Assembly: GCA_002726235.1 (NCBI GenBank)
Contig: PBSN01000008.1
Location: 572,635 to 636,634, forward strand
Source of the DNA: Nitrospiraceae bacterium
Lineage (GTDB): Bacteria > Nitrospirota > Nitrospiria > Nitrospirales > UBA2166
DNA length: 64,000 nt
Direction: 5' to 3'
Below the pieces are notes generated by a model that saw nothing but the letters and a program-made list of their open reading frames with translations, was not told where the DNA came from and did no database searches. Both the position numbers and the translations under genes were made by a program. This document shows, in pieces, positions 1 through 64,000 of the stretch. Within the stretch, counting starts at the first letter, position 1. Each line of letters starts with the position of its first letter.

Positions 1-2
1 TC

Positions 3-92
3 CGCAATATCAACGAAGCCATCGAGGCGACAGACGGCTTCACAACTAGAGTTCCTGCAGCTCAGGAACAACTTACAAGCTATGACCGTTAA
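3..92 (+). CDS. C-terminal end of an unidentified protein, cut by the window edge
   Basis: An open frame enters from the left edge and stops with TAA at 90-92, giving 29 residues that end ...EQLTSYDR. It overlaps the start of gspD by 11 nt, so the two are probably translationally coupled and in one operon. By position it could be a GspC-like or other type II secretion component, but the visible tail has no diagnostic motif. Identity is unknown. Confidence 0.5.
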   Translation, partial: RNINEAIEATDGFTTRVPAAQEQLTSYDR

Positions 93-2241
93 CGTATGTC
101 ATGGACTCTCTCCCATTTTCTCATGGGGACGGTGGAGAACTGTTTTGTATTACCCCCTCCTGATCTTCCTCGGTAGTACCCTCTGGGTCGGATGCGCTGG
201 GCTTTACGGACTCACTGCGCAAGACGATTCCCCTCATACCACCTTGCCGAAGCAACCCCCTCTAAGCTCCACATCACCCACTCACGACCTCCCCAATTCA
301 AACAAAGAACTCGTGCAATCGCACATGGAGACTTTTGATGCCGAGTCTATCGCGCAGGATGAACAACCTCAACACGCTCTTCAAGAAACTGAAGCGCCAC
401 GCTCACCAATTCAACAACCATTGGCGCAGACATCTTCCGAAAACCCAGAGAATATTGTCCTCAATTTTGACAACGCAGAACTCCACAAAGTCGTCAAAGT
501 TCTCGCTGACGTCTTAGAGATTAATTACCTAATCGACCCTAAAGTGAAAGGCACGGTAAATCTCCACATAAGGGGAGAGATCGCGAAAACTGACCTCCTG
601 GCACTTTTTGATGACATTATGCGCATCAACCGCGCTGCGATCATTAAGATCGGTCCAATCCATCACATCGTCCCCATGGCGGCAACAACAAATACCAAGT
701 TGCCAATTGTTAGTCACCCCTACAACACAGAGGGGTCGACCATGCGGCATTCACGCGTAGCAGTCCATCTTGTTCCACTCAGGTATATCGCACCAACCGA
801 AGTCGCGAAAGTCATCAAGCCATTTCTCTCGCCAGGAAGCCATATTGCGACCTATGATAAAAGTCAGCTGTTGCTCTTTACTGAGTTCACCAACAATGTC
901 AAGACGATTCGATCGTTGATTGAACTTTTTGACACTAATGTCTTCGAGCAAGCCACCGTCAGGCTCTACCCTATTCGCCTCGCCCAAGTCAACGACATCG
1001 CGCAGGAACTTGAGAAGATTTTTGAAGCGTTTGAACTTCCAACAAAAAGTGGCGTCGGTATCGGAGTGAATCTCGTCCCGATCCCTCGAACGAATATTCT
1101 CCTCGTCATTAGTACAATTCAAGAATCCTTTGATCTCGTGGAGCATTGGTTAGAGCAGTTGGACAAGGAAACGGGTGGCACCGAAATTAAAACCTACATC
1201 TATCATGTCAAAAACGGCATCGCCGAGGAGCTGTCAGAAATCCTCAGTAGCATCTTTGCCCAACAAAAATCTGATGACCGCCCCGCAAGAACCGCCGCCC
1301 TTACCACACAGCCTCAATCATCACGCGCATCAGGATCTCAAGATGAGCTTACGGGTGAGGTAACGATCATTCCGTATGCAACCACAAATACACTTATCAT
1401 CAAAGCCAATCCTCGCGACTTTGACGTTGTGCAAGGCATCCTGGAAGAACTAGATATCATACCGCGGCAGGTATTGATTGAGGTCATGGTCGCCGAAGTA
1501 ACGTTGAACGAGAACCTGGAATATGGCGTTGCCTACTCTTTTTTGAACAAAGGCAATCCCACCGTACCTCGACTGATGGGAAGCGCAACTGGAACGCTCA
1601 GCGCAGACGTGCTGAAGATCGATGCCGGGGAACGCGTCAACCTTCTCGCGCAACTACGTGCACATGCTGATGAGTCTAGCGTCCACGTCTTGGCCTCCCC
1701 TCATCTTCTCGTAACCAACGGAAAAGAGGCCTCTCTTGAGATCGGCGATGAAATTGCAATCCGTACAGCAGTTTCTGAAGGGCCTGGCGTTGACCCCGGC
1801 GCCGCCGAAGCAACGGTCAGAAAAGATACCGGCACGATTCTTAAGATTACACCGATTATAAACTCTACCGGCCTAGTCACCATGGACCTCGATCTGGAAA
1901 AGAGCAATGTTGCCCCCCCTGCAGTCGGAAGTAGCGATGTGTCAATCTCCAAACGCCAAGCCGTCACTTCAATGGTCGTTCAGGACGGGGAAACTATTCT
2001 TGTCGGAGGACTGATTGATGAAACGGAACGTGAAGCCATCGTGAAAGTTCCAGGACTAGGAGATATTCCATACATCGGATCCCTCTTTCAGACCACGACG
2101 TTGAATAAGAGCCGTATCGAACTCGTCCTTCTCATCACACCCCATGTCATTCGTGATATTCCAGACGCCTCAGAAGCCACTGCCCGCTTTGTCGCCAAAG
2201 TTCATGCAATCAGAAACCTTATGACTGATCGTGGATATTAA
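82..2241 (+). CDS. gspD: Type II secretion system secretin GspD
   Basis: Outer-membrane secretin that forms the exit channel for folded periplasmic proteins. The N-terminus has a hydrophobic stretch (about residues 21-37) ending in VGC at Cys38, so it may be a lipoprotein, although Trp at -3 is not a classical lipobox. A Pro/Gln/Ser-rich linker follows to about residue 120, then the N0 domain (VLNFDNAELHKVVK) and the N1-N3 repeats. The secretin core runs from about residue 455 (QVLIEVMVAEVTLNENLEYG) to the end (ELVLLITPHVIRD). At 719 residues the length is normal for GspD. The N0 sequence and the gspE neighbour favour type II secretion over a PilQ role. The gene overlaps the upstream frame by 11 nt and nearly touches gspE. 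Confidence 0.93.
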   Translation: MTVNVCHGLSPIFSWGRWRTVLYYPLLIFLGSTLWVGCAGLYGLTAQDDSPHTTLPKQPPLSSTSPTHDLPNSNKELVQSHMETFDAESIAQDEQPQHALQETEAPRSPIQQPLAQTSSENPENIVLNFDNAELHKVVKVLADVLEINYLIDPKVKGTVNLHIRGEIAKTDLLALFDDIMRINRAAIIKIGPIHHIVPMAATTNTKLPIVSHPYNTEGSTMRHSRVAVHLVPLRYIAPTEVAKVIKPFLSPGSHIATYDKSQLLLFTEFTNNVKTIRSLIELFDTNVFEQATVRLYPIRLAQVNDIAQELEKIFEAFELPTKSGVGIGVNLVPIPRTNILLVISTIQESFDLVEHWLEQLDKETGGTEIKTYIYHVKNGIAEELSEILSSIFAQQKSDDRPARTAALTTQPQSSRASGSQDELTGEVTIIPYATTNTLIIKANPRDFDVVQGILEELDIIPRQVLIEVMVAEVTLNENLEYGVAYSFLNKGNPTVPRLMGSATGTLSADVLKIDAGERVNLLAQLRAHADESSVHVLASPHLLVTNGKEASLEIGDEIAIRTAVSEGPGVDPGAAEATVRKDTGTILKITPIINSTGLVTMDLDLEKSNVAPPAVGSSDVSISKRQAVTSMVVQDGETILVGGLIDETEREAIVKVPGLGDIPYIGSLFQTTTLNKSRIELVLLITPHVIRDIPDASEATARFVAKVHAIRNLMTDRGY

Positions 2242-2242
2242 T

Positions 2243-3778
2243 ATGTCCGAGACACTTCTCCATCTCAACGATTACCCACCAAACCCTCATTTCTGTGAAA
2301 CCCTTCCTCTCAAGTTTCTGAAAGAACAACACATTTTCCCACTCACCCTCGATGGAAATCGCCTTTCGGTAGCCATGGCAGATCCAACAAATATGACCAC
2401 TGTTGACGCCATTCAACTGGCGACCGGATACGAAGTCATCGGACATCCAAGCTCTCCCGAAGATATTCTCCAGGCCATCACTAAGTTGTATCAGCAACAT
2501 TCTGCGATGGGAGAAATCATCGGAGATATGCAGCCAGAGAATCAGGAACTCGCTCAGGTTTTGGCGGATGACCACGGAGAAGACGATATCAAACATCTCC
2601 AGGATGTCGCGTCAGAAGCCCCCGTGATTCGTCTTGTTAACCTCATCATTACACGAGCGCTCGATGCAAGAGCGAGTGATATTCATTTTGAACCATTTGA
2701 ACGGCAATTTCAGGTTCGATACCGAGTTGACGGCGTTCTCCATGACGCAGAAGCACCTCCCGCACACCTTCAAGCAGCCATTACCTCCCGCATAAAGATT
2801 ATGGCAAAACTCAATATTGCCGAGCGCCGCCTCCCTCAAGATGGCCGAATCAAACTAAAAATTGGAGGCAAACATATCGATTTTCGCATCTCCACCCTCC
2901 CCACCATGCACGGTGAGAGCGTCGTCATGCGTATTTTGGACCGAGGAAATCTTACCTTGGATCTCATCAGTCTTGGGTTCCCAGATGATATTCGATCAAA
3001 GCTCGAAAAAATGATTACTCGACCCTACGGGATGATTCTTGTAACAGGGCCAACAGGAAGCGGAAAAACAACGACGCTCTATACTACCCTTGCAAAAATC
3101 AACTCGCCGGAGAAAAAAATCATTACCATCGAAGATCCGATCGAATACCAGCTCCGTGGGGTTAATCAGATTCAAACGAAACCGGAGATCGGACTCTCAT
3201 TTGCCAACGGGTTACGTAGTATCGTACGGCAAGATCCTGACGTGATCATGGTTGGTGAAATTCGTGATCGAGAAACGGCAGAAATTGCGATCCAATCTGC
3301 CCTCACCGGACATCTTGTCTTTTCCACGTTACACACCAACGACGCACCTGGAGCCATTACCCGCCTTCTTGAGATGGGCATCGAAGACTATCTGCTTGCG
3401 TCATCAATTATCGGCGTTCTTGCCCAACGACTTGTGCGATTAATCTGCAGCGAATGCAAAGTCCCGTTTGAACCTGATCCAGGATTCTTAAAAGAGTATC
3501 ATGCCATAGCGAAGCATTTATCCACGCCGACGTTCCAGCATGGCAAAGGATGCCGCCGTTGTAGTGACACCGGATATTACGGTCGTTCGGGAATCTACGA
3601 ACTCCTTCCCTGCACCGATGACATCCGGAAACTCATTATTCAGCGGCCAGAAGCTAAAGTCCTACGCGATATCGCCCTACAAGAAGGCATGCGAACTCTG
3701 CGAGAAGATGGATGGAGAAAAATTGCCGATGGCCTGACCACCATTGATGAGGTCAGGCGGGTTACTCAGGAGGACTAA
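2243..3778 (+). CDS. gspE: Type II secretion system ATPase GspE
   Basis: Cytoplasmic hexameric ATPase that powers pseudopilus assembly. An N-terminal GspE domain (about 1-140) is followed by the ATPase core, with Walker A GPTGSGKTTT near residue 270, the Asp-box region VGEIRDRETAEIA near 340, and a HLVFSTLHTNDA segment. A C4 zinc element is present as CSEC near residue 403 and CRRC near 435, which is typical of GspE and some PilB proteins. The ATG at 2243 directly follows the gspD stop at 2241; the frame also extends to a GTG at 2231 that would overlap gspD. No further secretion genes follow: the next gene is on the other strand, so gspF and the pseudopilins must lie elsewhere. Confidence 0.92.
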   Translation: MSETLLHLNDYPPNPHFCETLPLKFLKEQHIFPLTLDGNRLSVAMADPTNMTTVDAIQLATGYEVIGHPSSPEDILQAITKLYQQHSAMGEIIGDMQPENQELAQVLADDHGEDDIKHLQDVASEAPVIRLVNLIITRALDARASDIHFEPFERQFQVRYRVDGVLHDAEAPPAHLQAAITSRIKIMAKLNIAERRLPQDGRIKLKIGGKHIDFRISTLPTMHGESVVMRILDRGNLTLDLISLGFPDDIRSKLEKMITRPYGMILVTGPTGSGKTTTLYTTLAKINSPEKKIITIEDPIEYQLRGVNQIQTKPEIGLSFANGLRSIVRQDPDVIMVGEIRDRETAEIAIQSALTGHLVFSTLHTNDAPGAITRLLEMGIEDYLLASSIIGVLAQRLVRLICSECKVPFEPDPGFLKEYHAIAKHLSTPTFQHGKGCRRCSDTGYYGRSGIYELLPCTDDIRKLIIQRPEAKVLRDIALQEGMRTLREDGWRKIADGLTTIDEVRRVTQED

Positions 3779-3876
3779 CTTCCAACTCTTCGCTCCAAGA
3801 CTCGAAGTGCCACAGTACGATTCCCCTCTTCACTTACTGTAGCTATGTTGATGCACGACCACTTCACCACTACTCG

Positions 3877-6237
3877 CTAACATTCATTTGCCGCCTTCTT
3901 ATCAAACTTCATTAGAATTCCCGGCAAACAGAAAAAGTCGAATGCGATCGCAAATGCAATGGAAAGACTAATCATCGCGCCCATACTTGAGTTAAGTCGG
4001 AACCCGGACAACAAAAACAGCCCAAATCCAACCACAAGAATGATGGATGTGAAAAGCAAGGCATGGCCAACATCGTGAAGAGCATACTGAAACGCCTGCC
4101 CACGTTCCTTCCCATTTTCCAGACTTCGCTGATACCGCACCAATAGGTGAATCGTGTCGTCAATAATTACCCCAAGCGCCGCGGTTGCAACGATTGATAC
4201 CGCAAAGTCGATATGATCCCCTAGCATTCCCCATACACCAAACGTCAGGACAATAGGAAGCGCATTTGGAACAAGACTAATCAGCCCAAGACGCAATGAT
4301 CGAAACGTGATCACGCACACAATCGTGATCAAAACCAGTGCTAACATGAGACTCTTGATCATCCCGTGGATAACTCGCTGACTCAGGTAGGTAAACATGA
4401 CCCAAGTCCCCACGCCTTGCGTGTTAACTTCCTGCATGTTTGCTGCAACCCATCTCTCGATCTGATCGAGAATCTCCATATGCCTCTTTCCACTAACCTT
4501 ATGCATGGTAACGGTTACACGAGTACTGGAATAATCCACATTAATCTGGTTGGTAAGATCCAATCCAAACGGAAGAGACATGGTGTAGAGCAATAAATAC
4601 TGGGCCAAGAGTTCCTGCGTTTCAGGCAGTTGATAATACGCCGGATCATCCGCATGCAAATTCTTATTCAATCTTTTCATGATCGGAACAATCGAATTCA
4701 CATGTGCTACTTCTGGAATGGTGTCGACATACCGAGTAAACGCTTCAACCTTTGCCAAAAATGCTGGATCGGTAATTCCATTAGGCTGTCCACTCTGAAG
4801 TGAATAATCTGTAAACGACACACCCGTAAGATTAGCATCGACGAACTCGGTGGCATCGCGATGCCATGTCCCAACTTTAAAATAATCCAGCGGATTGTTA
4901 TCGAGTTCGAGGCGAGCAATGAAAATACTGCTTCCGGCGACGATGAATAACAACCCATAGAATAGAGGGCGATAGTGTTCTACAACAAACCGCCCGAGAG
5001 AATCTGTCCATTCTTGTTTAGGCAGACCATGAGGTGGGACAGACGTAGACCTAACAGCACAGGGACACACTGCCAGCAAGGCAGGCAAAAATGTCACGGA
5101 AAGTATGAAGATAAAGAGAACCCCTATCCCAACTAGAATTCCCAGGTGCTGCACTGGCGGCACCTCATTAAATATCATGGAAAGAAACCCAATTGCTGTC
5201 GTGACCGCAGTCAAAAAAATGGGTGTCAGATTCTTGAGAATTGTCACACGAACTGCATCGTCCTGCTTCAAACCTTCACGCCGAAGTCGCGTGTAGCTCA
5301 CGACAATATGCACGGAATATGCAATCGCAATGGCAAACAATATCTGAGGAAACGCAAATGAAACGGCTGTAAGAAAAATTCCAAGGTGTCCAGACATTCC
5401 TAGCGTAAACATAATCGATAATAAAACAACAAGAAGCGGAAGGATCACACCCCACGTTGACCTGACAAGCAACACCAGAGCGATGATCGTTAGCCCAAGC
5501 ATCAGCGGAAGTATCTTGCTCATCTCCTCCTCAGGTGTTTTGGCAAAGGCATGATTCGTCGCTACAATCCCGACAATGCGATATTCAATATCTGGATGCA
5601 CCACCTGCTCATGCGTGATAAGTTTCTCGACAGCGGCATAAATATCACTAGCTGAAGTTGGGTTTTCTTCGAGAGAAGGAAAGAGCACTCGGGCGTTCAC
5701 CTGCGTCACACGACCATCAGCGGAAAGGAGCAATCCATTGAGCAACGGTTCCACAAGGGCAATCTGTTGTTTCTCATCCAGCTCTTCCTGTGTAAGTGGC
5801 AACGCAGAGACAAGATCATCGACAAGAAGGTCATCCTCTCTGACTTCGGTGTGTTGAAAGTTAGTCACAGAATCAACCCTGGTGACATATTGAGCCTTCC
5901 AAAGTGCAGCAGTCAGACTACGGACAGTTTCAAGGACTTCGTTCGAGAAAACCCGTTGATCTGGATGCTGGATGACAACAGCCACATTGTCGTCTTGAAC
6001 ATATACGGCTTGAAAATCGTCAAACGCCCGCAGCTGCGGATTATCCTGCCCAAAAAACACGCGATAGCTTGAGTTGAATCCGGTATTGGGAACGCCCGCA
6101 GCTCCTAGCGCGAACAAAAGGAGGGGTCCGATGATGAAAAACCATCGGTATTGCAGAAGGATCCGGGCATACCATTCGGCAATAACTTGGTCCAAGCGCT
6201 TATGAGTCACACGCTCATCCGGTACCACAGCATTCAT
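3877..6237 (-). CDS. RND-superfamily exporter (MMPL/HAE3-like)
   Basis: A 786-residue inner-membrane protein with the classical duplicated RND layout. One N-terminal membrane helix (about 32-50) leads into a large periplasmic loop, then a block of five helices (about 240-400). A second copy follows: a helix near 425, a loop, and five helices from about 620 to the end. GVIIDDTIHLLVRYQRS in the last block corresponds to the conserved helix-4 region of this family. Members of this COG1033-type group export lipids, hopanoids or other hydrophobic compounds; the substrate cannot be read from sequence. No membrane-fusion or outer-membrane partner is adjacent. It converges on gspE and lies 33 nt downstream of leuD on the same strand. 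The stop is TAG at 3877. Confidence 0.85.
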   Translation of the reverse strand: MNAVVPDERVTHKRLDQVIAEWYARILLQYRWFFIIGPLLLFALGAAGVPNTGFNSSYRVFFGQDNPQLRAFDDFQAVYVQDDNVAVVIQHPDQRVFSNEVLETVRSLTAALWKAQYVTRVDSVTNFQHTEVREDDLLVDDLVSALPLTQEELDEKQQIALVEPLLNGLLLSADGRVTQVNARVLFPSLEENPTSASDIYAAVEKLITHEQVVHPDIEYRIVGIVATNHAFAKTPEEEMSKILPLMLGLTIIALVLLVRSTWGVILPLLVVLLSIMFTLGMSGHLGIFLTAVSFAFPQILFAIAIAYSVHIVVSYTRLRREGLKQDDAVRVTILKNLTPIFLTAVTTAIGFLSMIFNEVPPVQHLGILVGIGVLFIFILSVTFLPALLAVCPCAVRSTSVPPHGLPKQEWTDSLGRFVVEHYRPLFYGLLFIVAGSSIFIARLELDNNPLDYFKVGTWHRDATEFVDANLTGVSFTDYSLQSGQPNGITDPAFLAKVEAFTRYVDTIPEVAHVNSIVPIMKRLNKNLHADDPAYYQLPETQELLAQYLLLYTMSLPFGLDLTNQINVDYSSTRVTVTMHKVSGKRHMEILDQIERWVAANMQEVNTQGVGTWVMFTYLSQRVIHGMIKSLMLALVLITIVCVITFRSLRLGLISLVPNALPIVLTFGVWGMLGDHIDFAVSIVATAALGVIIDDTIHLLVRYQRSLENGKERGQAFQYALHDVGHALLFTSIILVVGFGLFLLSGFRLNSSMGAMISLSIAFAIAFDFFCLPGILMKFDKKAANEC

Positions 6238-6270
6238 ATTTTGTATACGAGTTGTTGCTGTGGGAGCAAT

Positions 6271-6885
6271 TCAGGAAGGAAACAACCAAGGCACATCCGT
6301 CTTTCGCTTTGCTTCGTAGACGGCAATATCACCCTCATACTCTAGGGTGAGACCAATCGTATCTAATCCGCTGAGAAGACAGGACTTACGAAAGGGATCG
6401 ATGACAAATTGAATCAACTGACCTTCAGGACGGGTAATAGTTTGAGCATCAAGATTCACCGTGAGCTGATATCCCTCGGTTGCATCGACAGAACAAAATA
6501 ATTCATTGATAGCATCCTCAGGAAGTACAATCGGCAACATGCCATTCTGAAAACAATTATTGTAAAAAATATCTGCGAAGCTCGGAGCAATTACACATCG
6601 AATCCCATAATCAAGTAAGGCCCACGGCGCATGCTCACGAGATGATCCACAGCCAAAATTATCTCTCCCAAGCAGAATTGCCACACCGGAAAAACGCGCC
6701 TGGTTCATGAAAAATGTCGGATCGGGAGTACCATCTGGCATACACCGCCAATCATAGAACAGACCGTCTTTCAGCCCAGTACGCTGGACTGTTTTAAGAT
6801 ATTGCTTGGGAATGATCTGATCGGTATCGACATTTAACCGATCAAGAGGAGCCACAAGCCCTGTTAGGGTTGTGAATGGATCCAT
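6271..6885 (-). CDS. leuD: 3-isopropylmalate dehydratase small subunit
   Basis: Small (swivel) subunit of isopropylmalate isomerase, which converts 2-isopropylmalate to 3-isopropylmalate in leucine synthesis. Diagnostic segments are [13 protein letters not shown] near residue 20, [18 protein letters not shown] near 73-90 and [19 protein letters not shown] near 100. At 204 residues the length is normal. It overlaps the 3' end of leuC by 22 nt, so translation is coupled with its partner subunit. Confidence 0.96.
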
Positions 6886-8264
6886 GAGCGAATATCCACA
6901 AAGTGTCCTTCAATCGCAGCCACAACCGCCATTGCTGGAGAGACCAGATGGGTCCGTCCACCTTTCCCCTGTCGTCCCTCAAAGTTTCGGTTACTCGTAG
7001 ATGCACAGCGATCACCAAACTTGAGTACATCGGGATTCATGGCCAAGCACATCGAACATCCCGCCTCTCGCCATTCAAACCCCGCCTCTTGAAATACCTG
7101 ATCCAAACCCTCATCTTCAGCCTGTCGCTTTACCAGACCTGAGCCAGGCACAACCATAGCGTGAACACGTTGATGAACCTTTTTCCCTTTAGCGTATTTC
7201 GCCGCAAGTCTGAGGTCCTCAATTCTCCCATTTGTGCATGAGCCAATAAATACCTTATCAATCGAAATATCGGTGATCGGAGTTCCCGACGTCAGTCCCA
7301 TATAATCCAATGCTTGCTCTGTCGCAACACGTAACCTGTCATCCGTGATGGTTTTCGGATCGGGCACATACTGATCAACGGCTGTCCCCATCCCTGGACT
7401 TGTTCCCCAAGTGACTTGAGGCGCAATACTCTCAGCCCGCAATTCAAGAACCCTGTCAAACGTCGCATCTGAATCCGTGCTGAGTTGTCTCCAGGCCTCA
7501 GCGGCAGCGTCAAATGCCTTTCCCGCAGGAGCAAGCGGCCGACCGCGAATATAATCAATCGTACACTCATCTGGAGCGACCATCCCTGCTCGTGCTCCAG
7601 CTTCAATCGACATATTACACAACGTCATCCGGCCCTCCATTGAGAGCGCTCGTATAGCCGAACCGGCGTACTCGATGATATACCCTGTTGCTCCCGCTGT
7701 TCCAATTTTTTCGATAATGGCAAGAATGATATCTTTTGCTGAGCAATAGTGAGAGAGCGTTCCATCCACCTGAATCAATATCGTTTTGGGCTTCGTCTGT
7801 AGCAGACACTGGGTTGCGAGAACGTGTTCAACTTCACTTGTACCGATACCAAACGCCAATGTGCCAAAGGCTCCATGAGTTGACGTGTGGGAATCCCCAC
7901 ACACAATCGTCATTCCAGGTAGAGTGAAACCCTGTTCGGGGCCAATCACATGAACAATCCCTTGTCGGTGATCATCAAGAGCAAAGAAAGGAATGTCCCA
8001 TTCTCTACAATTCTTTTCCAGAGCATCTATTTGCTTTGCACTACTCGGATCTGCAATACCATGACTACGATCGGTAGTCGGGACATTGTGATCAGGCACT
8101 GCTAAGGTAAATTCGGGATGTCGCACCGTCCTTCCCGCAAGTTTTAATCCCTCAAACGCCTGCGGCGACGTCACTTCGTGCACGAGATGACGATCAACAT
8201 AGAGTAATGTAGTCCCGGCCTCATTCTCGCGAACAACATGACCACCCCATATTTTCTCGAACAT
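6864..8264 (-). CDS. leuC: 3-isopropylmalate dehydratase large subunit
   Basis: Aconitase-family catalytic subunit carrying a [4Fe-4S] cluster. The sequence shows [19 protein letters not shown] near the start, [20 protein letters not shown] near residue 130, IGSCTNGR (first cluster Cys) and [10 protein letters not shown] (other two Cys). The start is chosen at ATG 8264 because GGGAGG lies five bases upstream and the protein then begins MFEKIWG as in the family. A GTG at 8282 would add six residues and overlap the preceding gene. Spacing from the upstream membrane-protein gene is 14 nt, so leuCD is probably cotranscribed with bolA and the glutaredoxin gene, which act in Fe-S cluster trafficking. 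Confidence 0.96.
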
Positions 8265-8278
8265 CGTCCTCCCTGACA

Positions 8279-8515
8279 TCACCGCCCCTCTTCAGAATCC
8301 ACAGATTTACCAGGCGGACGAAAACGTTGTCGGTCTCGTTCAGGAATGATCACTGTCGTGACAAACACAAGCAACATGCCGAGTCCCATAAACCACCCTA
8401 AACGGCGTTTCGTCGTTTCTCGGCGAATGCGCTTTTTAGCTTGGAATCGTACTTTCTCTTCAAGATAAATCCTATACTTTTCCTCTGGGGTCAGTTCCAT
8501 TTGATATCGACCCAT
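8279..8515 (-). CDS. Small single-pass membrane protein, unknown function
   Basis: A 78-residue protein starting [19 protein letters not shown]. It has a charged, probably helical N-terminal half rich in Lys/Arg/Glu, one membrane helix ([18 protein letters not shown]) and a short charged tail. The start at 8515 has AAAGGT upstream and begins 10 nt after the glutaredoxin stop; the frame is open to 8620, but that would run deep into the glutaredoxin gene. Its stop overlaps the leuC leader. No known family is recognised. The context, between Fe-S transfer proteins and an Fe-S enzyme, is suggestive only. Confidence 0.7.
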
Positions 8516-8525
8516 ATTCGTACCT

Positions 8526-8852
8526 TTACGTTCCTTCAAACGCTTGCTTGAGAAGAGGTTCAATTTCACCTTTGGCTTCCATAGGGTCGAGAACGTCCGT
8601 ATCACCATAGAAGGTCCCATTAATAAAGACCTTGGGAAGCGTAGGCCAGTTCGTCATCTTTGTCAGCGCCTCACGTTTTAGCGGATTTTCAAGAACGTCT
8701 AGCAATGCGTACTCATACCCATATTTATCAAAAAACTCCATTGTCTCCGCAGTAAACCCACATCGTGGTTCTGTTTTCGTCCCTTTCCCATAAATCAGAA
8801 TCTTATGTTTTTCTATTTCTCGATCAATTTCTTCCTGAATATGATCTGACAT
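8526..8852 (-). CDS. grxD: Monothiol glutaredoxin, Grx4/GrxD type
   Basis: A 108-residue single-domain glutaredoxin of the monothiol class, which binds a glutathione-coordinated [2Fe-2S] cluster and passes it on, usually in complex with BolA. Family features are the KGTKTEPRCGFTAE segment (active-site Cys near residue 31) and the WPTLPKVFINGTFYGDTDVL glutathione/cluster-binding region. The usual CGFS motif reads CGFT here, a conservative change. The gene directly follows bolA (26 nt gap), which matches the known physical partnership. Confidence 0.93.
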   Translation of the reverse strand: MSDHIQEEIDREIEKHKILIYGKGTKTEPRCGFTAETMEFFDKYGYEYALLDVLENPLKREALTKMTNWPTLPKVFINGTFYGDTDVLDPMEAKGEIEPLLKQAFEGT

Positions 8853-8878
8853 GATACGCTCCTCCCTACATAGAAGCT

Positions 8879-9118
8879 TTACGATCCGTCTGTGGCTTCG
8901 GCTGTGATCTCAAGCGCATGAATACGGCCATCTTTCATCGGCTCATCCAATGCTTGATAAATCATACGGTGTCGATCCATTATCGGTTTTCCGACGAACG
9001 CGACGGAAACCACCTTCAGTTTAAAATGGTCCATTGTGCCTTTCAGGTCGATCACCGAAACAACCGCATCCGGCATTACACATTGAATATATGAGGTCAC
9101 AACATCATTCGTAATCAT
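8879..9118 (-). CDS. BolA/IbaG family protein
   Basis: A 79-residue BolA-fold protein. The characteristic core is DHFKLKVVSVAFVGKPIMDRHRMIYQAL, with the conserved H-R-x-I-Y-x-A-L signature, and a C-terminal IHALEITAEA strand. BolA proteins bind monothiol glutaredoxins through a shared [2Fe-2S] cluster. The following gene is exactly such a glutaredoxin. This is the first gene of a five-gene minus-strand run ending with leuD, and it is divergent from queA across 86 nt that should hold both promoters. Confidence 0.92.
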   Translation of the reverse strand: MITNDVVTSYIQCVMPDAVVSVIDLKGTMDHFKLKVVSVAFVGKPIMDRHRMIYQALDEPMKDGRIHALEITAEATDGS

Positions 9119-9204
9119 TTATCTCTTTCTCCTAGAAATATGAACGGGCATGCGCATCATACCAACGCGCTCAACCCGAACGCAATTCACGGCACGGCCT
9201 CACA

Positions 9205-10230
9205 ATGAAAACCGACGACTTTGAATATACTCTCGATCCATCCAGGATTGCACAAACCCCTACTACTCCACGAGATCATTCTAAACTCATGGTGTTGTCG
9301 AGACATACCCGCCAAATCCAGCATCGGAAATTTAGAGACCTCCCTACGCTGTTAGCCCCAGGCGACACGCTGGTAATTAACGACACCGCCGTGATACCCG
9401 TTCGACTCATTGGTCGAAAGCGCCAAAGTGGGGGACGTATTGACTGTTGCCTCATTAAGGAAACAGGTCTCAATACTTGGGATGCCTTTATTCGCGGCAA
9501 GGTGCATGTCGGACAAGAGATCGAGTTTCCGAACACCATCACGGCAACGGTCACCACCGCGAATTCGGAGACGACACGAAAACGCATCACATTCCATAGC
9601 TCGCACAACCTTCGCAATCAACTCTTTGAAATAGGACTCCCTCCACTCCCACCATATATCAAGCGCACGCCAGACCCGAAAGATATGCAACAGTACCAAA
9701 CGGTATACGCCACTGTTCCTGGCGCTATTGCCGCGCCAACTGCAGGACTACATTTCACACCAGAGTTACTCCAGCGTCTTCGTGACCGTGAGGTTACCAT
9801 CCTGAACATTACCCTCCATACTGGCCTTGGGACATTTCTTCCGGTGCATGCACTCAACATCAGTGATCACCAAATAGAGCCAGAATGGTTCCAAGTCTCT
9901 AGTACGACATTGCGTGAGATACAGAAAACGAAAGCGCGAGGCAGTCGCGTGATCGCAGTCGGAACAACTACAGTCAAAACCCTTGAGACTGTTGCGCAAT
10001 GTGATGCATCAGAAAAACCTCAAGAAGGAGAAACAGCTTTATTTATCTATCCAGGATTTCAGTTCCATACCGTGGATGCGATGATCACAAATTTTCACCT
10101 TCCGAAAACCACGCTATTAATGCTTGTGTGTGCGTTTGCAAAAAAAAGCCTCGTACTTGAAGCATATAAAGAAGCAATCGACAACGACTATCGCTTTTAT
10201 TCCTATGGAGATGCAATGTTAATACTGTGA
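9205..10230 (+). CDS. queA: S-adenosylmethionine:tRNA ribosyltransferase-isomerase
   Basis: Transfers and rearranges the ribose of AdoMet onto 7-aminomethyl-7-deazaguanine in tRNA, forming epoxyqueuosine. The 341-residue length is normal. Family signatures visible are FEYTLDPSRIAQTPTTPRD at the start, GDTLVINDTAVIPVRL, the APTAGLHFTPELL active-site loop, TLHTGLGTFLPV and the C-terminal TNFHLPKTTLLMLVCAFA. The gene stands alone on the plus strand, so other queuosine genes are elsewhere. An unrelated membrane-protein gene converges 30 nt downstream. Confidence 0.96.
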   Translation: MKTDDFEYTLDPSRIAQTPTTPRDHSKLMVLSRHTRQIQHRKFRDLPTLLAPGDTLVINDTAVIPVRLIGRKRQSGGRIDCCLIKETGLNTWDAFIRGKVHVGQEIEFPNTITATVTTANSETTRKRITFHSSHNLRNQLFEIGLPPLPPYIKRTPDPKDMQQYQTVYATVPGAIAAPTAGLHFTPELLQRLRDREVTILNITLHTGLGTFLPVHALNISDHQIEPEWFQVSSTTLREIQKTKARGSRVIAVGTTTVKTLETVAQCDASEKPQEGETALFIYPGFQFHTVDAMITNFHLPKTTLLMLVCAFAKKSLVLEAYKEAIDNDYRFYSYGDAMLIL

Positions 10231-10260
10231 CGAAACCGTGCAGAAGACAGGTAAATCACG

Positions 10261-10530
10261 TTAACGCGCCTTCCTAGAACGTCCAAGGAAGGCGAGGCAA
10301 ATGCGGATGATGACGTAAAGAGGAAGACTGATGATAAGAACCTTGAAAAATTCTACGCCGCTTGCATAGAACGTTTCTTCAACTGAAAACATTGAGGGGT
10401 AAAACGACTTTAGATAGTGAATCTCTTCAAGTGAATGCAGACAGACAACCCCAATGATAAGCACACAGAGGACAATCGTGACCACACGTGCAACTTTCCC
10501 CCAATTCGCAATGTACAATGATGCCTTCAC
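10261..10530 (-). CDS. Small two-helix membrane protein, unknown function
   Basis: An 89-residue protein with two clear membrane helices (VARVVTIVLCVLIIGVVCL and FFKVLIISLPLYVIIRICL) joined by a short periplasmic-type loop, and a basic C-terminus (GRSRKAR). The start is a GTG at 10530 that overlaps the stop of the preceding small gene as GTGA, a strong sign of translational coupling. No family is recognised. Confidence 0.6.
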   Translation of the reverse strand: MKASLYIANWGKVARVVTIVLCVLIIGVVCLHSLEEIHYLKSFYPSMFSVEETFYASGVEFFKVLIISLPLYVIIRICLAFLGRSRKAR

Positions 10531-10771
10531 GCAATCAACGACACTTGAATACTATTGGTGTTTACCATCAAGTGACCGGGCTTTGTTTGAAGCAATTTCT
10601 TGGTGACTTTTTTTAGGTCCTGAGCACTCTCAAGCGAGCTTACTTTCCCCTTGTAAATCGCTTCTGGCGTAGGCTCTATCGCCAACTTTCCTCCTTCGCT
10701 CTTCCTGCACCCATTCCGAGAATGAGAAAACATACAAAGAGCAGGCTACGGTATATTTCATCCCTCTCCAC
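10527..10771 (-). pseudogene. Small exported protein gene, apparently split by a -1 frameshift
   Basis: Two frames together read like one short secreted protein. From a GTG at 10771 the first frame gives MERDEIYRSLLFVCFLILG then MGAGRAKEE, an excellent signal peptide, but stops soon after at SWR. One base back, the next frame continues as GKLAIEPTPEAIYKGKVSSL and runs to the stop at 10527, which overlaps the GTG start of the next gene. The junction lies near 10683-10695, in GAGGAAAGTTGG. It may be a true pseudogene, a sequencing error or, less likely, a -1 slip. An unshifted alternative is a 68-residue protein starting at 10733. Confidence 0.4.
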
Positions 10772-10956
10772 TTACATGCACACGATCAATAATGAGGACA
10801 ACCATTACCTATCACTCTCTTCTACTTATTGAAAAAATATATTACCATTCACATCCATTGAGAAATAGGTGCTCACTGGCAACAGAACACTAAACGATGA
10901 TCACACCTGCATACATTGCTGTTCTCCAACACATCTGTGGCGAGTAGCTATACAAT

Positions 10957-11751
10957 ATGAACCAACTACACACATTACTCAACTCGTGGTGGACAGATTT
11001 TCGAAGCGAAAACCCAAGCGCCGCTACGGTCCATCGGTTACTATCCGCCAAAGAAAGTACCGTTGTACATGATCATATCGCACTACGAACATTCGACGAT
11101 CAGAAAGTGCAAATCGACACCTTGATGGCGCCGTTGGTCGCTGCAGGATATGTCTGCAAAGAAAAGTATGCGTTTCCAAAGACGCACATCTTTGCACAAC
11201 ACTATGAACATTACGATGCGACACTTCCAAAGGTATTCATAAGCCACCTAGAAAGTCGCCAATTTTCAGAGGAATTTCAATCTACCCTTGGATATCTCCT
11301 GAGCCAAATACCCAAGAGTCTACCAGGGCAGTGGGATTTCTTTGTGACGGCACGTCCTTGGAAAATACCATTTTCCATCTATGAAACCCTGAAAAAGGAA
11401 AGTGCGTACGCTGCCTGGGTCTCTGCTTTCGGTTTCCGGCCTACACATTTCGCAATCCGAACAAATTCATTCGAACAGTATAGTGAACTCACAACTCTGA
11501 ATTCATTTTTGAAGGCACAAGGATTTGAACTCAATCATACAGGGGGAGAAATCCAAGGATCTCCTGAAGTCTTCCTCGAACAATCATCGATGAAGGCGAC
11601 TGAAACCCTAGTCCAATTTTCTGACAGGATGTATCCTATTACTGGCACCTACTACGAATTTGCCAAACGATACTCCATGCCAAATGGAACCTTATTCAAC
11701 GGCTTTATCACTGAATCCGCCGAGAACCTCTTTCGAAGCACACATTCGTAA
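10957..11751 (+). CDS. DUF1338 family, 2-oxoadipate dioxygenase/decarboxylase-like
   Basis: A 264-residue protein with the DUF1338 pattern: VHDHIALRTFDD near residue 30 (first metal His), THFAIRTNSFEQY near 170 (second His) and GTYYEFAKRY near 240 (metal Glu). Characterised relatives (HglS/YdcJ) are Fe(II) enzymes that convert 2-oxoadipate to D-2-hydroxyglutarate in lysine breakdown; this one is the short form. No lysine-catabolic genes lie nearby, so the physiological substrate is open. The 223 nt upstream contain no gene. Confidence 0.8.
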   Translation: MNQLHTLLNSWWTDFRSENPSAATVHRLLSAKESTVVHDHIALRTFDDQKVQIDTLMAPLVAAGYVCKEKYAFPKTHIFAQHYEHYDATLPKVFISHLESRQFSEEFQSTLGYLLSQIPKSLPGQWDFFVTARPWKIPFSIYETLKKESAYAAWVSAFGFRPTHFAIRTNSFEQYSELTTLNSFLKAQGFELNHTGGEIQGSPEVFLEQSSMKATETLVQFSDRMYPITGTYYEFAKRYSMPNGTLFNGFITESAENLFRSTHS

Positions 11752-11930
11752 GCATTCACTCTTGACAGTAGGGATGCCACGTGAGTAGCCTGACCTCCGT
11801 GGAAAAGATCAGACGACTGGACGAATTGCTGAAATCGTCTGCCATAGGACGGGTCCAAGCTACGGGATACATACAACTTAACATACGCGAAGTTATCTGG
11901 AGCTAGGAAAGAATAGCCGAAACAAGAATC

Positions 11931-12368
11931 ATGGAAAACGAACAAATGCCGACTTTAAAGCGAAATTTGATTCCGGTCGCAATTGCAATCACAATGACTA
12001 TTGCTCTCGGTGTGGCAGGATATGTCTTCCTCTACCACCCCGCACTCGCCTGGCAAAAACACTTCGAAGTGTTTGAGGACAAATGGGGAATCGCCGATCC
12101 ATCTTACAGAAGTTGGGCAGGGAAGGTAAAAAACATCGGCCCTTACTCTATTCGTTCAGCAGAACTGGTTATTGAACTCAAAGATCCGTCTGGAAATGTG
12201 ACTTACACCGGAAGCAAGCAACTTGTTGATCTCTCCGATCCTCCGATGCATTCCGGGAACGTTAAACGATTCAGTATTCTTCTAAAATACACCAAAGCCG
12301 AAAAGATTGACGATGAACAGACTACCTACCGCATCGACATTCATAAGTACCAAAAACCGTGGTTTTAG
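11931..12368 (+). CDS. N-terminally anchored periplasmic protein, unknown
   Basis: A 145-residue protein with one N-terminal membrane anchor (LIPVAIAITMTIALGVAGYV, about 13-32), then a soluble, mostly beta domain (WAGKVKNIGPYSIRSAELVIELKDPSGNVTYTG...). The pattern of 'extra-cytoplasmic strand, G-x-V-x-N-x-G' resembles FxLYD/DUF3426-type immunoglobulin-like domains, but this is only a resemblance. The start may be at 11931 or at the in-frame ATG 11946. It converges with the formylglycine-generating-enzyme-like gene, 10 nt away. Confidence 0.65.
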   Translation: MENEQMPTLKRNLIPVAIAITMTIALGVAGYVFLYHPALAWQKHFEVFEDKWGIADPSYRSWAGKVKNIGPYSIRSAELVIELKDPSGNVTYTGSKQLVDLSDPPMHSGNVKRFSILLKYTKAEKIDDEQTTYRIDIHKYQKPWF

Positions 12369-12378
12369 TGAAGACGAC

Positions 12379-13521
12379 TCAGCCATCCATAGCACAACGG
12401 AAACCGATGTTCGATCGCCTCCCTGAGGGCTCTACCTTAATTCGTGCCGTAGTACGAAGCCGATTGCGGGGATCCATGTATGAGCCACCACGCGCAACTT
12501 TGTGCACTCCATTCGGCGGACCAACCGGATTTTTGGTTTGAGGTGTGACCCTCATGTATGCATCTTCGGCAAACCAATCTCTCCCCCACTCCCATACATT
12601 TCCAGACATATCATACACACCGTAGGGACTCACTCCACTCTCGAAGTTTCCCACTGTAGTTTGGAGTGCAGCAAGGCCTTCTTTCTCCTGCCGTACAACC
12701 CCCTCTCGCAACCACCAACGTTGCCACCACTCTAACCGCACAAGTTCACGATCTGCTTGATAGCTTCCATTGTTGCTACGGTTTCGATCCCATTCATCAC
12801 CCCACGGATACAACCGCGCATCATCTCCTCTCGCAGCCTTCTCCCATTCTGCTTCTGTCGGAAGTCGCCGCCCCGCCCATTCACAATAGGCGAGTGCATC
12901 GTTCCAACTCACATGTACAACCGGAAGATCTGCTGCCGTTTCCGGGACTTGATCTCCATCCCAAACACTCAGATCCCGGTTGAATAGAAGCTCCTCCTCC
13001 TCCTTATCCTTTATCGCATCTGGGATACGAAGCTGTTGAAGACCGTCACGCGTTTCAAGCTCTTCCGGCAGTGGTTTTTTTCGAACTTCTTGAAGAGGAA
13101 CGCGATGCCCTGTTACTTTGACGAATTCCAGATATCGCGCGTTGGTCACCTCATATTGATCAATATAATAGGCGTCGAGCTGTACTTCATGCTGCGGCCA
13201 CTCCCGTTTCATCCACTCTAACTGGCACAATGGCCCACAGTCCTTAACGGCTACCTCAATATGCTCCTGTGTACTTCCCATCATAAATGACCCTGCGGGA
13301 ATCAGCACCATGGGAGCACCATCATTTCCAATCTCTATTTTCGGCTCCCCTTGCCACAGCACAAACCAGACGACAGCAGTGGTAGTGATGCCTAGAAGAG
13401 CAAGCCCGAACGCAATCGCCATCATTTTTTTTGCTCTCACACGCTGAACAAGAGTGTGCGGTTCACCCATAGCACCACTTGGTTGAGAATCTAATTTATC
13501 GTGTGAGGGTGTCTTCAACAT
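12379..13521 (-). CDS. Membrane-anchored formylglycine-generating-enzyme (SUMF1)-like protein
   Basis: A 380-residue protein: a short cytoplasmic N-terminus, one membrane helix (MMAIAFGLALLGITTTAVVWFVL, about 33-55) and a periplasmic FGE-sulfatase domain. Domain signatures are MVLIPAGSFMMGS near 70, YYIDQYEVTNARYLEF, VSWNDALAYCEWAGRRLPTE and AEWEKAARG, DMSGNVWEWGRDWF, VARGGSY and NIGFRCAMD. True FGE activates sulfatases by oxidising Cys; many bacterial members have other or structural roles, and no sulfatase is nearby. It overlaps the 3' end of the ThyX-like gene by 26 nt; an internal ATG at 13470 would remove the overlap. A decayed relative of this domain lies at 18195-18640. Confidence 0.85.
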   Translation of the reverse strand: MLKTPSHDKLDSQPSGAMGEPHTLVQRVRAKKMMAIAFGLALLGITTTAVVWFVLWQGEPKIEIGNDGAPMVLIPAGSFMMGSTQEHIEVAVKDCGPLCQLEWMKREWPQHEVQLDAYYIDQYEVTNARYLEFVKVTGHRVPLQEVRKKPLPEELETRDGLQQLRIPDAIKDKEEEELLFNRDLSVWDGDQVPETAADLPVVHVSWNDALAYCEWAGRRLPTEAEWEKAARGDDARLYPWGDEWDRNRSNNGSYQADRELVRLEWWQRWWLREGVVRQEKEGLAALQTTVGNFESGVSPYGVYDMSGNVWEWGRDWFAEDAYMRVTPQTKNPVGPPNGVHKVARGGSYMDPRNRLRTTARIKVEPSGRRSNIGFRCAMDG

Positions 13522-14956
13522 TGGGATGTGTGGCCCTAATTTGATCTCCGAGAAAGGGATAACGCTCGGCCAATCGCTCTTTCATCAGCCATCCGATCCG
13601 GCGATAGGAGGCATGCCCTTTCACGCCTGTACGCAGTCGTGAAATATATTCGGCTTCAGCGAAATCCATCTTGAAAAGACACCGCATTCGAGTAGCAAAC
13701 GGAAGCAAATAGGATTTTACCGTGACAGAGGCACCTTGAAGTTCGTCGATGTCCTTCAACACCGCATTAAAGATTTCTCGTACGGGCGTGTCAAGTCCTG
13801 CTTGTTCAAACTCTTTTGGAACTTCATACCCATGCACAGTAGTGAATTCTTGGGGAATCTGTTGACAGCGACGATGGCGGTGAAGATCTCGCCACCCTCC
13901 AACGTCCATCAGGATATCAAAGACAAATGCATATCCTGAATGAAATTCCCGCAACAACTCATCGTACGGTCCACGCCGACGAAGGCTCAGTTCGACAATT
14001 TCATTTTTTTCATGCTCCAGCCATGATTCAACGGTTCGGAGAATCTGACGATAGGAATACTGGCTCACTCGATATAACAACGTCACGACAAGTTCGTCTA
14101 AGGGATGGTGAGGTTCAAAAAGTTCAACGGAATCTGCTGGCTCAATGTGCTTGAACCGCAGACGTTCACGAACAACCTGTGTAAGGTCGACCATCGTCTC
14201 GTGATAATAGGGTCGTGCTTTTGCATGCCGCGCTAATGTTGGTGCGAGCGGCTCATTGAATACGTGATTCCCTCCCACAAGCTCATTCCAAATATTCACA
14301 GGCGACGACCGGCACGCCGAAAGCAATTCCTTGCCAATGGCAACAAGTTCCGGAATATGGGAGGCAAGTAAGCGAGATATCTGCTTTTCAAGTGTCCGTA
14401 TGCTCACCACCTGTCCAACATTCGTATAGCTTGCCAACGGAAGAAAATAACGCGTCACATCCAAGGTTCTAGCTTTCATCGTACGCTCATAGGTTGCAAC
14501 TTGCATCGATTCCGGACGAGGCGTGCATTGAAGAAGATATGCGTTGACAGATTCATAGAATGAAGCGTACGCCGATGTCAGTTGTTCTGCAATGCTCAAA
14601 AATGGTGCCTCGGTCATAGAACCTTTGATCTCTGGAGGAATAAACACGCCGGTTTTCGTAAAGTCCTGATAACGACTTGATTTTGCCTGACCATCCCACA
14701 ACGGCTCATCTTCGATGTGAATGGCAGCGAGTTCAGTGATGTTTTCAAAACAGATCGTCACATGCCCAAGATCTGCAATTGATCCATGGCCATATGCGAA
14801 ATAAAATTGTTCCCAGAAACGTTCAGATGAGTGTTCGTGAACCCATCGAAGACTCTCTTCGATACTATCCGGAGAGCGACTATATCGTGCCAGCGCATAC
14901 GCGGATTTCTCCGGCGGCATTGGTGCCAGTGCAATGACTTTTCGCGATGTATTCAC
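13496..14956 (-). CDS. Double-domain ThyX-like (flavin-dependent thymidylate synthase) protein
   Basis: A 486-residue protein made of two ThyX-like halves. The N-half has the early signature YGHGSIADLGHVTICFENIT and QAKSSRYQDF, matching the ThyX substrate segment. The C-half has DLHRHRRCQQIPQEFTT near residue 360, corresponding to the ThyX RHRxxS motif but with Gln where the active-site Ser normally sits, and YISRLRTGVKGHASYRRI. Canonical ThyX is about 220-250 residues and acts as a tetramer with shared active sites, so this looks like a fused pseudodimer with motifs split between halves. Whether it makes dTMP is uncertain. Its start overlaps the stop of the upstream gene by 4 nt (ATGA). Confidence 0.8.
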   Translation of the reverse strand: MNTSRKVIALAPMPPEKSAYALARYSRSPDSIEESLRWVHEHSSERFWEQFYFAYGHGSIADLGHVTICFENITELAAIHIEDEPLWDGQAKSSRYQDFTKTGVFIPPEIKGSMTEAPFLSIAEQLTSAYASFYESVNAYLLQCTPRPESMQVATYERTMKARTLDVTRYFLPLASYTNVGQVVSIRTLEKQISRLLASHIPELVAIGKELLSACRSSPVNIWNELVGGNHVFNEPLAPTLARHAKARPYYHETMVDLTQVVRERLRFKHIEPADSVELFEPHHPLDELVVTLLYRVSQYSYRQILRTVESWLEHEKNEIVELSLRRRGPYDELLREFHSGYAFVFDILMDVGGWRDLHRHRRCQQIPQEFTTVHGYEVPKEFEQAGLDTPVREIFNAVLKDIDELQGASVTVKSYLLPFATRMRCLFKMDFAEAEYISRLRTGVKGHASYRRIGWLMKERLAERYPFLGDQIRATHPNVEDTLTR

Positions 14957-15897
14957 TTAGCCCCGATTGTTTCGATGAGTGCTGCAGCCAACAACGGAAA
15001 CATAATCTCGTGGTGTCCTGTCAAAGCATATCCTCGGCCATCAGGCTTGGTGGGTCGACTGACGACATTGACACGCGATCGATAATGTTGAATGAAGTCC
15101 ATATTAACTGTAGTAATATCATTGAGTGGATGTCCGAGATTTCGCGCCAACGTCACTGCCTTCAGAAACACTTCCGGGAGGATCACAGCCGAACCAAGAT
15201 TGAGATAGACCCCCCCGTTCATTCGAGCAACTAGCGAAGTAAGGGTTTGAAAATCTCGTAACGATCCTGCCCCAATTGCCGCACCATCCACCATAGGATG
15301 CATGTGGATAATATCCGTCCCTACTGCGACATGGACAGTTACGGGGATGTGAGCCTCAACAGCAGCGACAAGAAGACTTATCGCGCGATGTGGAAAATCA
15401 TGCGTAGCCATAAACTGTCCAACCGATGCCCCTATCCCAAGGCCACGCACATGTCCCTCAGAAATCGCCTCATTTAGCATCCGTCCCGTTTCCTCTGCCA
15501 TACCAAATGTTCCAGTCAAAATTTCACTGTCCACATCTTCTGAAGTATGGCCGACGAGGGCAAGTTCAAAATCATGAATGATGCCTGCACCATTCATGGC
15601 CAATCCATTGATAATTCCACGTCGCATCAAATCAATAACAACGGGATTCAAGCCAACTTTAATCGGATGTGCCCCCATCCCCATGAGCACAACCCTGCCT
15701 GTTAAATGTGCATCTACGATTGCCCGAATGACCTCCCGCAAATCTCTTGCCCCAAGAATCCCGGGAAGACCAGACAAAAATGCCTGAAGCGTTCCCCCAC
15801 GCACCCAAGGAGTTGCAGATTCAGAGAGCGATACCTTACTCGGACGTGTGTCCAGCGAAACCGTTTTTGCCTTGGAGAAATCGAGCAGATCAACCAC
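14953..15897 (-). CDS. Conserved deoxyhypusine-synthase-like protein, function unknown
   Basis: A 314-residue soluble protein with a Rossmann-like pattern: GRVVLMGMGAHPIKVGLNPV near 70, IINGLAMNGAGIIHDFELAL near 95, HIPVTVHVAVGTDIIHMHP near 190, NLGSAVILPEVFLKAV and a C-terminal GRGYALTGHHEIMFPLLAAAL. This resembles the deoxyhypusine synthase superfamily (NAD-binding, 'xAGxxxxD' layout), but bacteria normally lack eIF5A, so the substrate must differ. It is the first gene of a coupled run with the ThyX-like gene (4 nt overlap) and the FGE-like gene. The superfamily link is my recognition from sequence and is not certain. Confidence 0.6.
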   Translation of the reverse strand: MVDLLDFSKAKTVSLDTRPSKVSLSESATPWVRGGTLQAFLSGLPGILGARDLREVIRAIVDAHLTGRVVLMGMGAHPIKVGLNPVVIDLMRRGIINGLAMNGAGIIHDFELALVGHTSEDVDSEILTGTFGMAEETGRMLNEAISEGHVRGLGIGASVGQFMATHDFPHRAISLLVAAVEAHIPVTVHVAVGTDIIHMHPMVDGAAIGAGSLRDFQTLTSLVARMNGGVYLNLGSAVILPEVFLKAVTLARNLGHPLNDITTVNMDFIQHYRSRVNVVSRPTKPDGRGYALTGHHEIMFPLLAAALIETIGAK

Positions 15898-16630
15898 GAG
15901 ATGACATCAGCAACTGCGGTGTAAGCAAAAGATTATCACGCGAAAAAGCATGCGGAGGCAGCCGTCCAAACAACACTCAAACAATTACTCCCGCAAAACG
16001 TCGGACACCTCAACATATTCCGGAGTGTACACGAACAAACAAGGGATTGTAAGACAAAGGTTAACATCGAGGGAAACAGTGGATACGCTATGAGCCAGAG
16101 GAAAAGAATAATTAGTATCTGCCAGTCAGATCAACTGACGATCGCAGGCGGAGGGGAAAAACAGCAACGCAAGACTCAGCGAATCCTACCCAAACCAGAA
16201 ATAACCACGAATCACTTACTTGGCGTTGTACAATGGTTCCCTAGTTGTACAATAGTTCCTTGCTTGTACCATCAACCTTCAGCTAAATACCTAAGTTGTA
16301 AATCTTTTTCACCGTCTTTCCAGTCGCCCCACAAATCCTGAAATGCTCTTAATGCTTCATGATGGCACACGAATCCCACGTAATGTATCCGTCGTCTGAG
16401 TTGTCAACACAATATCATTACGGTTCAAGGCCGTGGCTGGGAAGTCACACCAGTGGCCACTGCTTGACAGTTAACACAAGATCCTCCGGCTGAAAAAAGC
16501 AAAGAGGCAAGCTATAAACCGCTAAGATACGTCAACCCGCGCAATGTCAACCCAAAAGATGCCAAAAACGACGATCATTGCGGTGGAAAAGCGAGGAATG
16601 GTATGCTCCGGATCCTACTGGGAGTAAACC
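15898..16630 (+). other. Gene-poor intergenic region
   Basis: About 730 nt between the divergent deoxyhypusine-synthase-like gene and a 43-residue membrane-protein gene. Open frames here (for example 16090-16341) lack a ribosome-binding site and have low-complexity, unlikely compositions. The only structured element seen is the short tandem repeat at 16225-16277. The promoter of the minus-strand run should lie near the left end. Confidence 0.5.
16225..16277. repeat. Short tandem repeat, about 19 bp unit, three copies
   Basis: GTTGTACAATGGTTCC at 16225-16240 is repeated as GTTGTACAATAGTTCC at 16244-16259, and more loosely as CTTGTACCATCAACC from 16263. The period of about 19 bp is close to two helical turns, as expected for a multi-site protein-binding array, but no regulator is identified. 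Confidence 0.5.
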
Positions 16631-16762
16631 ATGAGTGGAACCTACATGGCAATTTCAGCCGTCGGTGTCAGTTTTATCATCCTGATATATCTCTTGATCG
16701 CTCCCCCTCCCGACACGAAAAAACCACCTCAGCCACAGCAAAAAAATAAGAAAAAAAAGTAA
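16631..16762 (+). CDS. 43-residue membrane protein with Lys-rich tail
   Basis: A short gene with a convincing ribosome-binding site (GGGAGT, seven bases upstream). The protein has one membrane helix (MAISAVGVSFIILIYLLIA), then a proline-rich turn (PPPDTKKPPQP) and a tail ending in KNKKKK. This topology, helix plus basic tail, resembles small regulatory subunits of membrane complexes. No family is recognised. It ends seven bases before the hemL stop on the opposite strand. Confidence 0.6.
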   Translation: MSGTYMAISAVGVSFIILIYLLIAPPPDTKKPPQPQQKNKKKK

Positions 16763-16768
16763 CCGCGC

Positions 16769-18055
16769 CTACGCAAGCATCCGAAATACGGAACGCGCAA
16801 CCCTGATCGTCCGTTCAATCATCTGTGGTGTATGCGCAAGCGAAAGAAACATCGCCTCGAACTGAGAAGGCGCGGTGTAGATACCTCGATTCAACAAGCC
16901 GTGAAAATATCGCGCAAACATAGTCGTATCTGAAGTCTTTGCCGTCGCAAAATCAACCACCGAGCGTCGTGTAAAAAACATACCAAGCATTGCGCCAACA
17001 CGAGTTGAAAATACAGGTACCCCAGCACGGTTTGCCTCTGCCTCTAGTCCATCCCCCAACTGTTTTGCACGCATTTCTAACTGTCGATACACGCCTGGAG
17101 CACGTAGCAACGTAAGCGTTTCAATGCCCGCAGTCATTGCCAGAGGATTTCCAGACAGCGTTCCCGCCTGATACACAGGCCCGAGCGGAGCAATACGCTC
17201 CATGATCTCCCGCCGCCCCCCATAGGCACCAACCGGCAACCCACCACCAAGAATTTTTCCGAGACAGGTGAGATCAGGAATAACCTTGAATAACCCCTGT
17301 GCCCCACCGCGATGCACTCGAAATCCAGTTATCACCTCATCAAATACTAAGAGGGTATCGTATTGCTTCGTGAGGGATCGAAGCCCTGCAAGAAAACGTG
17401 GTCGTGGCGGAACAACCCCCATATTTCCCGCAATAGGTTCAACAATGACACACGCGATGTTTTTCCCTTCACGTTCAAAGATCTGTCTGACGGTTTTAAG
17501 GTCATTATACGGTGCAGTAATAGTGTGCCGCGCCGTCATAGGCGGAACGCCTAGACTATCTGGAACGCCCAAGGTCGCAGCTCCCGAGCCTGCACGCACG
17601 AGCAGATGATCAGCATGACCGTGATAGCAACCCTCAAACTTGAGAATCTTCTCTCGCTTGGTAAATCCTCTTGCCACACGAATAGCACTCATCACCGCTT
17701 CCGTACCAGAGTTGACCATACGAACAAGTTCGATAGAAGGGAAGGCTGACTTGACGAGTTTGGCAAGCTTGATTTCGGGTTCCGTCGGTGCACCGAAACT
17801 CATACCGTCTGCCGCGGTACGAGTAACCGCACGAACAACCCTAGGATGGGCATGACCTAAAATCATCGGCCCCCACGAAAGCACATAATCAATGTAGGTT
17901 AGGCCGTCGGCATCGTAAATCTTGGCACCTTTGGCACGCTGGATAAACGGTGGATACCCCCCAACAGATTGAAACGCCCGAACGGGGCTATTCACGCCAC
18001 CGGGAAAATGCCGCTGGGCCTCCTTGAACAAACGAATTGATTGCGAATTACTCAA
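16769..18055 (-). CDS. hemL: Glutamate-1-semialdehyde 2,1-aminomutase
   Basis: PLP enzyme of the C5 pathway that converts glutamate-1-semialdehyde to 5-aminolevulinate, the tetrapyrrole precursor. A 428-residue protein with [17 protein letters not shown] at the start, [43 protein letters not shown] and the PLP lysine in [16 protein letters not shown] near residue 265. The start codon is TTG at 18055, supported by AAGGAG about eight bases upstream. It is a monocistronic gene facing a pseudogene remnant upstream. Confidence 0.96.
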
Positions 18056-18194
18056 TGTATTCTCCTTTCAAATAACTCTATACTGAAGTGAGCAACCTTG
18101 CGAGTAATGTAAAACAGCACGACTTAAAACGCAGAACATCGTATCAAAGCAATGCATTAACTTTCGCAATACAAGTTGTTATTTTAAGCCTTAT

Positions 18195-18640
18195 TAAGCC
18201 GAATAATATCGCTCGTTGCCGATGATGGTCCCCCCCAAGATTATTGATCGCACAAATAAGCTTAGGCCATCAACCCATGAACCCCGCGAAGCATTGTTCG
18301 CTCTCAAATTATTAGTCCCATCGGATTCACATCCGGATTGTGCATACATAATAGTCTTCCACATACCAATCCACTACCCCCCCATACATTTCCTGAGAAA
18401 TTTAAATACTGCCTAGCCATTGCCATCCCCATCGCTCCCGACACATGAAGACATCCCTACAATCACGTGTTGAAACTTAAACCACAGGCGTCAGACATCT
18501 CATCACTCCAGGAGATATATGCTCCTCATCGTTTCCTCATGCCATCTTCTCTCATTCCGCTTCGGTTGGCAGACGTTTCCCCGCCCAATACGAACTTCCA
18601 TGGAAAAGCACCACGCAGGAAGCACGTTGTAGATCTACCA
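18195..18640 (-). pseudogene. Decayed formylglycine-generating-enzyme (SUMF1)-like gene
   Basis: No open frame survives, but reading the minus strand across frames recovers the C-terminal half of an FGE domain in the right order. It has SYWAGKRLPTEAE followed by TGA in place of the Trp codon, then EKMA and another TGA, and a PWSDEM-like segment after a frameshift (near 18500). Next come NVWEWVVDWYVEDYY-like and NPDVNPMG-like segments (near 18330-18400, frameshifted) and LRG/GSW near 18280. The intact anchored homologue is at 12379-13521. Multiple stops and shifts show long inactivation. The boundaries are approximate. Confidence 0.7.
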
Positions 18641-18715
18641 AGCGGTTGTTACAATACGCCACGATTGACGAATCCCTTAACTTAATAGTCAGTGACAGTC
18701 AGGGAGATCAAAACA

Positions 18716-19126
18716 ATGGCATTGCCGACAAGGAGATTACTCACAACAATCGTCTTGCTACTGATTGTCTGTCAGCTCTCCATGATACCCTCCGTCCATG
18801 CAGAGTCCACAATCGCTACAACTCCTCCGGAGGGCGCTGAAATCGGCGCTTTTTTTGCCAATATTCCTTATTTAACAGCAAAAGTAGCATACGCGGGTCT
18901 TGGTGGATTTGCCGGAGGACTTGCCTATGTCCTCACGGGTGGAGATGAGCTTGCTGCTTGTCGCATCTGGACTCCATCAATGCGCGGAACATACATTTTG
19001 ACACCCGAACACCTTCGTGGCAAAAAACCTATCCGCTTCGCAGGACTTCCCCTTAAAACCGAAGAGGCACTCCAGAAGGAACTGCGAGAAACAGACGACT
19101 CGGAGCAAGATCCAACGAAACAATGA
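18716..19126 (+). CDS. Exported small protein with glycine-rich hydrophobic segment, unknown
   Basis: A 136-residue protein starting at ATG 18716, with AGGGAG upstream; the frame is open to a GTG at 18692. It has a typical signal peptide (RRLLTTIVLLLIVCQLSM, cleavage after SVHA), then a glycine-rich hydrophobic stretch (AYAGLGGFAGGLAYVLTGG) and a C-terminal RGTYILTPEHLRGKKPIRF segment with an acidic tail. The family is not recognised. It overlaps the next gene by 4 nt (ATGA), and begins a five-gene string through the cupredoxin. Confidence 0.7.
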   Translation: MALPTRRLLTTIVLLLIVCQLSMIPSVHAESTIATTPPEGAEIGAFFANIPYLTAKVAYAGLGGFAGGLAYVLTGGDELAACRIWTPSMRGTYILTPEHLRGKKPIRFAGLPLKTEEALQKELRETDDSEQDPTKQ

Positions 19127-19875
19127 AACCTGTTATCGGCATCAGCCCAGACTTCCATTCTGGAGAGCAGGACGGTGCCATTGGTAGCCCCAGCCCAACC
19201 TATTACGTTCCCGAGCGATATATGAAGGCTGTAGAGCAGGCAGGTGCCATTCCCCTCATACTACCCTACGCCCACATAAACACTCTCCGGCCATTGTTCG
19301 CCAAACAATTGCATGGAGTGATGATGATTGGGAGTGGATCCGATCTCAATCCTCACTGCTATGGAGAACCCCCGCTTTATTCCTATCCCATCATGAGCAA
19401 GGCTCGATCAGAGTTTGATATCGCGCTCACCAAAGCCGCATGGAAAGCCAACCTGCCCTTACTCAGCATTTGCGGTGGGATGCAAACCGTCAATGTGGCA
19501 CTTGGGGGCAGCCTCATCCAAGATATCGCCACCCAACTGCCTCGAGCCAAGAACCATAAGCCAGATGGACCCGTTGCTCGCACAACACATTCCATCGCTA
19601 TTGTTCCAAAAAGCCATCTTTCAAAAATTGTTGGTCGCCGTCGCTTCCGTGTCAACAGTTGCCACCATCAGGCATTGAAGACGGTGGCTCCACAACTCAC
19701 GGTGAGTGCGGTCGCTCCAGATGGAATTATCGAGGCAATCGAGGCCCCGATGTGCACATTTTTTGTTGGGATCCAATGGCACCCAGAGCACTTGTACGAG
19801 TGCTCAGAACCAAATCAGCTAATCTTTAGTGCGTTTGTGCGTGCCTCCCGTCGCCATGCTGCCACTACGCATTAA
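19123..19875 (+). CDS. Class I glutamine amidotransferase-like hydrolase (peptidase C26, PuuD-like)
   Basis: A 250-residue cytoplasmic protein of the gamma-glutamyl-GABA hydrolase family. The catalytic nucleophile lies in [18 protein letters not shown] (Cys near residue 119) and the His-Glu pair in [11 protein letters not shown] near 220. The N-terminal [11 protein letters not shown] and [20 protein letters not shown] segments are typical of the family. These enzymes cleave gamma-glutamyl amides, for example in polyamine breakdown; the substrate here is unknown, as no polyamine genes are adjacent. Coupled to the preceding gene by an ATGA overlap. Confidence 0.85.
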
Positions 19876-19931
19876 ACTCCCACACACATGAGTTGTTTAT
19901 TCTCATACCTCCACCACGCCGATCGTACACA

Positions 19932-20756
19932 ATGACAGTGTCTTCAGGGACAGCACACTCAGCAATCACCTCATATTCGCTGGACAAGGAACCATACTAT
20001 GCTGAAGTTGGCAAAGAGGTTGAGCTATTCACCACCGCAGCAAAGCTTCGCATGCCGATCCTCCTCAAAGGACCTACCGGGTGCGGGAAATCACGATTTG
20101 TACAATCAATGGCCTACCGCCTTGAACGCCCTCTTGTCACCGTTGCCTGCCACGAGGACCTCACCGCCTCTGATCTCGTCGGACGATATTTGCTGAAGGA
20201 TGACGAGACCGTATGGATGGATGGCCCACTGAGCCTCGCCGTGAAGCACGGAGCAATCTGCTACCTAGACGAAATCGTCGAAGCAAGAAAAGATACGACG
20301 GTGCTCATTCATCCACTCACGGATGATCGACGGATCCTCCCAGTTGAAAAACGCGGAGAAACTCTCAAAGCCGCTGACAATTTCATGTTGGTGATGTCAT
20401 ACAACCCCGGGTACCAAAGTGCCATCAAAGATCTCAAACAGAGCACTCGACAGCGGTTTCTTGCCGTCGAATTCGACTATCCTCCTCGTGACCTCGAATG
20501 CCAGATTATCATTCACGAAACAGGAATTGATCCAATCATGGCAGCAAGTGTGGTCAAACTTGGAGAAAAGGTGCGAAATTTAAAACACCATGGCCTCGAT
20601 GAGGGAGTGAGCACAAGATTGCTGATTTATGCCGCAAGCCTCATTCATCAGGGCATTTCTCCGCAACAAGCGTGCGACGCAGCCATCGTCCGGCCGATGA
20701 GCGATGATGCTGAAACCCAACGTGGGCTGCATGACCTCATCGCCACTATTTTCTGA
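19932..20756 (+). CDS. AAA+ ATPase of the MoxR family, CbbQ/NirQ/NorQ type
   Basis: A 274-residue ATPase with Walker [11 protein letters not shown] near residue 48, Walker [15 protein letters not shown] near 112, a sensor region VMSYNPGYQ and the arginine-finger region [11 protein letters not shown]. The [23 protein letters not shown] loop is typical of CbbQ/NorQ proteins. These ATPases normally work with a VWA-domain partner (CbbO/NorD) to activate rubisco or nitric-oxide reductase; no such partner lies beside it here. The frame extends to a TTG at 19893, but ATG 19932 is the more likely start. It overlaps the following phosphatase gene by at least 26 nt. Confidence 0.87.
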
Positions 20757-21747
20757 CCCACCCCAGTACATCGCCGGGATTGACCTCGGCACAAACACAC
20801 TACGACTCCTAATCGCGCAAACTAAATCTGACGGACGCCTGGTCGCTGTGTATTCCGATCAGGTCATTGCTCGGCTTGGCGAAGGATTACAGCACAACGG
20901 AACATTACAGGATTCGGCCATAGACCGCACGATCCAAACGCTTCAACGTTGGCATCCAATTCTCCTACAGCACGACATCAATCAACCAATTACAGTAGCC
21001 ACGAGTGCCGTGCGGGATGCCGCAAATCGCGATAAATTCCTTCAGCGCGTGCAGACAGACGTAGGATTTACGGTCGAAGTCCTTTCCGGCCACGAAGAGG
21101 CGCGACGAACGCTCATCGGTATTGCTACAGGACTCACGCCTCCTATCACCAACATACTCGCCATAGACATCGGTGGAGGAAGTACGGAGCTTATCTTCGC
21201 AAACAACGGACAATCCGATAAACTTTATTCGACTGATCTGGGTGTTGTGCGATTGACTGAGCAATTTCTCACATCCGACCCAATCCTTGATGATGAAATC
21301 AGTGCGGCGAGTTATTTTATCTTGGACCGCTTACAAATGCTTAAAACCAAGCTCGGCAACATCGGTGATACGACGTTGCTCGGAACCGCTGGAACGATTA
21401 CAACATTAGCAGCCATGGATCAAGAGCTGGCAAGCTATGACCCAAAAAAAGTTCATCAATACTGCTTGCCCCTCAAGACCATCCAGCAAATCAGAGAGAC
21501 ATGCGTTGATAAAACAATTGCAGAACGTCGAATGATGCCAGGGTTAGAGGCTGGACGAGCGGATGTGATCGTCGCCGGGATCCTCATCCTCCAACTCACC
21601 ATGGAAAACTTAGGATTTTCAAACCTTTTTGTTAGCGAATTCGGATTACGAGAAGGTATACTAGTCGATCAGATACAAAAGATTACTGGGAACCCAAGTT
21701 CCTTAGAATTGTTCGGAACCCCCCATCGAAGCGAGGGACAACCATGA
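20731..21747 (+). CDS. Ppx/GppA family phosphatase (exopolyphosphatase-like)
   Basis: A roughly 338-residue protein of the ASKHA fold, short form without the C-terminal HD domain of E. coli Ppx. It shows [18 protein letters not shown] at the start, [16 protein letters not shown] near 90, [15 protein letters not shown] near 140, and [13 protein letters not shown] near 225. Members hydrolyse terminal phosphate of polyphosphate and/or pppGpp. The ATG at 20731 places the ATPase motif at the usual distance; the frame is open to 20704. Both ends overlap neighbours, so it is in one transcript with the CbbQ-like and cupredoxin genes. Confidence 0.88.
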
Positions 21748-22130
21748 TACGCGTATTCTACAGACCTTCGACTCAGCTTTTGATTCTTTTCTCCATCATC
21801 GTAATATTTTTCTTTGCTGAAAGTGCATCATCCCAAAACTCTCATGAGGAGTTTACCGTTGTTACGACGGTGAATGGCTTTACCCCCGATGTCATCGAAG
21901 TTCCACGTGGAAGCGAGGTTCGATTAATTTTCACGACACCCGATACGGAACATTCGGTTACACCATCCGCATTTGGCGTGGAAAAAACCATGATCCTGCC
22001 AGGCGGCAAAACAGTCATTGAATTCACAGCAAAAGAATCCGGCACATTTAAACTCGGCTGCACAACACTCTGCTCCTATCGCCACTTCCTCTTCATGCGG
22101 CCGGTGCTGTTTGTTGTGGTAGCACCCTAA
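21744..22130 (+). CDS. Exported cupredoxin with a CuA-like motif
   Basis: A 128-residue protein with a signal or anchor segment (LLILFSIIVIFFFAES) and one cupredoxin domain. Candidate copper ligands are His70 (TEHSV), Cys106, Cys110, His114 and Met118 in CTTLCSYRHFLFM. This matches the CuA layout of cytochrome oxidase subunit II (Cx3Cx3HxxM), except that Met is four residues after His instead of three. It may be a soluble electron carrier or copper-handling protein of the periplasm. The start overlaps the phosphatase stop (ATGA). Confidence 0.82.
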   Translation: MIRVFYRPSTQLLILFSIIVIFFFAESASSQNSHEEFTVVTTVNGFTPDVIEVPRGSEVRLIFTTPDTEHSVTPSAFGVEKTMILPGGKTVIEFTAKESGTFKLGCTTLCSYRHFLFMRPVLFVVVAP

Positions 22131-22462
22131 CCCAGACTAACCCAATCGCCATCTGCGTACTTGTCGGCATAGATATGTCGCTGAGGCCGATACCCTCACA
22201 GCCTCTGATTCCGCGACGCCTCGCCGGCGATAGATAGGTGCCGCCTCAGCATCGCAACAATCCCATTCCGACGATGTCCGGCTTTCTTCAGGCTGTTCAA
22301 TCTGGTATCGTCCCTCTCAAGTGCGTTGCGTGTCCCCTCTCATATGAGTTGAATTCGTGAGGTTGTCACAGAATACCCAGCTTAATGAGAGAGGTGAGAC
22401 GTGTTGAAAAAACTGGCCAGGTTGCTTGACGGGAGTCATTGGTCGTACAGAAGAGGTGATAC
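22131..22462 (+). other. Intergenic region before the radical SAM gene
   Basis: About 330 nt with no supported gene. GTGTTGAAAAAACTGGCCAG at 22401-22420 resembles one end of the palindromic intergenic elements seen at 41263, 49791 and 53986. It may therefore be a solitary remnant marking the left border of the AT-rich radical SAM insert. Confidence 0.4.
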
Positions 22463-24028
22463 ATGGCTTTGAAAGTAATGTTCATATATCCGAACCATAA
22501 AGGAATGAATATGCTTCCTCCAGGCATCGCTCTTTTGTCAGCGTGTCTGAAGATGGAGGGTTTTAACGTCGAACTTTTTGACACTACATATTACGATACA
22601 ATTGATGGATCAGCGGTTGACTCAGACAAGTCAAAATCTGATCGGCTGATGGCTCGATCCTATACTATGCCTTCACCTGTAGCTCAACTCACCACGACAC
22701 TTAAATGTTCGGATGTGTACGAAGACTTCCTAAAGGCAGTAACAACATTTGAGCCTGATCTTTTGGCTTTATCCGCAACAGAGGACATGTTTTTGCTAGG
22801 CATGCGCCTTTTAACGAAAGTCCAACACTTAAAGATTCTAACAATCGCGGGTGGAGTATTTCCAACATTTGCTCCGGAAGTAGTATTGAGTTATCCCGAA
22901 ATTAGTATTGTTTGTAAGGGAGAAGGAGAAGATGCGCTGATAGAATTGTGCCGGCGACTTGAGACGGGAAAAGAGTATGACGATATAAACAATCTCTGGG
23001 TTCGGAAAAGGGATGGCAGCATTAGGAAAAATCCCACTAAAATGACTGACATGGACAAGAATCCCCTTATTGACATGACCATTTTTGAGGAAGCTCGTTT
23101 CTATCGCCCTATGGGAGGAAAAGTCTATAGGATGTTTCCAGTAGAAACGCACCGCGGGTGTCCTTATCCATGTACATTCTGTAATTCTCCAACTCAAATG
23201 GAGCTGTATCGAGCTGAAGAAGGAAAGTCTTATTTGCGTCGAAAAAGTTTCGATAATATGAAACGCGAGTTACTCTTTTATAAAAATGAAATGAAAGCAG
23301 AGTATTTATATTTTTGGGCGGATACATTTTTTTCATGGAAACAGGGGGAATTTGAAGAATTTGCGGAGCTTTACAAAGAAATTGGTCTTCCTTTCTGGTG
23401 CCAGACGAGAGTAGAAACAGTGAATAAGCGCCGACTACAAGTACTACGGGATATTGGGTGTGCCAGAATCTCGTTCGGTCTTGAACATGGAAATGATGAA
23501 TTTAGAAAAAAGCATATACGAAGGCATATGTCGAACGATGTTGTCATTCGATCATTTGAACTTACCAAAGAAGTAGGAATTCCATTTAGCGTTAACAATA
23601 TTATTGGGTTTCCTCATGAGACTTACGAACTGGCATTTGACACAGTCCGGCTTAATCGTCAATTTGATGCCGATGATAGAAATGCTTACCCTTATACTCC
23701 ATTTACCGGGACACCAATGAGAGATGATTGTGAAAAACTTGGTTTTCTGAAAAAGGGAGACATAGTAAATTCTTTGGTAGCCGGAAGTTCTATTTTAGAT
23801 ATGCCGCAGTTTCCTGCGAAGCAAGTGCAGGGGCTTATTAAGACATTTAATATGTATGTGAAGTTTCCAGAATCAAGATGGCCTGAGATCAAGAGAGCAG
23901 AAGAGGATTCTTCCACAGGAGAGAAATTATATTCAGAACTTAAAAAAGAATTCATGGAAACATTTTGGAATGAAGACAATACTAGTTTTGAGGAATCGAG
24001 TGCAAATCATCCAATGAACACTACGTAG
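22463..24028 (+). CDS. Radical SAM protein with N-terminal B12-binding-type domain
   Basis: A 521-residue protein. The N-terminus (about 1-190) is a cobalamin-binding-like Rossmann domain (KVMFIYPNHKG, LKILTIAGGVFPTFAPEVVL, IVCKGEGEDALIEL) without the DxHxxG histidine, as in most class B radical SAM enzymes. The radical SAM core follows, with the cluster motif RGCPYPCTFC (Cys233, Cys237, Cys240), then YFWADTFFSW and RISFGLEHGNDEFRKKHIRR. Substrate and product are unknown; possibilities include methylation or ring rearrangement of a lipid, sugar or peptide. Codon use is distinctly AT-rich (long A/T runs, near 40% GC by eye) compared with its neighbours, suggesting horizontal transfer. No partner gene accompanies it. 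Confidence 0.85.
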   Translation: MALKVMFIYPNHKGMNMLPPGIALLSACLKMEGFNVELFDTTYYDTIDGSAVDSDKSKSDRLMARSYTMPSPVAQLTTTLKCSDVYEDFLKAVTTFEPDLLALSATEDMFLLGMRLLTKVQHLKILTIAGGVFPTFAPEVVLSYPEISIVCKGEGEDALIELCRRLETGKEYDDINNLWVRKRDGSIRKNPTKMTDMDKNPLIDMTIFEEARFYRPMGGKVYRMFPVETHRGCPYPCTFCNSPTQMELYRAEEGKSYLRRKSFDNMKRELLFYKNEMKAEYLYFWADTFFSWKQGEFEEFAELYKEIGLPFWCQTRVETVNKRRLQVLRDIGCARISFGLEHGNDEFRKKHIRRHMSNDVVIRSFELTKEVGIPFSVNNIIGFPHETYELAFDTVRLNRQFDADDRNAYPYTPFTGTPMRDDCEKLGFLKKGDIVNSLVAGSSILDMPQFPAKQVQGLIKTFNMYVKFPESRWPEIKRAEEDSSTGEKLYSELKKEFMETFWNEDNTSFEESSANHPMNTT

Positions 24029-24084
24029 CAAGTAGAAGCTTTTGGTCTGATATACGTGATGTAGCATCGGATATCGCGGCGAGC

Positions 24085-27000
24085 TTATGTCTCGTAGGCG
24101 ATGATAGGGGAAAGCCACCGTTCCAGTTCTGAAACCTTCATTCCTTTTCTTATTGCCAAATCTTCTACTTGATCCCGACCAATTTTTCCCGTGCCGAAAT
24201 ACCTGGCTTCGGGATGAGAGAAATAAAACCCGCTGACAGATGCCGCGGGGAGCATGGCAAAACTCTCAGTCAGGCGAATCCCAGTGTGTTTCTCAGTCTC
24301 CAATAGTTTCCAGAGGAGTGCCTTTTCGCTGTGGTCTGGGCAAGCGGGATAGCCAGGTGCTGGTCGAATTCCCCGATACTCCTCTCCGATCAACTTTTCA
24401 TTTGACAGGTTCTCATCGTGAACATACCCCCAAAATTCTTTTCTGACACGCTCATGCATATGTTCAGCAAAGGCCTCGGCCAAGCGATCTGCAATGGCTT
24501 TGATCAGGATGACACTGTAGTCATCATGCGCTTGCTCAAATTTTGTGACAATGGAATCGATACCAATACCTGTGGTGACGGCAAACGCCCCAATATAATC
24601 TTCTGTGCCGCTACTTCTCGGAGCAATAAGGTCCGCTAAACACTGGTTTGGACTATCTTTGAGTCGTGTCATCTGCTGGCGAATGTGATGCAGGGTTACC
24701 AAAACCGTCGAGCGGTTCTCGTCGGTGTAAACCTCGATATCATCGTCCCCACACAGGTTTGCCGGGAAGAATCCCAGCACTGCACGAGCAATGAGCCATT
24801 TCTCGCCAACGATGCGATCCAGCATGGTTTGCGCGTCTTCATAGAGTTTCTTGGCCACTTTTCCTACAGTGGGATCTTCAAGAATTGCAGGAAACCGCCC
24901 TGGAAGTTCCCAGGTCTGGAAGAATGGTGTCCAATCGATTCTCCCTAGTAAATCCTTTAGCGGGTAATCCTTAAATGGTTTTACGCCAAGAATGTTTGGT
25001 TTTGGAGGCTGATAGATCTTCCAATCTGTTTTCAGTCTATTGGCTCGTGCTGCTTTGATGGAGACAAGCCTGACCTTTTGCGTACGATTCGCATGCTGTT
25101 CTCGCTTAGCCTCATATTCTTCTTTCACTTTTGCGACAAAGTCATTTTGTGCGTTCGTAGATAATAATTGGTGTACGACACCCACCGTGCGAGAGGCATC
25201 TTTCACGTATACGGCTGGACCGTGATATTGGGGATCAATTTTTACCGCGGTATGTGCGATGGACGTTGTTGCTCCACCAATGAGCAATGGGATTTTAAAT
25301 CCGATCCGATCCATTTCGCTTGCGACATGGATCATTTCATCTAATGACGGTGTAATGAGTCCGGATAGTCCGATAATGTCAGCGTTCTCTTTCCAAGCGG
25401 TGTCGAGAATTCGCTCGCATGGAACCATTACACCAAGGTCGATCACCTCATAGTTGTTGCATTGCAAAACAACACCAACAATATTCTTTCCAATATCGTG
25501 TACATCCCCTTTGACGGTCGCGAGAAGCACCTTCCCTTTTGATCGATTTTCGGCTAATTGATCGGCTTTAATAAAGGGATCAAGATAGTTCACCGCTTTT
25601 TTCATGACTCGGGCAGATTTAACTACCTGAGGAAGAAACATCTTTCCAGATCCAAAGAGATCACCGACAACGTTCATCCCATCCATAAGCGGTCCCTCGA
25701 TGACCTGAATAGGGCGGTCTGCCTCTTGACGTGCCTGTTCCGTATCTTCTTCAATATAATCCGTAATGCCCTTGACCAAAGCATGTTCAAGGCGTTTTTC
25801 GGTTGGCCACTGGCGCCATAATGGGTCTTCTTGTTTCTGCGCTTGATCCCCGGAGTCTTTATATCGGTCCGCAATTTCCAGAAGACGTTCAGTAGCATCA
25901 GGGCGGCGGTTCAATACAACATCCTCGATACGCTCACGTAACTCGTCTTCGATGTCTTCATAAACTGTGAGTTGTCCTGGGTTTACAATGCCCATAGTCA
26001 TACCAGCATCAATCGCATGATACAGAAACACGGAATGCATGGCCTCTCGTAAAAGATTGTTCCCGCGGAACGAGAAGGAAAAATTTGACACTCCACCGCT
26101 AACCATCGCATGGGGTAAGGTGGCCTTAATTTCCCGTGTGGCCTCGATAAAGTCCACACCATAATTATTGTGTTCCTCAATCCCCGTCGCAACCGCAAAG
26201 ATATTCGGATCAAAAATAATATCCTCTGCAGGAAACCCAACCTGCTCCGTAAGAATCTTATAGGCTCGACAACAGATCTGAATTTTGTGTTCTTTCGTTG
26301 CGGCTTGCCCATGCTCATCAAAGGCCATGACGATGGCTGCCGCCCCATAATGGCGAATCTTCTTTGCTCGCTCAATGAAGAACTCTTCCCCATCTTTGAG
26401 GCTGATGGAGTTGACCACTGATTTTCCTTGAACGCATTTCAATCCCTCCTCAATAACCTCCCATTTCGAAGAGTCGATCATGATCGGGACACGCGCAATG
26501 TCAGGCTCGGACGCAATTAGGCGAAGAAATGTCCCCATGGCCTGTTTCGAATCCAGCATGCCTTCATCCATGTTGACATCGGTGAGTTGCGCGCCGGCTA
26601 CGACTTGGTCACGTGCGACATTTAAGGCAATTTCATACTGATCGGCTTTGATCAATTTACGAAATTTGGCAGAGCCTGTGACATTTGTTCGTTCTCCGAC
26701 ATTCACAAACAATGAGTCCGGGGAAATGGCCAGAGGTTCTAAACCACTTAACCGGCAAGCGTTCGGCAATTTTGGAATGACGCGTGGTGGTATACCTTTG
26801 ATAGCTTCGGCAATGGCCGTAATATATTCTGGTCGTGTGCCACAACAGCCACCGACAATATTCAACAGACCCGTTTGAGCGAATTCTTTTATGAAGGAAG
26901 CCATCTCGTCTGGCGTTTGGTCGTATTCACCAAATTCATTGGGAAGGCCAGCATTCGGATGGGCACTTACATGGGTATCGGCGATATGAGCAAGTTCTTG

Positions 27001-27759
27001 CATATATGGCCTAAGTTGTGCTGCTCCTAGCGCGCAATTTAGACCGACAGAAATTGGATTGACGTGACGCACTGAATTCCAGAACGCTTCGGTGGTTTGG
27101 CCGGAGAGAGTGCGTCCCGAAGCATCGGTAATGGTTCCAGAAATCATGATGGGTAGCGGATCATTTCTCCCATCATTAAATTGAGCCATGGCATAGAGAG
27201 CCGCCTTAGCATTCAGGGTATCAAAAATCGTTTCGACGAGAATAAGGTCGACTCCTCCTGCAACAAGTGCGCGGATCGCTTCAGCATATGTGGCAACAAG
27301 TTCGTCAAAAGAAACGTTTCGAAAACCTGGATTATTTACATCAGGCGACATCGTCGCGGTCCGGTTGGTAGGCCCGAGTACACCGGCAACAAAACGCATC
27401 TGCCCAGTGTGGTTGGCCACCTCATCAGCTGTGTTCCTCGCTAACGTTGCCGCTTCAAAATTCAACTCGTACACAAGATGTTCCATCTGATAGTCAGCCA
27501 TCGAAATAGAATTGGAGTTGAAGGTATTCGTCTCGATGATATCGGCTCCCGCCTCATAATAGGCACGGTGAATTGCCGCAATGATCTTTGGCTGGGTAAG
27601 CACCAAGAGATCATTGTTTCCCTTAAGATCACAGGGATGCTTTGCGAACCGCTGACCACGAAAGTCCTGTTCCTCAAGGATGTGACCTTGAATCATAGTG
27701 CCCATGGCACCATCAAGAATGACGATGCGCTGACTAAGGAGATGTATGAGTTGTTCCAT
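24085..27759 (-). CDS. metH: Cobalamin-dependent methionine synthase
   Basis: Transfers methyl from methyltetrahydrofolate to homocysteine via cobalamin. All modules are visible in order: homocysteine domain ([14 protein letters not shown]; zinc Cys in [11 protein letters not shown]), pterin domain ([18 protein letters not shown]), B12 cap, B12 domain ([16 protein letters not shown], His ligand), and a C-terminal AdoMet reactivation domain ([17 protein letters not shown]). Starting at MEQLIHLL (27759) gives about 1224 residues, normal for MetH; the frame extends to 27807. No cobalamin or SAM riboswitch was recognised in the 200 nt upstream. The gene stands alone between a possibly transferred gene and a cupin gene. 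Confidence 0.95.
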
Positions 27760-28028
27760 GCGGTTGTTCATATTGCTACTAGCTACTTCCTGTCTACCTA
27801 TAATCAATTAGCATATTCTTCATCAAGGTGTTGTGATGCAACGTTGGTTGCCATCGCCGATACTCCCCCTTGGCTGGAGGTAAGCGACACCAGCCCAAGC
27901 TTGGCGAAATCGCTAACCTGATTCTTATCTTTGTACTGTACTGTGTGAATGAATTCAGTTTTCACGCCACAACGATCGCGTTTCACCGGGTTGTGTCATA
28001 GCGGCATTACTACTCCTGTTCGCCAGCA

Positions 28029-28451
28029 TCATGGGTATTCTACGACTCGTCTATCTTTCCCATCAAACGGCGGGGTAAAGATTGCATAAGCTTGAGTTGG
28101 ATCTTGGCCAATATTTTTAGCCCAATGCAAAACACCTCGTGGAATCTTGATAAGATCGCCTGGACCCATCGATATCGCATGATCCTTAAAATTGACAGTG
28201 CTCGTTCCCGAAAGAATGAAGACCGTTAAATCGTGGCGATCGTGAATATGGGGTGACTCGGCTCCCTTGAGACGGACCAAATGGAAACTGGCTTCCGCCG
28301 TCGCTCTAAGATTTTTCACCGCAACATCGCTGGTGAGCTCATCTTGGCTCCATTGCACATTTGGGCTAGTTTTATTACTCTCTGCCACACTTGCATGGGG
28401 CAGGAGAAAAATAACAGCAGTCACAGGAAGCAGTAAAAATCTTGTTTTCAT
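28029..28451 (-). CDS. Exported single-domain cupin protein
   Basis: A 140-residue protein starting MKTRFLLLPVTAVIFLLP with a clear signal peptide (cleavage near SVAES), then one cupin barrel. Motif 1 is SPHIHDRHDLTVFILSGTST (metal His, His, with Asp/Glu-like positions) and motif 2 is MGPGDLIKIPRGVLHWAKN. The frame extends upstream to 28637, but that would run into the divergent transporter gene, so the signal-peptide start is preferred. Cupins of this kind bind metals or small ligands; function unknown. It is divergent from the NRAMP-like transporter across about 100 nt, hinting at shared control. Confidence 0.8.
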   Translation of the reverse strand: MKTRFLLLPVTAVIFLLPHASVAESNKTSPNVQWSQDELTSDVAVKNLRATAEASFHLVRLKGAESPHIHDRHDLTVFILSGTSTVNFKDHAISMGPGDLIKIPRGVLHWAKNIGQDPTQAYAIFTPPFDGKDRRVVEYP

Positions 28452-28552
28452 AACTAGTTGCAAACTAACAACAAATAATAACTTTAGGTTAATCCTCCTC
28501 ATCCCAAGTTCTGTGGTGTTCGAGGGTAGCCCCTCCAGATATAACACAAACC

Positions 28553-29848
28553 ATGCTGAAGTTGCAGGCAACAAGTACTGTTTATGCCCAGTTTTGGAAA
28601 TGTTTTGGGCCTGGGTTACTGTTTGCGGGATCCTCAATCGGAGTCTCTCATCTGATCCAATCGACCAGGGCGGGTGCGATGGCGGGATTAGCCCTCTCTG
28701 GAGTCATTCTTTGTGCCATCGTCCTTAAATACCCCTTCTTCGAATTTGCGCCTCGCTATACCGCTGCAACCGGTCGCAGTCTCATCGAGGGCTATCGACG
28801 CATCGGACGCTGGGCTCTCTGGACCTATGTCTTGTTCACCGTATTTTCATCTATCATCATCCAAACGGCGGTGATATTGTTTACCAGTTATCTCTTGCAG
28901 TTTGTCTTTGGATTGAGCTTCTCCCTATCAATGATTGGGGGAATGTTGTGTCTCGTGTGTGGCCTACTTCTCTGGATTGGTCGTTTTCAGATTCTGGACA
29001 AGAGCATCAAGGTCATCCTGTTGCTGCTTGCCTGTTCCACACTAGCCGCCGCTGTGATGATAGTGCCACGAGTCGACTTCTCGACCGCTGGACTCTGGGT
29101 ATTCGACGGTGCCGAGTTGATTGTTCCTCTCGGATTCCTTCTCGCACTGATCGGATGGATGCCGACAGCGATCGATCTGTCGGTATGGAGTTCCCTGTGG
29201 ACACTGGCAAAAAACAGGGCATCAGGAGTCACAACTAATGTGGCCACGGCGCGACTTGATTTCCAGATTGGCTATTTTGGAACCGGTATTGCTGCATTCG
29301 CATTTGTCATCATCGGAGCAGGTGTCATGCATAGCACTGGCGAAACCTTGAGCGCAAAAGGAACCGTGTTTTCAACTCAACTAATCAACCTGTATACCAT
29401 AGCACTTGGCGAGTGGATTCAACCGATTGTGATCGTCGCCGTACTCACGACCATGCTCTCAACGTCATTGACCGTTGTGGATGGATTTCCGCGGGCACTC
29501 GACCATGCTATTCGAAACCTTAAGTTCCCAAACAGGCAAGATCAACTGTACGGCCAGATTGGACCATTGTACTGGATTATTCTGGTGATCCTTGCCGTAC
29601 TCACTGTTGTGGCACTTGAGATTTTCAGCGGCAACATGACCACAATGGTTGACTTTGCGACTATCATGTCGTTTCTGACGGCTCCGATACTAGGCTATCT
29701 GAACTTGCGGGCAGTATGTTCGGACGATGTTCCACCGGAGCACCAGCCTGGACCTGCCATGCGAATGTTATCATACGCGGGATTACTGTTTATGGGTGTA
29801 CTCGCATTAACCTACATCGGGTTTCGGGTATACGGTAGCAGCGTCTAA
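28553..29848 (+). CDS. NRAMP-superfamily transporter with non-canonical metal-site motifs
   Basis: A 431-residue, about 11-helix protein that aligns with the NRAMP pattern: GPGLLFAGSSIGVSHL in helix 1, KYPFFEFAPRYTAATGRSLI in helix 3, and LIGWMPTAIDLSVWSSLW in helix 6. The canonical metal-binding DPGN (helix 1) and MPHN (helix 6) motifs are replaced by GSSIG/SHLIQ and MPTAIDLS. It is therefore a divergent subgroup whose substrate is unlikely to be simply Mn2+/Fe2+. RAMP-like charge at RAGAMAG is retained. Divergent from the cupin gene. Confidence 0.8.
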   Translation: MLKLQATSTVYAQFWKCFGPGLLFAGSSIGVSHLIQSTRAGAMAGLALSGVILCAIVLKYPFFEFAPRYTAATGRSLIEGYRRIGRWALWTYVLFTVFSSIIIQTAVILFTSYLLQFVFGLSFSLSMIGGMLCLVCGLLLWIGRFQILDKSIKVILLLLACSTLAAAVMIVPRVDFSTAGLWVFDGAELIVPLGFLLALIGWMPTAIDLSVWSSLWTLAKNRASGVTTNVATARLDFQIGYFGTGIAAFAFVIIGAGVMHSTGETLSAKGTVFSTQLINLYTIALGEWIQPIVIVAVLTTMLSTSLTVVDGFPRALDHAIRNLKFPNRQDQLYGQIGPLYWIILVILAVLTVVALEIFSGNMTTMVDFATIMSFLTAPILGYLNLRAVCSDDVPPEHQPGPAMRMLSYAGLLFMGVLALTYIGFRVYGSSV

Positions 29849-30095
29849 ATAGACCGCCGAACCTTATCAGAGGAAATTAACAACATTGGGTTTCGTGATA
29901 AAATTCACAGCGAGGCTGAAACCCTGATCCGCCATACACACGATTTGCCTATAACGTCCGATAACGTGGAGTAAGGTGGTGACATATAGCCTTGCCTTTG
30001 TAGACATAATATTGCAGGATACGAGACCGTTTATGACGTTTTAAGATGAGAAATATATGTTCGTTTAGGTCCGTAATTAAGGAGGAATAAGTGTA

Positions 30096-30968
30096 ATGCT
30101 GAGCAACAGAATGCAGTGGACAGTCGGGATATGTGGAATGATTTTCGTCATGATGATTGCGGGAAATGCGCAAGCTGAGATCGTGGCGAAAGTTAATGGA
30201 ATTGGGGTTTCATCAGACCGCATCGATGAGTGGATACGGACACTTCCCGATCAGGAACGACAACGCGCGAGAACCCCAGAAGGGATGCAAATTGTCTTGC
30301 AACAGGTAATCGCCGAAGAAGTTATGTATCATGAGGCACAGCGAAACCACATTGATCGCTTAACCTCCGTGCTCGATCGGATCGAACAAACTCGTAGACA
30401 AACCATGGTTGGCGAGTTGGCCAACCAGATGCTGCGAGAGCAGGGAGGGATTGAAGCCGTTCGCACGCATTACAATGCACATAAACAGGCCTACAAGAGA
30501 GTTCGAGCAAGTCATATCCTGACCGAAACTATCGAAGACCTTGAAGAAGCGCGAGCGATGTTGGATCAGGGAATGGACTTTGCAGCACTCGCGAAAAAAG
30601 TGTCCAAAGATCCATCAGCAGCGACAAATGGTGGAGACCTAGGGCTATTTACTCACCAAATGATGGTGCCAGAATTTGCAGACGCGGCTTTCGCTATGAA
30701 GATTAACGAATTGAAGGGACCAGTAAAAACACGGTATGGATATCACTTGATTAAGTTAGTCGATATTCAATTGCCAGGGGATTTCGATGCCTTGGAGGAA
30801 AAAGAGCGTCAATTAATTCGACGGGAATTGTTTCAGAAGCGGCTCGATGAACTCCACACCCAAGCTGACATTGAGGTTTTTGACGATGCAGTGAGCAAAT
30901 ATATAGACGGGCCAAAGCAATCTGGGGCCAATGAAATGGATTTTGAGGATACGAGCCACAACGAATAG
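30096..30968 (+). CDS. Periplasmic PpiC-type (parvulin) peptidyl-prolyl isomerase
   Basis: A 290-residue exported protein: signal peptide (MIFVMMIAGNAQA), a SurA-like N-terminal helical region (VNGIGVSSDRIDEWIRTLP), and a parvulin domain at about 135-230 with RVRASHILTET, DFAALAKKVSKDPSA, NGGDLGLFTHQMMVPEFADAAF and TRYGYHLIKLVD. It assists folding of secreted or outer-membrane proteins. The ribosome-binding site is strong (AAGGAGGAAT). The upstream 247 nt hold no gene. It stands 109 nt before serS. Confidence 0.92.
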   Translation: MLSNRMQWTVGICGMIFVMMIAGNAQAEIVAKVNGIGVSSDRIDEWIRTLPDQERQRARTPEGMQIVLQQVIAEEVMYHEAQRNHIDRLTSVLDRIEQTRRQTMVGELANQMLREQGGIEAVRTHYNAHKQAYKRVRASHILTETIEDLEEARAMLDQGMDFAALAKKVSKDPSAATNGGDLGLFTHQMMVPEFADAAFAMKINELKGPVKTRYGYHLIKLVDIQLPGDFDALEEKERQLIRRELFQKRLDELHTQADIEVFDDAVSKYIDGPKQSGANEMDFEDTSHNE

Positions 30969-31077
30969 GCTTGTGTCCTATAAAGCCTATGTGAAATGCA
31001 GAATATTATGTCGTGTGCTTTGTTGCCATTTTTGAGGATGCACTAAGTTTTTGGCCGCTGAAACACTGTGTGTGTAG

Positions 31078-32355
31078 ATGTTTGATATTCGTGTTATCAG
31101 AGAGTCAGGGGATAAGATTCAAAGTCGACTTGGCGATCGAGGGAAGGGGATTGACTGGGATCTTCTCCTGAAACTTGATGTTGAGCGACGAGACCTTCTC
31201 ACACAGGTTGAAAAAAAACGACATCGACGAAAGACCGTTCTTAGCGAGATTGGGAAACTGAAATGTCAGGGAAAGCCTGACGACACGAAACTGCTTCAAG
31301 AAGTTGAAAAGCTTGCCGAGGAGATTAGAGCAGAAGAGGCTGGGATCAAACCAATTGAGGATCAATTGAACGATCTCTTACTCCGGATCCCCAATATTCC
31401 CCACGAGACAGTACCATCCGGAGAGAATGAGTCCCACAATGAAGAGTTTAGGCGATGGGGCACACCACCTCAGCTTACATTTTCTCCAGTACCACACGTC
31501 GAACTTGGTGAGTCGCTTGATATTTTGGACTTCAAGCGTGCTACACGAATGTCGGGAAGCAGATTTACCATTTATAAGGGGGCGGGTGCACAACTGGAGC
31601 GGGCGTTAATGAACTATATGCTGGACTTGCATACTCAGAATCATGGCTATCTTGAAGTGATTCCTCCCTATCTGGTGAACCGGGCGGGAATGACAGGAAC
31701 GGGACAACTGCCAAAGTTTGAGTCCGACCTGTTTTATATCGCAAGCGATGATTTCTTTCTCATTCCGACAGCAGAAGTGTCAGTAACCAATATTCATCGT
31801 GAGGAGATTCTTGATTCTGCTGATCTCCCACTACGATATGTTGCAGGAACTCCATGCTTCCGACGTGAAGCGGGGTCATATGGGAAAGATACGCGCGGAT
31901 TGATTCGGCAACATCAATTTAATAAAGTGGAACTGGTGAGTTTCACCAACCCGGAGGAGTCGTATGATGAGCTCGATCGTCTGCTCATCGACGTAGAAAC
32001 GGTGCTACAACAGTTGGGGCTTCATTATCGTGTGGTCACACTGTGTTCTGGCGACATGGGGTTTTCAGCTGCAAAAACCTATGATGTCGAGGTGTGGATG
32101 CCAGTGCAAGGCGTGTTTCGCGAAATTTCGTCCTGTTCGAATTTTGAAGCGTTTCAAGCAAGGCGTGCTCGGATTAAATTCCGAGGAACGGATGGGAAAA
32201 CAGACTTTGTTCATACGCTCAATGGATCAGGTGTGGCCATCGGACGTACCGTCGTGGCAATTCTCGAAACATTTCAGCAAAAAGATGGATCGGTCCTTAT
32301 TCCAAAGGCGCTTCATCCCTACATGGGAGGCATAGACAAGATTGAAAAACGTTAG
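31078..32355 (+). CDS. serS: Seryl-tRNA synthetase
   Basis: Class II synthetase, 425 residues. It has the long N-terminal antiparallel coiled coil (about 25-105) that grips the tRNA-Ser variable arm. Motif 2 (TPCFRREAGSYGKDTRGLIR) and motif 3 (LNGSGVAIGRTVVAILE) are present, with TAEVSVTNIH between. The stop at 32353-32355 is only two bases before the acceptor stem of a tRNA-Ser gene, so enzyme and substrate tRNA are probably cotranscribed. Confidence 0.97.
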   Translation: MFDIRVIRESGDKIQSRLGDRGKGIDWDLLLKLDVERRDLLTQVEKKRHRRKTVLSEIGKLKCQGKPDDTKLLQEVEKLAEEIRAEEAGIKPIEDQLNDLLLRIPNIPHETVPSGENESHNEEFRRWGTPPQLTFSPVPHVELGESLDILDFKRATRMSGSRFTIYKGAGAQLERALMNYMLDLHTQNHGYLEVIPPYLVNRAGMTGTGQLPKFESDLFYIASDDFFLIPTAEVSVTNIHREEILDSADLPLRYVAGTPCFRREAGSYGKDTRGLIRQHQFNKVELVSFTNPEESYDELDRLLIDVETVLQQLGLHYRVVTLCSGDMGFSAAKTYDVEVWMPVQGVFREISSCSNFEAFQARRARIKFRGTDGKTDFVHTLNGSGVAIGRTVVAILETFQQKDGSVLIPKALHPYMGGIDKIEKR

Positions 32356-32357
32356 GG

Positions 32358-32445
<88 letters not shown>

Positions 32446-32512
32446 TCTATCATGTAGACAACCCTAGCAATGTTCATCATAAACGCGTAAAGCATTTAGC
32501 CTTTTTTCAAAC

Positions 32513-32604
<92 letters not shown>

Positions 32605-32608
32605 TATT

Positions 32609-32624
32609 CCAGCGCAAAAGCTGG
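32609..32624 (+). terminator. Possible weak terminator after the tRNA-Ser genes
   Basis: CCAGC-GCAAAA-GCTGG forms a 5-bp hairpin seven bases after the second tRNA, but no strong T-run follows. It may instead be a processing signal. Confidence 0.3.
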
Positions 32625-32885
32625 TGGCATTTAAAAACATTTCTCTTCGACTCTTCTTTCACCACTACGAACACATTTTTTGTCCTAGGTGATGGTGTTT
32701 CCAACTCACTCTATTACCTTCACCAATTGATCTTCCCGTGTGCACCCAGAGTGTCCATGGCACTCTGTATTCACGCTGCGAACGAAAGGGCGTTTTTCAC
32801 TGTCACTCTCCCCACTTCATACATGACATTCTTGGAACATTAAATCTCCATTCCAGTAGGCGTGTCCTTCTCCATCAAATTAAAT

Positions 32886-33101
32886 TCAGCTGGGAGGTGT
32901 AGGCAACTCGGCGTACGTCCGTCCATATCTCCATTGATTCGTATTCCACATGAATGGAGAGGTATTCCGATCCTCCTCTTGGACCGAAGACACTTCTATT
33001 GCGGGCTCTGATACCGTCCGTCGTAGATAAACCTCTTGAACCCGTTTTTGATATTCCAGCAAAGCACGTAACAGGTTGCGGCACTGTTGATTGGCTTTCA
33101 T
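32886..33101 (-). CDS. Small unknown protein, third gene of a three-gene mini-operon
   Basis: A 71-residue protein starting MKANQQCRNLLRALLEYQKR: a helical N-terminal half followed by a polar, Trp/Tyr-containing C-terminus (WNTNQWRYGRTYAELPTPPS). The ATG at 33101 overlaps the previous stop as ATGA, with GAGGAG 10-15 bases upstream; an ATG two codons earlier (33107) is also possible. No family recognised. The 280 nt between its stop and the tRNA-Ser genes hold no supported gene. Confidence 0.55.
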   Translation of the reverse strand: MKANQQCRNLLRALLEYQKRVQEVYLRRTVSEPAIEVSSVQEEDRNTSPFMWNTNQWRYGRTYAELPTPPS

Positions 33102-33280
33102 TGCCATCGCTCCTCACCTTCATCTCTATCTAATGGAATGCTCCGAGGATTTTCCACTAACACTGTCAAGTGAATATTTCTTCCCATCAAGTAAATCGCT
33201 TGTGGGGACGGTCCAATAAAAGTTGTGCCGTAGTAGCGGCAAAGCCAGCCAAACTCTGCATTTTCAGATGGTTCAATCAC
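33098..33280 (-). CDS. Small unknown protein, second gene of a three-gene mini-operon
   Basis: A 60-residue protein read from a GTG at 33280 that overlaps the preceding stop as GTGA; the frame also extends to 33307. It contains FGWLCRYYGTTFIGPSPQAI and ends acidic (DRDEGEERWQ). It has no membrane helix or signal peptide. It looks like a compact beta-rich domain, but no family is recognised. Its stop overlaps the next gene as ATGA. Confidence 0.55.
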   Translation of the reverse strand: MIEPSENAEFGWLCRYYGTTFIGPSPQAIYLMGRNIHLTVLVENPRSIPLDRDEGEERWQ

Positions 33281-33510
33281 GATTTGTTTCCTCCATCTGC
33301 TATCCAAGTGATTGGAATAAACTGCTTGTTCTCAATCGGACTGTCATAACGTTGTGTCCCGTATAGGTTGGAAAGCATCACAAACCCAAAGATGATGACA
33401 GCCCCACCCACAATGGCAAACCAAAGACCCGTCCATACATCATGAGCAAATGTGTCGTCGGTAGCATTCTTGTCCACTTTCCTTGGGTTCCCCCGCAATA
33501 ATGATGCCAT
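33277..33510 (-). CDS. Small single-pass membrane protein, first gene of a three-gene mini-operon
   Basis: A 77-residue protein, MASLLRGNPRKVDKNATDDT..., with one membrane helix (WFAIVGGAVIIFGFVMLSNL) and a polar C-terminal part (YGTQRYDSPIENKQFIPITW). An alternative ATG at 33528 would add six residues. The next gene starts inside its stop codon. Function unknown. An imperfect 22-bp palindrome lies about 120-160 nt upstream and may be an operator. Confidence 0.6.
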   Translation of the reverse strand: MASLLRGNPRKVDKNATDDTFAHDVWTGLWFAIVGGAVIIFGFVMLSNLYGTQRYDSPIENKQFIPITWIADGGNKS

Positions 33511-33528
33511 AACACTCGAACGATGCAT

Positions 33529-34048
33529 TCAAAGATAAGGTTCACCTCAACATTCGATAATGATTGGAGTTTCTTCATGTGTAAGTAAAACGCAATGAAG
33601 AAACCGTGTTGAGTGGGTGCGAGAGTTTCAAGTCCACGTTGTATCTCAACTGATACAGCTGTATCAATTCGGATACGCCGGAGGCACTCAGTGACTGTGA
33701 TGTTCGCGAAGAAAAGATCTCACCCAATGAAATTATCGATTCCATTGGATTCTCTTTTCGTTAGGCGACCCACCTCATTGCCGATTGGAACCACATGCTC
33801 ACATGGCTTAAAGCGGTTAATGTACTCAAGGATATGCATCGTATCGGGTCAAGAGACTGCAAAATCCATCAGTACGATGGAATCCTTCCGCTTCCCTGTA
33901 ATCCCTCTTAGTTTTTGGTCAAATAGAATTCAAGGTGGCCTTGAGGAAATTACATCCTATGCGCTTGCCATTCCACAGCGACAAGCTTAATGTTTTCAAT
34001 GGCAATTCACCTATCGATTTCATACGGTACCGAGACGGAGGGAGTACG
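33529..34048. other. Divergent intergenic region, possible decayed gene
   Basis: About 520 nt between the mini-operon and the SemiSWEET gene. On the minus strand one frame (about 33910 down to 33560) reads like protein, for example MHILEYINRFKPCEHVVPIG and TVTECLRRIRIDTAVSVEIQ, but is interrupted by two TGA stops. This may be an inactivated gene that I cannot identify. The plus-strand frame 33613-33990 has no such character. The palindrome at 33648-33669 also lies here. Confidence 0.35.
33648..33669. promoter_or_regulatory. Palindrome TGATACAGCTGTATCA, candidate operator
   Basis: TGATACAGCTGTATCA at 33651-33666 is a perfect 16-bp inverted repeat. Skipping one mismatched pair, it extends by AA/TT on each side to 22 bp. 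It sits upstream of the minus-strand mini-operon and of the plus-strand SemiSWEET gene. A dimeric regulator could bind here; no regulator gene is adjacent. Confidence 0.45.
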
Positions 34049-34303
34049 ATGAGCTGGATCACTGTCATGGGTTTTGTCGCTGGGACTTGTACAACCGCCG
34101 CGTTTCTTCCTCAAGTTGCAAAAATGTTTTTAACGAAAAAAACGCAAGATATCTCCCTGTTTATGTACATCATTCTGGCAACGGGTGTACTGTTGTGGAC
34201 GATTTACGGGTTCATTAATGAGGACATCCCGCTACTGCTCGCGAATGGCATCACGTTGGTCTTTGTTTGCAGTATCCTTGTTCTGAAGCTACGGCATGGG
34301 TAA
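34049..34303 (+). CDS. SemiSWEET family transporter
   Basis: An 84-residue, three-helix membrane protein starting MSWITVMGFVAGTCTTAAFL. The PQ-loop motif AAFLPQVAKMFLTKKTQDISL in helix 1 and the helix-2/3 segment TGVLLWTIYGFINEDIPLLLANGITL are diagnostic. SemiSWEETs dimerise to move sugars by facilitated diffusion. The start is set by GGAGGGAG just upstream; the open frame begins earlier (33935) but those codons are not family-like. It stands alone. Confidence 0.9.
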   Translation: MSWITVMGFVAGTCTTAAFLPQVAKMFLTKKTQDISLFMYIILATGVLLWTIYGFINEDIPLLLANGITLVFVCSILVLKLRHG

Positions 34304-34617
34304 AAAAGAAGGTACAGAAAAACACACGGCAAACCGCCAAATGTTCTCACTGCAGGCAATATGCCTCGTCATACAATGCCGGTCACCACACTGATCATTG
34401 ATGGACACTCAAATGATAGGTGGATCGCAACGGCTAACCAACGAATGGATGGCAAATCACTAACACCCATCACACAGCACACACCAATCACATCACCGCG
34501 TTCTAATCCTGTAATACTCACAACCCATTCTTGTTAAACGTTGAATCGTCTTCCAAGAAGATGTATCCTTCTTTAGTGATGATGCGAGTAAACCCTGATG
34601 GAGGAGGTAAAGGCGTG
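34304..34617 (+). other. Intergenic region, nothing recognised
   Basis: About 310 nt between SemiSWEET and the Sel1-repeat gene. No gene, terminator or repeat is supported here, apart from the ribosome-binding site of the next gene near 34603. Confidence 0.4.
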
Positions 34618-35409
34618 ATGACACCCCTCCTGTTCGCCCTGCTCCTGCTGTTCAACGTGAGCCAGATTGCACTTGCTGGTGACTATGAAGATGGCGTGGA
34701 TGCACTTGCTCGTGGAGACTATACGACAGCCGCCCAGAAGTTCAGGCAAGCCGCGGAGGCCGCTCATACCGAAGCCCAATTCTCCCTTGGCGCAATGTAC
34801 TTCAACGGAGAAGGGGTGTTGCAAGACGATAAGGAAGCGGCACGCTGGTACGCCAAATCAGCGGAAGCTGGTTTTGCGTTCGCCCAAGTCCAGCTTGCCT
34901 GGATGTACGCTAATGGGCTAGGGGTACCAAAAGACGATCACGAAGCCGTACGCTGGTACCGCCAAGCCGCGGAAGCTGGCCATACGAAAGCACAAAACCA
35001 GCTTGGGTGGATGTACGAGAAAGGCCAAGGTGTGCCGCAAGACGATCACGAAGCCGTACGCTGGTACCGCCAAGCCGCGGAAGCTGGTCATGCAAAGGCA
35101 CAAAACCAGCTTGGGTGGATGTACGAGAAAGGCCGAGGTGTACCGCAAGACGATCACGAAGCCGCACGCTGGTATCGCCAAGCTGCGGAAGCTGGTTTTG
35201 CGTTTGCCAAAGTCAATCTTAGCCTGATGTACACTAGCGGGCGTGGCGTACCAGAAGACTACGTGCAAGCCCTCAGGTGGGCTGACCTTGCCGCAGCGAC
35301 TGCGCCTAACAAAGAACTCAGAGATCTTGCAGTCAAAATACGTAGTGATATTGCAGGAATGATGTCACAAGAGCAAATCGAGGAAGCGCAACGTCTAACC
35401 AGCGAGTGA
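34618..35409 (+). CDS. Exported Sel1-like repeat protein
   Basis: About 263 residues starting MTPLLFALLLLFNVSQIALA (signal peptide), with GGAGGT nine bases upstream. About five to six Sel1-like 36-residue repeats follow (AARWYAKSAEAGFAFAQVQL, AVRWYRQAAEAGHTKAQNQL and so on). Repeats covering about 34930-35150 are almost identical at the DNA level, showing recent duplication. Sel1 proteins are scaffolds for protein interactions in the periplasm or at the envelope. A second member of the family lies at 38490-39722. Confidence 0.85.
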   Translation: MTPLLFALLLLFNVSQIALAGDYEDGVDALARGDYTTAAQKFRQAAEAAHTEAQFSLGAMYFNGEGVLQDDKEAARWYAKSAEAGFAFAQVQLAWMYANGLGVPKDDHEAVRWYRQAAEAGHTKAQNQLGWMYEKGQGVPQDDHEAVRWYRQAAEAGHAKAQNQLGWMYEKGRGVPQDDHEAARWYRQAAEAGFAFAKVNLSLMYTSGRGVPEDYVQALRWADLAAATAPNKELRDLAVKIRSDIAGMMSQEQIEEAQRLTSE

Positions 35410-35559
35410 ATGGCAACTCACTAGCACCATATCACGCGCCCCCTGTCTCTGCCGCCTTGCACATCATAGCCTCTGTGAGCATCATACCTATTCATTTACA
35501 ACACAGGTGAGAATGCTGCGTGTATTGAAAATTGATCCATTGAAACTTCTCAATATTCC

Positions 35560-36888
35560 ATGAAACAACGTGCCTCTCTGCACACGGTTGGGTGTCGTCT
35601 TAACCAATCTGAAACCGCTATTTTTTTTCACCAACTCCAAGCGTCAGGTTTTCAGTTAGTGCCTTTTGGGGAACCAACTGATCTCTTCATTCTTAATACC
35701 TGTTCAGTGACCCATAGCGCGGAAGCTGATTGCCGCCGTGCAATACGGCGAACCATGCAGCATTCCCCCAATGCATTTATTGCCGTAACGGGGTGCTATG
35801 CACAGACTGGAGCTAGCTCACTTGGAATGATTCATGGAGTGGATTTGATCGTTGGAAGCCAACACAAAATGACTGTCCTTGACTTGATTCCTTCCCTCAA
35901 GAAACAAAATACTCCTGAAATTGTTCGTGGACACCCCACTCGCGACAATTTTATCATCGACGGAGTTGGGTACTTTGAATCAACTCGAGCAACACTGAAA
36001 GTACAGGATGGTTGCGACTTTATGTGTTCGTTTTGCAACATTCCTTTTGCCAGGGGGCGAGAGCGCAGTCGCACGATGGACGATCTGTTGCGTGAAGGAC
36101 AAGCACTTATTGACCGTGGCCACAAAGAGATAATCATTTCTGGGGTCAACGTTGGGAAGTATGAGTCGGCTGGGTATTCGCTTCTCGATGTCATTCGAAG
36201 ATTGGAAAAACTCCCTGGAATTATTCGTATCAGAATTTCCTCGATCGAACCAACGACCATTCCAGACGCCTTACTGGAACACATGGCTCATTCTTCTATC
36301 CTTTGTCACTATCTCCATGTACCTATTCAAAGCGGTGATGATGACATTTTACGCCGTATGCATCGACGCTATTCGGTTTGTGAATACAAGGAATGTATTG
36401 AAAAAGCTGCCCGCATGATTCCTGGAGCATGTTTTGGAACTGACGTGATGGTAGGATTTCCTGGAGAAGGTGAAAATGAATTCGCCCATACCATCGATGT
36501 CATCAATGCACTGCCACTCTCCTATTTCCACGTGTTTAGTTACTCTGAACGACCAGGAACAGCGGCAGGAAAATTTGAGGAAAAGGTTCATCCACACATC
36601 ATTAAGGCGCGAAGTAAGCAATTAAGAACTATTTCTAAAACTAAACGGCTTGCGAGCTACCACCGGTATATCGGAGAATGTGTTTCTGTCTTGTTTGAAC
36701 AGCGCGATACTGCTGGCTATTGGACTGGACTCACGGATACATATGTCCGTGTGAGCGTTAGAACGGATGAGGATCTAGCAAACAAGCTACGACTAGTTCA
36801 CGTTGCCGGTATTATGGGTGATAAAGCGGTGGGAGAGTTAGTTGGGAAAAACACGAAACCGGAAAAGCGCTTGGTGATGGTGTCATGA
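35560..36888 (+). CDS. mtaB: tRNA t6A37 methylthiotransferase MtaB
   Basis: Radical SAM methylthiotransferase that converts t6A37 to ms2t6A37. A 442-residue protein with an N-terminal UPF0004 domain carrying cluster cysteines (TVGCRLNQSE, NTCSVTHSAE, VTGCYAQ), then the radical SAM motif DGCDFMCSFCNIPFARGRER. It ends with a TRAM-like segment. GCRLNQSE plus NTCSVT distinguishes MtaB from MiaB. It overlaps miaB by 4 nt (ATGA), an unusual direct pairing of the two paralogues. Confidence 0.93.
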   Translation: MKQRASLHTVGCRLNQSETAIFFHQLQASGFQLVPFGEPTDLFILNTCSVTHSAEADCRRAIRRTMQHSPNAFIAVTGCYAQTGASSLGMIHGVDLIVGSQHKMTVLDLIPSLKKQNTPEIVRGHPTRDNFIIDGVGYFESTRATLKVQDGCDFMCSFCNIPFARGRERSRTMDDLLREGQALIDRGHKEIIISGVNVGKYESAGYSLLDVIRRLEKLPGIIRIRISSIEPTTIPDALLEHMAHSSILCHYLHVPIQSGDDDILRRMHRRYSVCEYKECIEKAARMIPGACFGTDVMVGFPGEGENEFAHTIDVINALPLSYFHVFSYSERPGTAAGKFEEKVHPHIIKARSKQLRTISKTKRLASYHRYIGECVSVLFEQRDTAGYWTGLTDTYVRVSVRTDEDLANKLRLVHVAGIMGDKAVGELVGKNTKPEKRLVMVS

Positions 36889-38207
36889 GTCACGCAGTTT
36901 ATCTTGAGACATTCGGCTGTCAGATGAATGAGTATGACAGCGATATCATACGCACCATCCTCAAACAACATGATTTTAAATTCACAAATCACCTTGATGA
37001 TGCAGATGTTGTGCTGATGAACACGTGCGCAATTCGAGAATCTGCACAGGACAGAATTCATGGACGACTTGCAGGATTAAAACGACTCAAGCATGAGCGT
37101 GGTCTCGTCGTGGGACTGCTTGGATGTATGGCTCAGAATCTCAAAAAAGACCTCATGAAGGCCGATTCGGTTATTGATGTGCTCGTCGGTCCAGATGGAT
37201 ATCGCAAACTTCCCAATCTCCTCACAAAAGCGCTTGACGCACATCACCCTAGGATGGAAATAACTTTATCAGAGTCTGAGACCTATGCGGATATCGTCCC
37301 CGAGCAAATCGATAGCGTGACAGCTTTGGTCTCCATTATGCGTGGTTGCGACAATTTTTGTACTTTTTGTGTCGTACCCTACACTCGCGGACGCGAGCGT
37401 AGCCAAAACCCGGAAAGCATTATTTTTGAAGTGCGCCAATTGGCGAACAACGGAATCAAGCAGGTCACCCTTCTTGGACAGAACGTAAACTCATATGCCG
37501 TGAATGGGACAGATTTTGTCGATCTAATTATTCGTGTAGCAGATATTCCTGGAATTGAACGAGTTCGATTTACCTCACCACATCCAAAGGATTTTCCAGA
37601 AAAACTTATAGACGCCATTATTGACCATCCACGAATTTGCAAGCACATCCATCTTCCACTTCAGTCGGGAAGTGATAGAATTCTCGAACTCATGAATCGG
37701 ACATACACCCAGCAAGCCTTTATCGATCTTGCCAATGATATGCGAAATCGCTGCCCACAGCTCACATTAACTACCGATGTGATTGTCGGATTTTGTTCGG
37801 AAAGTGAGGAAGACTTCGCGGATACCTATCGCGTAATGGAGAAAATTGGATTCAACGCGGCATTTACCTTTATGTACTCTGAGCGGAAAAATACGATTGC
37901 GGCGCGACACTATCCCGACAATGTCCCACAGACCGTGAAAGTCGACCGAGTCTCACGCCTAGTCGAATTGCAAAACCGGATGTCGCGTCAATTAAATCGT
38001 GCCTTGATCGGGAAGAAACTTAAAGTTCTGGTTCAGGGAAACGCGAAGAAATCAGAAGACCAGTGGATGGGAAGGACCGATGGCAATACCATGGCCGTCT
38101 TTCCAAAAACAGGCAAAGAAGTATATCCAGGGAAGACAGCCACGATAACCATTTCAGATGCGACGTCACATACCTTGATCGGAGAGACAATCCCATCGTT
38201 TCAATGA
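36885..38207 (+). CDS. miaB: tRNA i6A37 methylthiotransferase MiaB
   Basis: Radical SAM methylthiotransferase that makes ms2i6A37. A 440-residue protein with N-terminal cysteines in LETFGCQMNEYDSD, NTCAIRESAQDR and LGCMAQ, the radical SAM motif RGCDNFCTFCVVPYTRGRER, and a C-terminal TRAM domain (VLVQGNAKKSEDQWMGRTDG). FGCQMNEYDS is diagnostic of MiaB. Translationally coupled to mtaB through ATGA. Confidence 0.95.
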   Translation: MSHAVYLETFGCQMNEYDSDIIRTILKQHDFKFTNHLDDADVVLMNTCAIRESAQDRIHGRLAGLKRLKHERGLVVGLLGCMAQNLKKDLMKADSVIDVLVGPDGYRKLPNLLTKALDAHHPRMEITLSESETYADIVPEQIDSVTALVSIMRGCDNFCTFCVVPYTRGRERSQNPESIIFEVRQLANNGIKQVTLLGQNVNSYAVNGTDFVDLIIRVADIPGIERVRFTSPHPKDFPEKLIDAIIDHPRICKHIHLPLQSGSDRILELMNRTYTQQAFIDLANDMRNRCPQLTLTTDVIVGFCSESEEDFADTYRVMEKIGFNAAFTFMYSERKNTIAARHYPDNVPQTVKVDRVSRLVELQNRMSRQLNRALIGKKLKVLVQGNAKKSEDQWMGRTDGNTMAVFPKTGKEVYPGKTATITISDATSHTLIGETIPSFQ

Positions 38208-38489
38208 AATTGTCGCAATGCTTCCCTACTAAGCTTCCTGTTAGATACAATTATCCCAAACGTTAGATTTGCCCCATCTTGCACATCCCTTTTTGAGTTC
38301 TACAATGAGCGGATCCTTCTTGTCTTTGCTACTCACCAAAGTATCAACAGACCAGCGAATCTAACCGATGCGGCTAGGAAAGATCAAAGCAAACGAGAAA
38401 GGCGAGGAAAAGAAGAACAGTATCTGACGGATCATGCAAAACTGGACGCGTCGGGATGATCGTGGCATATGTATCGCGTAATGCAAGTG

Positions 38490-39686
38490 CTAGTGATTCG
38501 ACATCCACTTACGGGCCATCAGTTCGGCTTCCACGAGTTGCTCTGCTGAGAGTCTGCTTGTCACAACATCACGGGACTTGCTTGCAAATGTTTTGAGTTC
38601 GTTGTCGGTTGAAGTCGCTGTAGCAAGGCTATACCACTTGTGCGCTTGTACCTCGTCTTGCAACACCCCTTGCCCATTGAAGTACCTCACAGCAAGACTA
38701 TTTTGGGCCTCTGGAACTCCAGCCTCCGCGGCTTGACTCCACCAACGCACAGCTTCCACATCGTCTTGCGGAACCCCTTTCCCTTTGTCGTACATCACGC
38801 CAAGGTTGTATTGGGCATCTATGTCACCAGCCACCGCGGCTTTACGGTACCAGTGCACTGATTCCTTGTCATCTTGTGGCACACCCCATCCTCTAGCGTA
38901 CATCACGCCAAGAGTGTTTTGGGCCTCTCTATCAGCAGCCTCAGCGGCTTTACGATACCAGCGCACCGCTTCTGTATCGTCTTTCGACACCCCTTTCCCT
39001 TCGCCATACATCAGACCAAGACTATATTGGGCCTCCACAACGCCAGCCTCTGCGGCCTGCCGATACCAGCGCACTGCTTCCACATTGTCCTGCAGCACCC
39101 CTTGCCCTTTATCGTACATCACGCCAAGATTGTATTTGGCCTTCGCATCACCGGCTTCCGCGGCTTGGGTAAACCAATACGCCGTTTTCTCAAAATCTTT
39201 CGGAACCCCCTCCCCATTGAAATACATCGCGCCAAGATTGAGTTGGGCTAACGTATGACCTCCTTCTGCCGCATGGGTAAACCAGCGCACCGCTTCCACA
39301 TTGTCCTGCAACACCCCTTTCCCTTTGTAATGCATCCAGCCAAGATTGTGCTGCGCCTCTGTGAATCCAGCCTCCGCAGCTGGCCTCCACCAACGTACGG
39401 CTTTCACATTGTCTTGCGGTACCCCTTGCCCTAAAGCGTACATCCATCCAAGATTGGTTTGGGCCTCCACATGACCACCCTCCGCGGCTGGCTGGAACTG
39501 CTCTAAGGCTATTGTGTAATCCTCACTCTCATATGCAGCTTTACCATCTTGATAGGCAACTTCAGCTTGGCTGGATGAGAAGACTGCTGCAGGAAGAGAC
39601 TCAGCAGAATCCATGGTCTCCTTGGATTCACACCCAAGACTGAACAGAGCGAGAATGATGAGAAGAGGCATTACGATCCAAGGCAT
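38490..39686 (-). CDS. Sel1-like repeat lipoprotein
   Basis: About 398 residues starting MPWIVMPLLIILALFSLGC, where the last Cys is a probable lipidation site (lipobox SLGC, slightly atypical); the frame extends to 39722. Then about eight Sel1 repeats of 36 residues follow (AVRWWRPAAEAGFTEAQHNL, TEAVRWYRKAAEAADREAQN and so on). The C-terminal tail (DVVTSRLSAEQLVEAELMAR) matches that of the Sel1 protein at 34618-35409, so the two are paralogues. It converges with miaB across 280 nt in which no gene is seen. Confidence 0.85.
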   Translation of the reverse strand: MPWIVMPLLIILALFSLGCESKETMDSAESLPAAVFSSSQAEVAYQDGKAAYESEDYTIALEQFQPAAEGGHVEAQTNLGWMYALGQGVPQDNVKAVRWWRPAAEAGFTEAQHNLGWMHYKGKGVLQDNVEAVRWFTHAAEGGHTLAQLNLGAMYFNGEGVPKDFEKTAYWFTQAAEAGDAKAKYNLGVMYDKGQGVLQDNVEAVRWYRQAAEAGVVEAQYSLGLMYGEGKGVSKDDTEAVRWYRKAAEAADREAQNTLGVMYARGWGVPQDDKESVHWYRKAAVAGDIDAQYNLGVMYDKGKGVPQDDVEAVRWWSQAAEAGVPEAQNSLAVRYFNGQGVLQDEVQAHKWYSLATATSTDNELKTFASKSRDVVTSRLSAEQLVEAELMARKWMSNH

Positions 39687-39771
39687 ACGGTTCTCCCCAG
39701 CATTGTTGAAGCAGGATTCCATCCCATCATCACTGACGAAATAAAGTCAAAAACTTACGAGACAGGATCGT

Positions 39772-39847
39772 TGGTGGAGCTGAGGGGGGTCGAACCCCTG
39801 ACCTCGAGACTGCCAGTCTCGCGCGCTCCCAACTGCGCCACAGCCCC
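39772..39847 (-). tRNA. tRNA-Ala (anticodon GGC)
   Basis: Read on the minus strand: acceptor GGGGCTG pairs with CAGCTCC (one G-U pair), discriminator A, CCA encoded at 39774-39772. The anticodon stem CGAGA/TCTCG encloses CTGGCAG, giving GGC. The T-arm is GGGGTTCGACCCCC. All cloverleaf parts are standard. Confidence 0.96.
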
Positions 39848-40028
39848 ACACAAGGCGATGATATCGACCCTCTTGAGTACTGTCAAGAGAACTTCAGCAG
39901 GATATTTCTAACATTTCGAATGTGTGTTAGGCAACGATTATGATCTGCAGTCATCCACCTAGGATATGGGACATTTTACATATTCACCACCCTGCAAGAA
40001 GGGGTAGAATAACGTCCCTACATCACCA

Positions 40029-41246
40029 CTATGGAGAATACGTAACGGTGGCAAACTTTCGTTTTCCGACACGAATCTTGTAGAGTTTTCCTTCGGAGAG
40101 TTCTATCTTGGCATGAGGATCGGTTGGGCGTTGACCATCAAGCTCAACACTCCCCTGTTGCACAAGTCTCCTTGCCTCATTTCGGCTCGAGACCAATCCA
40201 GTTTTCTCGAGTAATGCAATGATCCAGATAGAGGGATTGTCAGGTAAATCAACATCACTCGCGCTCAACTGCACACTGGCATCAGGCTGATCTGGAAATT
40301 CTTTTTGGCCAAAGCGCTTCTGAAATTCTTCACGTGCATGTTTGGCGTTCTCAGCCCCGTGATAGCGCGCGGTAATTTCATGCGCAAGATCTTTCTTCGC
40401 TTCCATGGGATGCACGCTCTGCACATTTTCAATATCACGATCGGAAAGGAGTTCATAGTACCGCAACATTAACTCATCACTCACTGACATCAGCTTGCCA
40501 AACATTTCCGTCGGAGAATCATCTAACGCAACCACATTGCCAAAACTCTTACTCATTTTCCGCACACCATCGATTCCCTCTAACAAGGGCATCGTCATCA
40601 CAACCTGAGGGGGCTTCCCATAATCACGTTGTAATTCACGTCCCATGAGCAGATTGAACTTCTGATCCGTTCCTCCAAGTTCAACATCCGCATCAAGCAC
40701 GACCGAATCATATCCCTGAATAAGAGGATAGAGAAATTCATGGATGCTGATTGGCTTTCCTTCAGCATACCTCTTCTCAAAGTCATCGCGCTCAAGCATA
40801 CGCGCCACTGTGTGACGGGCTGCAAGCTCAATGACCTTCTCCGCGGTCATCAGCTTCATCCATCGACTGTTGTAGTCAACAGTTGTGCGGTCTGGATCAA
40901 GAATCTTAAATATCTGACGTTCGTAGGCCATCGCATTATCCGTAACCTGATCTTTCGTCATCGGCTTTCGTGTTTCGGACACCCCACTGGGATCTCCAAT
41001 CATCCCGGTAAAGTCTCCAATGAGAAAAATGATGTCGTGTCCACAATCCTGGAAATGTTTCAGTTTGTGAAGGAGCACGGTGTGACCAAGATGGAGATCT
41101 GGAGCGGTTGGATCAAATCCAGCTTTAATTTTCAATGGGCAGGCGTGTTGCTGTGACCATTCAAGTTTCTGTCGCAGTGCCTCCTTTGGAATTACCTCGA
41201 TAGTCCCGCGGTTGAGAAGAGACAACTGCTGATCGATAGGAGTCAT
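40029..41246 (-). CDS. tyrS: Tyrosyl-tRNA synthetase
   Basis: Class I synthetase of 405 residues. The HIGH-type motif is [17 protein letters not shown] near 50, the tyrosine site is [20 protein letters not shown], and the KMSKS loop is [11 protein letters not shown] near 235. A C-terminal S4 RNA-binding domain follows ([20 protein letters not shown]). The sequence is of the TyrZ-like long bacterial type. It lies 104 nt downstream of lpd, with a small palindromic element in between. Confidence 0.96.
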
Positions 41247-41262
41247 CGAGTGGAGAGACCAG

Positions 41263-41299
41263 AGGATGCTGAAAAAAGAGAGGCCAGTCGCAACATCCT
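41263..41299. repeat. Short palindromic intergenic element
   Basis: AGGATGCTG at 41263-41271 is mirrored by CAACATCCT at 41291-41299, enclosing AAAAAAGAGAGGCCAGTCG. The ends match those of the longer elements at 49791-50036 and 53986-54110, so this may be a miniature member of the same family. Confidence 0.45.
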
Positions 41300-41349
41300 A
41301 TTGTACACCTAGAGTGAGAAAAGAACCTGAAGAAGTAGTAAGTTCAAGA

Positions 41350-42756
41350 TCATGGAGTTGCTACAGCAACCTTTTTTTTTGCAAGATGAATTGCCTCACC
41401 AGAGACATCTTCGGCGGCCTCCATCAAACCTTCTGCCCACGTTGGATGGGCATGGATTGTGGTGGCCAATGTTTTAGCAGTAGCGCCAAGTCGCATACCC
41501 AACGCGGCCTCGTGGATTAGGTCAGCAGCATGCGAGCCAACAATATGTACACCAAGAAGGCGATCACTTTCAGCATCCGCGATAACCTTGAATAATCCAG
41601 TTGTCTCGCCCTGCGCATGCGCTTTTCCCAATCCAATAGGTCGAAATCGGCCAATGCGAGTTTGTATTCCTCTTGTTTTCGCTTCCTCTTCAGTGATGCC
41701 TACTCGACCAATTTCAGGAACAGTAAAAATTCCTACAGGGATCACATCATCGTTAATCTCTATCAGGTTGCCCATCATGTTTTCGACAGCCACTTTTCCA
41801 TGATATGAGGCAACATGAGCTAGCATGGACTTACCAGTCACATCTCCAATCGCGTAAATCCCTGGCGCTGTTGTTTCTAAATATTCATTCACCGTAATCT
41901 CACCGCAATTCCCAACAGCAACGCCAGCATTCTCCAGCCCTAAACCCTGAGGGTTAATATGGCGACCGACTGAAACAAGAACTTTGTCTGTTACAATTGT
42001 CGTCCCATCAGAACATGTGACTTGAACATTTTCATCAGATTTTTCAACCTCCACTACCTGGGTTCCCAAGTAAAGATCAATCCCTTGTTTCTTGAATACA
42101 GATTGAATCTGGGCGGATACCTCGGTATCTTCCGACGGCAATATCTGAGGTGCCATTTCGACCAAGCTCACTCGGCTCCCCAACCCTGCAAAGAGAGATG
42201 CAAACTCACATCCTTCCACGCCAGCTCCGACAATCAGAAGCGTTTTTGGAATATCAGTTGTATCCAAAAGCTCCTTGCTGGTGACAATGAATTCTCCATC
42301 GACTGGCAAATTTGGCAACGTTGTTGGTTGTGAACCAGTAGCAATGACAATAGCATCCGCAATAACGGTATGTTCTTTTCCTTCAATTTCCACGATGCGT
42401 ATCGTTCGTTGATCAAGAAGTTCAGCCCGCCCCTCAATGAGCTGTACACCCCAAGACTTAAAAAGGGAACGAACACCGCTTGCAAGTGTGCTAACTATCT
42501 TGTTTTTTCGGTTAACCATTGCCTGAAGGTCTACCGAAATAGGCCCGGCAATCTGTATCCCAAATTCAGAGGCCAAGCAAACTTTGGTGAACACATCCCT
42601 ACACGCCAACAAAGCCTTACTGGGAATACAGCCCCAATGAAGACATACCCCTCCAACCCATCCCTGCTCGACAACGGTCACATTCGCTCCAACCTGAGCA
42701 GCACGAATCGCAGCGACATACCCTCCAGGACCAGCACCGATAATGACGACATGCAT
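41350..42756 (-). CDS. lpd: Dihydrolipoyl dehydrogenase
   Basis: FAD disulfide oxidoreductase of 468 residues that reoxidises lipoamide using NAD+. It has the N-terminal dinucleotide fold VVIIGAGPGGYVAAIRAAQ, the redox-active pair GGVCLHWGCIPSKALL (residues about 38-43), the second fold LLIVGAGVEGCEFASLFAGLG, YAIGDVTGKSMLAHVA, and the C-terminal catalytic His in HAHPTWAEGLMEAA. It is six bases downstream of gcvH, pointing to use with GcvH (the L and H proteins). The complex substrate (glycine cleavage or 2-oxoacid dehydrogenase) is not shown by this window. Confidence 0.95.
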   Translation of the reverse strand: MHVVIIGAGPGGYVAAIRAAQVGANVTVVEQGWVGGVCLHWGCIPSKALLACRDVFTKVCLASEFGIQIAGPISVDLQAMVNRKNKIVSTLASGVRSLFKSWGVQLIEGRAELLDQRTIRIVEIEGKEHTVIADAIVIATGSQPTTLPNLPVDGEFIVTSKELLDTTDIPKTLLIVGAGVEGCEFASLFAGLGSRVSLVEMAPQILPSEDTEVSAQIQSVFKKQGIDLYLGTQVVEVEKSDENVQVTCSDGTTIVTDKVLVSVGRHINPQGLGLENAGVAVGNCGEITVNEYLETTAPGIYAIGDVTGKSMLAHVASYHGKVAVENMMGNLIEINDDVIPVGIFTVPEIGRVGITEEEAKTRGIQTRIGRFRPIGLGKAHAQGETTGLFKVIADAESDRLLGVHIVGSHAADLIHEAALGMRLGATAKTLATTIHAHPTWAEGLMEAAEDVSGEAIHLAKKKVAVATP

Positions 42757-42762
42757 ACTGTA

Positions 42763-43155
42763 TCAGTCGTCGCCTTCTCCACGCACAAACGCCTCATAGG
42801 CTTTCGCATCCATTAGCTGGTCCAACTCTTCCTGAGTTTCAAGCATGATCGAGACAATCCATCCCTCTCCATACGGATCATTGTTGACGAGATCTGGACG
42901 AGCGATCAATTGATCGTTGATCCGGAGAATGGTCCCATTCACAGGACTATATATTGGAGAGGTCGCCTTGGTTGACTCCAGTTCTCCAATCTCATCCCCT
43001 CGGTGTACCTTCGCCCCAACTGCAGGAAATTCCACATAAACAATATCGCCTAAAGACTCCTGCGCAAACTGACTAACGCCAACAATGCACCCACCACCAT
43101 CGTCAACATTAACCCATTCATGATCTTTGGTATACAGGAATGTATCAGGGAACAT
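42763..43155 (-). CDS. gcvH: Glycine cleavage system H protein
   Basis: A 130-residue lipoyl carrier: FLYTKDHEWVNVDDGGGCIV at the start, GVSQFAQESLGDIVYVEFP, and the lipoylation lysine in GELESTKATSPIYSPVNG near residue 64. The usual ESVKA motif reads ESTKA. It carries the aminomethyl arm of glycine cleavage. It overlaps the upstream lipoprotein gene by 11 nt and is followed directly by lpd. GcvT and GcvP are not in the window. Confidence 0.94.
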   Translation of the reverse strand: MFPDTFLYTKDHEWVNVDDGGGCIVGVSQFAQESLGDIVYVEFPAVGAKVHRGDEIGELESTKATSPIYSPVNGTILRINDQLIARPDLVNNDPYGEGWIVSIMLETQEELDQLMDAKAYEAFVRGEGDD

Positions 43156-44290
43156 TATGACCTCTAAACCCTAACCCAACTCCTTGCTGAAGTCCGAGAG
43201 ATGTTTTGATGTTGAGCGCTTCCTTTGCTGTTGACCACATTGGCTTGCGACCAGAAACAAGGACGAATACCATAGCCGGATCGTCAAGAAGCTCTGTCAT
43301 TTTCATCGCTGCTTGTCCAATAAATGGACTCACCTCACCATGCACTCCAGGTTCGGATACCGCAACGATAAAGCGGTCAAATAAACGTTGCCGCGCCTCC
43401 AAAAAATCTTCTGTGTACCCAACAAGCGCTTGTCGTGGGTTGAGCATCGTGTCGGTATGCAATTCAATGCCAAATCTCGCTCTAGGTTGTTTCTGTCTTA
43501 CCGCAGCCATCACACTGTCGAGAACACTCAGATACTCCCGATTCTTCCATCCTGCCCAACGCCAAAATTCAGGCGAAAATTGTCCTCTATCCTGTGCTAC
43601 AGGAAGGCTCCTAGGCGCATTTTGTGTCCGCTGTCGATCGGCCGAGGTGAAAAGTTTCCGTGGGGATAGGCTATAGTGGAAATCACGTTGGAACCCCTCA
43701 AGCCCATAGTGACTAAATCCATCAAATGGTCCGGAAGGTGGATCAAAGCGAAACACAATCAGGTCAACACCTGCAGTTGCAAGACCAAGAGATGTCCTCT
43801 TAATTGATTCCTGAAATTCTGGGTGAAGAAGATCGGGAGATCCTGACGGCCGGAGAACTCCACTATCGGAATTAAGGCGTATATCACTCCACCCTCGATG
43901 AGAGTTCCCTTCAAAAAGCTTCTCCCTGAGGTTGACCACTGCGTATACCCTTACCTGCTGTCGATGAGCCTCCCTAACAAGATCATTCCATTGAAGGTTG
44001 CTTCCGCGCTCAAACAAAGACCGTTGCAGGAATAGCGTGTTCGTTCCTTGACCCTTAGTGGAAGCAATCCACGACTGAAGGCTTGCCTTGGACCTCATGG
44101 CATCTCTAGGCAAGGAAACTTCCCACCCGAGTAGAGACCCAAACTGCCATGGCTCTACTGTCATTGAGCGTTCGTGTATGGGGAGAGGAATGGCTGAGTT
44201 GGAAATCTCAGACCGAACCTGCTTCCCTCCGACGACACAACCGGAGACCATCACGGCAGCCACCGTCATCACGACAAAGGGTGCAAGCAA
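43145..44290 (-). CDS. Lipoprotein with glycosidase-like TIM-barrel domain (PgaB/GHL-like)
   Basis: A 381-residue protein with a lipoprotein signal (VVMTVAAVMVSGC; Cys near residue 18). A domain follows that reads like a hypothetical glycoside hydrolase: GTNTLFLQRSLFERG, REAHRQQVRVYAVVNLREKL, LHPEFQESIKRTSLGLATAG, VDLIVFRFDPPSGP and RARFGIELHTDTMLNPRQAL. This order of strand motifs resembles the GHL10/GHL13 family that includes the C-terminal domain of PgaB. Catalytic acids cannot be assigned with confidence. It overlaps gcvH by 11 nt, which is probably positional and not functional. Confidence 0.6.
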   Translation of the reverse strand: MLAPFVVMTVAAVMVSGCVVGGKQVRSEISNSAIPLPIHERSMTVEPWQFGSLLGWEVSLPRDAMRSKASLQSWIASTKGQGTNTLFLQRSLFERGSNLQWNDLVREAHRQQVRVYAVVNLREKLFEGNSHRGWSDIRLNSDSGVLRPSGSPDLLHPEFQESIKRTSLGLATAGVDLIVFRFDPPSGPFDGFSHYGLEGFQRDFHYSLSPRKLFTSADRQRTQNAPRSLPVAQDRGQFSPEFWRWAGWKNREYLSVLDSVMAAVRQKQPRARFGIELHTDTMLNPRQALVGYTEDFLEARQRLFDRFIVAVSEPGVHGEVSPFIGQAAMKMTELLDDPAMVFVLVSGRKPMWSTAKEALNIKTSLGLQQGVGLGFRGHNVP

Positions 44291-44451
44291 GAGGTAAACC
44301 CGTTACCAAACACTAAGGCACAAATGCTTCATTCAGGTCACTCTCTGTTTTAGGACAGCGCGTGGCACTTAAACCCTCACCTACGCCTATATATGCTCCG
44401 ATTCTGTGCTCCTCACGCCTTATCCTGGCCACAATTGAAAAACCTAAGTGG

Positions 44452-44880
44452 TTACTCAGTTCGCGAATATAAGTCACTGTCAGTAAAAAAGAACTCAATT
44501 TCTTTACCTGCCGTCTCCGGAGCATCAGATCCATGCACAACATTGAAGTCAATACTTGCCCCAAATGCCTTGCGAATTGTACCCTCAGCTGCCTTGGAAG
44601 GATCCGTCGCACCCATCAGATCGCGATGTCGAAGAATTGCTCCCTCTCCTTCAAGAGCCAAAACTACGATCGGACCCGACGACATAAACGAAGTGAGATC
44701 ATTAAAAAAAGGTTGATTGCAATGAACTTGGTAAAACGCCTTAGCTTGCTCCTTAGTAAGTTGTGTCAAACGAATCGCGATGGGAATCAGCCCGCTTTGT
44801 TCATACCGGCGAATAATTTCACCGATCACTAGGCTTCGTACTCCGTCCGGCTTAATAATTGCCAATGTGCGTTCAAACAT
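44452..44880 (-). CDS. ndk: Nucleoside diphosphate kinase
   Basis: A 142-residue enzyme that transfers gamma-phosphate between NTPs and NDPs. It begins ERTLAIIKPDGVRSLVIGEI, has the nucleotide-site MGATDPSKAAEGTIRKAFG and the catalytic His in FNVVHGSDAPETAGKEIEFF near residue 117. The length is normal. It lies 50 nt downstream of mtnA on the same strand. The 160 nt between its stop and the lipoprotein start hold no gene. Confidence 0.97.
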   Translation of the reverse strand: MFERTLAIIKPDGVRSLVIGEIIRRYEQSGLIPIAIRLTQLTKEQAKAFYQVHCNQPFFNDLTSFMSSGPIVVLALEGEGAILRHRDLMGATDPSKAAEGTIRKAFGASIDFNVVHGSDAPETAGKEIEFFFTDSDLYSRTE

Positions 44881-44930
44881 TTTGTGTGCCTACCTCTAGA
44901 ATATTAGCGTGGAATACATAAAATCGAATT

Positions 44931-45965
44931 CTAGCACTCTAGCATTCCTCTGGCCAGATCATTCGGACGGAATATCCCACGTTCCGTAATGATCCCAGTG
45001 ATCAATTCTGCTGGTGTCATGTCAAACGCGGGATTGTATATTTCGGTATGCTCTGGAGTGATACGCGTCATCCCAAGAACATTGGCAACTTCACCTATGT
45101 CTCGCTCTTCAATCGGAATACCATCACCATCGGGCATTGCAGGATCAATGGTTGATCGTGGAGCCGCCACATAAAATGGCACTCCATGTGCTCGCGCTAA
45201 CACCGCTAGGCTGTATGTGCCTATTTTGTTCACTACATCTCCATTTGTTGCAACCCGATCGGCCCCAACAACACATACCTGAATGCAGCCCTTCCGCATA
45301 AGCGCTCCCGCCATGTTGTCCGTAATCAGCGTCACTGGAATTTTATCCTGCTGTAGTTCCCACACCGTAAGCCGCGCACCCTGAAGTACAGGTCTTGTTT
45401 CTCCAGCAATCACAGAGATCTTCTTCCCTTCATCCCAAGCAGCACGGACAACGCCCAGTGCCGTCCCATACCCTCCGGTCGCCAAGGATCCCGCATTACA
45501 GTGCGTCATCACGGTCTGGCCTTTCGCCAATAACGTCGCACCATGCCGTCCAATTGCTCGATTCATTGCAACATCCTCTTCTAAAATCCGACACGCTTCG
45601 GCAACCAAATAGGCCTTGAGGTCGACAACAGAAGAATCTCGATGCGCATTCAAGACTGCCTTCATTTGGTTAAGTGCCCAAAATAGGTTCACCGCCGTCG
45701 GTCGCGTTGCTGCAAGGTGATCGCAGATCTCAAGAACGCCATTTGAAAAAGCGTCAAAGGTTTTTTCCTTGATCGTTTGCGCCCCAAGAGCAACTCCCAT
45801 TGCTGCCGTAATCCCGATTGCCGGAGCCCCACGCACGCGAAGATCTTTGATCGCCTGAGCGACCACTCGATAATCATCGCAATCAAGAAAGGTTACGGAA
45901 TGAGGCAACGCCTGCTGATCCAGCAGGCGCACACATCCATCTTTCCATTCAATAGGGGAAATCAT
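44931..45965 (-). CDS. mtnA: S-methyl-5-thioribose-1-phosphate isomerase
   Basis: Methionine-salvage enzyme that isomerises methylthioribose-1-phosphate to methylthioribulose-1-phosphate. A 344-residue protein with RVRGAPAIGITAAMGVALGA near 45, VMTHCNAGSLATGGYGTALG (active-site Cys) near 155, VVGADRVATNGDVVNKIGTY (catalytic Asp) near 235, and NPAFDMTPAELITGIITERG at the C-terminus. It overlaps rdgB by 4 nt. The eIF2B-like family also includes regulators, but these motifs indicate MtnA. Confidence 0.95.
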   Translation of the reverse strand: MISPIEWKDGCVRLLDQQALPHSVTFLDCDDYRVVAQAIKDLRVRGAPAIGITAAMGVALGAQTIKEKTFDAFSNGVLEICDHLAATRPTAVNLFWALNQMKAVLNAHRDSSVVDLKAYLVAEACRILEEDVAMNRAIGRHGATLLAKGQTVMTHCNAGSLATGGYGTALGVVRAAWDEGKKISVIAGETRPVLQGARLTVWELQQDKIPVTLITDNMAGALMRKGCIQVCVVGADRVATNGDVVNKIGTYSLAVLARAHGVPFYVAAPRSTIDPAMPDGDGIPIEERDIGEVANVLGMTRITPEHTEIYNPAFDMTPAELITGIITERGIFRPNDLARGMLEC

Positions 45966-46564
45966 TGCTTGATCATGACTTGTAAGATGACTTTTGCTTT
46001 TCGAAGTGCGATTGCTCTGTGACTCATCGAATTTTTCTCTTCAGCACTCAATTGAGCCATGGTTTTCCCAAGCGAAGGAATAAAAAATATTGGATCGTAC
46101 CCGAAGCCATTATCCCCCATTGGGCGTTCTGCAATCATCCCTTCCAGGGTACCATCAGCAACATGTACTTCGGACCCAGGTCGCGCAACCGCAGCAACAG
46201 TAATAAACAACGCCTGACGACATTCCCGCGGAACTCCTTCCATCTCGTGAAGCACTTTACGCCAGTTATCCTCGTAACTTGCTCCTAGGCCAGCATAGCG
46301 GGCCGCAAATACCCCGGGACGACCTCCAAGCGCCTTAACCTGCAACCCCGTATCGTCCGCAAGAGACATGTGTCCCGTATACCGTGCAATCTCGGTCGCT
46401 TTTTTCACCGCATTCGCCTCACATGTCTCCCCATCCTCCACAACGTCAGGCGCACCAGGAAATTCCTCCAACGTCCGCAAGCAAATACCAAGCTCTGCGA
46501 GGAGAGATGATAACTCGTCTTTTTTATCTTGATTTCTAGTCGCGAGAACTAGGGAGCCAATCAT
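45962..46564 (-). CDS. rdgB: dITP/XTP pyrophosphatase (RdgB/HAM1)
   Basis: A 200-residue house-cleaning enzyme that removes non-canonical purine NTPs. Family segments are LVLATRNQDKKDELSSLL at the start, SLADDTGLQVKALGGRPGVF near 70, GDNGFGYDPIFFIPSLGKT near 150 and MAQLSAEEKNSMSHRAIAL near the end. The stop overlaps the mtnA start (4 nt), so both are in one transcript. Confidence 0.96.
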   Translation of the reverse strand: MIGSLVLATRNQDKKDELSSLLAELGICLRTLEEFPGAPDVVEDGETCEANAVKKATEIARYTGHMSLADDTGLQVKALGGRPGVFAARYAGLGASYEDNWRKVLHEMEGVPRECRQALFITVAAVARPGSEVHVADGTLEGMIAERPMGDNGFGYDPIFFIPSLGKTMAQLSAEEKNSMSHRAIALRKAKVILQVMIKQ

Positions 46565-46631
46565 GCAAACACTGGTCGCATACCAGTGTCACCACTGTTC
46601 ACTCGACAAAGGGCCGTAGCGTGTTGCACCG

Positions 46632-47417
46632 TCACGGATTCACCATTGATTTATCAGGAGAATCCAAGTCTGAGACCGTCGAGTCAGGAGAGGGAGCCTC
46701 AAACGCGCCATCACCTCCGCCGAGAATACTAACCTTTGATGATGCTTCGCTCAAGTAGATCGAGTATGGATACCCTTTAAGGAGTTCCTGATATCGTGCC
46801 ATAGCGGCCTCTGACTGGTTCTGCTGCTCCCCTAAACTCCCAAGCTCAAGTAACGCAAGATCCTTATTTGGCGCCTTATCAATTGTCAGAATCGTTTCGA
46901 AGACACGCTCCGCACTTTGAAAATCCCCTTGTTCAAGATGCGCATATGCCAATCGTTGGCGCACAAGAGCATTCAATGGCCCTTGAGATGGATATTTTTC
47001 GAGGAACCGCTGATACGTCACAATGGCACCCTCATGATCACCAAGAACCGCCAATGCATTGGCAAGGAGATGCATCGCTGGGGGTGCGCTTGAAGTTTCG
47101 GGGTAATCCTCAACTACGGATCGAAACAGCTCAACGGCTTGACGCACATGTGACAGAGCTGCATCCGTATCGCTCAATGGGCGATTCATATACAACTGCG
47201 TGGCTTGCTGAAGTTGGTCTTGCGCCGTCTGTGCAGCCTGCACGTTCATAAAATAGATTCCACCGGCCACGGCCGCCACCACAATCACACTCCCAATAAA
47301 CACCCACAACCCCTTCGCGTATACACCCATATCACGCCGCATACGCGCCATGGATTCCATCACATGACGTTCGTCTGGAACATTTATTGTTCTTATGGTT
47401 TTGATCTTAAACGCCAT
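46632..47417 (-). CDS. Membrane-anchored TPR protein
   Basis: A 261-residue protein: a basic cytoplasmic N-terminus, one membrane helix (GLWVFIGSVIVVAAVAGGIYF, about 36-56), and about four tetratricopeptide-like repeats (LFRSVVEDYPETSSAPPAMH, ALAVLGDHEGAIVTYQRFLE, QGDFQSAERVFETILTID). The topology resembles YfgM/BepA-partner type proteins that assist periplasmic chaperones, but the assignment is only by architecture. It is first in the minus-strand run to rdgB and divergent from bioF. Confidence 0.75.
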   Translation of the reverse strand: MAFKIKTIRTINVPDERHVMESMARMRRDMGVYAKGLWVFIGSVIVVAAVAGGIYFMNVQAAQTAQDQLQQATQLYMNRPLSDTDAALSHVRQAVELFRSVVEDYPETSSAPPAMHLLANALAVLGDHEGAIVTYQRFLEKYPSQGPLNALVRQRLAYAHLEQGDFQSAERVFETILTIDKAPNKDLALLELGSLGEQQNQSEAAMARYQELLKGYPYSIYLSEASSKVSILGGGDGAFEAPSPDSTVSDLDSPDKSMVNP

Positions 47418-47469
47418 TAATCCCTCACCCTTGCAAAATCTGTAAATTGCCTCTTCGAAGTAATCGTGG

Positions 47470-47499
47470 TATTACGTCATAGCGGCTGACACTTGTCAA
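47470..47499 (-). promoter_or_regulatory. Candidate sigma70-type promoter for the TPR-rdgB-mtnA run
   Basis: On the minus strand TTGACA (47499-47494) is followed after 18 bases by GTAATA (47475-47470), about 53 nt before the TPR start. The -35 matches consensus; the -10 is weak. Confidence 0.35.
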
Positions 47500-47520
47500 G
47501 CATCTCCCATTCACGAAAAT

Positions 47521-48699
47521 ATGTTTACACAGTCCCTGACCAATCTTCAGGAAGCCTATCTGCTCCGAACACTCCACCGAACTGAGTCTGCCCAGGATGC
47601 TGAGATCACCATCAAAGGAAAGACTATCATCCTATTCTCATCCAACAACTATCTTGGCCTCGCTAATCATCGAAAACTTAAAGAAGCCGCCATTACCGCC
47701 ATTAAACAGTACGGATTTGGTTCCGGGGCGTCGCGATTGCTTTCTGGAACCATGAGTCTACACGAACAACTTGAAGCTCGCCTCGCATCCTTTGCAAAAA
47801 CAGCCGCTGCTCTCACGTTTAACTCAGGATATCATGCGAACCTCGGTCTAATTCAAACGTTGGTCGAAGAACTCCAACCACATTGTCTCGTACTTGCAGA
47901 CCGTGCATGCCATGCAAGTCTCATCGATGCTATTCGGCTTACAAAAGCCCGCCTCAAAGTGTACCAACACCAGAACACCGAACAACTTGAACGGCTTCTC
48001 TCAACACATGCCGTAACCGAAGCCAGAAACAGTCTTGTCGTCACCGAAGGAGTCTTCAGTATGGATGGAGATATCACTCCGCTACCGAAACTACTCACAT
48101 GTATCGAGAAATCCTCAGCGATGTTGCTCGTTGATGATGCTCATGGAATTGGCGTTATGGGATCCACTGGACGTGGGACTATCGAACACTTTGATCTTGA
48201 AACAAAGATTCCTATTCGCATGGGAACACTCGGCAAAGCACTAGGATGCGTGGGAGCCTTCGTAGCTGGACCGCATGATCTCATACAGCTCCTCATCAAC
48301 CGTGCCCGGTCATTCATCTACACAACCGCTCCACCTCCAGCCTTTGCGGCAGCCGCACTTGCTGCCTTAACGATTCTAGAAACTGAGCCAGAACGCAGGG
48401 AAAAATTATGGTGGAACCGAGATTACATGCTCTCAAATCTAAAATCCCTTGGATACAACACCATGCACACCGAAAGCCCAATTCTCCCAGTACTGATTGG
48501 TGATCCCTCACGTACACTTCAATTCTCACAGCGACTCTTTGCACGCGGCATCTATGCCCCAGCCATTCGTCCACCAACAGTCCCTCGGGGAACAAGCCGG
48601 CTACGGATAAGTATGATGGCAACCCACCAACAATCCCAGCTGGATTATGCCTTAGACGTCTTTAGAGACGTGGGTCGGTCGTTAGGAATTATTGCTTGA
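47521..48699 (+). CDS. bioF: 8-amino-7-oxononanoate synthase
   Basis: PLP-dependent alpha-oxoamine synthase of 392 residues that condenses pimeloyl-ACP/CoA with alanine for biotin synthesis. It shows FSSNNYLGLANHRKL, GSGASRLLSGTMSLHEQLE, DRACHASLIDAI (His over the PLP ring), LLVDDAHGIGVMG, the PLP lysine in MGTLGKALGCVGAF and the C-terminal AIRPPTVPRGTSRLRIS with both conserved arginines. It is alone, without bioA/B/D. A paralogous synthase of the serine palmitoyltransferase type is at 51487-52662; birA lies at 57232. Confidence 0.9.
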   Translation: MFTQSLTNLQEAYLLRTLHRTESAQDAEITIKGKTIILFSSNNYLGLANHRKLKEAAITAIKQYGFGSGASRLLSGTMSLHEQLEARLASFAKTAAALTFNSGYHANLGLIQTLVEELQPHCLVLADRACHASLIDAIRLTKARLKVYQHQNTEQLERLLSTHAVTEARNSLVVTEGVFSMDGDITPLPKLLTCIEKSSAMLLVDDAHGIGVMGSTGRGTIEHFDLETKIPIRMGTLGKALGCVGAFVAGPHDLIQLLINRARSFIYTTAPPPAFAAAALAALTILETEPERREKLWWNRDYMLSNLKSLGYNTMHTESPILPVLIGDPSRTLQFSQRLFARGIYAPAIRPPTVPRGTSRLRISMMATHQQSQLDYALDVFRDVGRSLGIIA

Positions 48700-49552
48700 C
48701 GGAAAAGTTTACGACTGGATCGAATATCGTGGGAGGGGAAATATGAGGTCCCATGCTAAATTCAGCAATTCTAAATTCCTCTAATTCCTCAGTGACCACT
48801 GTGGTATGCATGGTGACACCGCCTATCACCGGCATATTAACCGTTTCAATAGATTTAATCAGACCAACATGAGGAGCAAACCAACTGATCAACTTATCCT
48901 TCGTTACAATAACCTCACCATTCGATGACATTGTAACGGTCAGTTCCATCTTCCCGTTCAGCCTTAGTACATTCTGAAACGTCCCCGCTAACACCGAAAG
49001 GGTTTCCAACGACCCAACGGTTATTTCGGCAAACGCATCAACATGCTCGTTAATACCATCTCCATCTATGTCTTGAAACAAGTCACCATCTTTTAAGTTG
49101 AATTGTCGAAGGGTTTGTTGTTCAAGCAACGGAAATCTGACCACCGGATACGGGGTAAGTTGTTGTTCAAATAAATCATGAGGATGACTGCCATGATATA
49201 TCACACCCTCATCCCCAACATGATAGTAGCTTTCCCTCTCACCCCTATTGCTAGGATTGGTTTCGATAAAAACAATCACACGCTGACCATCCTTCTGCAT
49301 CGTCTTGACCGCAGTTGCGCTGTTCATGTAAACGGCAATATTGGTAGCGGTGAGTTGTACTTCCCTCTTATGTTCTGTTCCCTGATAATGCCACACGCTT
49401 CCAATTGGAGCAGAAAAATATGACTCTGGGTTGGCAATAGGAGTTGGAGCCGTTGGGATCGGCACAAACCCGACATTGAACATGCCACACACCACTACCA
49501 CTAGGCTATCCAGCATGCGGAACCTGACTTTCATTAGCTCCATCAACAACAT
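48689..49552 (-). CDS. Exported protein of unknown function
   Basis: A 287-residue protein with an N-terminal hydrophobic signal or anchor (MLDSLVVVVCGMFNVGFV), then a beta-rich region: YFSAPIGSVWHYQGTEHKRE, YYHVGDEGVIYHGSHPHDLF, and GSLETLSVLAGTFQNVLRLN with WFAPHVGLIKSI. The last segments resemble the generic pattern of lipoprotein-like proteins that carry 'sVpAGtFk.v....w...GvGlvk'. No specific family is assigned. Its 3' end overlaps the bioF 3' end by 11 nt on the opposite strand. Confidence 0.65.
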   Translation of the reverse strand: MLLMELMKVRFRMLDSLVVVVCGMFNVGFVPIPTAPTPIANPESYFSAPIGSVWHYQGTEHKREVQLTATNIAVYMNSATAVKTMQKDGQRVIVFIETNPSNRGERESYYHVGDEGVIYHGSHPHDLFEQQLTPYPVVRFPLLEQQTLRQFNLKDGDLFQDIDGDGINEHVDAFAEITVGSLETLSVLAGTFQNVLRLNGKMELTVTMSSNGEVIVTKDKLISWFAPHVGLIKSIETVNMPVIGGVTMHTTVVTEELEEFRIAEFSMGPHISPPTIFDPVVNFSVKQ

Positions 49553-50082
49553 CGCCTATCCCAGATCGGGCCAAAACCGTAGCATATCATCGTCCACCTC
49601 TCAAGCTCTTGCGCGACTCTTTTTCCAACAATAAGGTAGTATGTAGCCGTGATGCCACACACTACATCCACTCTACCACACGCTTTGATCAACCTCTATA
49701 GACCGTCTCAAAACTCAGAAGGTAGTTCCCAATCGCATCCACTCACAACACAATGATATGCTGTGGTCAGATAAAACATACACTAACAGACTGTTGAAAA
49801 ACTCAAAACGTTTCGCATTTCACGTGTATGCCGGAAACCCTGACCGGCAATACACAATCTGCAGGATAGTCAAAAAACGTGTCTATCCCTGCCTGAGTAT
49901 CTCAAAGGAAATGGCACAAGCCATTGTGCATCCACAACATACAGAGGCTATTGGAGAAGAGTACGTGAGGGGGCAATGGGAAAAGAACGCCGATGGCGGC
50001 CATTTCGAAAAGACTCAGGGCATGTTTTTTCAACATCCCGCTAATGAAATGACAGCCACCCTCCCACATAGCATCGTACGCA
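49553..50082. other. Gene-poor region holding a MITE-like element
   Basis: About 530 nt between the exported protein gene and the flippase gene, which point away from each other. The frame at 49758-50096 has no ribosome-binding site and is largely the repeat element at 49791-50036, so it is not called as a gene. Confidence 0.4.
49791..50036. repeat. MITE-like intergenic element with TGTTGAAAAA inverted ends
   Basis: CTGTTGAAAAACTC at the left (from 49791) is mirrored at the right by GTTTTTTCAACATC (ending at about 50037), giving inverted ends of about 12 bp. The interior is about 220 bp with no transposase. The ends resemble those at 41263-41299, 53986-54110 and the fragment at 22401. Mobility cannot be judged without other copies. 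Confidence 0.45.
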
Positions 50083-51474
50083 TTGAGACACCTTAAACTA
50101 CATCGCTGGTTTACAACAGGCCCACTCCAGCTAATCTTCAAGAACGCTGGAATCCTGCTCAGTGGAAGATCAGTCGCGGGATTATGCAACCTCGGTTCTC
50201 TCGCCCTCGCAGCGCGTACTCTTGGCCCTGAGGTTTTTGGCACCCTCGTTCTCATCCATACTGTCATTCGGTTGATCACAGGCATTGCAAAATTCCAGTC
50301 TTGGCAGGCTGTCATCCGGTACGGAGCAGTAAGTCTACAGGCCAAGAAACATCAGGATTTTCATAGGCTGATTATCTTCACAGTACTGCTCGATGCGGCA
50401 AGCGCACTGCTCGGAGCAATGATAGCAATCCTTGCAGCACCACTTATTGCGCCATATCTCGGATGGAGTTATGACGTGACATCCATGGCAATGCTTTACG
50501 GCACTGTCATTCTGTTCAGCATCACTGCCACACCAACAGGAATTCTTCGTCTCTTTAACCGCTTCGACCTTCTGTCGATCCACGCAATCATCTCACCAGG
50601 AATCCGCTTAATCGGGGGAAGCATTCTCTACTTTTACAGTGTCGGTTTATGGGGATTCTTATCCATATGGTTCATCGCGAGTGTTGTCAGCGGAATCACA
50701 CTTGTCGTCATGGGCTGGTGGGAACTACGCAAGCGTGAACTTATCCCTCCGAGAAGTCTTTCCTTCCATAACCTCACTCAACCGCACTCCGGACTGTGGC
50801 GATTCGTCTTTGCAACGAATATCCAAAGTTCATTGGATCTTACGACCGGACATCTCACGACATTGATGGTCGGCTGGGTCCTTGGACCAACTGCTGCTGG
50901 GCTGTTCAGAATTGCGAAGGAACTGTCTACCGTGCTCTCCAGAGCCGGCGGACTCTTGGCGGAATCAACGTATCCAGAGTTGGCAAAGCTATCCACTCAA
51001 AAGCAAAACAAGACTTTCCGGCGCGTGGTCTTTCGGTCCGGACTTGTCGCAGGAAGCGGTGCAACCATGATTTTTTTCAGCATGATCCTTCTTGGCGAAC
51101 TGCTTCTCCGATTGACCGTAGGAATTGAATTTGTTGCTGCCTATCCACTCCTTCTTCTCCTCATCTTTGCCGAAACAATTGGAGCATTTGGATTTGGCCT
51201 CAATTCAGCTATGTATGCTATTGGCCGTCCTGGCATTCCATTGAAGGTCAATATCACCACAACCGCACTCTACCTTCCTTTACTTTTCTTTTTGGTGACA
51301 CAGGTGAACATAATCGGCGCTGGAATTGCTTTCATCGTATTTCTAGCAGCGAGATTCGTCGCAATGGCAACGATCACGACACGGCTTCTTTCTCGAGTCG
51401 ATACAACGCCACCCGTAAATACCCAAGGCTCCGCCACATTGCATGACTCCACGCCAACTGGCAAAGGGATGTGA
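50083..51474 (+). CDS. Oligosaccharide/lipid-linked sugar flippase (MOP superfamily, Wzx-like)
   Basis: A 463-residue, about 12-helix integral membrane protein of the polysaccharide-transporter branch of the MOP exporters. It has NAGILLSGRSVAGLCNLGSL then ALAARTLGPEVFGTLVLIHT at the start, and the second half starts IQSSLDLTTGHLTTLMVGWV then LGPTAAGLFRIAKELSTVLS. It probably flips lipid-linked glycans for surface polysaccharide or glycolipid. The start is a TTG at 50083 without an obvious ribosome-binding site, so a later start is possible. It converges on the serine-palmitoyltransferase-like gene (12 nt apart). Confidence 0.82.
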   Translation: MRHLKLHRWFTTGPLQLIFKNAGILLSGRSVAGLCNLGSLALAARTLGPEVFGTLVLIHTVIRLITGIAKFQSWQAVIRYGAVSLQAKKHQDFHRLIIFTVLLDAASALLGAMIAILAAPLIAPYLGWSYDVTSMAMLYGTVILFSITATPTGILRLFNRFDLLSIHAIISPGIRLIGGSILYFYSVGLWGFLSIWFIASVVSGITLVVMGWWELRKRELIPPRSLSFHNLTQPHSGLWRFVFATNIQSSLDLTTGHLTTLMVGWVLGPTAAGLFRIAKELSTVLSRAGGLLAESTYPELAKLSTQKQNKTFRRVVFRSGLVAGSGATMIFFSMILLGELLLRLTVGIEFVAAYPLLLLLIFAETIGAFGFGLNSAMYAIGRPGIPLKVNITTTALYLPLLFFLVTQVNIIGAGIAFIVFLAARFVAMATITTRLLSRVDTTPPVNTQGSATLHDSTPTGKGM

Positions 51475-51486
51475 TGGTGGAAATTG

Positions 51487-52662
51487 TTAACTAAAGGACA
51501 AGAAGGCTTGGCAAATCTTTTCGATCTGCTCGTCGGTGTGACCTGCACTTACACTACAACGCAACAAACACCCTCCATTTGGTGCGGCCGGAGGCAAAAC
51601 CAGATTCACATACACACCGTGTTCCATCAGTTGACTCCATAACCCAATCCCTCGCTCTTTCGTTTCCACCAGTGCAGCGATGACCGGACTAGGCTCCGGA
51701 CCCAAGGTAAACCCCATATCCTGTAAGCTCTCATAGAGACATGTCGCATTTTCCCAGAGCCTCTGACGCAATTCTGGATGTGTCTCGATAATCCGAAGAG
51801 CGGCGCGTGTTGAGGCAACGACGGAAGGGGAAGGCGACGCTGTAAAAATGTAGGGACGGCTTGCATACCGTATCATCTCTACTTCAGGATGTCTGCTTAC
51901 ACAAAACCCCCCAGTGGCGCCGAGACTTTTGCTGAATGTTCCCACGATCAAGTCCACGCTTTCCTCAACACCAGCCTCTTCAGCAAGCCCTCGACCATTC
52001 TTTCCAAGGACCCCAAGAGAATGAGCTTCATCAACCACAAGAAACGCCTGATATTTCGTCCTGATGGCTGCAATATCCTTAAGAGGAGCACGGTCGCCGA
52101 GCATGCTGTAAATACCCTCAACAATAATCAACACGCGTGAGGCGCGATCACCAAGCCTCCGCAAGCGCTTCTCTAGATCACTGGCATCGTTGTGTCGGAA
52201 TCGAATAACCTCGGCATCGCCCATACGACACCCATCGTAAATACTGGCATGACAGTCCGCATCGAGAAGAATGACATCATCTGACCCAGCCAAGGTTGAA
52301 AGCAGTCCAATGTTGGCGAGATAGCCTGTCGAAAATACAATTGCCGACCCAACGTTAAAGAAGTCTGCAAGTTCCCTCTCTAACGCAATATGACCCGCAA
52401 AGGTTCCATTGGCCATCCTTGACCCTGTGGTACCCGTACCCTGTTCCTCCAACACTATACGTGCTGCGGCAATACAGTCGGGATGAAACGTCAGCCCAAG
52501 ATAATTATTGGTGCCTGCAAGAATCGTTCGACGCCCATTCACTATCGCTTCAGTGGAAGAAATCACTTGATCGATGACGACATTGAAGGGATCTCTCTCC
52601 CCTTCCCCAAGAAGGCTTTTCCGGGCCTCCGCAAGTTGCTGAAACTTATCAAAAATGGGCAT
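51487..52662 (-). CDS. Serine palmitoyltransferase-like alpha-oxoamine synthase
   Basis: A 391-residue PLP enzyme, 5'-most product of a probable sphingoid pathway. It matches bacterial serine palmitoyltransferase segment by segment: LAGTNNYLGLTFHPD (50-62), GTGTTGSRMANGTFAGH, LDADCHASIYDGCRMGDAEV (His138), VVDEAHSLGVLGKNGRG (Asp211, His214), GTFSKSLGATGGFCVS (Lys245, PLP Schiff base), RPYIFTASPSPSVVAS and SAGHTDEQI. The position of Sphingomonas Arg378, which helps place the substrate carboxylate, is Leu356 (VLPPAAP), while the Arg390 equivalent is present (LLRCS, Arg368). The acyl donor is probably acyl-ACP from the adjacent carrier. Amino acid choice (serine, or cysteate as in sulfonolipids) is not fixed by sequence. 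Overlaps the acp stop by 1 nt (TAATG). Confidence 0.85.
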   Translation of the reverse strand: MPIFDKFQQLAEARKSLLGEGERDPFNVVIDQVISSTEAIVNGRRTILAGTNNYLGLTFHPDCIAAARIVLEEQGTGTTGSRMANGTFAGHIALERELADFFNVGSAIVFSTGYLANIGLLSTLAGSDDVILLDADCHASIYDGCRMGDAEVIRFRHNDASDLEKRLRRLGDRASRVLIIVEGIYSMLGDRAPLKDIAAIRTKYQAFLVVDEAHSLGVLGKNGRGLAEEAGVEESVDLIVGTFSKSLGATGGFCVSRHPEVEMIRYASRPYIFTASPSPSVVASTRAALRIIETHPELRQRLWENATCLYESLQDMGFTLGPEPSPVIAALVETKERGIGLWSQLMEHGVYVNLVLPPAAPNGGCLLRCSVSAGHTDEQIEKICQAFLSFS

Positions 52663-52910
52663 TATGATTGACGCGTAAGATGTTCAAGTTGCAACACAAA
52701 ATCTTTGATGGTTCGAACATCTGGAATAATATTCAGCGGGATCGAGATATCAAAACGATCCTCAACCTCAAGTAAAATCTGCATTACTTGTAATGAATCC
52801 AAGCCGATATCGGAAACCAACTCTGTCCCCTCGTCAAGTATGAGGTTATTGTTCGCATAGGGTGCCAAAATCGCGCACAGCTCAATCAAAATGTCGTCGT
52901 AGCTTTTCAT
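52662..52910 (-). CDS. Dedicated acyl carrier protein
   Basis: An 82-residue acidic carrier. The phosphopantetheine site is Ser39 in VSDIGLDSLQVMQIL, followed by VEDRFDISIPLNII and a terminal VRTIKDFVLQL helix, as in AcpP-type proteins. It is too divergent from AcpP and too far from fab genes to be the housekeeping carrier. Sitting between the acyl-AMP ligase/reductase and the alpha-oxoamine synthase, it most likely ferries the acyl group loaded by the ligase to the synthase. Six bases separate it from the reductase stop, and it overlaps the synthase by 1 nt. Confidence 0.9.
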   Translation of the reverse strand: MKSYDDILIELCAILAPYANNNLILDEGTELVSDIGLDSLQVMQILLEVEDRFDISIPLNIIPDVRTIKDFVLQLEHLTRQS

Positions 52911-52915
52911 ACGTG

Positions 52916-53902
52916 TTACGAATCTAGCCGGTACGGAACTGTCGTATCTGATTGTGCTGAAGAATGCGCTTTACATCCCCAACCAAAAGTTTTTCGCAAC
53001 CCCTCATCAAGCGCAATTTTTGGGACCCATCCAATCGCATCACGAATAACCGCGTTATCACAGACCCAATTGTGATGCCGAAGCTCTCGAACCTTGCCTG
53101 GTGTAAACATCGGTGTGTAGCCCGTGAGACGCGATGCAGTGATGTTGCATAGGGCAACAAACCTCAACAATGATTCCGAAATTGAAAAACGAGCCACACG
53201 CCGTTGACAGATTCGCTCTACAGTATCGATGACATCATTCCAGCTATATCCGCCAGGATAGCCATCGTGGAATTCCACGACCCGAAGAGCGGAAAATGGA
53301 TTCTCTAGACACATCACCACGGCATCCGCAAGATCATCCACGTACAGCAATGAGAATCGTGCGTGATCATGACCAAGCTTCAGCGCAATACCTCTTCCCA
53401 TCCACTCGAACAGCGGGCGCAACTCACGATCACCCGGTCCGTATACCGCCGGAGGCCGTAGCACCATCCACTCCATATCCCTCGCCAGTAACGCAAGTTG
53501 TGCTTCCCCTTGCAACTTACTCGTCGCATACGGAGACAGCACGGGCTCACGAGCTGCCAAAGAAGACATCAGCAAGAAACGTGGAACCCTGGTTTGGTCA
53601 CAAGAAGCTTGTAGGACGTTTTCGACACCATGGACATTCACGGACTCGAAATCGGCCAAAGAAGCTCCACGAACAAGCCCGGCGCAGTGTACCACATCAT
53701 CCACGCCTTCAACGAGGCGGCGGAGACTTCCAAAATCTGACAGATCTCCTTCAACAAACTGGATTGGAATGGTAGCAAGATTGGCTGTCCGGGACGATGC
53801 ACGCACAAGCGCACGAACAACCCAGCCCGCAGCATGAAACCTGTGTGCTAATACATTGCCGATAAATCCCGTTGCCCCAGTTAAGGCAACTATCCTGGAC
53901 AT
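52916..53902 (-). CDS. NAD(P)-dependent SDR/epimerase-family reductase, CerR-like
   Basis: A 328-residue extended/atypical SDR: the nucleotide motif is IVALTGATGFIGNVLAHRF at residues 4-22, DDVVHCAGLV near 67, catalytic Tyr-Lys in SPYATSKLQGE near 124, RPPAVYGPGDREL near 150, and YVDDLADAVVMCLE near 190. In the Caulobacter sphingolipid locus an epimerase-family reductase (CerR) reduces the 3-keto group of the sphingoid or ceramide; the same role is inferred here from family and neighbours. Sugar-nucleotide epimerisation is a less likely alternative. It is 215 nt downstream of the acyl-AMP ligase, with a palindromic element between. Confidence 0.8.
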   Translation of the reverse strand: MSRIVALTGATGFIGNVLAHRFHAAGWVVRALVRASSRTANLATIPIQFVEGDLSDFGSLRRLVEGVDDVVHCAGLVRGASLADFESVNVHGVENVLQASCDQTRVPRFLLMSSLAAREPVLSPYATSKLQGEAQLALLARDMEWMVLRPPAVYGPGDRELRPLFEWMGRGIALKLGHDHARFSLLYVDDLADAVVMCLENPFSALRVVEFHDGYPGGYSWNDVIDTVERICQRRVARFSISESLLRFVALCNITASRLTGYTPMFTPGKVRELRHHNWVCDNAVIRDAIGWVPKIALDEGLRKTFGWGCKAHSSAQSDTTVPYRLDS

Positions 53903-53985
53903 GGAAAGAGCCTAGTAAAGCATCGGACAATCTGATTATTTTGTTTGAAAAGGCATTGGTGCAGCACAGTTGGCAGAACAGCCCA

Positions 53986-54110
53986 CAGGATGTTCACAAG
54001 GGCTTCCAAATGCGGCTACAGAAAGCGAACGATCGAGAAAGAAGTGCACACGTTGAGATTCTGAACGATGCAAGAACAACGCGAAAGATCAGGTTTTTCT
54101 CAGCATCCTG
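53986..54110. repeat. Palindromic intergenic element inside the lipid locus
   Basis: CAGGATGTTCAC at 53986-53997 is mirrored by CTCAGCATCCTG at 54099-54110 (reverse complement CAGGATGCTGAG). An A-rich GAAAAA box lies just inside the right end. It fills most of the 215-nt gap between the acyl-AMP ligase and the reductase, so it may separate them into two transcripts or act as a processing site. Confidence 0.5.
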
Positions 54111-54117
54111 CTAGCGG

Positions 54118-55920
54118 TCACCCCGTAGCGCCACATTCACGTGCTAATTCTGAAGAGGCATGTTTTGACTCGTTCGAGAAAAGCTGACCTCGGCGCTGAA
54201 GAAAGTCCTGCCGAGTCCGCGAGCGAGAAAGTTTACCCGATGACGTACGAGGCAATGTGTGAGGACGGGCTAATTCAATAAAGCAGTTGATCCCAAGTTC
54301 CTCGCGGATCATACGCTGCAACCGATCAATGAGATTTCCTCCTTGGATGCCGGTGAACTCACCGCATTGAACCACCATCATAGCCAACTCCTCACCATCC
54401 ACACCTGAAACGGAAAATGCAGACGCGTCTCCAGGTCTGACTTCAGGTTGCTGTTCCGCCAAATATTCAAGATCCTGAGGCCAAATATTTCGCCCGTTGA
54501 TGATAATGAGGTCCTTGATCCGGCCCGTGATGAAGAGATGTCCCTTGACACGATACCCAACATCTCCTGTATTCAGCCACCCATCAGGCGATAGAACCTC
54601 TTGTGTGGCATCCGCGTCCCCACAGTAACTCGTCATAATACTCGGTCCACGGAGAAAAATCGTTCCGCATTCTCTATCGCCTAATTCACGGCCCTCTTCA
54701 TTGCGAATTTGAATTTCGTACTCCGGCAGGGGCTTTCCACAATTCACGAAACTACTTACACCTGACCGATTTCCATCTCCAGTTCCATTGGGCGCGACTC
54801 GTGCCACCTGTCGCTCAGAGAGATAATCTCTATCAACACGATCGATCTCAAGACCTTGAAACACCGGAGCAAAGCTTACGGCGAGAGAACATTCAGCCAT
54901 GCCATAACATGCCATAAACGCGTTAGCATTGAATCCAGTCCCGTTAAGAGCCTTCGCAAAATTCGCTAATGATTCATGGCGAATCATTTCCGCGCCAGCG
55001 CCAGCAACTCGCCAACTTCGAAGATCAAGTGCCGTAGCATCTTCTTGCCGAAAACGACGCGTGCAGAGGTCATATCCAAATGTCGGACTAAAGGAAATCG
55101 TGGCGGAATTCTTCGCAATTAGGGAAAGCCATTGTCGCGGGCGCATCGCAAAATCTCGTGGACTGAGGTAATCAGTAGAAAGCTGAGAAGCAACTGGACC
55201 AAGCACAAACCCCACGAGGCCCATGTCGTGATAGAACGGAAGCCAGGAAACGCAACGATCAAAAGATCGGACGGCGAGGCCGTGTTTTATGATACCAGAG
55301 AGGTTATTTAACACCGCCTGTTGGGTAATCATCACACCTCGAGGAAAGCGCGTACTCCCAGATGTATACTGGAGGTAGGCAACCTCGTCTGACCCAAGTG
55401 GGCTCAACGCGTTCGTGCCTTCGGAAAGTGCTCCAAAATCCTCTGGGCTACCGACAAATCGAAGATCCAATCCTTCAGAAGCCTCTGTAAGAAATGGCAG
55501 AAAAGCTAGAGGCGCCACTGCAACTGAGGCTTGGCAGATTACGAGCAAGGCCCGCAACTGTTCAACATACACAGATCGATTGGAGAGATGAATGAACGCC
55601 GGAAGCGGTACTGGCACCAAGCCTGCGTACTGGCAGGCAAAGAAAAACCGTATAAAATCAGGACTAGTATCCGCAAGAAGAGCAACTCGTGTCCCACGCG
55701 GAAGTCCCAGACCTTGAAGACGGCGCGCCAACGTTTGTGCCTGTTCGCGCAATTCCGCATAGGAAACCACAGTATAAAGCTCACCTTTGCCGGTATAAAA
55801 GTTACACCCGGTCACACCTCGTGCGGCGTAGTCCAGCGCTTCTGAAAGATTGTCGAATTCGCCTGGCCGAAGCGGCACTCTGTTCTCGGTTGGAGTTGGC
55901 TTCATTTCATTAACCCTCAC
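54118..55920 (-). CDS. Fatty acyl-AMP ligase (FAAL/acyl-activating enzyme)
   Basis: A 600-residue ANL-superfamily adenylating enzyme. The P-loop-like motif is YLQYTSGSTRFPRGVMITQQ near 190-208; others are WLPFYHDMGLVGFVLGP near 235, YGMAECSLAVSFAP near 345, WLNTGDVGYRVKGHLFITGR near 455 and the catalytic Lys region LPRTSSGKLSRSRTR near 565. The overall pattern is FAAL-like, loading an acyl-AMP onto a carrier protein and not onto CoA. It likely charges the ACP encoded two genes downstream. The start at 55920 or 55902 (MKPTPTEN) is preceded by a triple direct repeat. The 5' neighbour is coaX, 412 nt away. Confidence 0.85.
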   Translation of the reverse strand: MRVNEMKPTPTENRVPLRPGEFDNLSEALDYAARGVTGCNFYTGKGELYTVVSYAELREQAQTLARRLQGLGLPRGTRVALLADTSPDFIRFFFACQYAGLVPVPLPAFIHLSNRSVYVEQLRALLVICQASVAVAPLAFLPFLTEASEGLDLRFVGSPEDFGALSEGTNALSPLGSDEVAYLQYTSGSTRFPRGVMITQQAVLNNLSGIIKHGLAVRSFDRCVSWLPFYHDMGLVGFVLGPVASQLSTDYLSPRDFAMRPRQWLSLIAKNSATISFSPTFGYDLCTRRFRQEDATALDLRSWRVAGAGAEMIRHESLANFAKALNGTGFNANAFMACYGMAECSLAVSFAPVFQGLEIDRVDRDYLSERQVARVAPNGTGDGNRSGVSSFVNCGKPLPEYEIQIRNEEGRELGDRECGTIFLRGPSIMTSYCGDADATQEVLSPDGWLNTGDVGYRVKGHLFITGRIKDLIIINGRNIWPQDLEYLAEQQPEVRPGDASAFSVSGVDGEELAMMVVQCGEFTGIQGGNLIDRLQRMIREELGINCFIELARPHTLPRTSSGKLSRSRTRQDFLQRRGQLFSNESKHASSELARECGATG

Positions 55921-56332
55921 ACCCCCATTACATCAACACCGAAACTATTCTTACAAAATAGGCATCTACAAAATAGGTACCATCTTACAAAACTTACAAA
56001 AATAGGCGTTCAGCATCACCGAGAACGCACGTCGAAAAAAACGCTGCGCTACTTTATATATATTGCGCCAAAAACGCAACTAGTGACTCCACTACCCCCA
56101 ACATATAGCGGTTGGATGATGTCCAAACCACTTGCCTCCGTATACAGCGTACGGGCGGAACAGAAAACACCTGCTGAAAATCTATAATGCCAAGGCGTTG
56201 GCCAAACAGCTACCAATGCCTTTGATGTCGTGACACGAGCGGGTGGAAGACCACCAGCGGACTGATCATGTAGTGGAAGGTGTGACTCTCAACATTCACT
56301 AGCAGGCTCTCAACATCCTCCTCAGAGAGGAA
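55921..56332. other. Upstream region of the lipid locus
   Basis: About 410 nt without a gene between coaX and the acyl-AMP ligase, both transcribed leftward. It contains the TACAAAATAGG repeats (55952-56006) and a second duplicated motif, CTCTCAACATTC/CTCTCAACATCC at 56286 and 56307, next to the coaX stop. Confidence 0.5.
55952..56006 (-). promoter_or_regulatory. Triple CCTATTTTGTA direct repeat upstream of the acyl-AMP ligase
   Basis: On the minus strand CCTATTTTGTA occurs exactly at 55952-55962 and 55967-55977, and with one extra T at 55995-56006; a partial copy (AAGTTTTGTA) lies at 55986-55995. Copies are 15 and 28 bp apart and lie 30-90 nt upstream of the gene. The arrangement suggests a multi-site operator controlling the sphingoid locus. 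Confidence 0.45.
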
Positions 56333-57103
56333 TTAATGACTTTGGTTTTTCCGATACAGTAGTTCTAGACCTTCAAGCGTCAACAAATCTCGGACCTCGT
56401 CAATCGTTCCCGAAACCGGAGCAATGAGCGCTGCCTGCCCGCCGGTCGCAACAACGAAACATTCTTTCCCTAGATTCAGTTTTATTCGTCGAACGATCCC
56501 ATCGACCATCCCCGCAAACCCATAGATAAGACCCGATTGCACACTCGAGGCTGTGTTGTGCCCGATAACCTCTTTGGGAAGAGTCAATTCCACACTTGAA
56601 AGCTTAGCAGCCCGCTTGGCAAGAGCGTCTGCTGAGATCCGAACTCCGGGAGCAATGGCACCGCCAAGATACTCTCCAAGCTCCGTAACCACGCAAAAGG
56701 TAATCGCCGTTCCAAAGTCCACAATGATAACTGGTCCTCCAAACCGAGCATAAGCAGCAGCGGCGTTCACAATACGATCGGAACCGATTTCTTGAGGTTG
56801 TTCAAAACGAAACGTAAGCCCGGTATTCAAATCGGATGATACAATAAGTGGTACAGCCTGAAAGTAGTCCTGTGACATCTGTTCGAGCACGGGTGTCAGC
56901 GGAGGAACCACACTGGACAGAATCACGGAACGAATAGGCAATGATTCAACACCACGAGCATTTAAAATATCGAGGAACGTAATGCCATATTCATCGGCTG
57001 TTCTGGCGCGATCGGTTGCCACCCGCCAGTCTGCAACTAACCGAACCCCATCAAAAACTCCGCTGATAGTACTGGTATTGCCAATGTCAATTGCGAGAAG
57101 CAT
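56333..57103 (-). CDS. coaX: Type III pantothenate kinase
   Basis: First step of CoA synthesis, in a 256-residue ASKHA-fold enzyme. It starts MLLAIDIGNTSTISGVFDGV (phosphate 1 motif) and has DYFQAVPLIVSSDLNTGL and IGSDRIVNAAAAYARFGGPV near 105. VIIVDFGTAITFCVV near 130 and YLGGAIAPGVRISADAL near 150 complete the pattern. Lying 128 nt downstream of birA, it fits a cofactor-enzyme run nadC-birA-coaX. Confidence 0.95.
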   Translation of the reverse strand: MLLAIDIGNTSTISGVFDGVRLVADWRVATDRARTADEYGITFLDILNARGVESLPIRSVILSSVVPPLTPVLEQMSQDYFQAVPLIVSSDLNTGLTFRFEQPQEIGSDRIVNAAAAYARFGGPVIIVDFGTAITFCVVTELGEYLGGAIAPGVRISADALAKRAAKLSSVELTLPKEVIGHNTASSVQSGLIYGFAGMVDGIVRRIKLNLGKECFVVATGGQAALIAPVSGTIDEVRDLLTLEGLELLYRKNQSH

Positions 57104-57231
57104 AGCGCAGAAGTTAGAAATAAAAAATCAAAAACACTACTCTCACATAGCCAAAAAAAACAGTGTTCCCCATTCCAGCCTTGCGCTCATATTCCCATAT
57201 CTTCACTGGACTCTGAACGCTTCTTCTCTAT

Positions 57232-57978
57232 CTACCTCAGGTGTACTATATCCGCACTGCGAATGATCGCCATGTCCCCTTGACCACGTCGCAGTCGTAA
57301 CGATCCGTCCAATTCAATACCATCTGCCCAACCATCGACAGGCCCCCCAACGGGAAGATATGCAATAACTCTACGACCGATGGTATCAGAAATACTGAGA
57401 TATTCATGGATAATATCTGACATACCATCATTCCAGAACTTCTGATACTGCACGTTAAGCTCACCACTCAATCTTGTGAGGAACTGGTTGCGATCGATCG
57501 ACTCAGCAACATGCTCCGACAGCGACGTCGTCGTGCAGTAAAGAGAGGATGGCAACGACGCCTTGGACATATTGACGTTCACACCAATACCCAGAATAAC
57601 GCTTTGAATCTCGCCATTATTGGATACAGTTTCCGCTAAAACTCCAGCCACCTTTTGTCTCCCAATTAATACATCATTGGGCCACTTAATCCGCGCGTTT
57701 AGTTTGGTTTTGGTTTGTATCGCGGATGCGATAGCCATAGAAGCGATCAATGGGATCCATGAGATCCATTCTCGATTTCCCGCCCGCAAGATGTACGAAC
57801 AATACAGGTTAACGCCAGACGGCGAGATCCACTCTCGACCAAGTCGCCCCCGTCCCCGTGTTTGTGCATCGGCAACTACCAGTGTTCCTTCCGAGGCTCC
57901 CTCATGGTAAAGGTCAAGAGCAACCGCATTTGTCGACGTCACCTCTTCAAAGCGATGGATTGGTTGTCCTAGTACCAT
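57232..57978 (-). CDS. birA: Biotin-protein ligase, catalytic form without DNA-binding domain
   Basis: A 248-residue enzyme that attaches biotin to carrier proteins such as the acetyl-CoA carboxylase subunit. Signatures are FEEVTSTNAVALDLY at the start, the biotinyl-AMP loop TRGRGRLGREWISPSGVNLY near 40-59, KLNARIKWPNDVLIGRQKVA near 92-112, and VILGIGVNVNMSKA. There is no N-terminal helix-turn-helix, so it should not act as a biotin repressor. It lies 28 nt after nadC. Confidence 0.94.
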   Translation of the reverse strand: MVLGQPIHRFEEVTSTNAVALDLYHEGASEGTLVVADAQTRGRGRLGREWISPSGVNLYCSYILRAGNREWISWIPLIASMAIASAIQTKTKLNARIKWPNDVLIGRQKVAGVLAETVSNNGEIQSVILGIGVNVNMSKASLPSSLYCTTTSLSEHVAESIDRNQFLTRLSGELNVQYQKFWNDGMSDIIHEYLSISDTIGRRVIAYLPVGGPVDGWADGIELDGSLRLRRGQGDMAIIRSADIVHLR

Positions 57979-58006
57979 GAACTCCCTTGATTACATCTGG
58001 GTATCA

Positions 58007-58888
58007 TTATGCACCGGCTTGTTTCGGCACATGCGGCACGAGATAGAGACTCATAGGAGAAGCTGGTGCCGACTGCGTCAGAGCGCCTATGGATACAATG
58101 TCTGGCCCCGCTGCCGCGTACCACAGAACGTTGTCCAAGGTTATTCCTCCGGAAACTTCAAGTATCGTCTTCCCTTTCGCCAATTTTACGGCCGCCTCAA
58201 CGTCTGCGACGGTCATGTTATCCAACAAAACAATATCCGCTTTCCCATCAAGCGCAGCCTGAAGTTGATCCAAGGAATCGATTTCAACTTCAATCTGTAG
58301 TCCAGAATCGACATACTCTCGAGCCTGTCGACACGCAAGCCCCACATCACCTCCACAGATCGCGAGATGGTTGTCCTTAATGAGAACCCCATCACCCAAA
58401 TTCTGGCGGTGTGCCCCTCCTCCCCCAATAGTAACTGCCCACTTCTCCAAAGATCGCAAACCTGGCGTCGTCTTACGTGTTGCAGCAATCTGAACCGAGT
58501 ATGCCCTAACTAAATCGCAGAACTTTGACGTCAGAGTTGCAATACCTGAGAGATGTTGAAGGAAATTCAGCGCAACCCGCTCCCCCGCGAGAATCGCACG
58601 ACTATTTCCCGTCAGGGTGAAGATCACAGCACCAGGAGCAAGTTTGTCACCATCAGACGCCACAGGACAGAAATTCATGTCGGAATTGAGCGATTGGAAG
58701 ACACCTCTGGCAAGTTCAACCCCCGCAACGATACAAAATGCTTCTGCATAAACTGTAGCCATCGACTCACTTGCAGAATCGATAATGGCCGTTGAGGTGA
58801 TATCACCAGCCCCGACATCCTCCGCAAGTGCGTGCGCCACTGAGTGGCGAATCAACTGTTCTGAAAGAGTTGGAGGCAACACGTTCAT
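58007..58888 (-). CDS. nadC: Nicotinate-nucleotide pyrophosphorylase (carboxylating)
   Basis: Quinolinate phosphoribosyltransferase of de novo NAD synthesis, 293 residues. Motifs include ALAEDVGAGDITSTAIID near 20, GERVALNFLQHLSGIATLT near 100, TRKTTPGLRSLEKWAV near 137, GGGGAHRQNLGDGVLIKDNH and EVSGGITLDNVLWYAAAG. The length is normal. nadA/nadB are not nearby. Located 76 nt after valS. Confidence 0.96.
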   Translation of the reverse strand: MNVLPPTLSEQLIRHSVAHALAEDVGAGDITSTAIIDSASESMATVYAEAFCIVAGVELARGVFQSLNSDMNFCPVASDGDKLAPGAVIFTLTGNSRAILAGERVALNFLQHLSGIATLTSKFCDLVRAYSVQIAATRKTTPGLRSLEKWAVTIGGGGAHRQNLGDGVLIKDNHLAICGGDVGLACRQAREYVDSGLQIEVEIDSLDQLQAALDGKADIVLLDNMTVADVEAAVKLAKGKTILEVSGGITLDNVLWYAAAGPDIVSIGALTQSAPASPMSLYLVPHVPKQAGA

Positions 58889-58964
58889 GTTTAAGCCTGT
58901 GCGGCCTTTAGATTGATCACCGTGACATCGCAGGCACAGACGAAAATTTCGCGTAGGAGAGCAA

Positions 58965-61712
58965 TTAGTCCTGGAGTCGGCTCAATTCCAGCGAAATCTT
59001 GTCACACTCGGCCCGAAGCTCATGCTGTTTTGCTTGTTCCTTTTGCACAACTGCAACCGGTGCGTTTGCAGTAAAAACAGCATTGCTCAGCTTTTTCTCC
59101 GCACGATCAAGATCAGCACGGAGTACAGCCAGGCGCTTTTCAAGCCGAATTCGTTCTTTGGTAAAGTCGACCAGCCCATCAAGCAATATATAGACATCAG
59201 CAACCTTAGTAACTTGGCTGCCATACTTTCCCTGAGGCTTTGCTAAGGATGTCCCTATCTGCAGTGAGTCAATCCGCCCCATTTCTTGAATCCGTGCTGT
59301 GTGACTTAATAAGACAGCCTGGGATTCCTCATTTGCAGGAATGGCCACCACATCAGGAAGGACTTTTCTAGGCGGAACCCCGTAGGTAGACCGTAGCACG
59401 CGAATGCTCGAAATAACATCAATCACCGCGCTCATAGCCGTCTCAACATCCATATCGGCCTTGCTTTCATCCTGCAGAGGATATGCGCTCACCATGACAT
59501 GCTCAGCCTCACCCGGTTGGTGCTGAAGGGTGGACCACAATTCCTCGGTCAGAAATGGCATAAAGGGATGCAACAGTCGCACGATGCATTGGAGAACATC
59601 CAGCATCGTCTGAACCGTTTCATTACGACGCACCTCCGATTCACCAGCGCTACCCTGTTGCTTTAGATCAGGCTTTGAAAATTCGATATACCAATCACAA
59701 AACTCATGCCAAACAAACTGGTACAGGCGATTAGCTGCCTCATCGAAACGATACGCGCCAAGAGACGTATTCACGTCCCCGATACACCGATGTAGGCGAC
59801 TCACAATCCAGAGGTTGATCTGCGAATCGATCTTTGCACTCTCGACGTACGCAAATCCGTCCGGCACGTTGTCCAGAGCAAAACGCGTTGCATTCCAGAG
59901 TTTATTAGCAAAGTTTCGATAGCCTTCAATGCGTTCAGAGGCAAGTTTGATGTCTCTGCCAGGCGACGCCATCGCAGCCAAGGTAAAGCGGAGTGCATCG
60001 GTTCCATACTCACCCATCACGCTCAACGGATCGATGATATTTCCCTTTGACTTGCTCATCTTTTGCCCTTCAGCATCACGAACAAGGGCATGAACGTAGA
60101 CATCGTGGAAAGGGATTGCGTTCTGAAATCGAAGTCCCATCATGATCATTCGTGCAATCCAGAAAAACAAAATATCGAAGCCGGTGACCAAAACGGTCGT
60201 TGGGTAAAAGATCTGCAGCATCTGCTCGGCCTCACCCGCGCACCCGGAGTTGTGTTGGTGTTCAGCCGGCCACCCAAGCGTAGAGAAAGGCCACAGTGCT
60301 GACGAAAACCAAGTATCAAGAACGTCCGGATCCTGCAAGATATTGAATCCAGCACATTTTGGACAACATTCGGGATCGCTTCGTTGGATGATGGGAGCCA
60401 CATGGGCTAAATCACAGTCCTCACAATACCAAGCAGGAATCTGATGCCCCCACCAGATTTGTCGCGAAATACACCAGTCTTTGATATCGCGCATCCAGGC
60501 AAGATAATTGTTCTCCCAGCCTTTGGGAACAAACCGAATGTCGCCGGATTCAACCGCTCTAATCGCGGGCTCCGCAAGCGGCTGGATCTTCACATACCAT
60601 TGCGGCGAAAGAAACGGTTCCACAATAGTCCGACATCGATAACACTTCCCAATCGAGTGTTTGTGCGCTTCGGTATTGATCAGAAAACCGCGCTCGTCAA
60701 GAAAAGCAAGAATTTGTTTTCTCGCCTCAACAACAGATTTGCCTTGAACGCTACGAAGCACTTCATCATCTACATCGGACAGCTGAGTTGGATCGACCCG
60801 CGCGTGCTTATCAAGGATCGAAATCTCATTGAGATGATTTCGAAGCCCAGCTTCATAGTCGTTGAAATCATGGCCTGGTGTGATTTTGACCGCACCAGTA
60901 CCAAACGTTCGGTCAACCAAAATTGAATCGGTGACAATCGGAATCGTTCGACCCGTCAGCGGAAGACGGATGGATTTCCCAACTAAGTGGAAATAGCGGG
61001 TATCCTCCGGGTGCACTCCGACTGCAGTATCTCCAAGCATTGTTTCGGGGCGGGTGGTCGCAATAATAAGCACATGATCTCCACTTCCATCAATTGGATA
61101 GCGAATGGAATAGAGCGATCCATTGGTCTCTTCATGTTCGACTTCAATATCGGCCAGGGCCGTGAGGCACCTCGGACACCAATGAATCAGACGCGTGCCG
61201 CGATAAATGAGGCCATCCTCATAAAGCCGAACAAACACCTCGCGAACGGCTTTGGAAAGCCCCTCGTCTAATGTAAATCGAAGCCGAGACCAATCACAGG
61301 AAACACCTAAAGACCTCAACTGATTGAGAATCGTTTCTCCGTATTTCGCTTTCCACTCCCACACTCTTTTGACAAACGCTTCACGCCCTAATTTTTCTCG
61401 ACTCGTTCCCTCCTTGAAAAGTTGCCGTTCGACCACGTTCTGCGTGGCGATTCCAGCGTGATCTGTCCCTGGAAGCCAGAGGACATTGAATCCACGCATG
61501 CGAAACCATCGTACGAGAATATCTTGGATCGTGCTGTTCAACGCATGCCCCATGTGGAGCGCGCCAGTGATATTGGGAGGAGGAATTACAATCGAAAAAG
61601 AAGGAGATGGAGACTCGAGGTTCGCCTGAAAGTAGCCTCGATCTTCCCAGATCTGATACCACTTTTTCTCCACATCCTGCGGTTGGTAAGTTTTTCTAAG
61701 CGTCGGCATCAT
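58965..61712 (-). CDS. valS: Valyl-tRNA synthetase
   Basis: Class I synthetase of 915 residues. HIGH motif in PPPNITGALHMGHALNS near 45, CP1 editing domain (TTRPETMLGDTAVGVHPED near 215), WCISRQIWWGHQIPAWYCED near 405 with a zinc-type CEDC/CCPKC element, KMSKS in GQKMSKSKGNIIDPL near 545, anticodon-binding domain, and a C-terminal coiled coil (RIRLEKRLAVLRADLDRAEK) that binds tRNA. The length and order match bacterial ValRS. It is first in the minus-strand run to coaX. Confidence 0.97.
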   Translation of the reverse strand: MMPTLRKTYQPQDVEKKWYQIWEDRGYFQANLESPSPSFSIVIPPPNITGALHMGHALNSTIQDILVRWFRMRGFNVLWLPGTDHAGIATQNVVERQLFKEGTSREKLGREAFVKRVWEWKAKYGETILNQLRSLGVSCDWSRLRFTLDEGLSKAVREVFVRLYEDGLIYRGTRLIHWCPRCLTALADIEVEHEETNGSLYSIRYPIDGSGDHVLIIATTRPETMLGDTAVGVHPEDTRYFHLVGKSIRLPLTGRTIPIVTDSILVDRTFGTGAVKITPGHDFNDYEAGLRNHLNEISILDKHARVDPTQLSDVDDEVLRSVQGKSVVEARKQILAFLDERGFLINTEAHKHSIGKCYRCRTIVEPFLSPQWYVKIQPLAEPAIRAVESGDIRFVPKGWENNYLAWMRDIKDWCISRQIWWGHQIPAWYCEDCDLAHVAPIIQRSDPECCPKCAGFNILQDPDVLDTWFSSALWPFSTLGWPAEHQHNSGCAGEAEQMLQIFYPTTVLVTGFDILFFWIARMIMMGLRFQNAIPFHDVYVHALVRDAEGQKMSKSKGNIIDPLSVMGEYGTDALRFTLAAMASPGRDIKLASERIEGYRNFANKLWNATRFALDNVPDGFAYVESAKIDSQINLWIVSRLHRCIGDVNTSLGAYRFDEAANRLYQFVWHEFCDWYIEFSKPDLKQQGSAGESEVRRNETVQTMLDVLQCIVRLLHPFMPFLTEELWSTLQHQPGEAEHVMVSAYPLQDESKADMDVETAMSAVIDVISSIRVLRSTYGVPPRKVLPDVVAIPANEESQAVLLSHTARIQEMGRIDSLQIGTSLAKPQGKYGSQVTKVADVYILLDGLVDFTKERIRLEKRLAVLRADLDRAEKKLSNAVFTANAPVAVVQKEQAKQHELRAECDKISLELSRLQD

Positions 61713-61834
61713 TCACTGACCTATAACGTACAAAACGGCGAAAAACGGTTAGTTGTAGGTTGTAGCACGGCATCTTTAATCAAGACAAGACGGGCGTTAA
61801 GAACAAGAACATGTGAAAATGCTGTTCGAAATCC

Positions 61835-61864
61835 TTGACAGCGCATTCATGTCCAGAATAGCAT
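61835..61864 (+). promoter_or_regulatory. Candidate sigma70-type promoter for the YHS-like gene
   Basis: TTGACA (61835-61840), 18-base spacer, TAGCAT (61859-61864), about 20 nt before the ATG at 61885. The -35 is consensus and the -10 matches at four of six positions. Confidence 0.4.
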
Positions 61865-61884
61865 AGGGGTAATTGAGGTCTGAC

Positions 61885-62145
61885 ATGGGAATACGTTTAG
61901 TCATAATCCTCATCCTCCTAGTGGTCTTGTATTACCTAGGCAAGCAGGTATACCAATTGTTGCTTGGTTCAGGAAAACCAACCGACAAGCCGGGAGCGAT
62001 CAGCGCAGGCGTCGATCTCACCCAAGACCCGGTCTGCCTAACCTATGTCTCGAAGGCACGCGCCATCAGCACCAAGCGCAATGGCGAAACTCACTACTTC
62101 TGCAGTGAACATTGTGCCGCTGAGTTCGAGAATCGCGCAGCCTAA
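61885..62145 (+). CDS. Small membrane-anchored YHS/TRASH-type protein (PP0621-like)
   Basis: An 86-residue protein from ATG 61885 (GAGGT upstream): one N-terminal helix (LVIILILLVVLYYLGKQVYQ), a short linker, then a metal-binding-type motif DPVCLTYVSK...HYFCSEHCAAEFENRAA with Cys ligands as C-x(n)-C-x3-C. PP0621-type proteins usually read DPVCGTYV; here CLTYV. The metal or partner is unknown; such proteins often accompany envelope or redox genes. It ends seven bases before the convergent glycosyltransferase stop. Confidence 0.8.
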   Translation: MGIRLVIILILLVVLYYLGKQVYQLLLGSGKPTDKPGAISAGVDLTQDPVCLTYVSKARAISTKRNGETHYFCSEHCAAEFENRAA

Positions 62146-62152
62146 CCTCTAC

Positions 62153-63856
62153 CTACGTCCCACACGTCTTTTCAGACAACAACACATACCCCGCAACATC
62201 CTTCACTATCGGCAATTGCTGAACGTCAGTGGGTAGCTCTGACAATAATCGTTCCTGGGTAATCAGCGTAATCGCTCCCCCTTTGTTGATCAGTCGATCA
62301 AGCGGTTCACGATGGCCCTTGTGTGAAAAAATAATCTTGTGGCGTGCATAAAAAATGTAACTCGGTTTTGTGCGCCCATAGACAACCAGATCGTCATCAG
62401 CCCTAATGCAGTCTCCTGCAAGAGAAGCAAGCACATGTGGGGGTGAGAGAAAGTTTTTATCAAAAATCGGGAAGCCAACATGGATAATAAGTAATGAGGA
62501 TAGTCCAATTGTCACGGCCGCAAGTTGAATTGCCACCCGTACACGCTGTGCCGCTAGCCCATAGAACGCGGTCGCCACGGAGCCAATGAACAGGACCGTA
62601 CCAATGATGGAAATGCCAATCCCAGGATCAACGCTGTCGGCCATGGGAAACTCTTGCGCGATAAATTCAACGAGTTGGTTATACACAAATGGAAATGCCG
62701 CGAGACCTCCGCCTAACAGTGTTCCAAGCACTAAAATGATCCAAAAGGCGCTTGTACCTTTGGGCCGTGCCTCGCCACTCATAAATCGTGCAAGGGGAAA
62801 GGCGACTAAGATCGCCGCTGCCGGAAATAGCGGCGCAATGTAGTGCGGAAGCCTAGTTGCAGAAAACGTAAAGAAGAGAAACAGCACCATAAACCAGCAA
62901 GCGGCAAAGACAAGTAGAGATTGGCCTTGACCACCAGTCATACGATACACTTTAAAGTCTGATACCACGTCCCGAAAAGCTAACGGTAGAAAACCGCTCC
63001 AAGGAAAAAACCCCAGTAGCAGGACAGGGATATAAAACAATATTGTCCCACCATGTCCCCCAATAATGTTGGCGTACCGACCAAGAGTGTTCGCCTGCGC
63101 AGATTCCAAATATGTCACCCCATGGATCATCAGCATTGACCCATACCAAGGTAAGGTAAGGCAGAGAAACAACAACACCCCAACAAATGGGCGGGCTTCA
63201 CAAATCACTTTGCGAAAGTTTTGAGTTAAAAGAACAAATACCAACACCACCAGCAACGGAACAATCACTCCCACAGGCCCTTTAGTAAGCATCGCGCCAG
63301 CCATTGCTATATAGCAGACGAGATACCATCGTTTTTCTCTTCTTTCACCAGAAAACGCAATCCAAAAACTAAATAGTGTGAGGGTTGTAAAAAAGATGAG
63401 GATCATATCGGTCAGGACCATTCTTCCGATCGCAAGCATCTCGAGGTTCAATAGGAGGCATAAGGTAGACCACCACGCAACGTTGACCGTCGCAACTCGG
63501 GTAAGAAATAGGTACTGCATGAGAATGAGAAGAGTCCCGAATACGGCAGAGGGAAAGCGCGCAGAAAATTCGTTGACGCCAAAGACGAGATAGGAAGCCC
63601 CGATAAGCCAGTAGGTGAAAACCGGCTTCGCAAAACGAGGTTCACCGTTGAGGGTTGGAGAGATCCAATCTCCGCGCTCGAGCATCTCACGAGGCGCGCC
63701 AGCGTTGCTCCCCTCATCGTTATCAGTCAGGTTAAGAGCGCCAAGTGCCGAGAAAAAGAGCACTCCACAGAGAAACAGAAGAATCCCATTATGTCGGATG
63801 TGAATCGGTATCACGGTAGCACAATCACTCGCATGAAAATAACACCAGGGTTGCAT
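62153..63856 (-). CDS. ArnT-like membrane glycosyltransferase (GT39/GT83)
   Basis: A 567-residue, about 12-helix integral membrane enzyme of the dolichyl/undecaprenyl-phosphate sugar transferase type. The first periplasmic loop carries [20 protein letters not shown] then [20 protein letters not shown], where Asp-Asp-Glu-Gly and the K-P-x-x-Y-W pattern define the family. A further loop with [15 protein letters not shown] is typical of ArnT. It probably moves a sugar from a lipid carrier to lipid A or another surface acceptor. The exact start is unsure; a GTG near codon 14 is possible. Faces away from gpmA. Confidence 0.85.
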
Positions 63857-63921
63857 CGGGCCTTGAGATACGTATCATGATGCTAATACATGAAGAACTC
63901 AAGGAGGCTGAGGAAAGGATA

Positions 63922-64000
63922 ATGAAGAAGCTGGTATTGATCCGCCACGGAGAAAGCGTCTGGAACAAGGAAAATCGGTTTACCGGATGGGTCGATGTCG
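63922..64000 (+). CDS. gpmA: 2,3-bisphosphoglycerate-dependent phosphoglycerate mutase, N-terminal part
   Basis: The window ends within the gene. The 26 residues read [20 protein letters not shown], followed by TGWVDV, which contains the catalytic His of the RHGES motif and the N-terminal signature of GpmA. GAAAGGA lies a few bases before the ATG, as a ribosome-binding site. It belongs to glycolysis/gluconeogenesis. Confidence 0.9.

Follow-up and report, generated by a model that had tools for sequence, protein, structure and literature searches.

Our analysis indicates that positions 51487-55920 of the 64,000-nucleotide stretch studied here (the window) hold the operon for the first steps of a complete ceramide pathway of the Caulobacter/E. 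coli BL21 type, whose product would most likely be ceramide phosphoglycerate (CPG) or di-phosphoglycerate, a reading to which we assign a probability of about 0.83. Sphingolipids are membrane lipids familiar above all from animals and plants. The sequences themselves show which genes are present and in which order, how their products are related by orthology or family, that catalytic residues are conserved and which genes co-occur.

The four open reading frames that the first-pass annotation had placed on one strand were all found on the minus strand, and their proposed identities as a fatty acyl-AMP ligase (FAAL), an SDR protein, an acyl carrier protein (ACP) and a serine palmitoyltransferase (SPT)-like synthase agreed with matches to NF006624, PF01370, PF00550 and NF047599, respectively. 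aasR (54118-55920, minus strand) encodes a 600 aa predicted fatty acyl-AMP ligase or acyl-AcpR synthetase with a GTG start, or an ATG start at 55905. In the family-model search it scored 764.8 bits against the fatty acyl-AMP ligase model NF006624 (cut-off 600), and over 557 aa it shared 48 % identity with the fatty acyl-AMP ligase that E. coli BL21 encodes at its sphingolipid locus; the counterpart of that ligase is the AasR of Caulobacter and E. coli (PMC9386255). The model match is of the FAAL type and fits an AasR that would acylate its own AcpR only, and not CoA. cerR, or epi (52916-53902, minus strand), encodes an extended SDR of 328 aa that matched PF01370, was 41 % identical to E. coli BL21 Epi and carried both the GxxGxxG and YxxxK motifs; its PDB matches included many NDUFA9 (complex I 39-kDa) subunits, a likeness reported for CerR (PMC11087976). 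As an extended-SDR/NDUFA9-like protein inside the spt operon it qualifies as CerR, the predicted 3-oxo-ceramide or 3-oxo-sphinganine reductase. The dedicated acyl carrier protein encoded by acpR (52662-52910, minus strand; 82 aa, DSL phosphopantetheine site) matched PF00550 and scored under all housekeeping-ACP cut-offs. This AcpR is short and its likeness to E. coli AcpR is confined to the core, the best local match being 59 % over 39 aa around the DSL motif. acpR lies immediately upstream of spt with aasR close by, the arrangement that marks an AcpR/AasR pair (PMC9386255), and base 52662 is common to acpR and spt, confirming the 1-nt overlap described earlier. Chance can be excluded because the order aasR-cerR-acpR-spt recurs in every readable Nitrospirales spt neighbourhood and in Desulfobacterota MAGs, and the ACP-based sphingoid route that had been proposed is supported. 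Promoter and terminator patterns flanking the genes did not rise above chance level and carry no weight in this reading.

The last gene, spt (51487-52662, minus strand), encodes a 391 aa synthase of the AOS family with the PLP lysine K246. Its product scored 620.9 bits against NF047599, the curated equivalog model for serine palmitoyltransferase (cut-off 500), and was 58 % identical to E. coli BL21 SPT, and the nearest solved structures were Sphingomonas SPTs, with which H138, the Asp of DEAH, K246 and R368 of the active site aligned. In the tree, it fell in a 100/100 clade with the SPTs of S. wittichii, S. paucimobilis and E. coli, with BioF and KBL outside; the rows of Streptomyces, Bacteroides ovatus and Aureibacter sat on very long branches that make their placement meaningless, and the tree contained no cysteate-C-fatty acyltransferase (CFAT) row. 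Tree and model scores thus favour SPT over BioF or KBL, the test set by the first-pass annotation. A BioF/KBL-type enzyme in a secondary-metabolite or biotin operon might be suspected from the BioF gene at 47521-48699, 3 kb away, and BirA at 57232-57978, but that BioF is a separate protein (458.7 against a bioF cut-off of 426.45) outside the SPT clade and the synthase scores under both the bioF and KBL cut-offs, leaving this explanation a negligible chance. We consider it just as improbable that the synthase is a CFAT making a sulfonolipid: CFAT belongs to the same enzyme superfamily, but the synthase reached 197 bits to CFAT versus 456 bits to Sphingomonas SPT, it passed the SPT equivalog cut-off, and its neighbours are ceramide and CPG genes, none of them for sulfonolipids. 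The sulfonolipid alternative raised earlier therefore found no positive support. Together, these data support a proteobacterial-type SPT, predicted to form 3-oxo-sphinganine from serine and acyl-AcpR. The earlier suggestion of a host in Nitrospirota also held, as the SPT of the closest named relative, Nitrospiraceae bacterium UBA2166, is 86 % identical.

As had been noted, the window shows no gene for a ceramide N-acyltransferase, but this does not hold for the genome, where the search for a bCerS-like gene that the first-pass annotation had asked for recovered an ortholog of YghO/CerS at 90711-92009 of contig C8, some 530 kb from the operon on the same contig. The bCerS reading frame contains no stops and its product is 50 % identical to E. 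coli YghO/CerS (E=8e-125). Each of the four genomes of the genus has an intact ortholog, with 49-51 % identity to E. coli CerS, and all 13 sampled Nitrospirales genomes with an SPT over the cut-off have bCerS at E<=1e-140. The sole genome with bCerS and no SPT match (G256) carries a cluster in which spt is split into two reading frames. PF04339 (FemAB_like) matched nothing here, nor in any of the Nitrospirales genomes that bear SPT; since E. coli YghO/CerS itself matched no Pfam family, this result is a false negative for ceramide synthase, and it was the YghO sequence as query that retrieved the gene.

CPG-type head-group genes were found at C8:89222-90707 and at positions 127-6643 of a further contig, C16. 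By type, the genome has a kinase, a CpgC/Tam41-like protein, a CDP-alcohol transferase, a phosphoesterase, two nucleotidyltransferases and a second LptF/LptG pair. The putative ceramide kinase of CpgB type (C16:4618-5682, PF00781) has GGDG and lacks CxxxCxxC, as does Caulobacter CpgB (PMC10331486), and the CDP-alcohol transferase motif is intact (DTVDGKLAR-8-G-3-D-3-D). In the CpgD-like cytidylyltransferase (C8:89222-89962), all 11 residues published as contacting CTP or glycerate (G12, R16, K26, N90, N110, G111, D112, M147, K161, S170 and W201; PMC13228409, PMC12275187) were matched by spacing, not with the Caulobacter sequence itself, at offsets of -3 to -6 that assume small indels. Equivalents of M147 and K161, which set the preference of CpgD for 2-phospho-D-glycerate, occur in 8/8 aligned homologs (this protein and seven others). 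Putative counterparts of CpgA, CpgC, CC_1153 and CC_1158 were assigned by Pfam type (PF01066, PF09139, PF12804 and PF00149) and neighbourhood, and the head-group assignment is one of family type, gene order and residue matching and not of direct comparison with the Caulobacter proteins.

These genes bear on what the pathway would make. A free sphingoid base, which the first-pass annotation had considered as end product, or a pathway incomplete in this lineage, would be in keeping with a 64-kb window without an acyltransferase gene and with the scattering of the pathway genes in this genome, but the bCerS reading frame is intact in 4/4 genomes of the genus, the remaining pathway genes are also intact, and with CPG-type head-group genes beside the bCerS ortholog in the inventory we regard this outcome as very improbable. 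Somewhat less remote, yet still unlikely, is a ceramide that carries another head group or is made from alanine or glycine in place of serine (a 1-deoxyceramide). CDP-alcohol transferases and nucleotidyltransferases differ in substrate, other bacteria make 1-deoxyceramides (PMC11334938), and the choice of an SPT between serine and alanine or glycine is not readable from its sequence or from a model match; against another head group, gene types and order match the Caulobacter CPG2 genes, and M147 and K161 of CpgD have equivalents in all the aligned homologs. Given the kinase, the CpgD-like protein and the phosphoglycerate-transfer genes, ceramide phosphoglycerate or di-phosphoglycerate is the most likely product.

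A gene absent from the first-pass annotation lies beside spt, convergent with it (50083-51474, plus strand). It encodes a Wzx-type membrane protein of the oligosaccharide flippase family (PF01943/PF13440), a candidate sphingolipid flippase, that is 30 % identical to the flippase-like protein of the E. coli BL21 sphingolipid locus (ECD_RS14870) and 39 % identical to its nearest flippase found, the product of the gene immediately upstream of acpR-spt in Roseomonas marmotae. Related proteins are encoded at sphingolipid loci in Roseomonas, E. coli and Rahnella; among 236 Nitrospirales genomes, the gene was confined at E<=1e-25 to this genus, where it adjoins spt. The second LptF/LptG pair (C16:127-2306) adjoins the kinase genes and is additional to the canonical pair (C8:389040-391223), an arrangement that fits Lpt2-type export. 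LpxC was found in 4/4 genomes of the genus, so LPS is probably still made, which speaks against its replacement by sphingolipids.

The closest parallel to this layout is the ceramide locus of E. coli BL21(DE3), which holds yghO, aasR, epi, acpR, spt, LptFG and a flippase-like protein. Both share the aasR-cerR-acpR-spt order, down to the 1-nt acp/spt overlap, a CerS ortholog, a second LptF/G pair and a Wzx-type protein at the locus; unlike in E. coli BL21, CerS and LptF2/G2 lie away from the operon here, and E. coli BL21 has thymidylate-kinase-like genes instead of the kinase/CDP-alcohol transferase set. Caulobacter (CC_1165-1162) and Nitrosomonas have the same operon order (PMC9386255). Relative to the ceramide/CPG2 region CC_1168-CC_1152 of Caulobacter crescentus, counterparts of aasR, cerR, acpR, spt and cerS are present, as are, by type, those of CC_1152, 1153, 1158, 1159, 1160, 1161 and LptF2/G2 (PMC11324152), whereas the phylum differs, the genes lie in three places and no PF04116 fatty acid hydroxylase was found in this genome. 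The clusters of Roseomonas marmotae and R. mucosa share the flippase-acpR-spt run, a Tam41-like protein, kinase, CDP-alcohol transferase, phosphoesterase, HIT protein and LptF/G, but are plasmid-borne and contiguous, with an SPT just 53 % identical. Contiguity is also the rule in relatives: other Nitrospirales families and Desulfobacterota MAGs have the same operon and most CPG genes in one piece, although in several of these clusters an ABC exporter or ELM1-family glycosyltransferase adjoins spt instead of the Wzx-type gene. In a sister genome (G002), the pathway forms one run across two contigs, in the order kinase, CDP-alcohol transferase, phosphoesterase, LptG2, LptF2, CpgD-like, nucleotidyltransferase and CerS, followed by fatty acid hydroxylase, HIT protein, AasR, CerR, then AcpR, SPT and flippase. 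The pathway is best read as conserved in part of the order Nitrospirales.

All chemical steps are inferred from characterised relatives, as are the placing of acylation ahead of reduction, the identity of the head group and the mode of transport. AasR would activate a free fatty acid with ATP and load it onto AcpR, SPT would condense acyl-AcpR with serine to 3-oxo-sphinganine, bCerS would N-acylate this product and CerR would reduce the ketone to give dihydroceramide. The DAGK-type kinase would then form ceramide-1-phosphate, the CpgD-like cytidylyltransferase would supply CDP-glycerate, and the CDP-alcohol transferase, Tam41/CpgC-like protein, phosphoesterase and second nucleotidyltransferase may carry out phosphoglycerate transfer. 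The Wzx-type protein and the second LptF/LptG pair would carry the lipid to the far side of the inner membrane and then out of it.

The system is of a known kind, in a lineage for which we found no published report: the titles and abstracts searched yielded nothing on sphingolipids or ceramide in Nitrospirota/Nitrospirae or on a Nitrospira serine palmitoyltransferase, which does not prove absence. A 2022 survey of ceramide synthesis reportedly named nine phyla. The host, a relative of the nitrite oxidiser Nitrospira, has a small genome. A lipid pathway that is almost complete and has been characterised by experiment would extend beyond Proteobacteria into the order to which the main nitrite oxidisers belong, with detail sufficient to predict its head group and to say which lipid should be sought. 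The Wzx-type gene offers a concrete candidate for the sphingolipid flippase step, which the field lists as unknown (PMC11087976). Tentatively, ceramide phosphoglycerates might serve part of the order Nitrospirales as a second anionic lipid of the outer membrane in addition to LPS, with a dedicated Lpt pair for their export and the Wzx-type protein as inner-membrane sphingolipid flippase. In Caulobacter, the ceramide phosphoglycerate lipid aids survival without LPS, and these bacteria would therefore test sphingolipids as a general second outer-membrane lipid.

The four minus-strand reading frames that the first-pass annotation had assigned to a sphingolipid locus were confirmed as aasR (54118-55920), cerR (epi; 52916-53902), acpR (52662-52910) and spt (51487-52662). 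The AasR ligase scored 764.8 bits with the fatty acyl-AMP ligase model (cut-off 600) and the synthase 620.9 bits with the NCBI serine palmitoyltransferase (SPT) equivalog model (cut-off 500), the latter remaining below the cut-offs of the bioF and glycine C-acetyltransferase models. In a maximum-likelihood tree of 41 rows, the synthase fell, nearest to rows of its own genus, within a 25-row clade (support 100/100) holding the structure-solved Sphingomonas SPTs and the E. coli BL21 SPT, while E. coli BioF, E. coli KBL and the window's own BioF (47521-48699) lay outside, so that its identification as SPT survived the test on BioF/KBL clustering. Cysteate-C-fatty acyltransferase (CFAT), which was not among the tree rows, was compared by sequence and gave 197 bits, versus 456 bits for SPT.

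In Caulobacter, AasR charges the dedicated AcpR, and acyl-AcpR is preferred by the SPTs from Caulobacter, E. coli B and S. wittichii (Padilla-Gomez et al., PMC9386255). The order aasR-epi-acpR-spt, listed there for Caulobacter, E. coli BL21 and Nitrosomonas eutropha, is also that of the window genes, whose products are 41-59% identical to their E. coli BL21 counterparts. The 1-nt overlap of the ACP and spt genes described earlier was borne out, the E. coli BL21 pair overlapping likewise by one base. The window operon is thus of a known type.

Housekeeping genes (coaX, birA, nadC and valS, assigned by reading ORFs) surround the operon, and each of the genus's four genomes has it, which rules out contamination. 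Among named relatives, Nitrospiraceae bacterium UBA2166 is the closest (SPT 86% identical), and the Nitrospirales and Desulfobacterota SPTs form a loose joint group (support 84/85). Plasmids of Pseudomonas and Klebsiella also carry SPT clusters, and two of these plasmids were typed as conjugative: a K. michiganensis plasmid (L120) and pBYT5-2 (L060), which holds a whole sphingolipid cluster including kinase, LptF/G, CerS and ABC exporter. Such plasmids could plausibly carry the genes from one phylum to another.

The first-pass annotation had allowed for the free base as end product. Searched with E. coli ceramide N-acyltransferase (CerS, YghO) as query, each of the genus's four genomes gave a single intact ortholog (E values from about 1e-122 to 5e-126). 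In the window's genome this gene occupies C8:90711-92009 of the 670-kb contig that also carries the operon, some 530 kb away from it; CerS has no match to any Pfam family, which is why a PF04339 search of the genome did not pick it up. Among 396 genomes of the phylum, SPT exceeds the cut-off in 13 from Nitrospirales, and CerS is present in every one of these at E<=1e-140. Taken together, ortholog and co-occurrence make the free base unlikely. The sole genome of the order with CerS at this threshold but no SPT match (G256, one contig) holds the whole cluster, with spt in two overlapping reading frames (L122:2253-3483) and the remainder intact, reflecting either a sequencing error or a real break.

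At E<=1e-30, CerS homologs occur in 162 of the 396 Nitrospirota genomes, Nitrospirales included, many being outside that order. Three loci mapped in other families (L125:4748-8105, L126:5353-8739 and L127:4195-7504) present a cerR-like/AOS/cerS triplet with no acpR or aasR, the synthase-superfamily (AOS) member falling outside the characterised SPT clade; this is possibly a second, ACP-independent route to ceramide or deoxyceramide.

CerS is adjoined by two nucleotidyltransferase genes, C8:89865-90707 (minus, PF12804) and C8:89222-89962 (plus, PF12804/PF00483), and C16:127-6643 encodes LptF2, LptG2, a metallophosphoesterase, a CDP-alcohol phosphatidyltransferase, a DAGK-type kinase and a Tam41-like protein. 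In Caulobacter, the same gene types (CC_1152, 1153, 1158, 1159, 1160 and 1161) are responsible for making ceramide phosphoglycerates (PMC11324152). A 246-aa CpgD-like protein matches all published CpgD residues for CTP, Mg and glycerate (PMC12275187, PMC13228409) at offsets of -3 to -6, implying small indels, and the two residues setting 2-phospho-D-glycerate preference are also present in 7/7 aligned homologs. The kinase has GGDG and lacks CxxxCxxC, as in CpgB (PMC10331486), and the CDP-alcohol transferase has its full catalytic motif. In G002, another genome of the genus, the operon, CerS, head-group and LptF2/LptG2 genes form one run spanning two contigs, and they are also clustered in Desulfobacterota and in further Nitrospirales families; the window's genome has the run split among three places. 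A PF04116 fatty acid hydroxylase gene (L097:7697-8440) adjoins CerS in G002, G003 and other Nitrospirales clusters, but neither the window's genome nor G001 has one, so that members of the genus may differ in acyl-chain hydroxylation.

Biotin genes stand around the operon (bioF, 47521-48699; birA-like, 57232-57978), and a bioD-like gene directly follows the Tam41-like gene on C16 (L096:6650-7357); as neighbours of both separated parts of the sphingolipid gene set, they may be a trace of an ancestral arrangement. Also kept in each of the genus's four genomes is a minus-strand gene (48689-49552) located between bioF and the flippase/spt genes; its 287-aa product has a single hydrophobic stretch, at the N-terminus, and matched no family.

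The locus has a fifth gene (50083-51474, plus), which converges on spt and codes for a flippase-family protein of the Wzx type. In a set of 236 Nitrospirales genomes, it was found only in three of the genus's four, adjoining spt, and is missing at the spt position in G003. Relatives lie directly upstream of acpR-spt in Roseomonas marmotae (39% identity) and R. mucosa (about 36%), and the sphingolipid loci of E. coli BL21 and Rahnella contain flippase-like genes with 30% and 29% identity. A Sinorhizobium relative (about 33%) has no sphingolipid genes adjoining, indicating that the family is not exclusive to such loci, and in several other clusters an ABC exporter takes its place beside spt. According to the Caulobacter work, no sphingolipid flippase has so far been identified (PMC11087976); judged solely by its neighbourhood, the protein is a candidate for this role.

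Our results place a pathway of an already known kind in a lineage for which we found no published report; they also locate its missing N-acylation step, predict a specific head group and contribute one new candidate for transport. Sequence, gene order, co-occurrence and residues were observed directly, and all of the chemistry would follow that of characterised relatives. The genome encodes LpxC and a canonical LptF/LptG pair as well, so that the sphingolipid would exist in addition to LPS, as a second lipid, and would not replace it.
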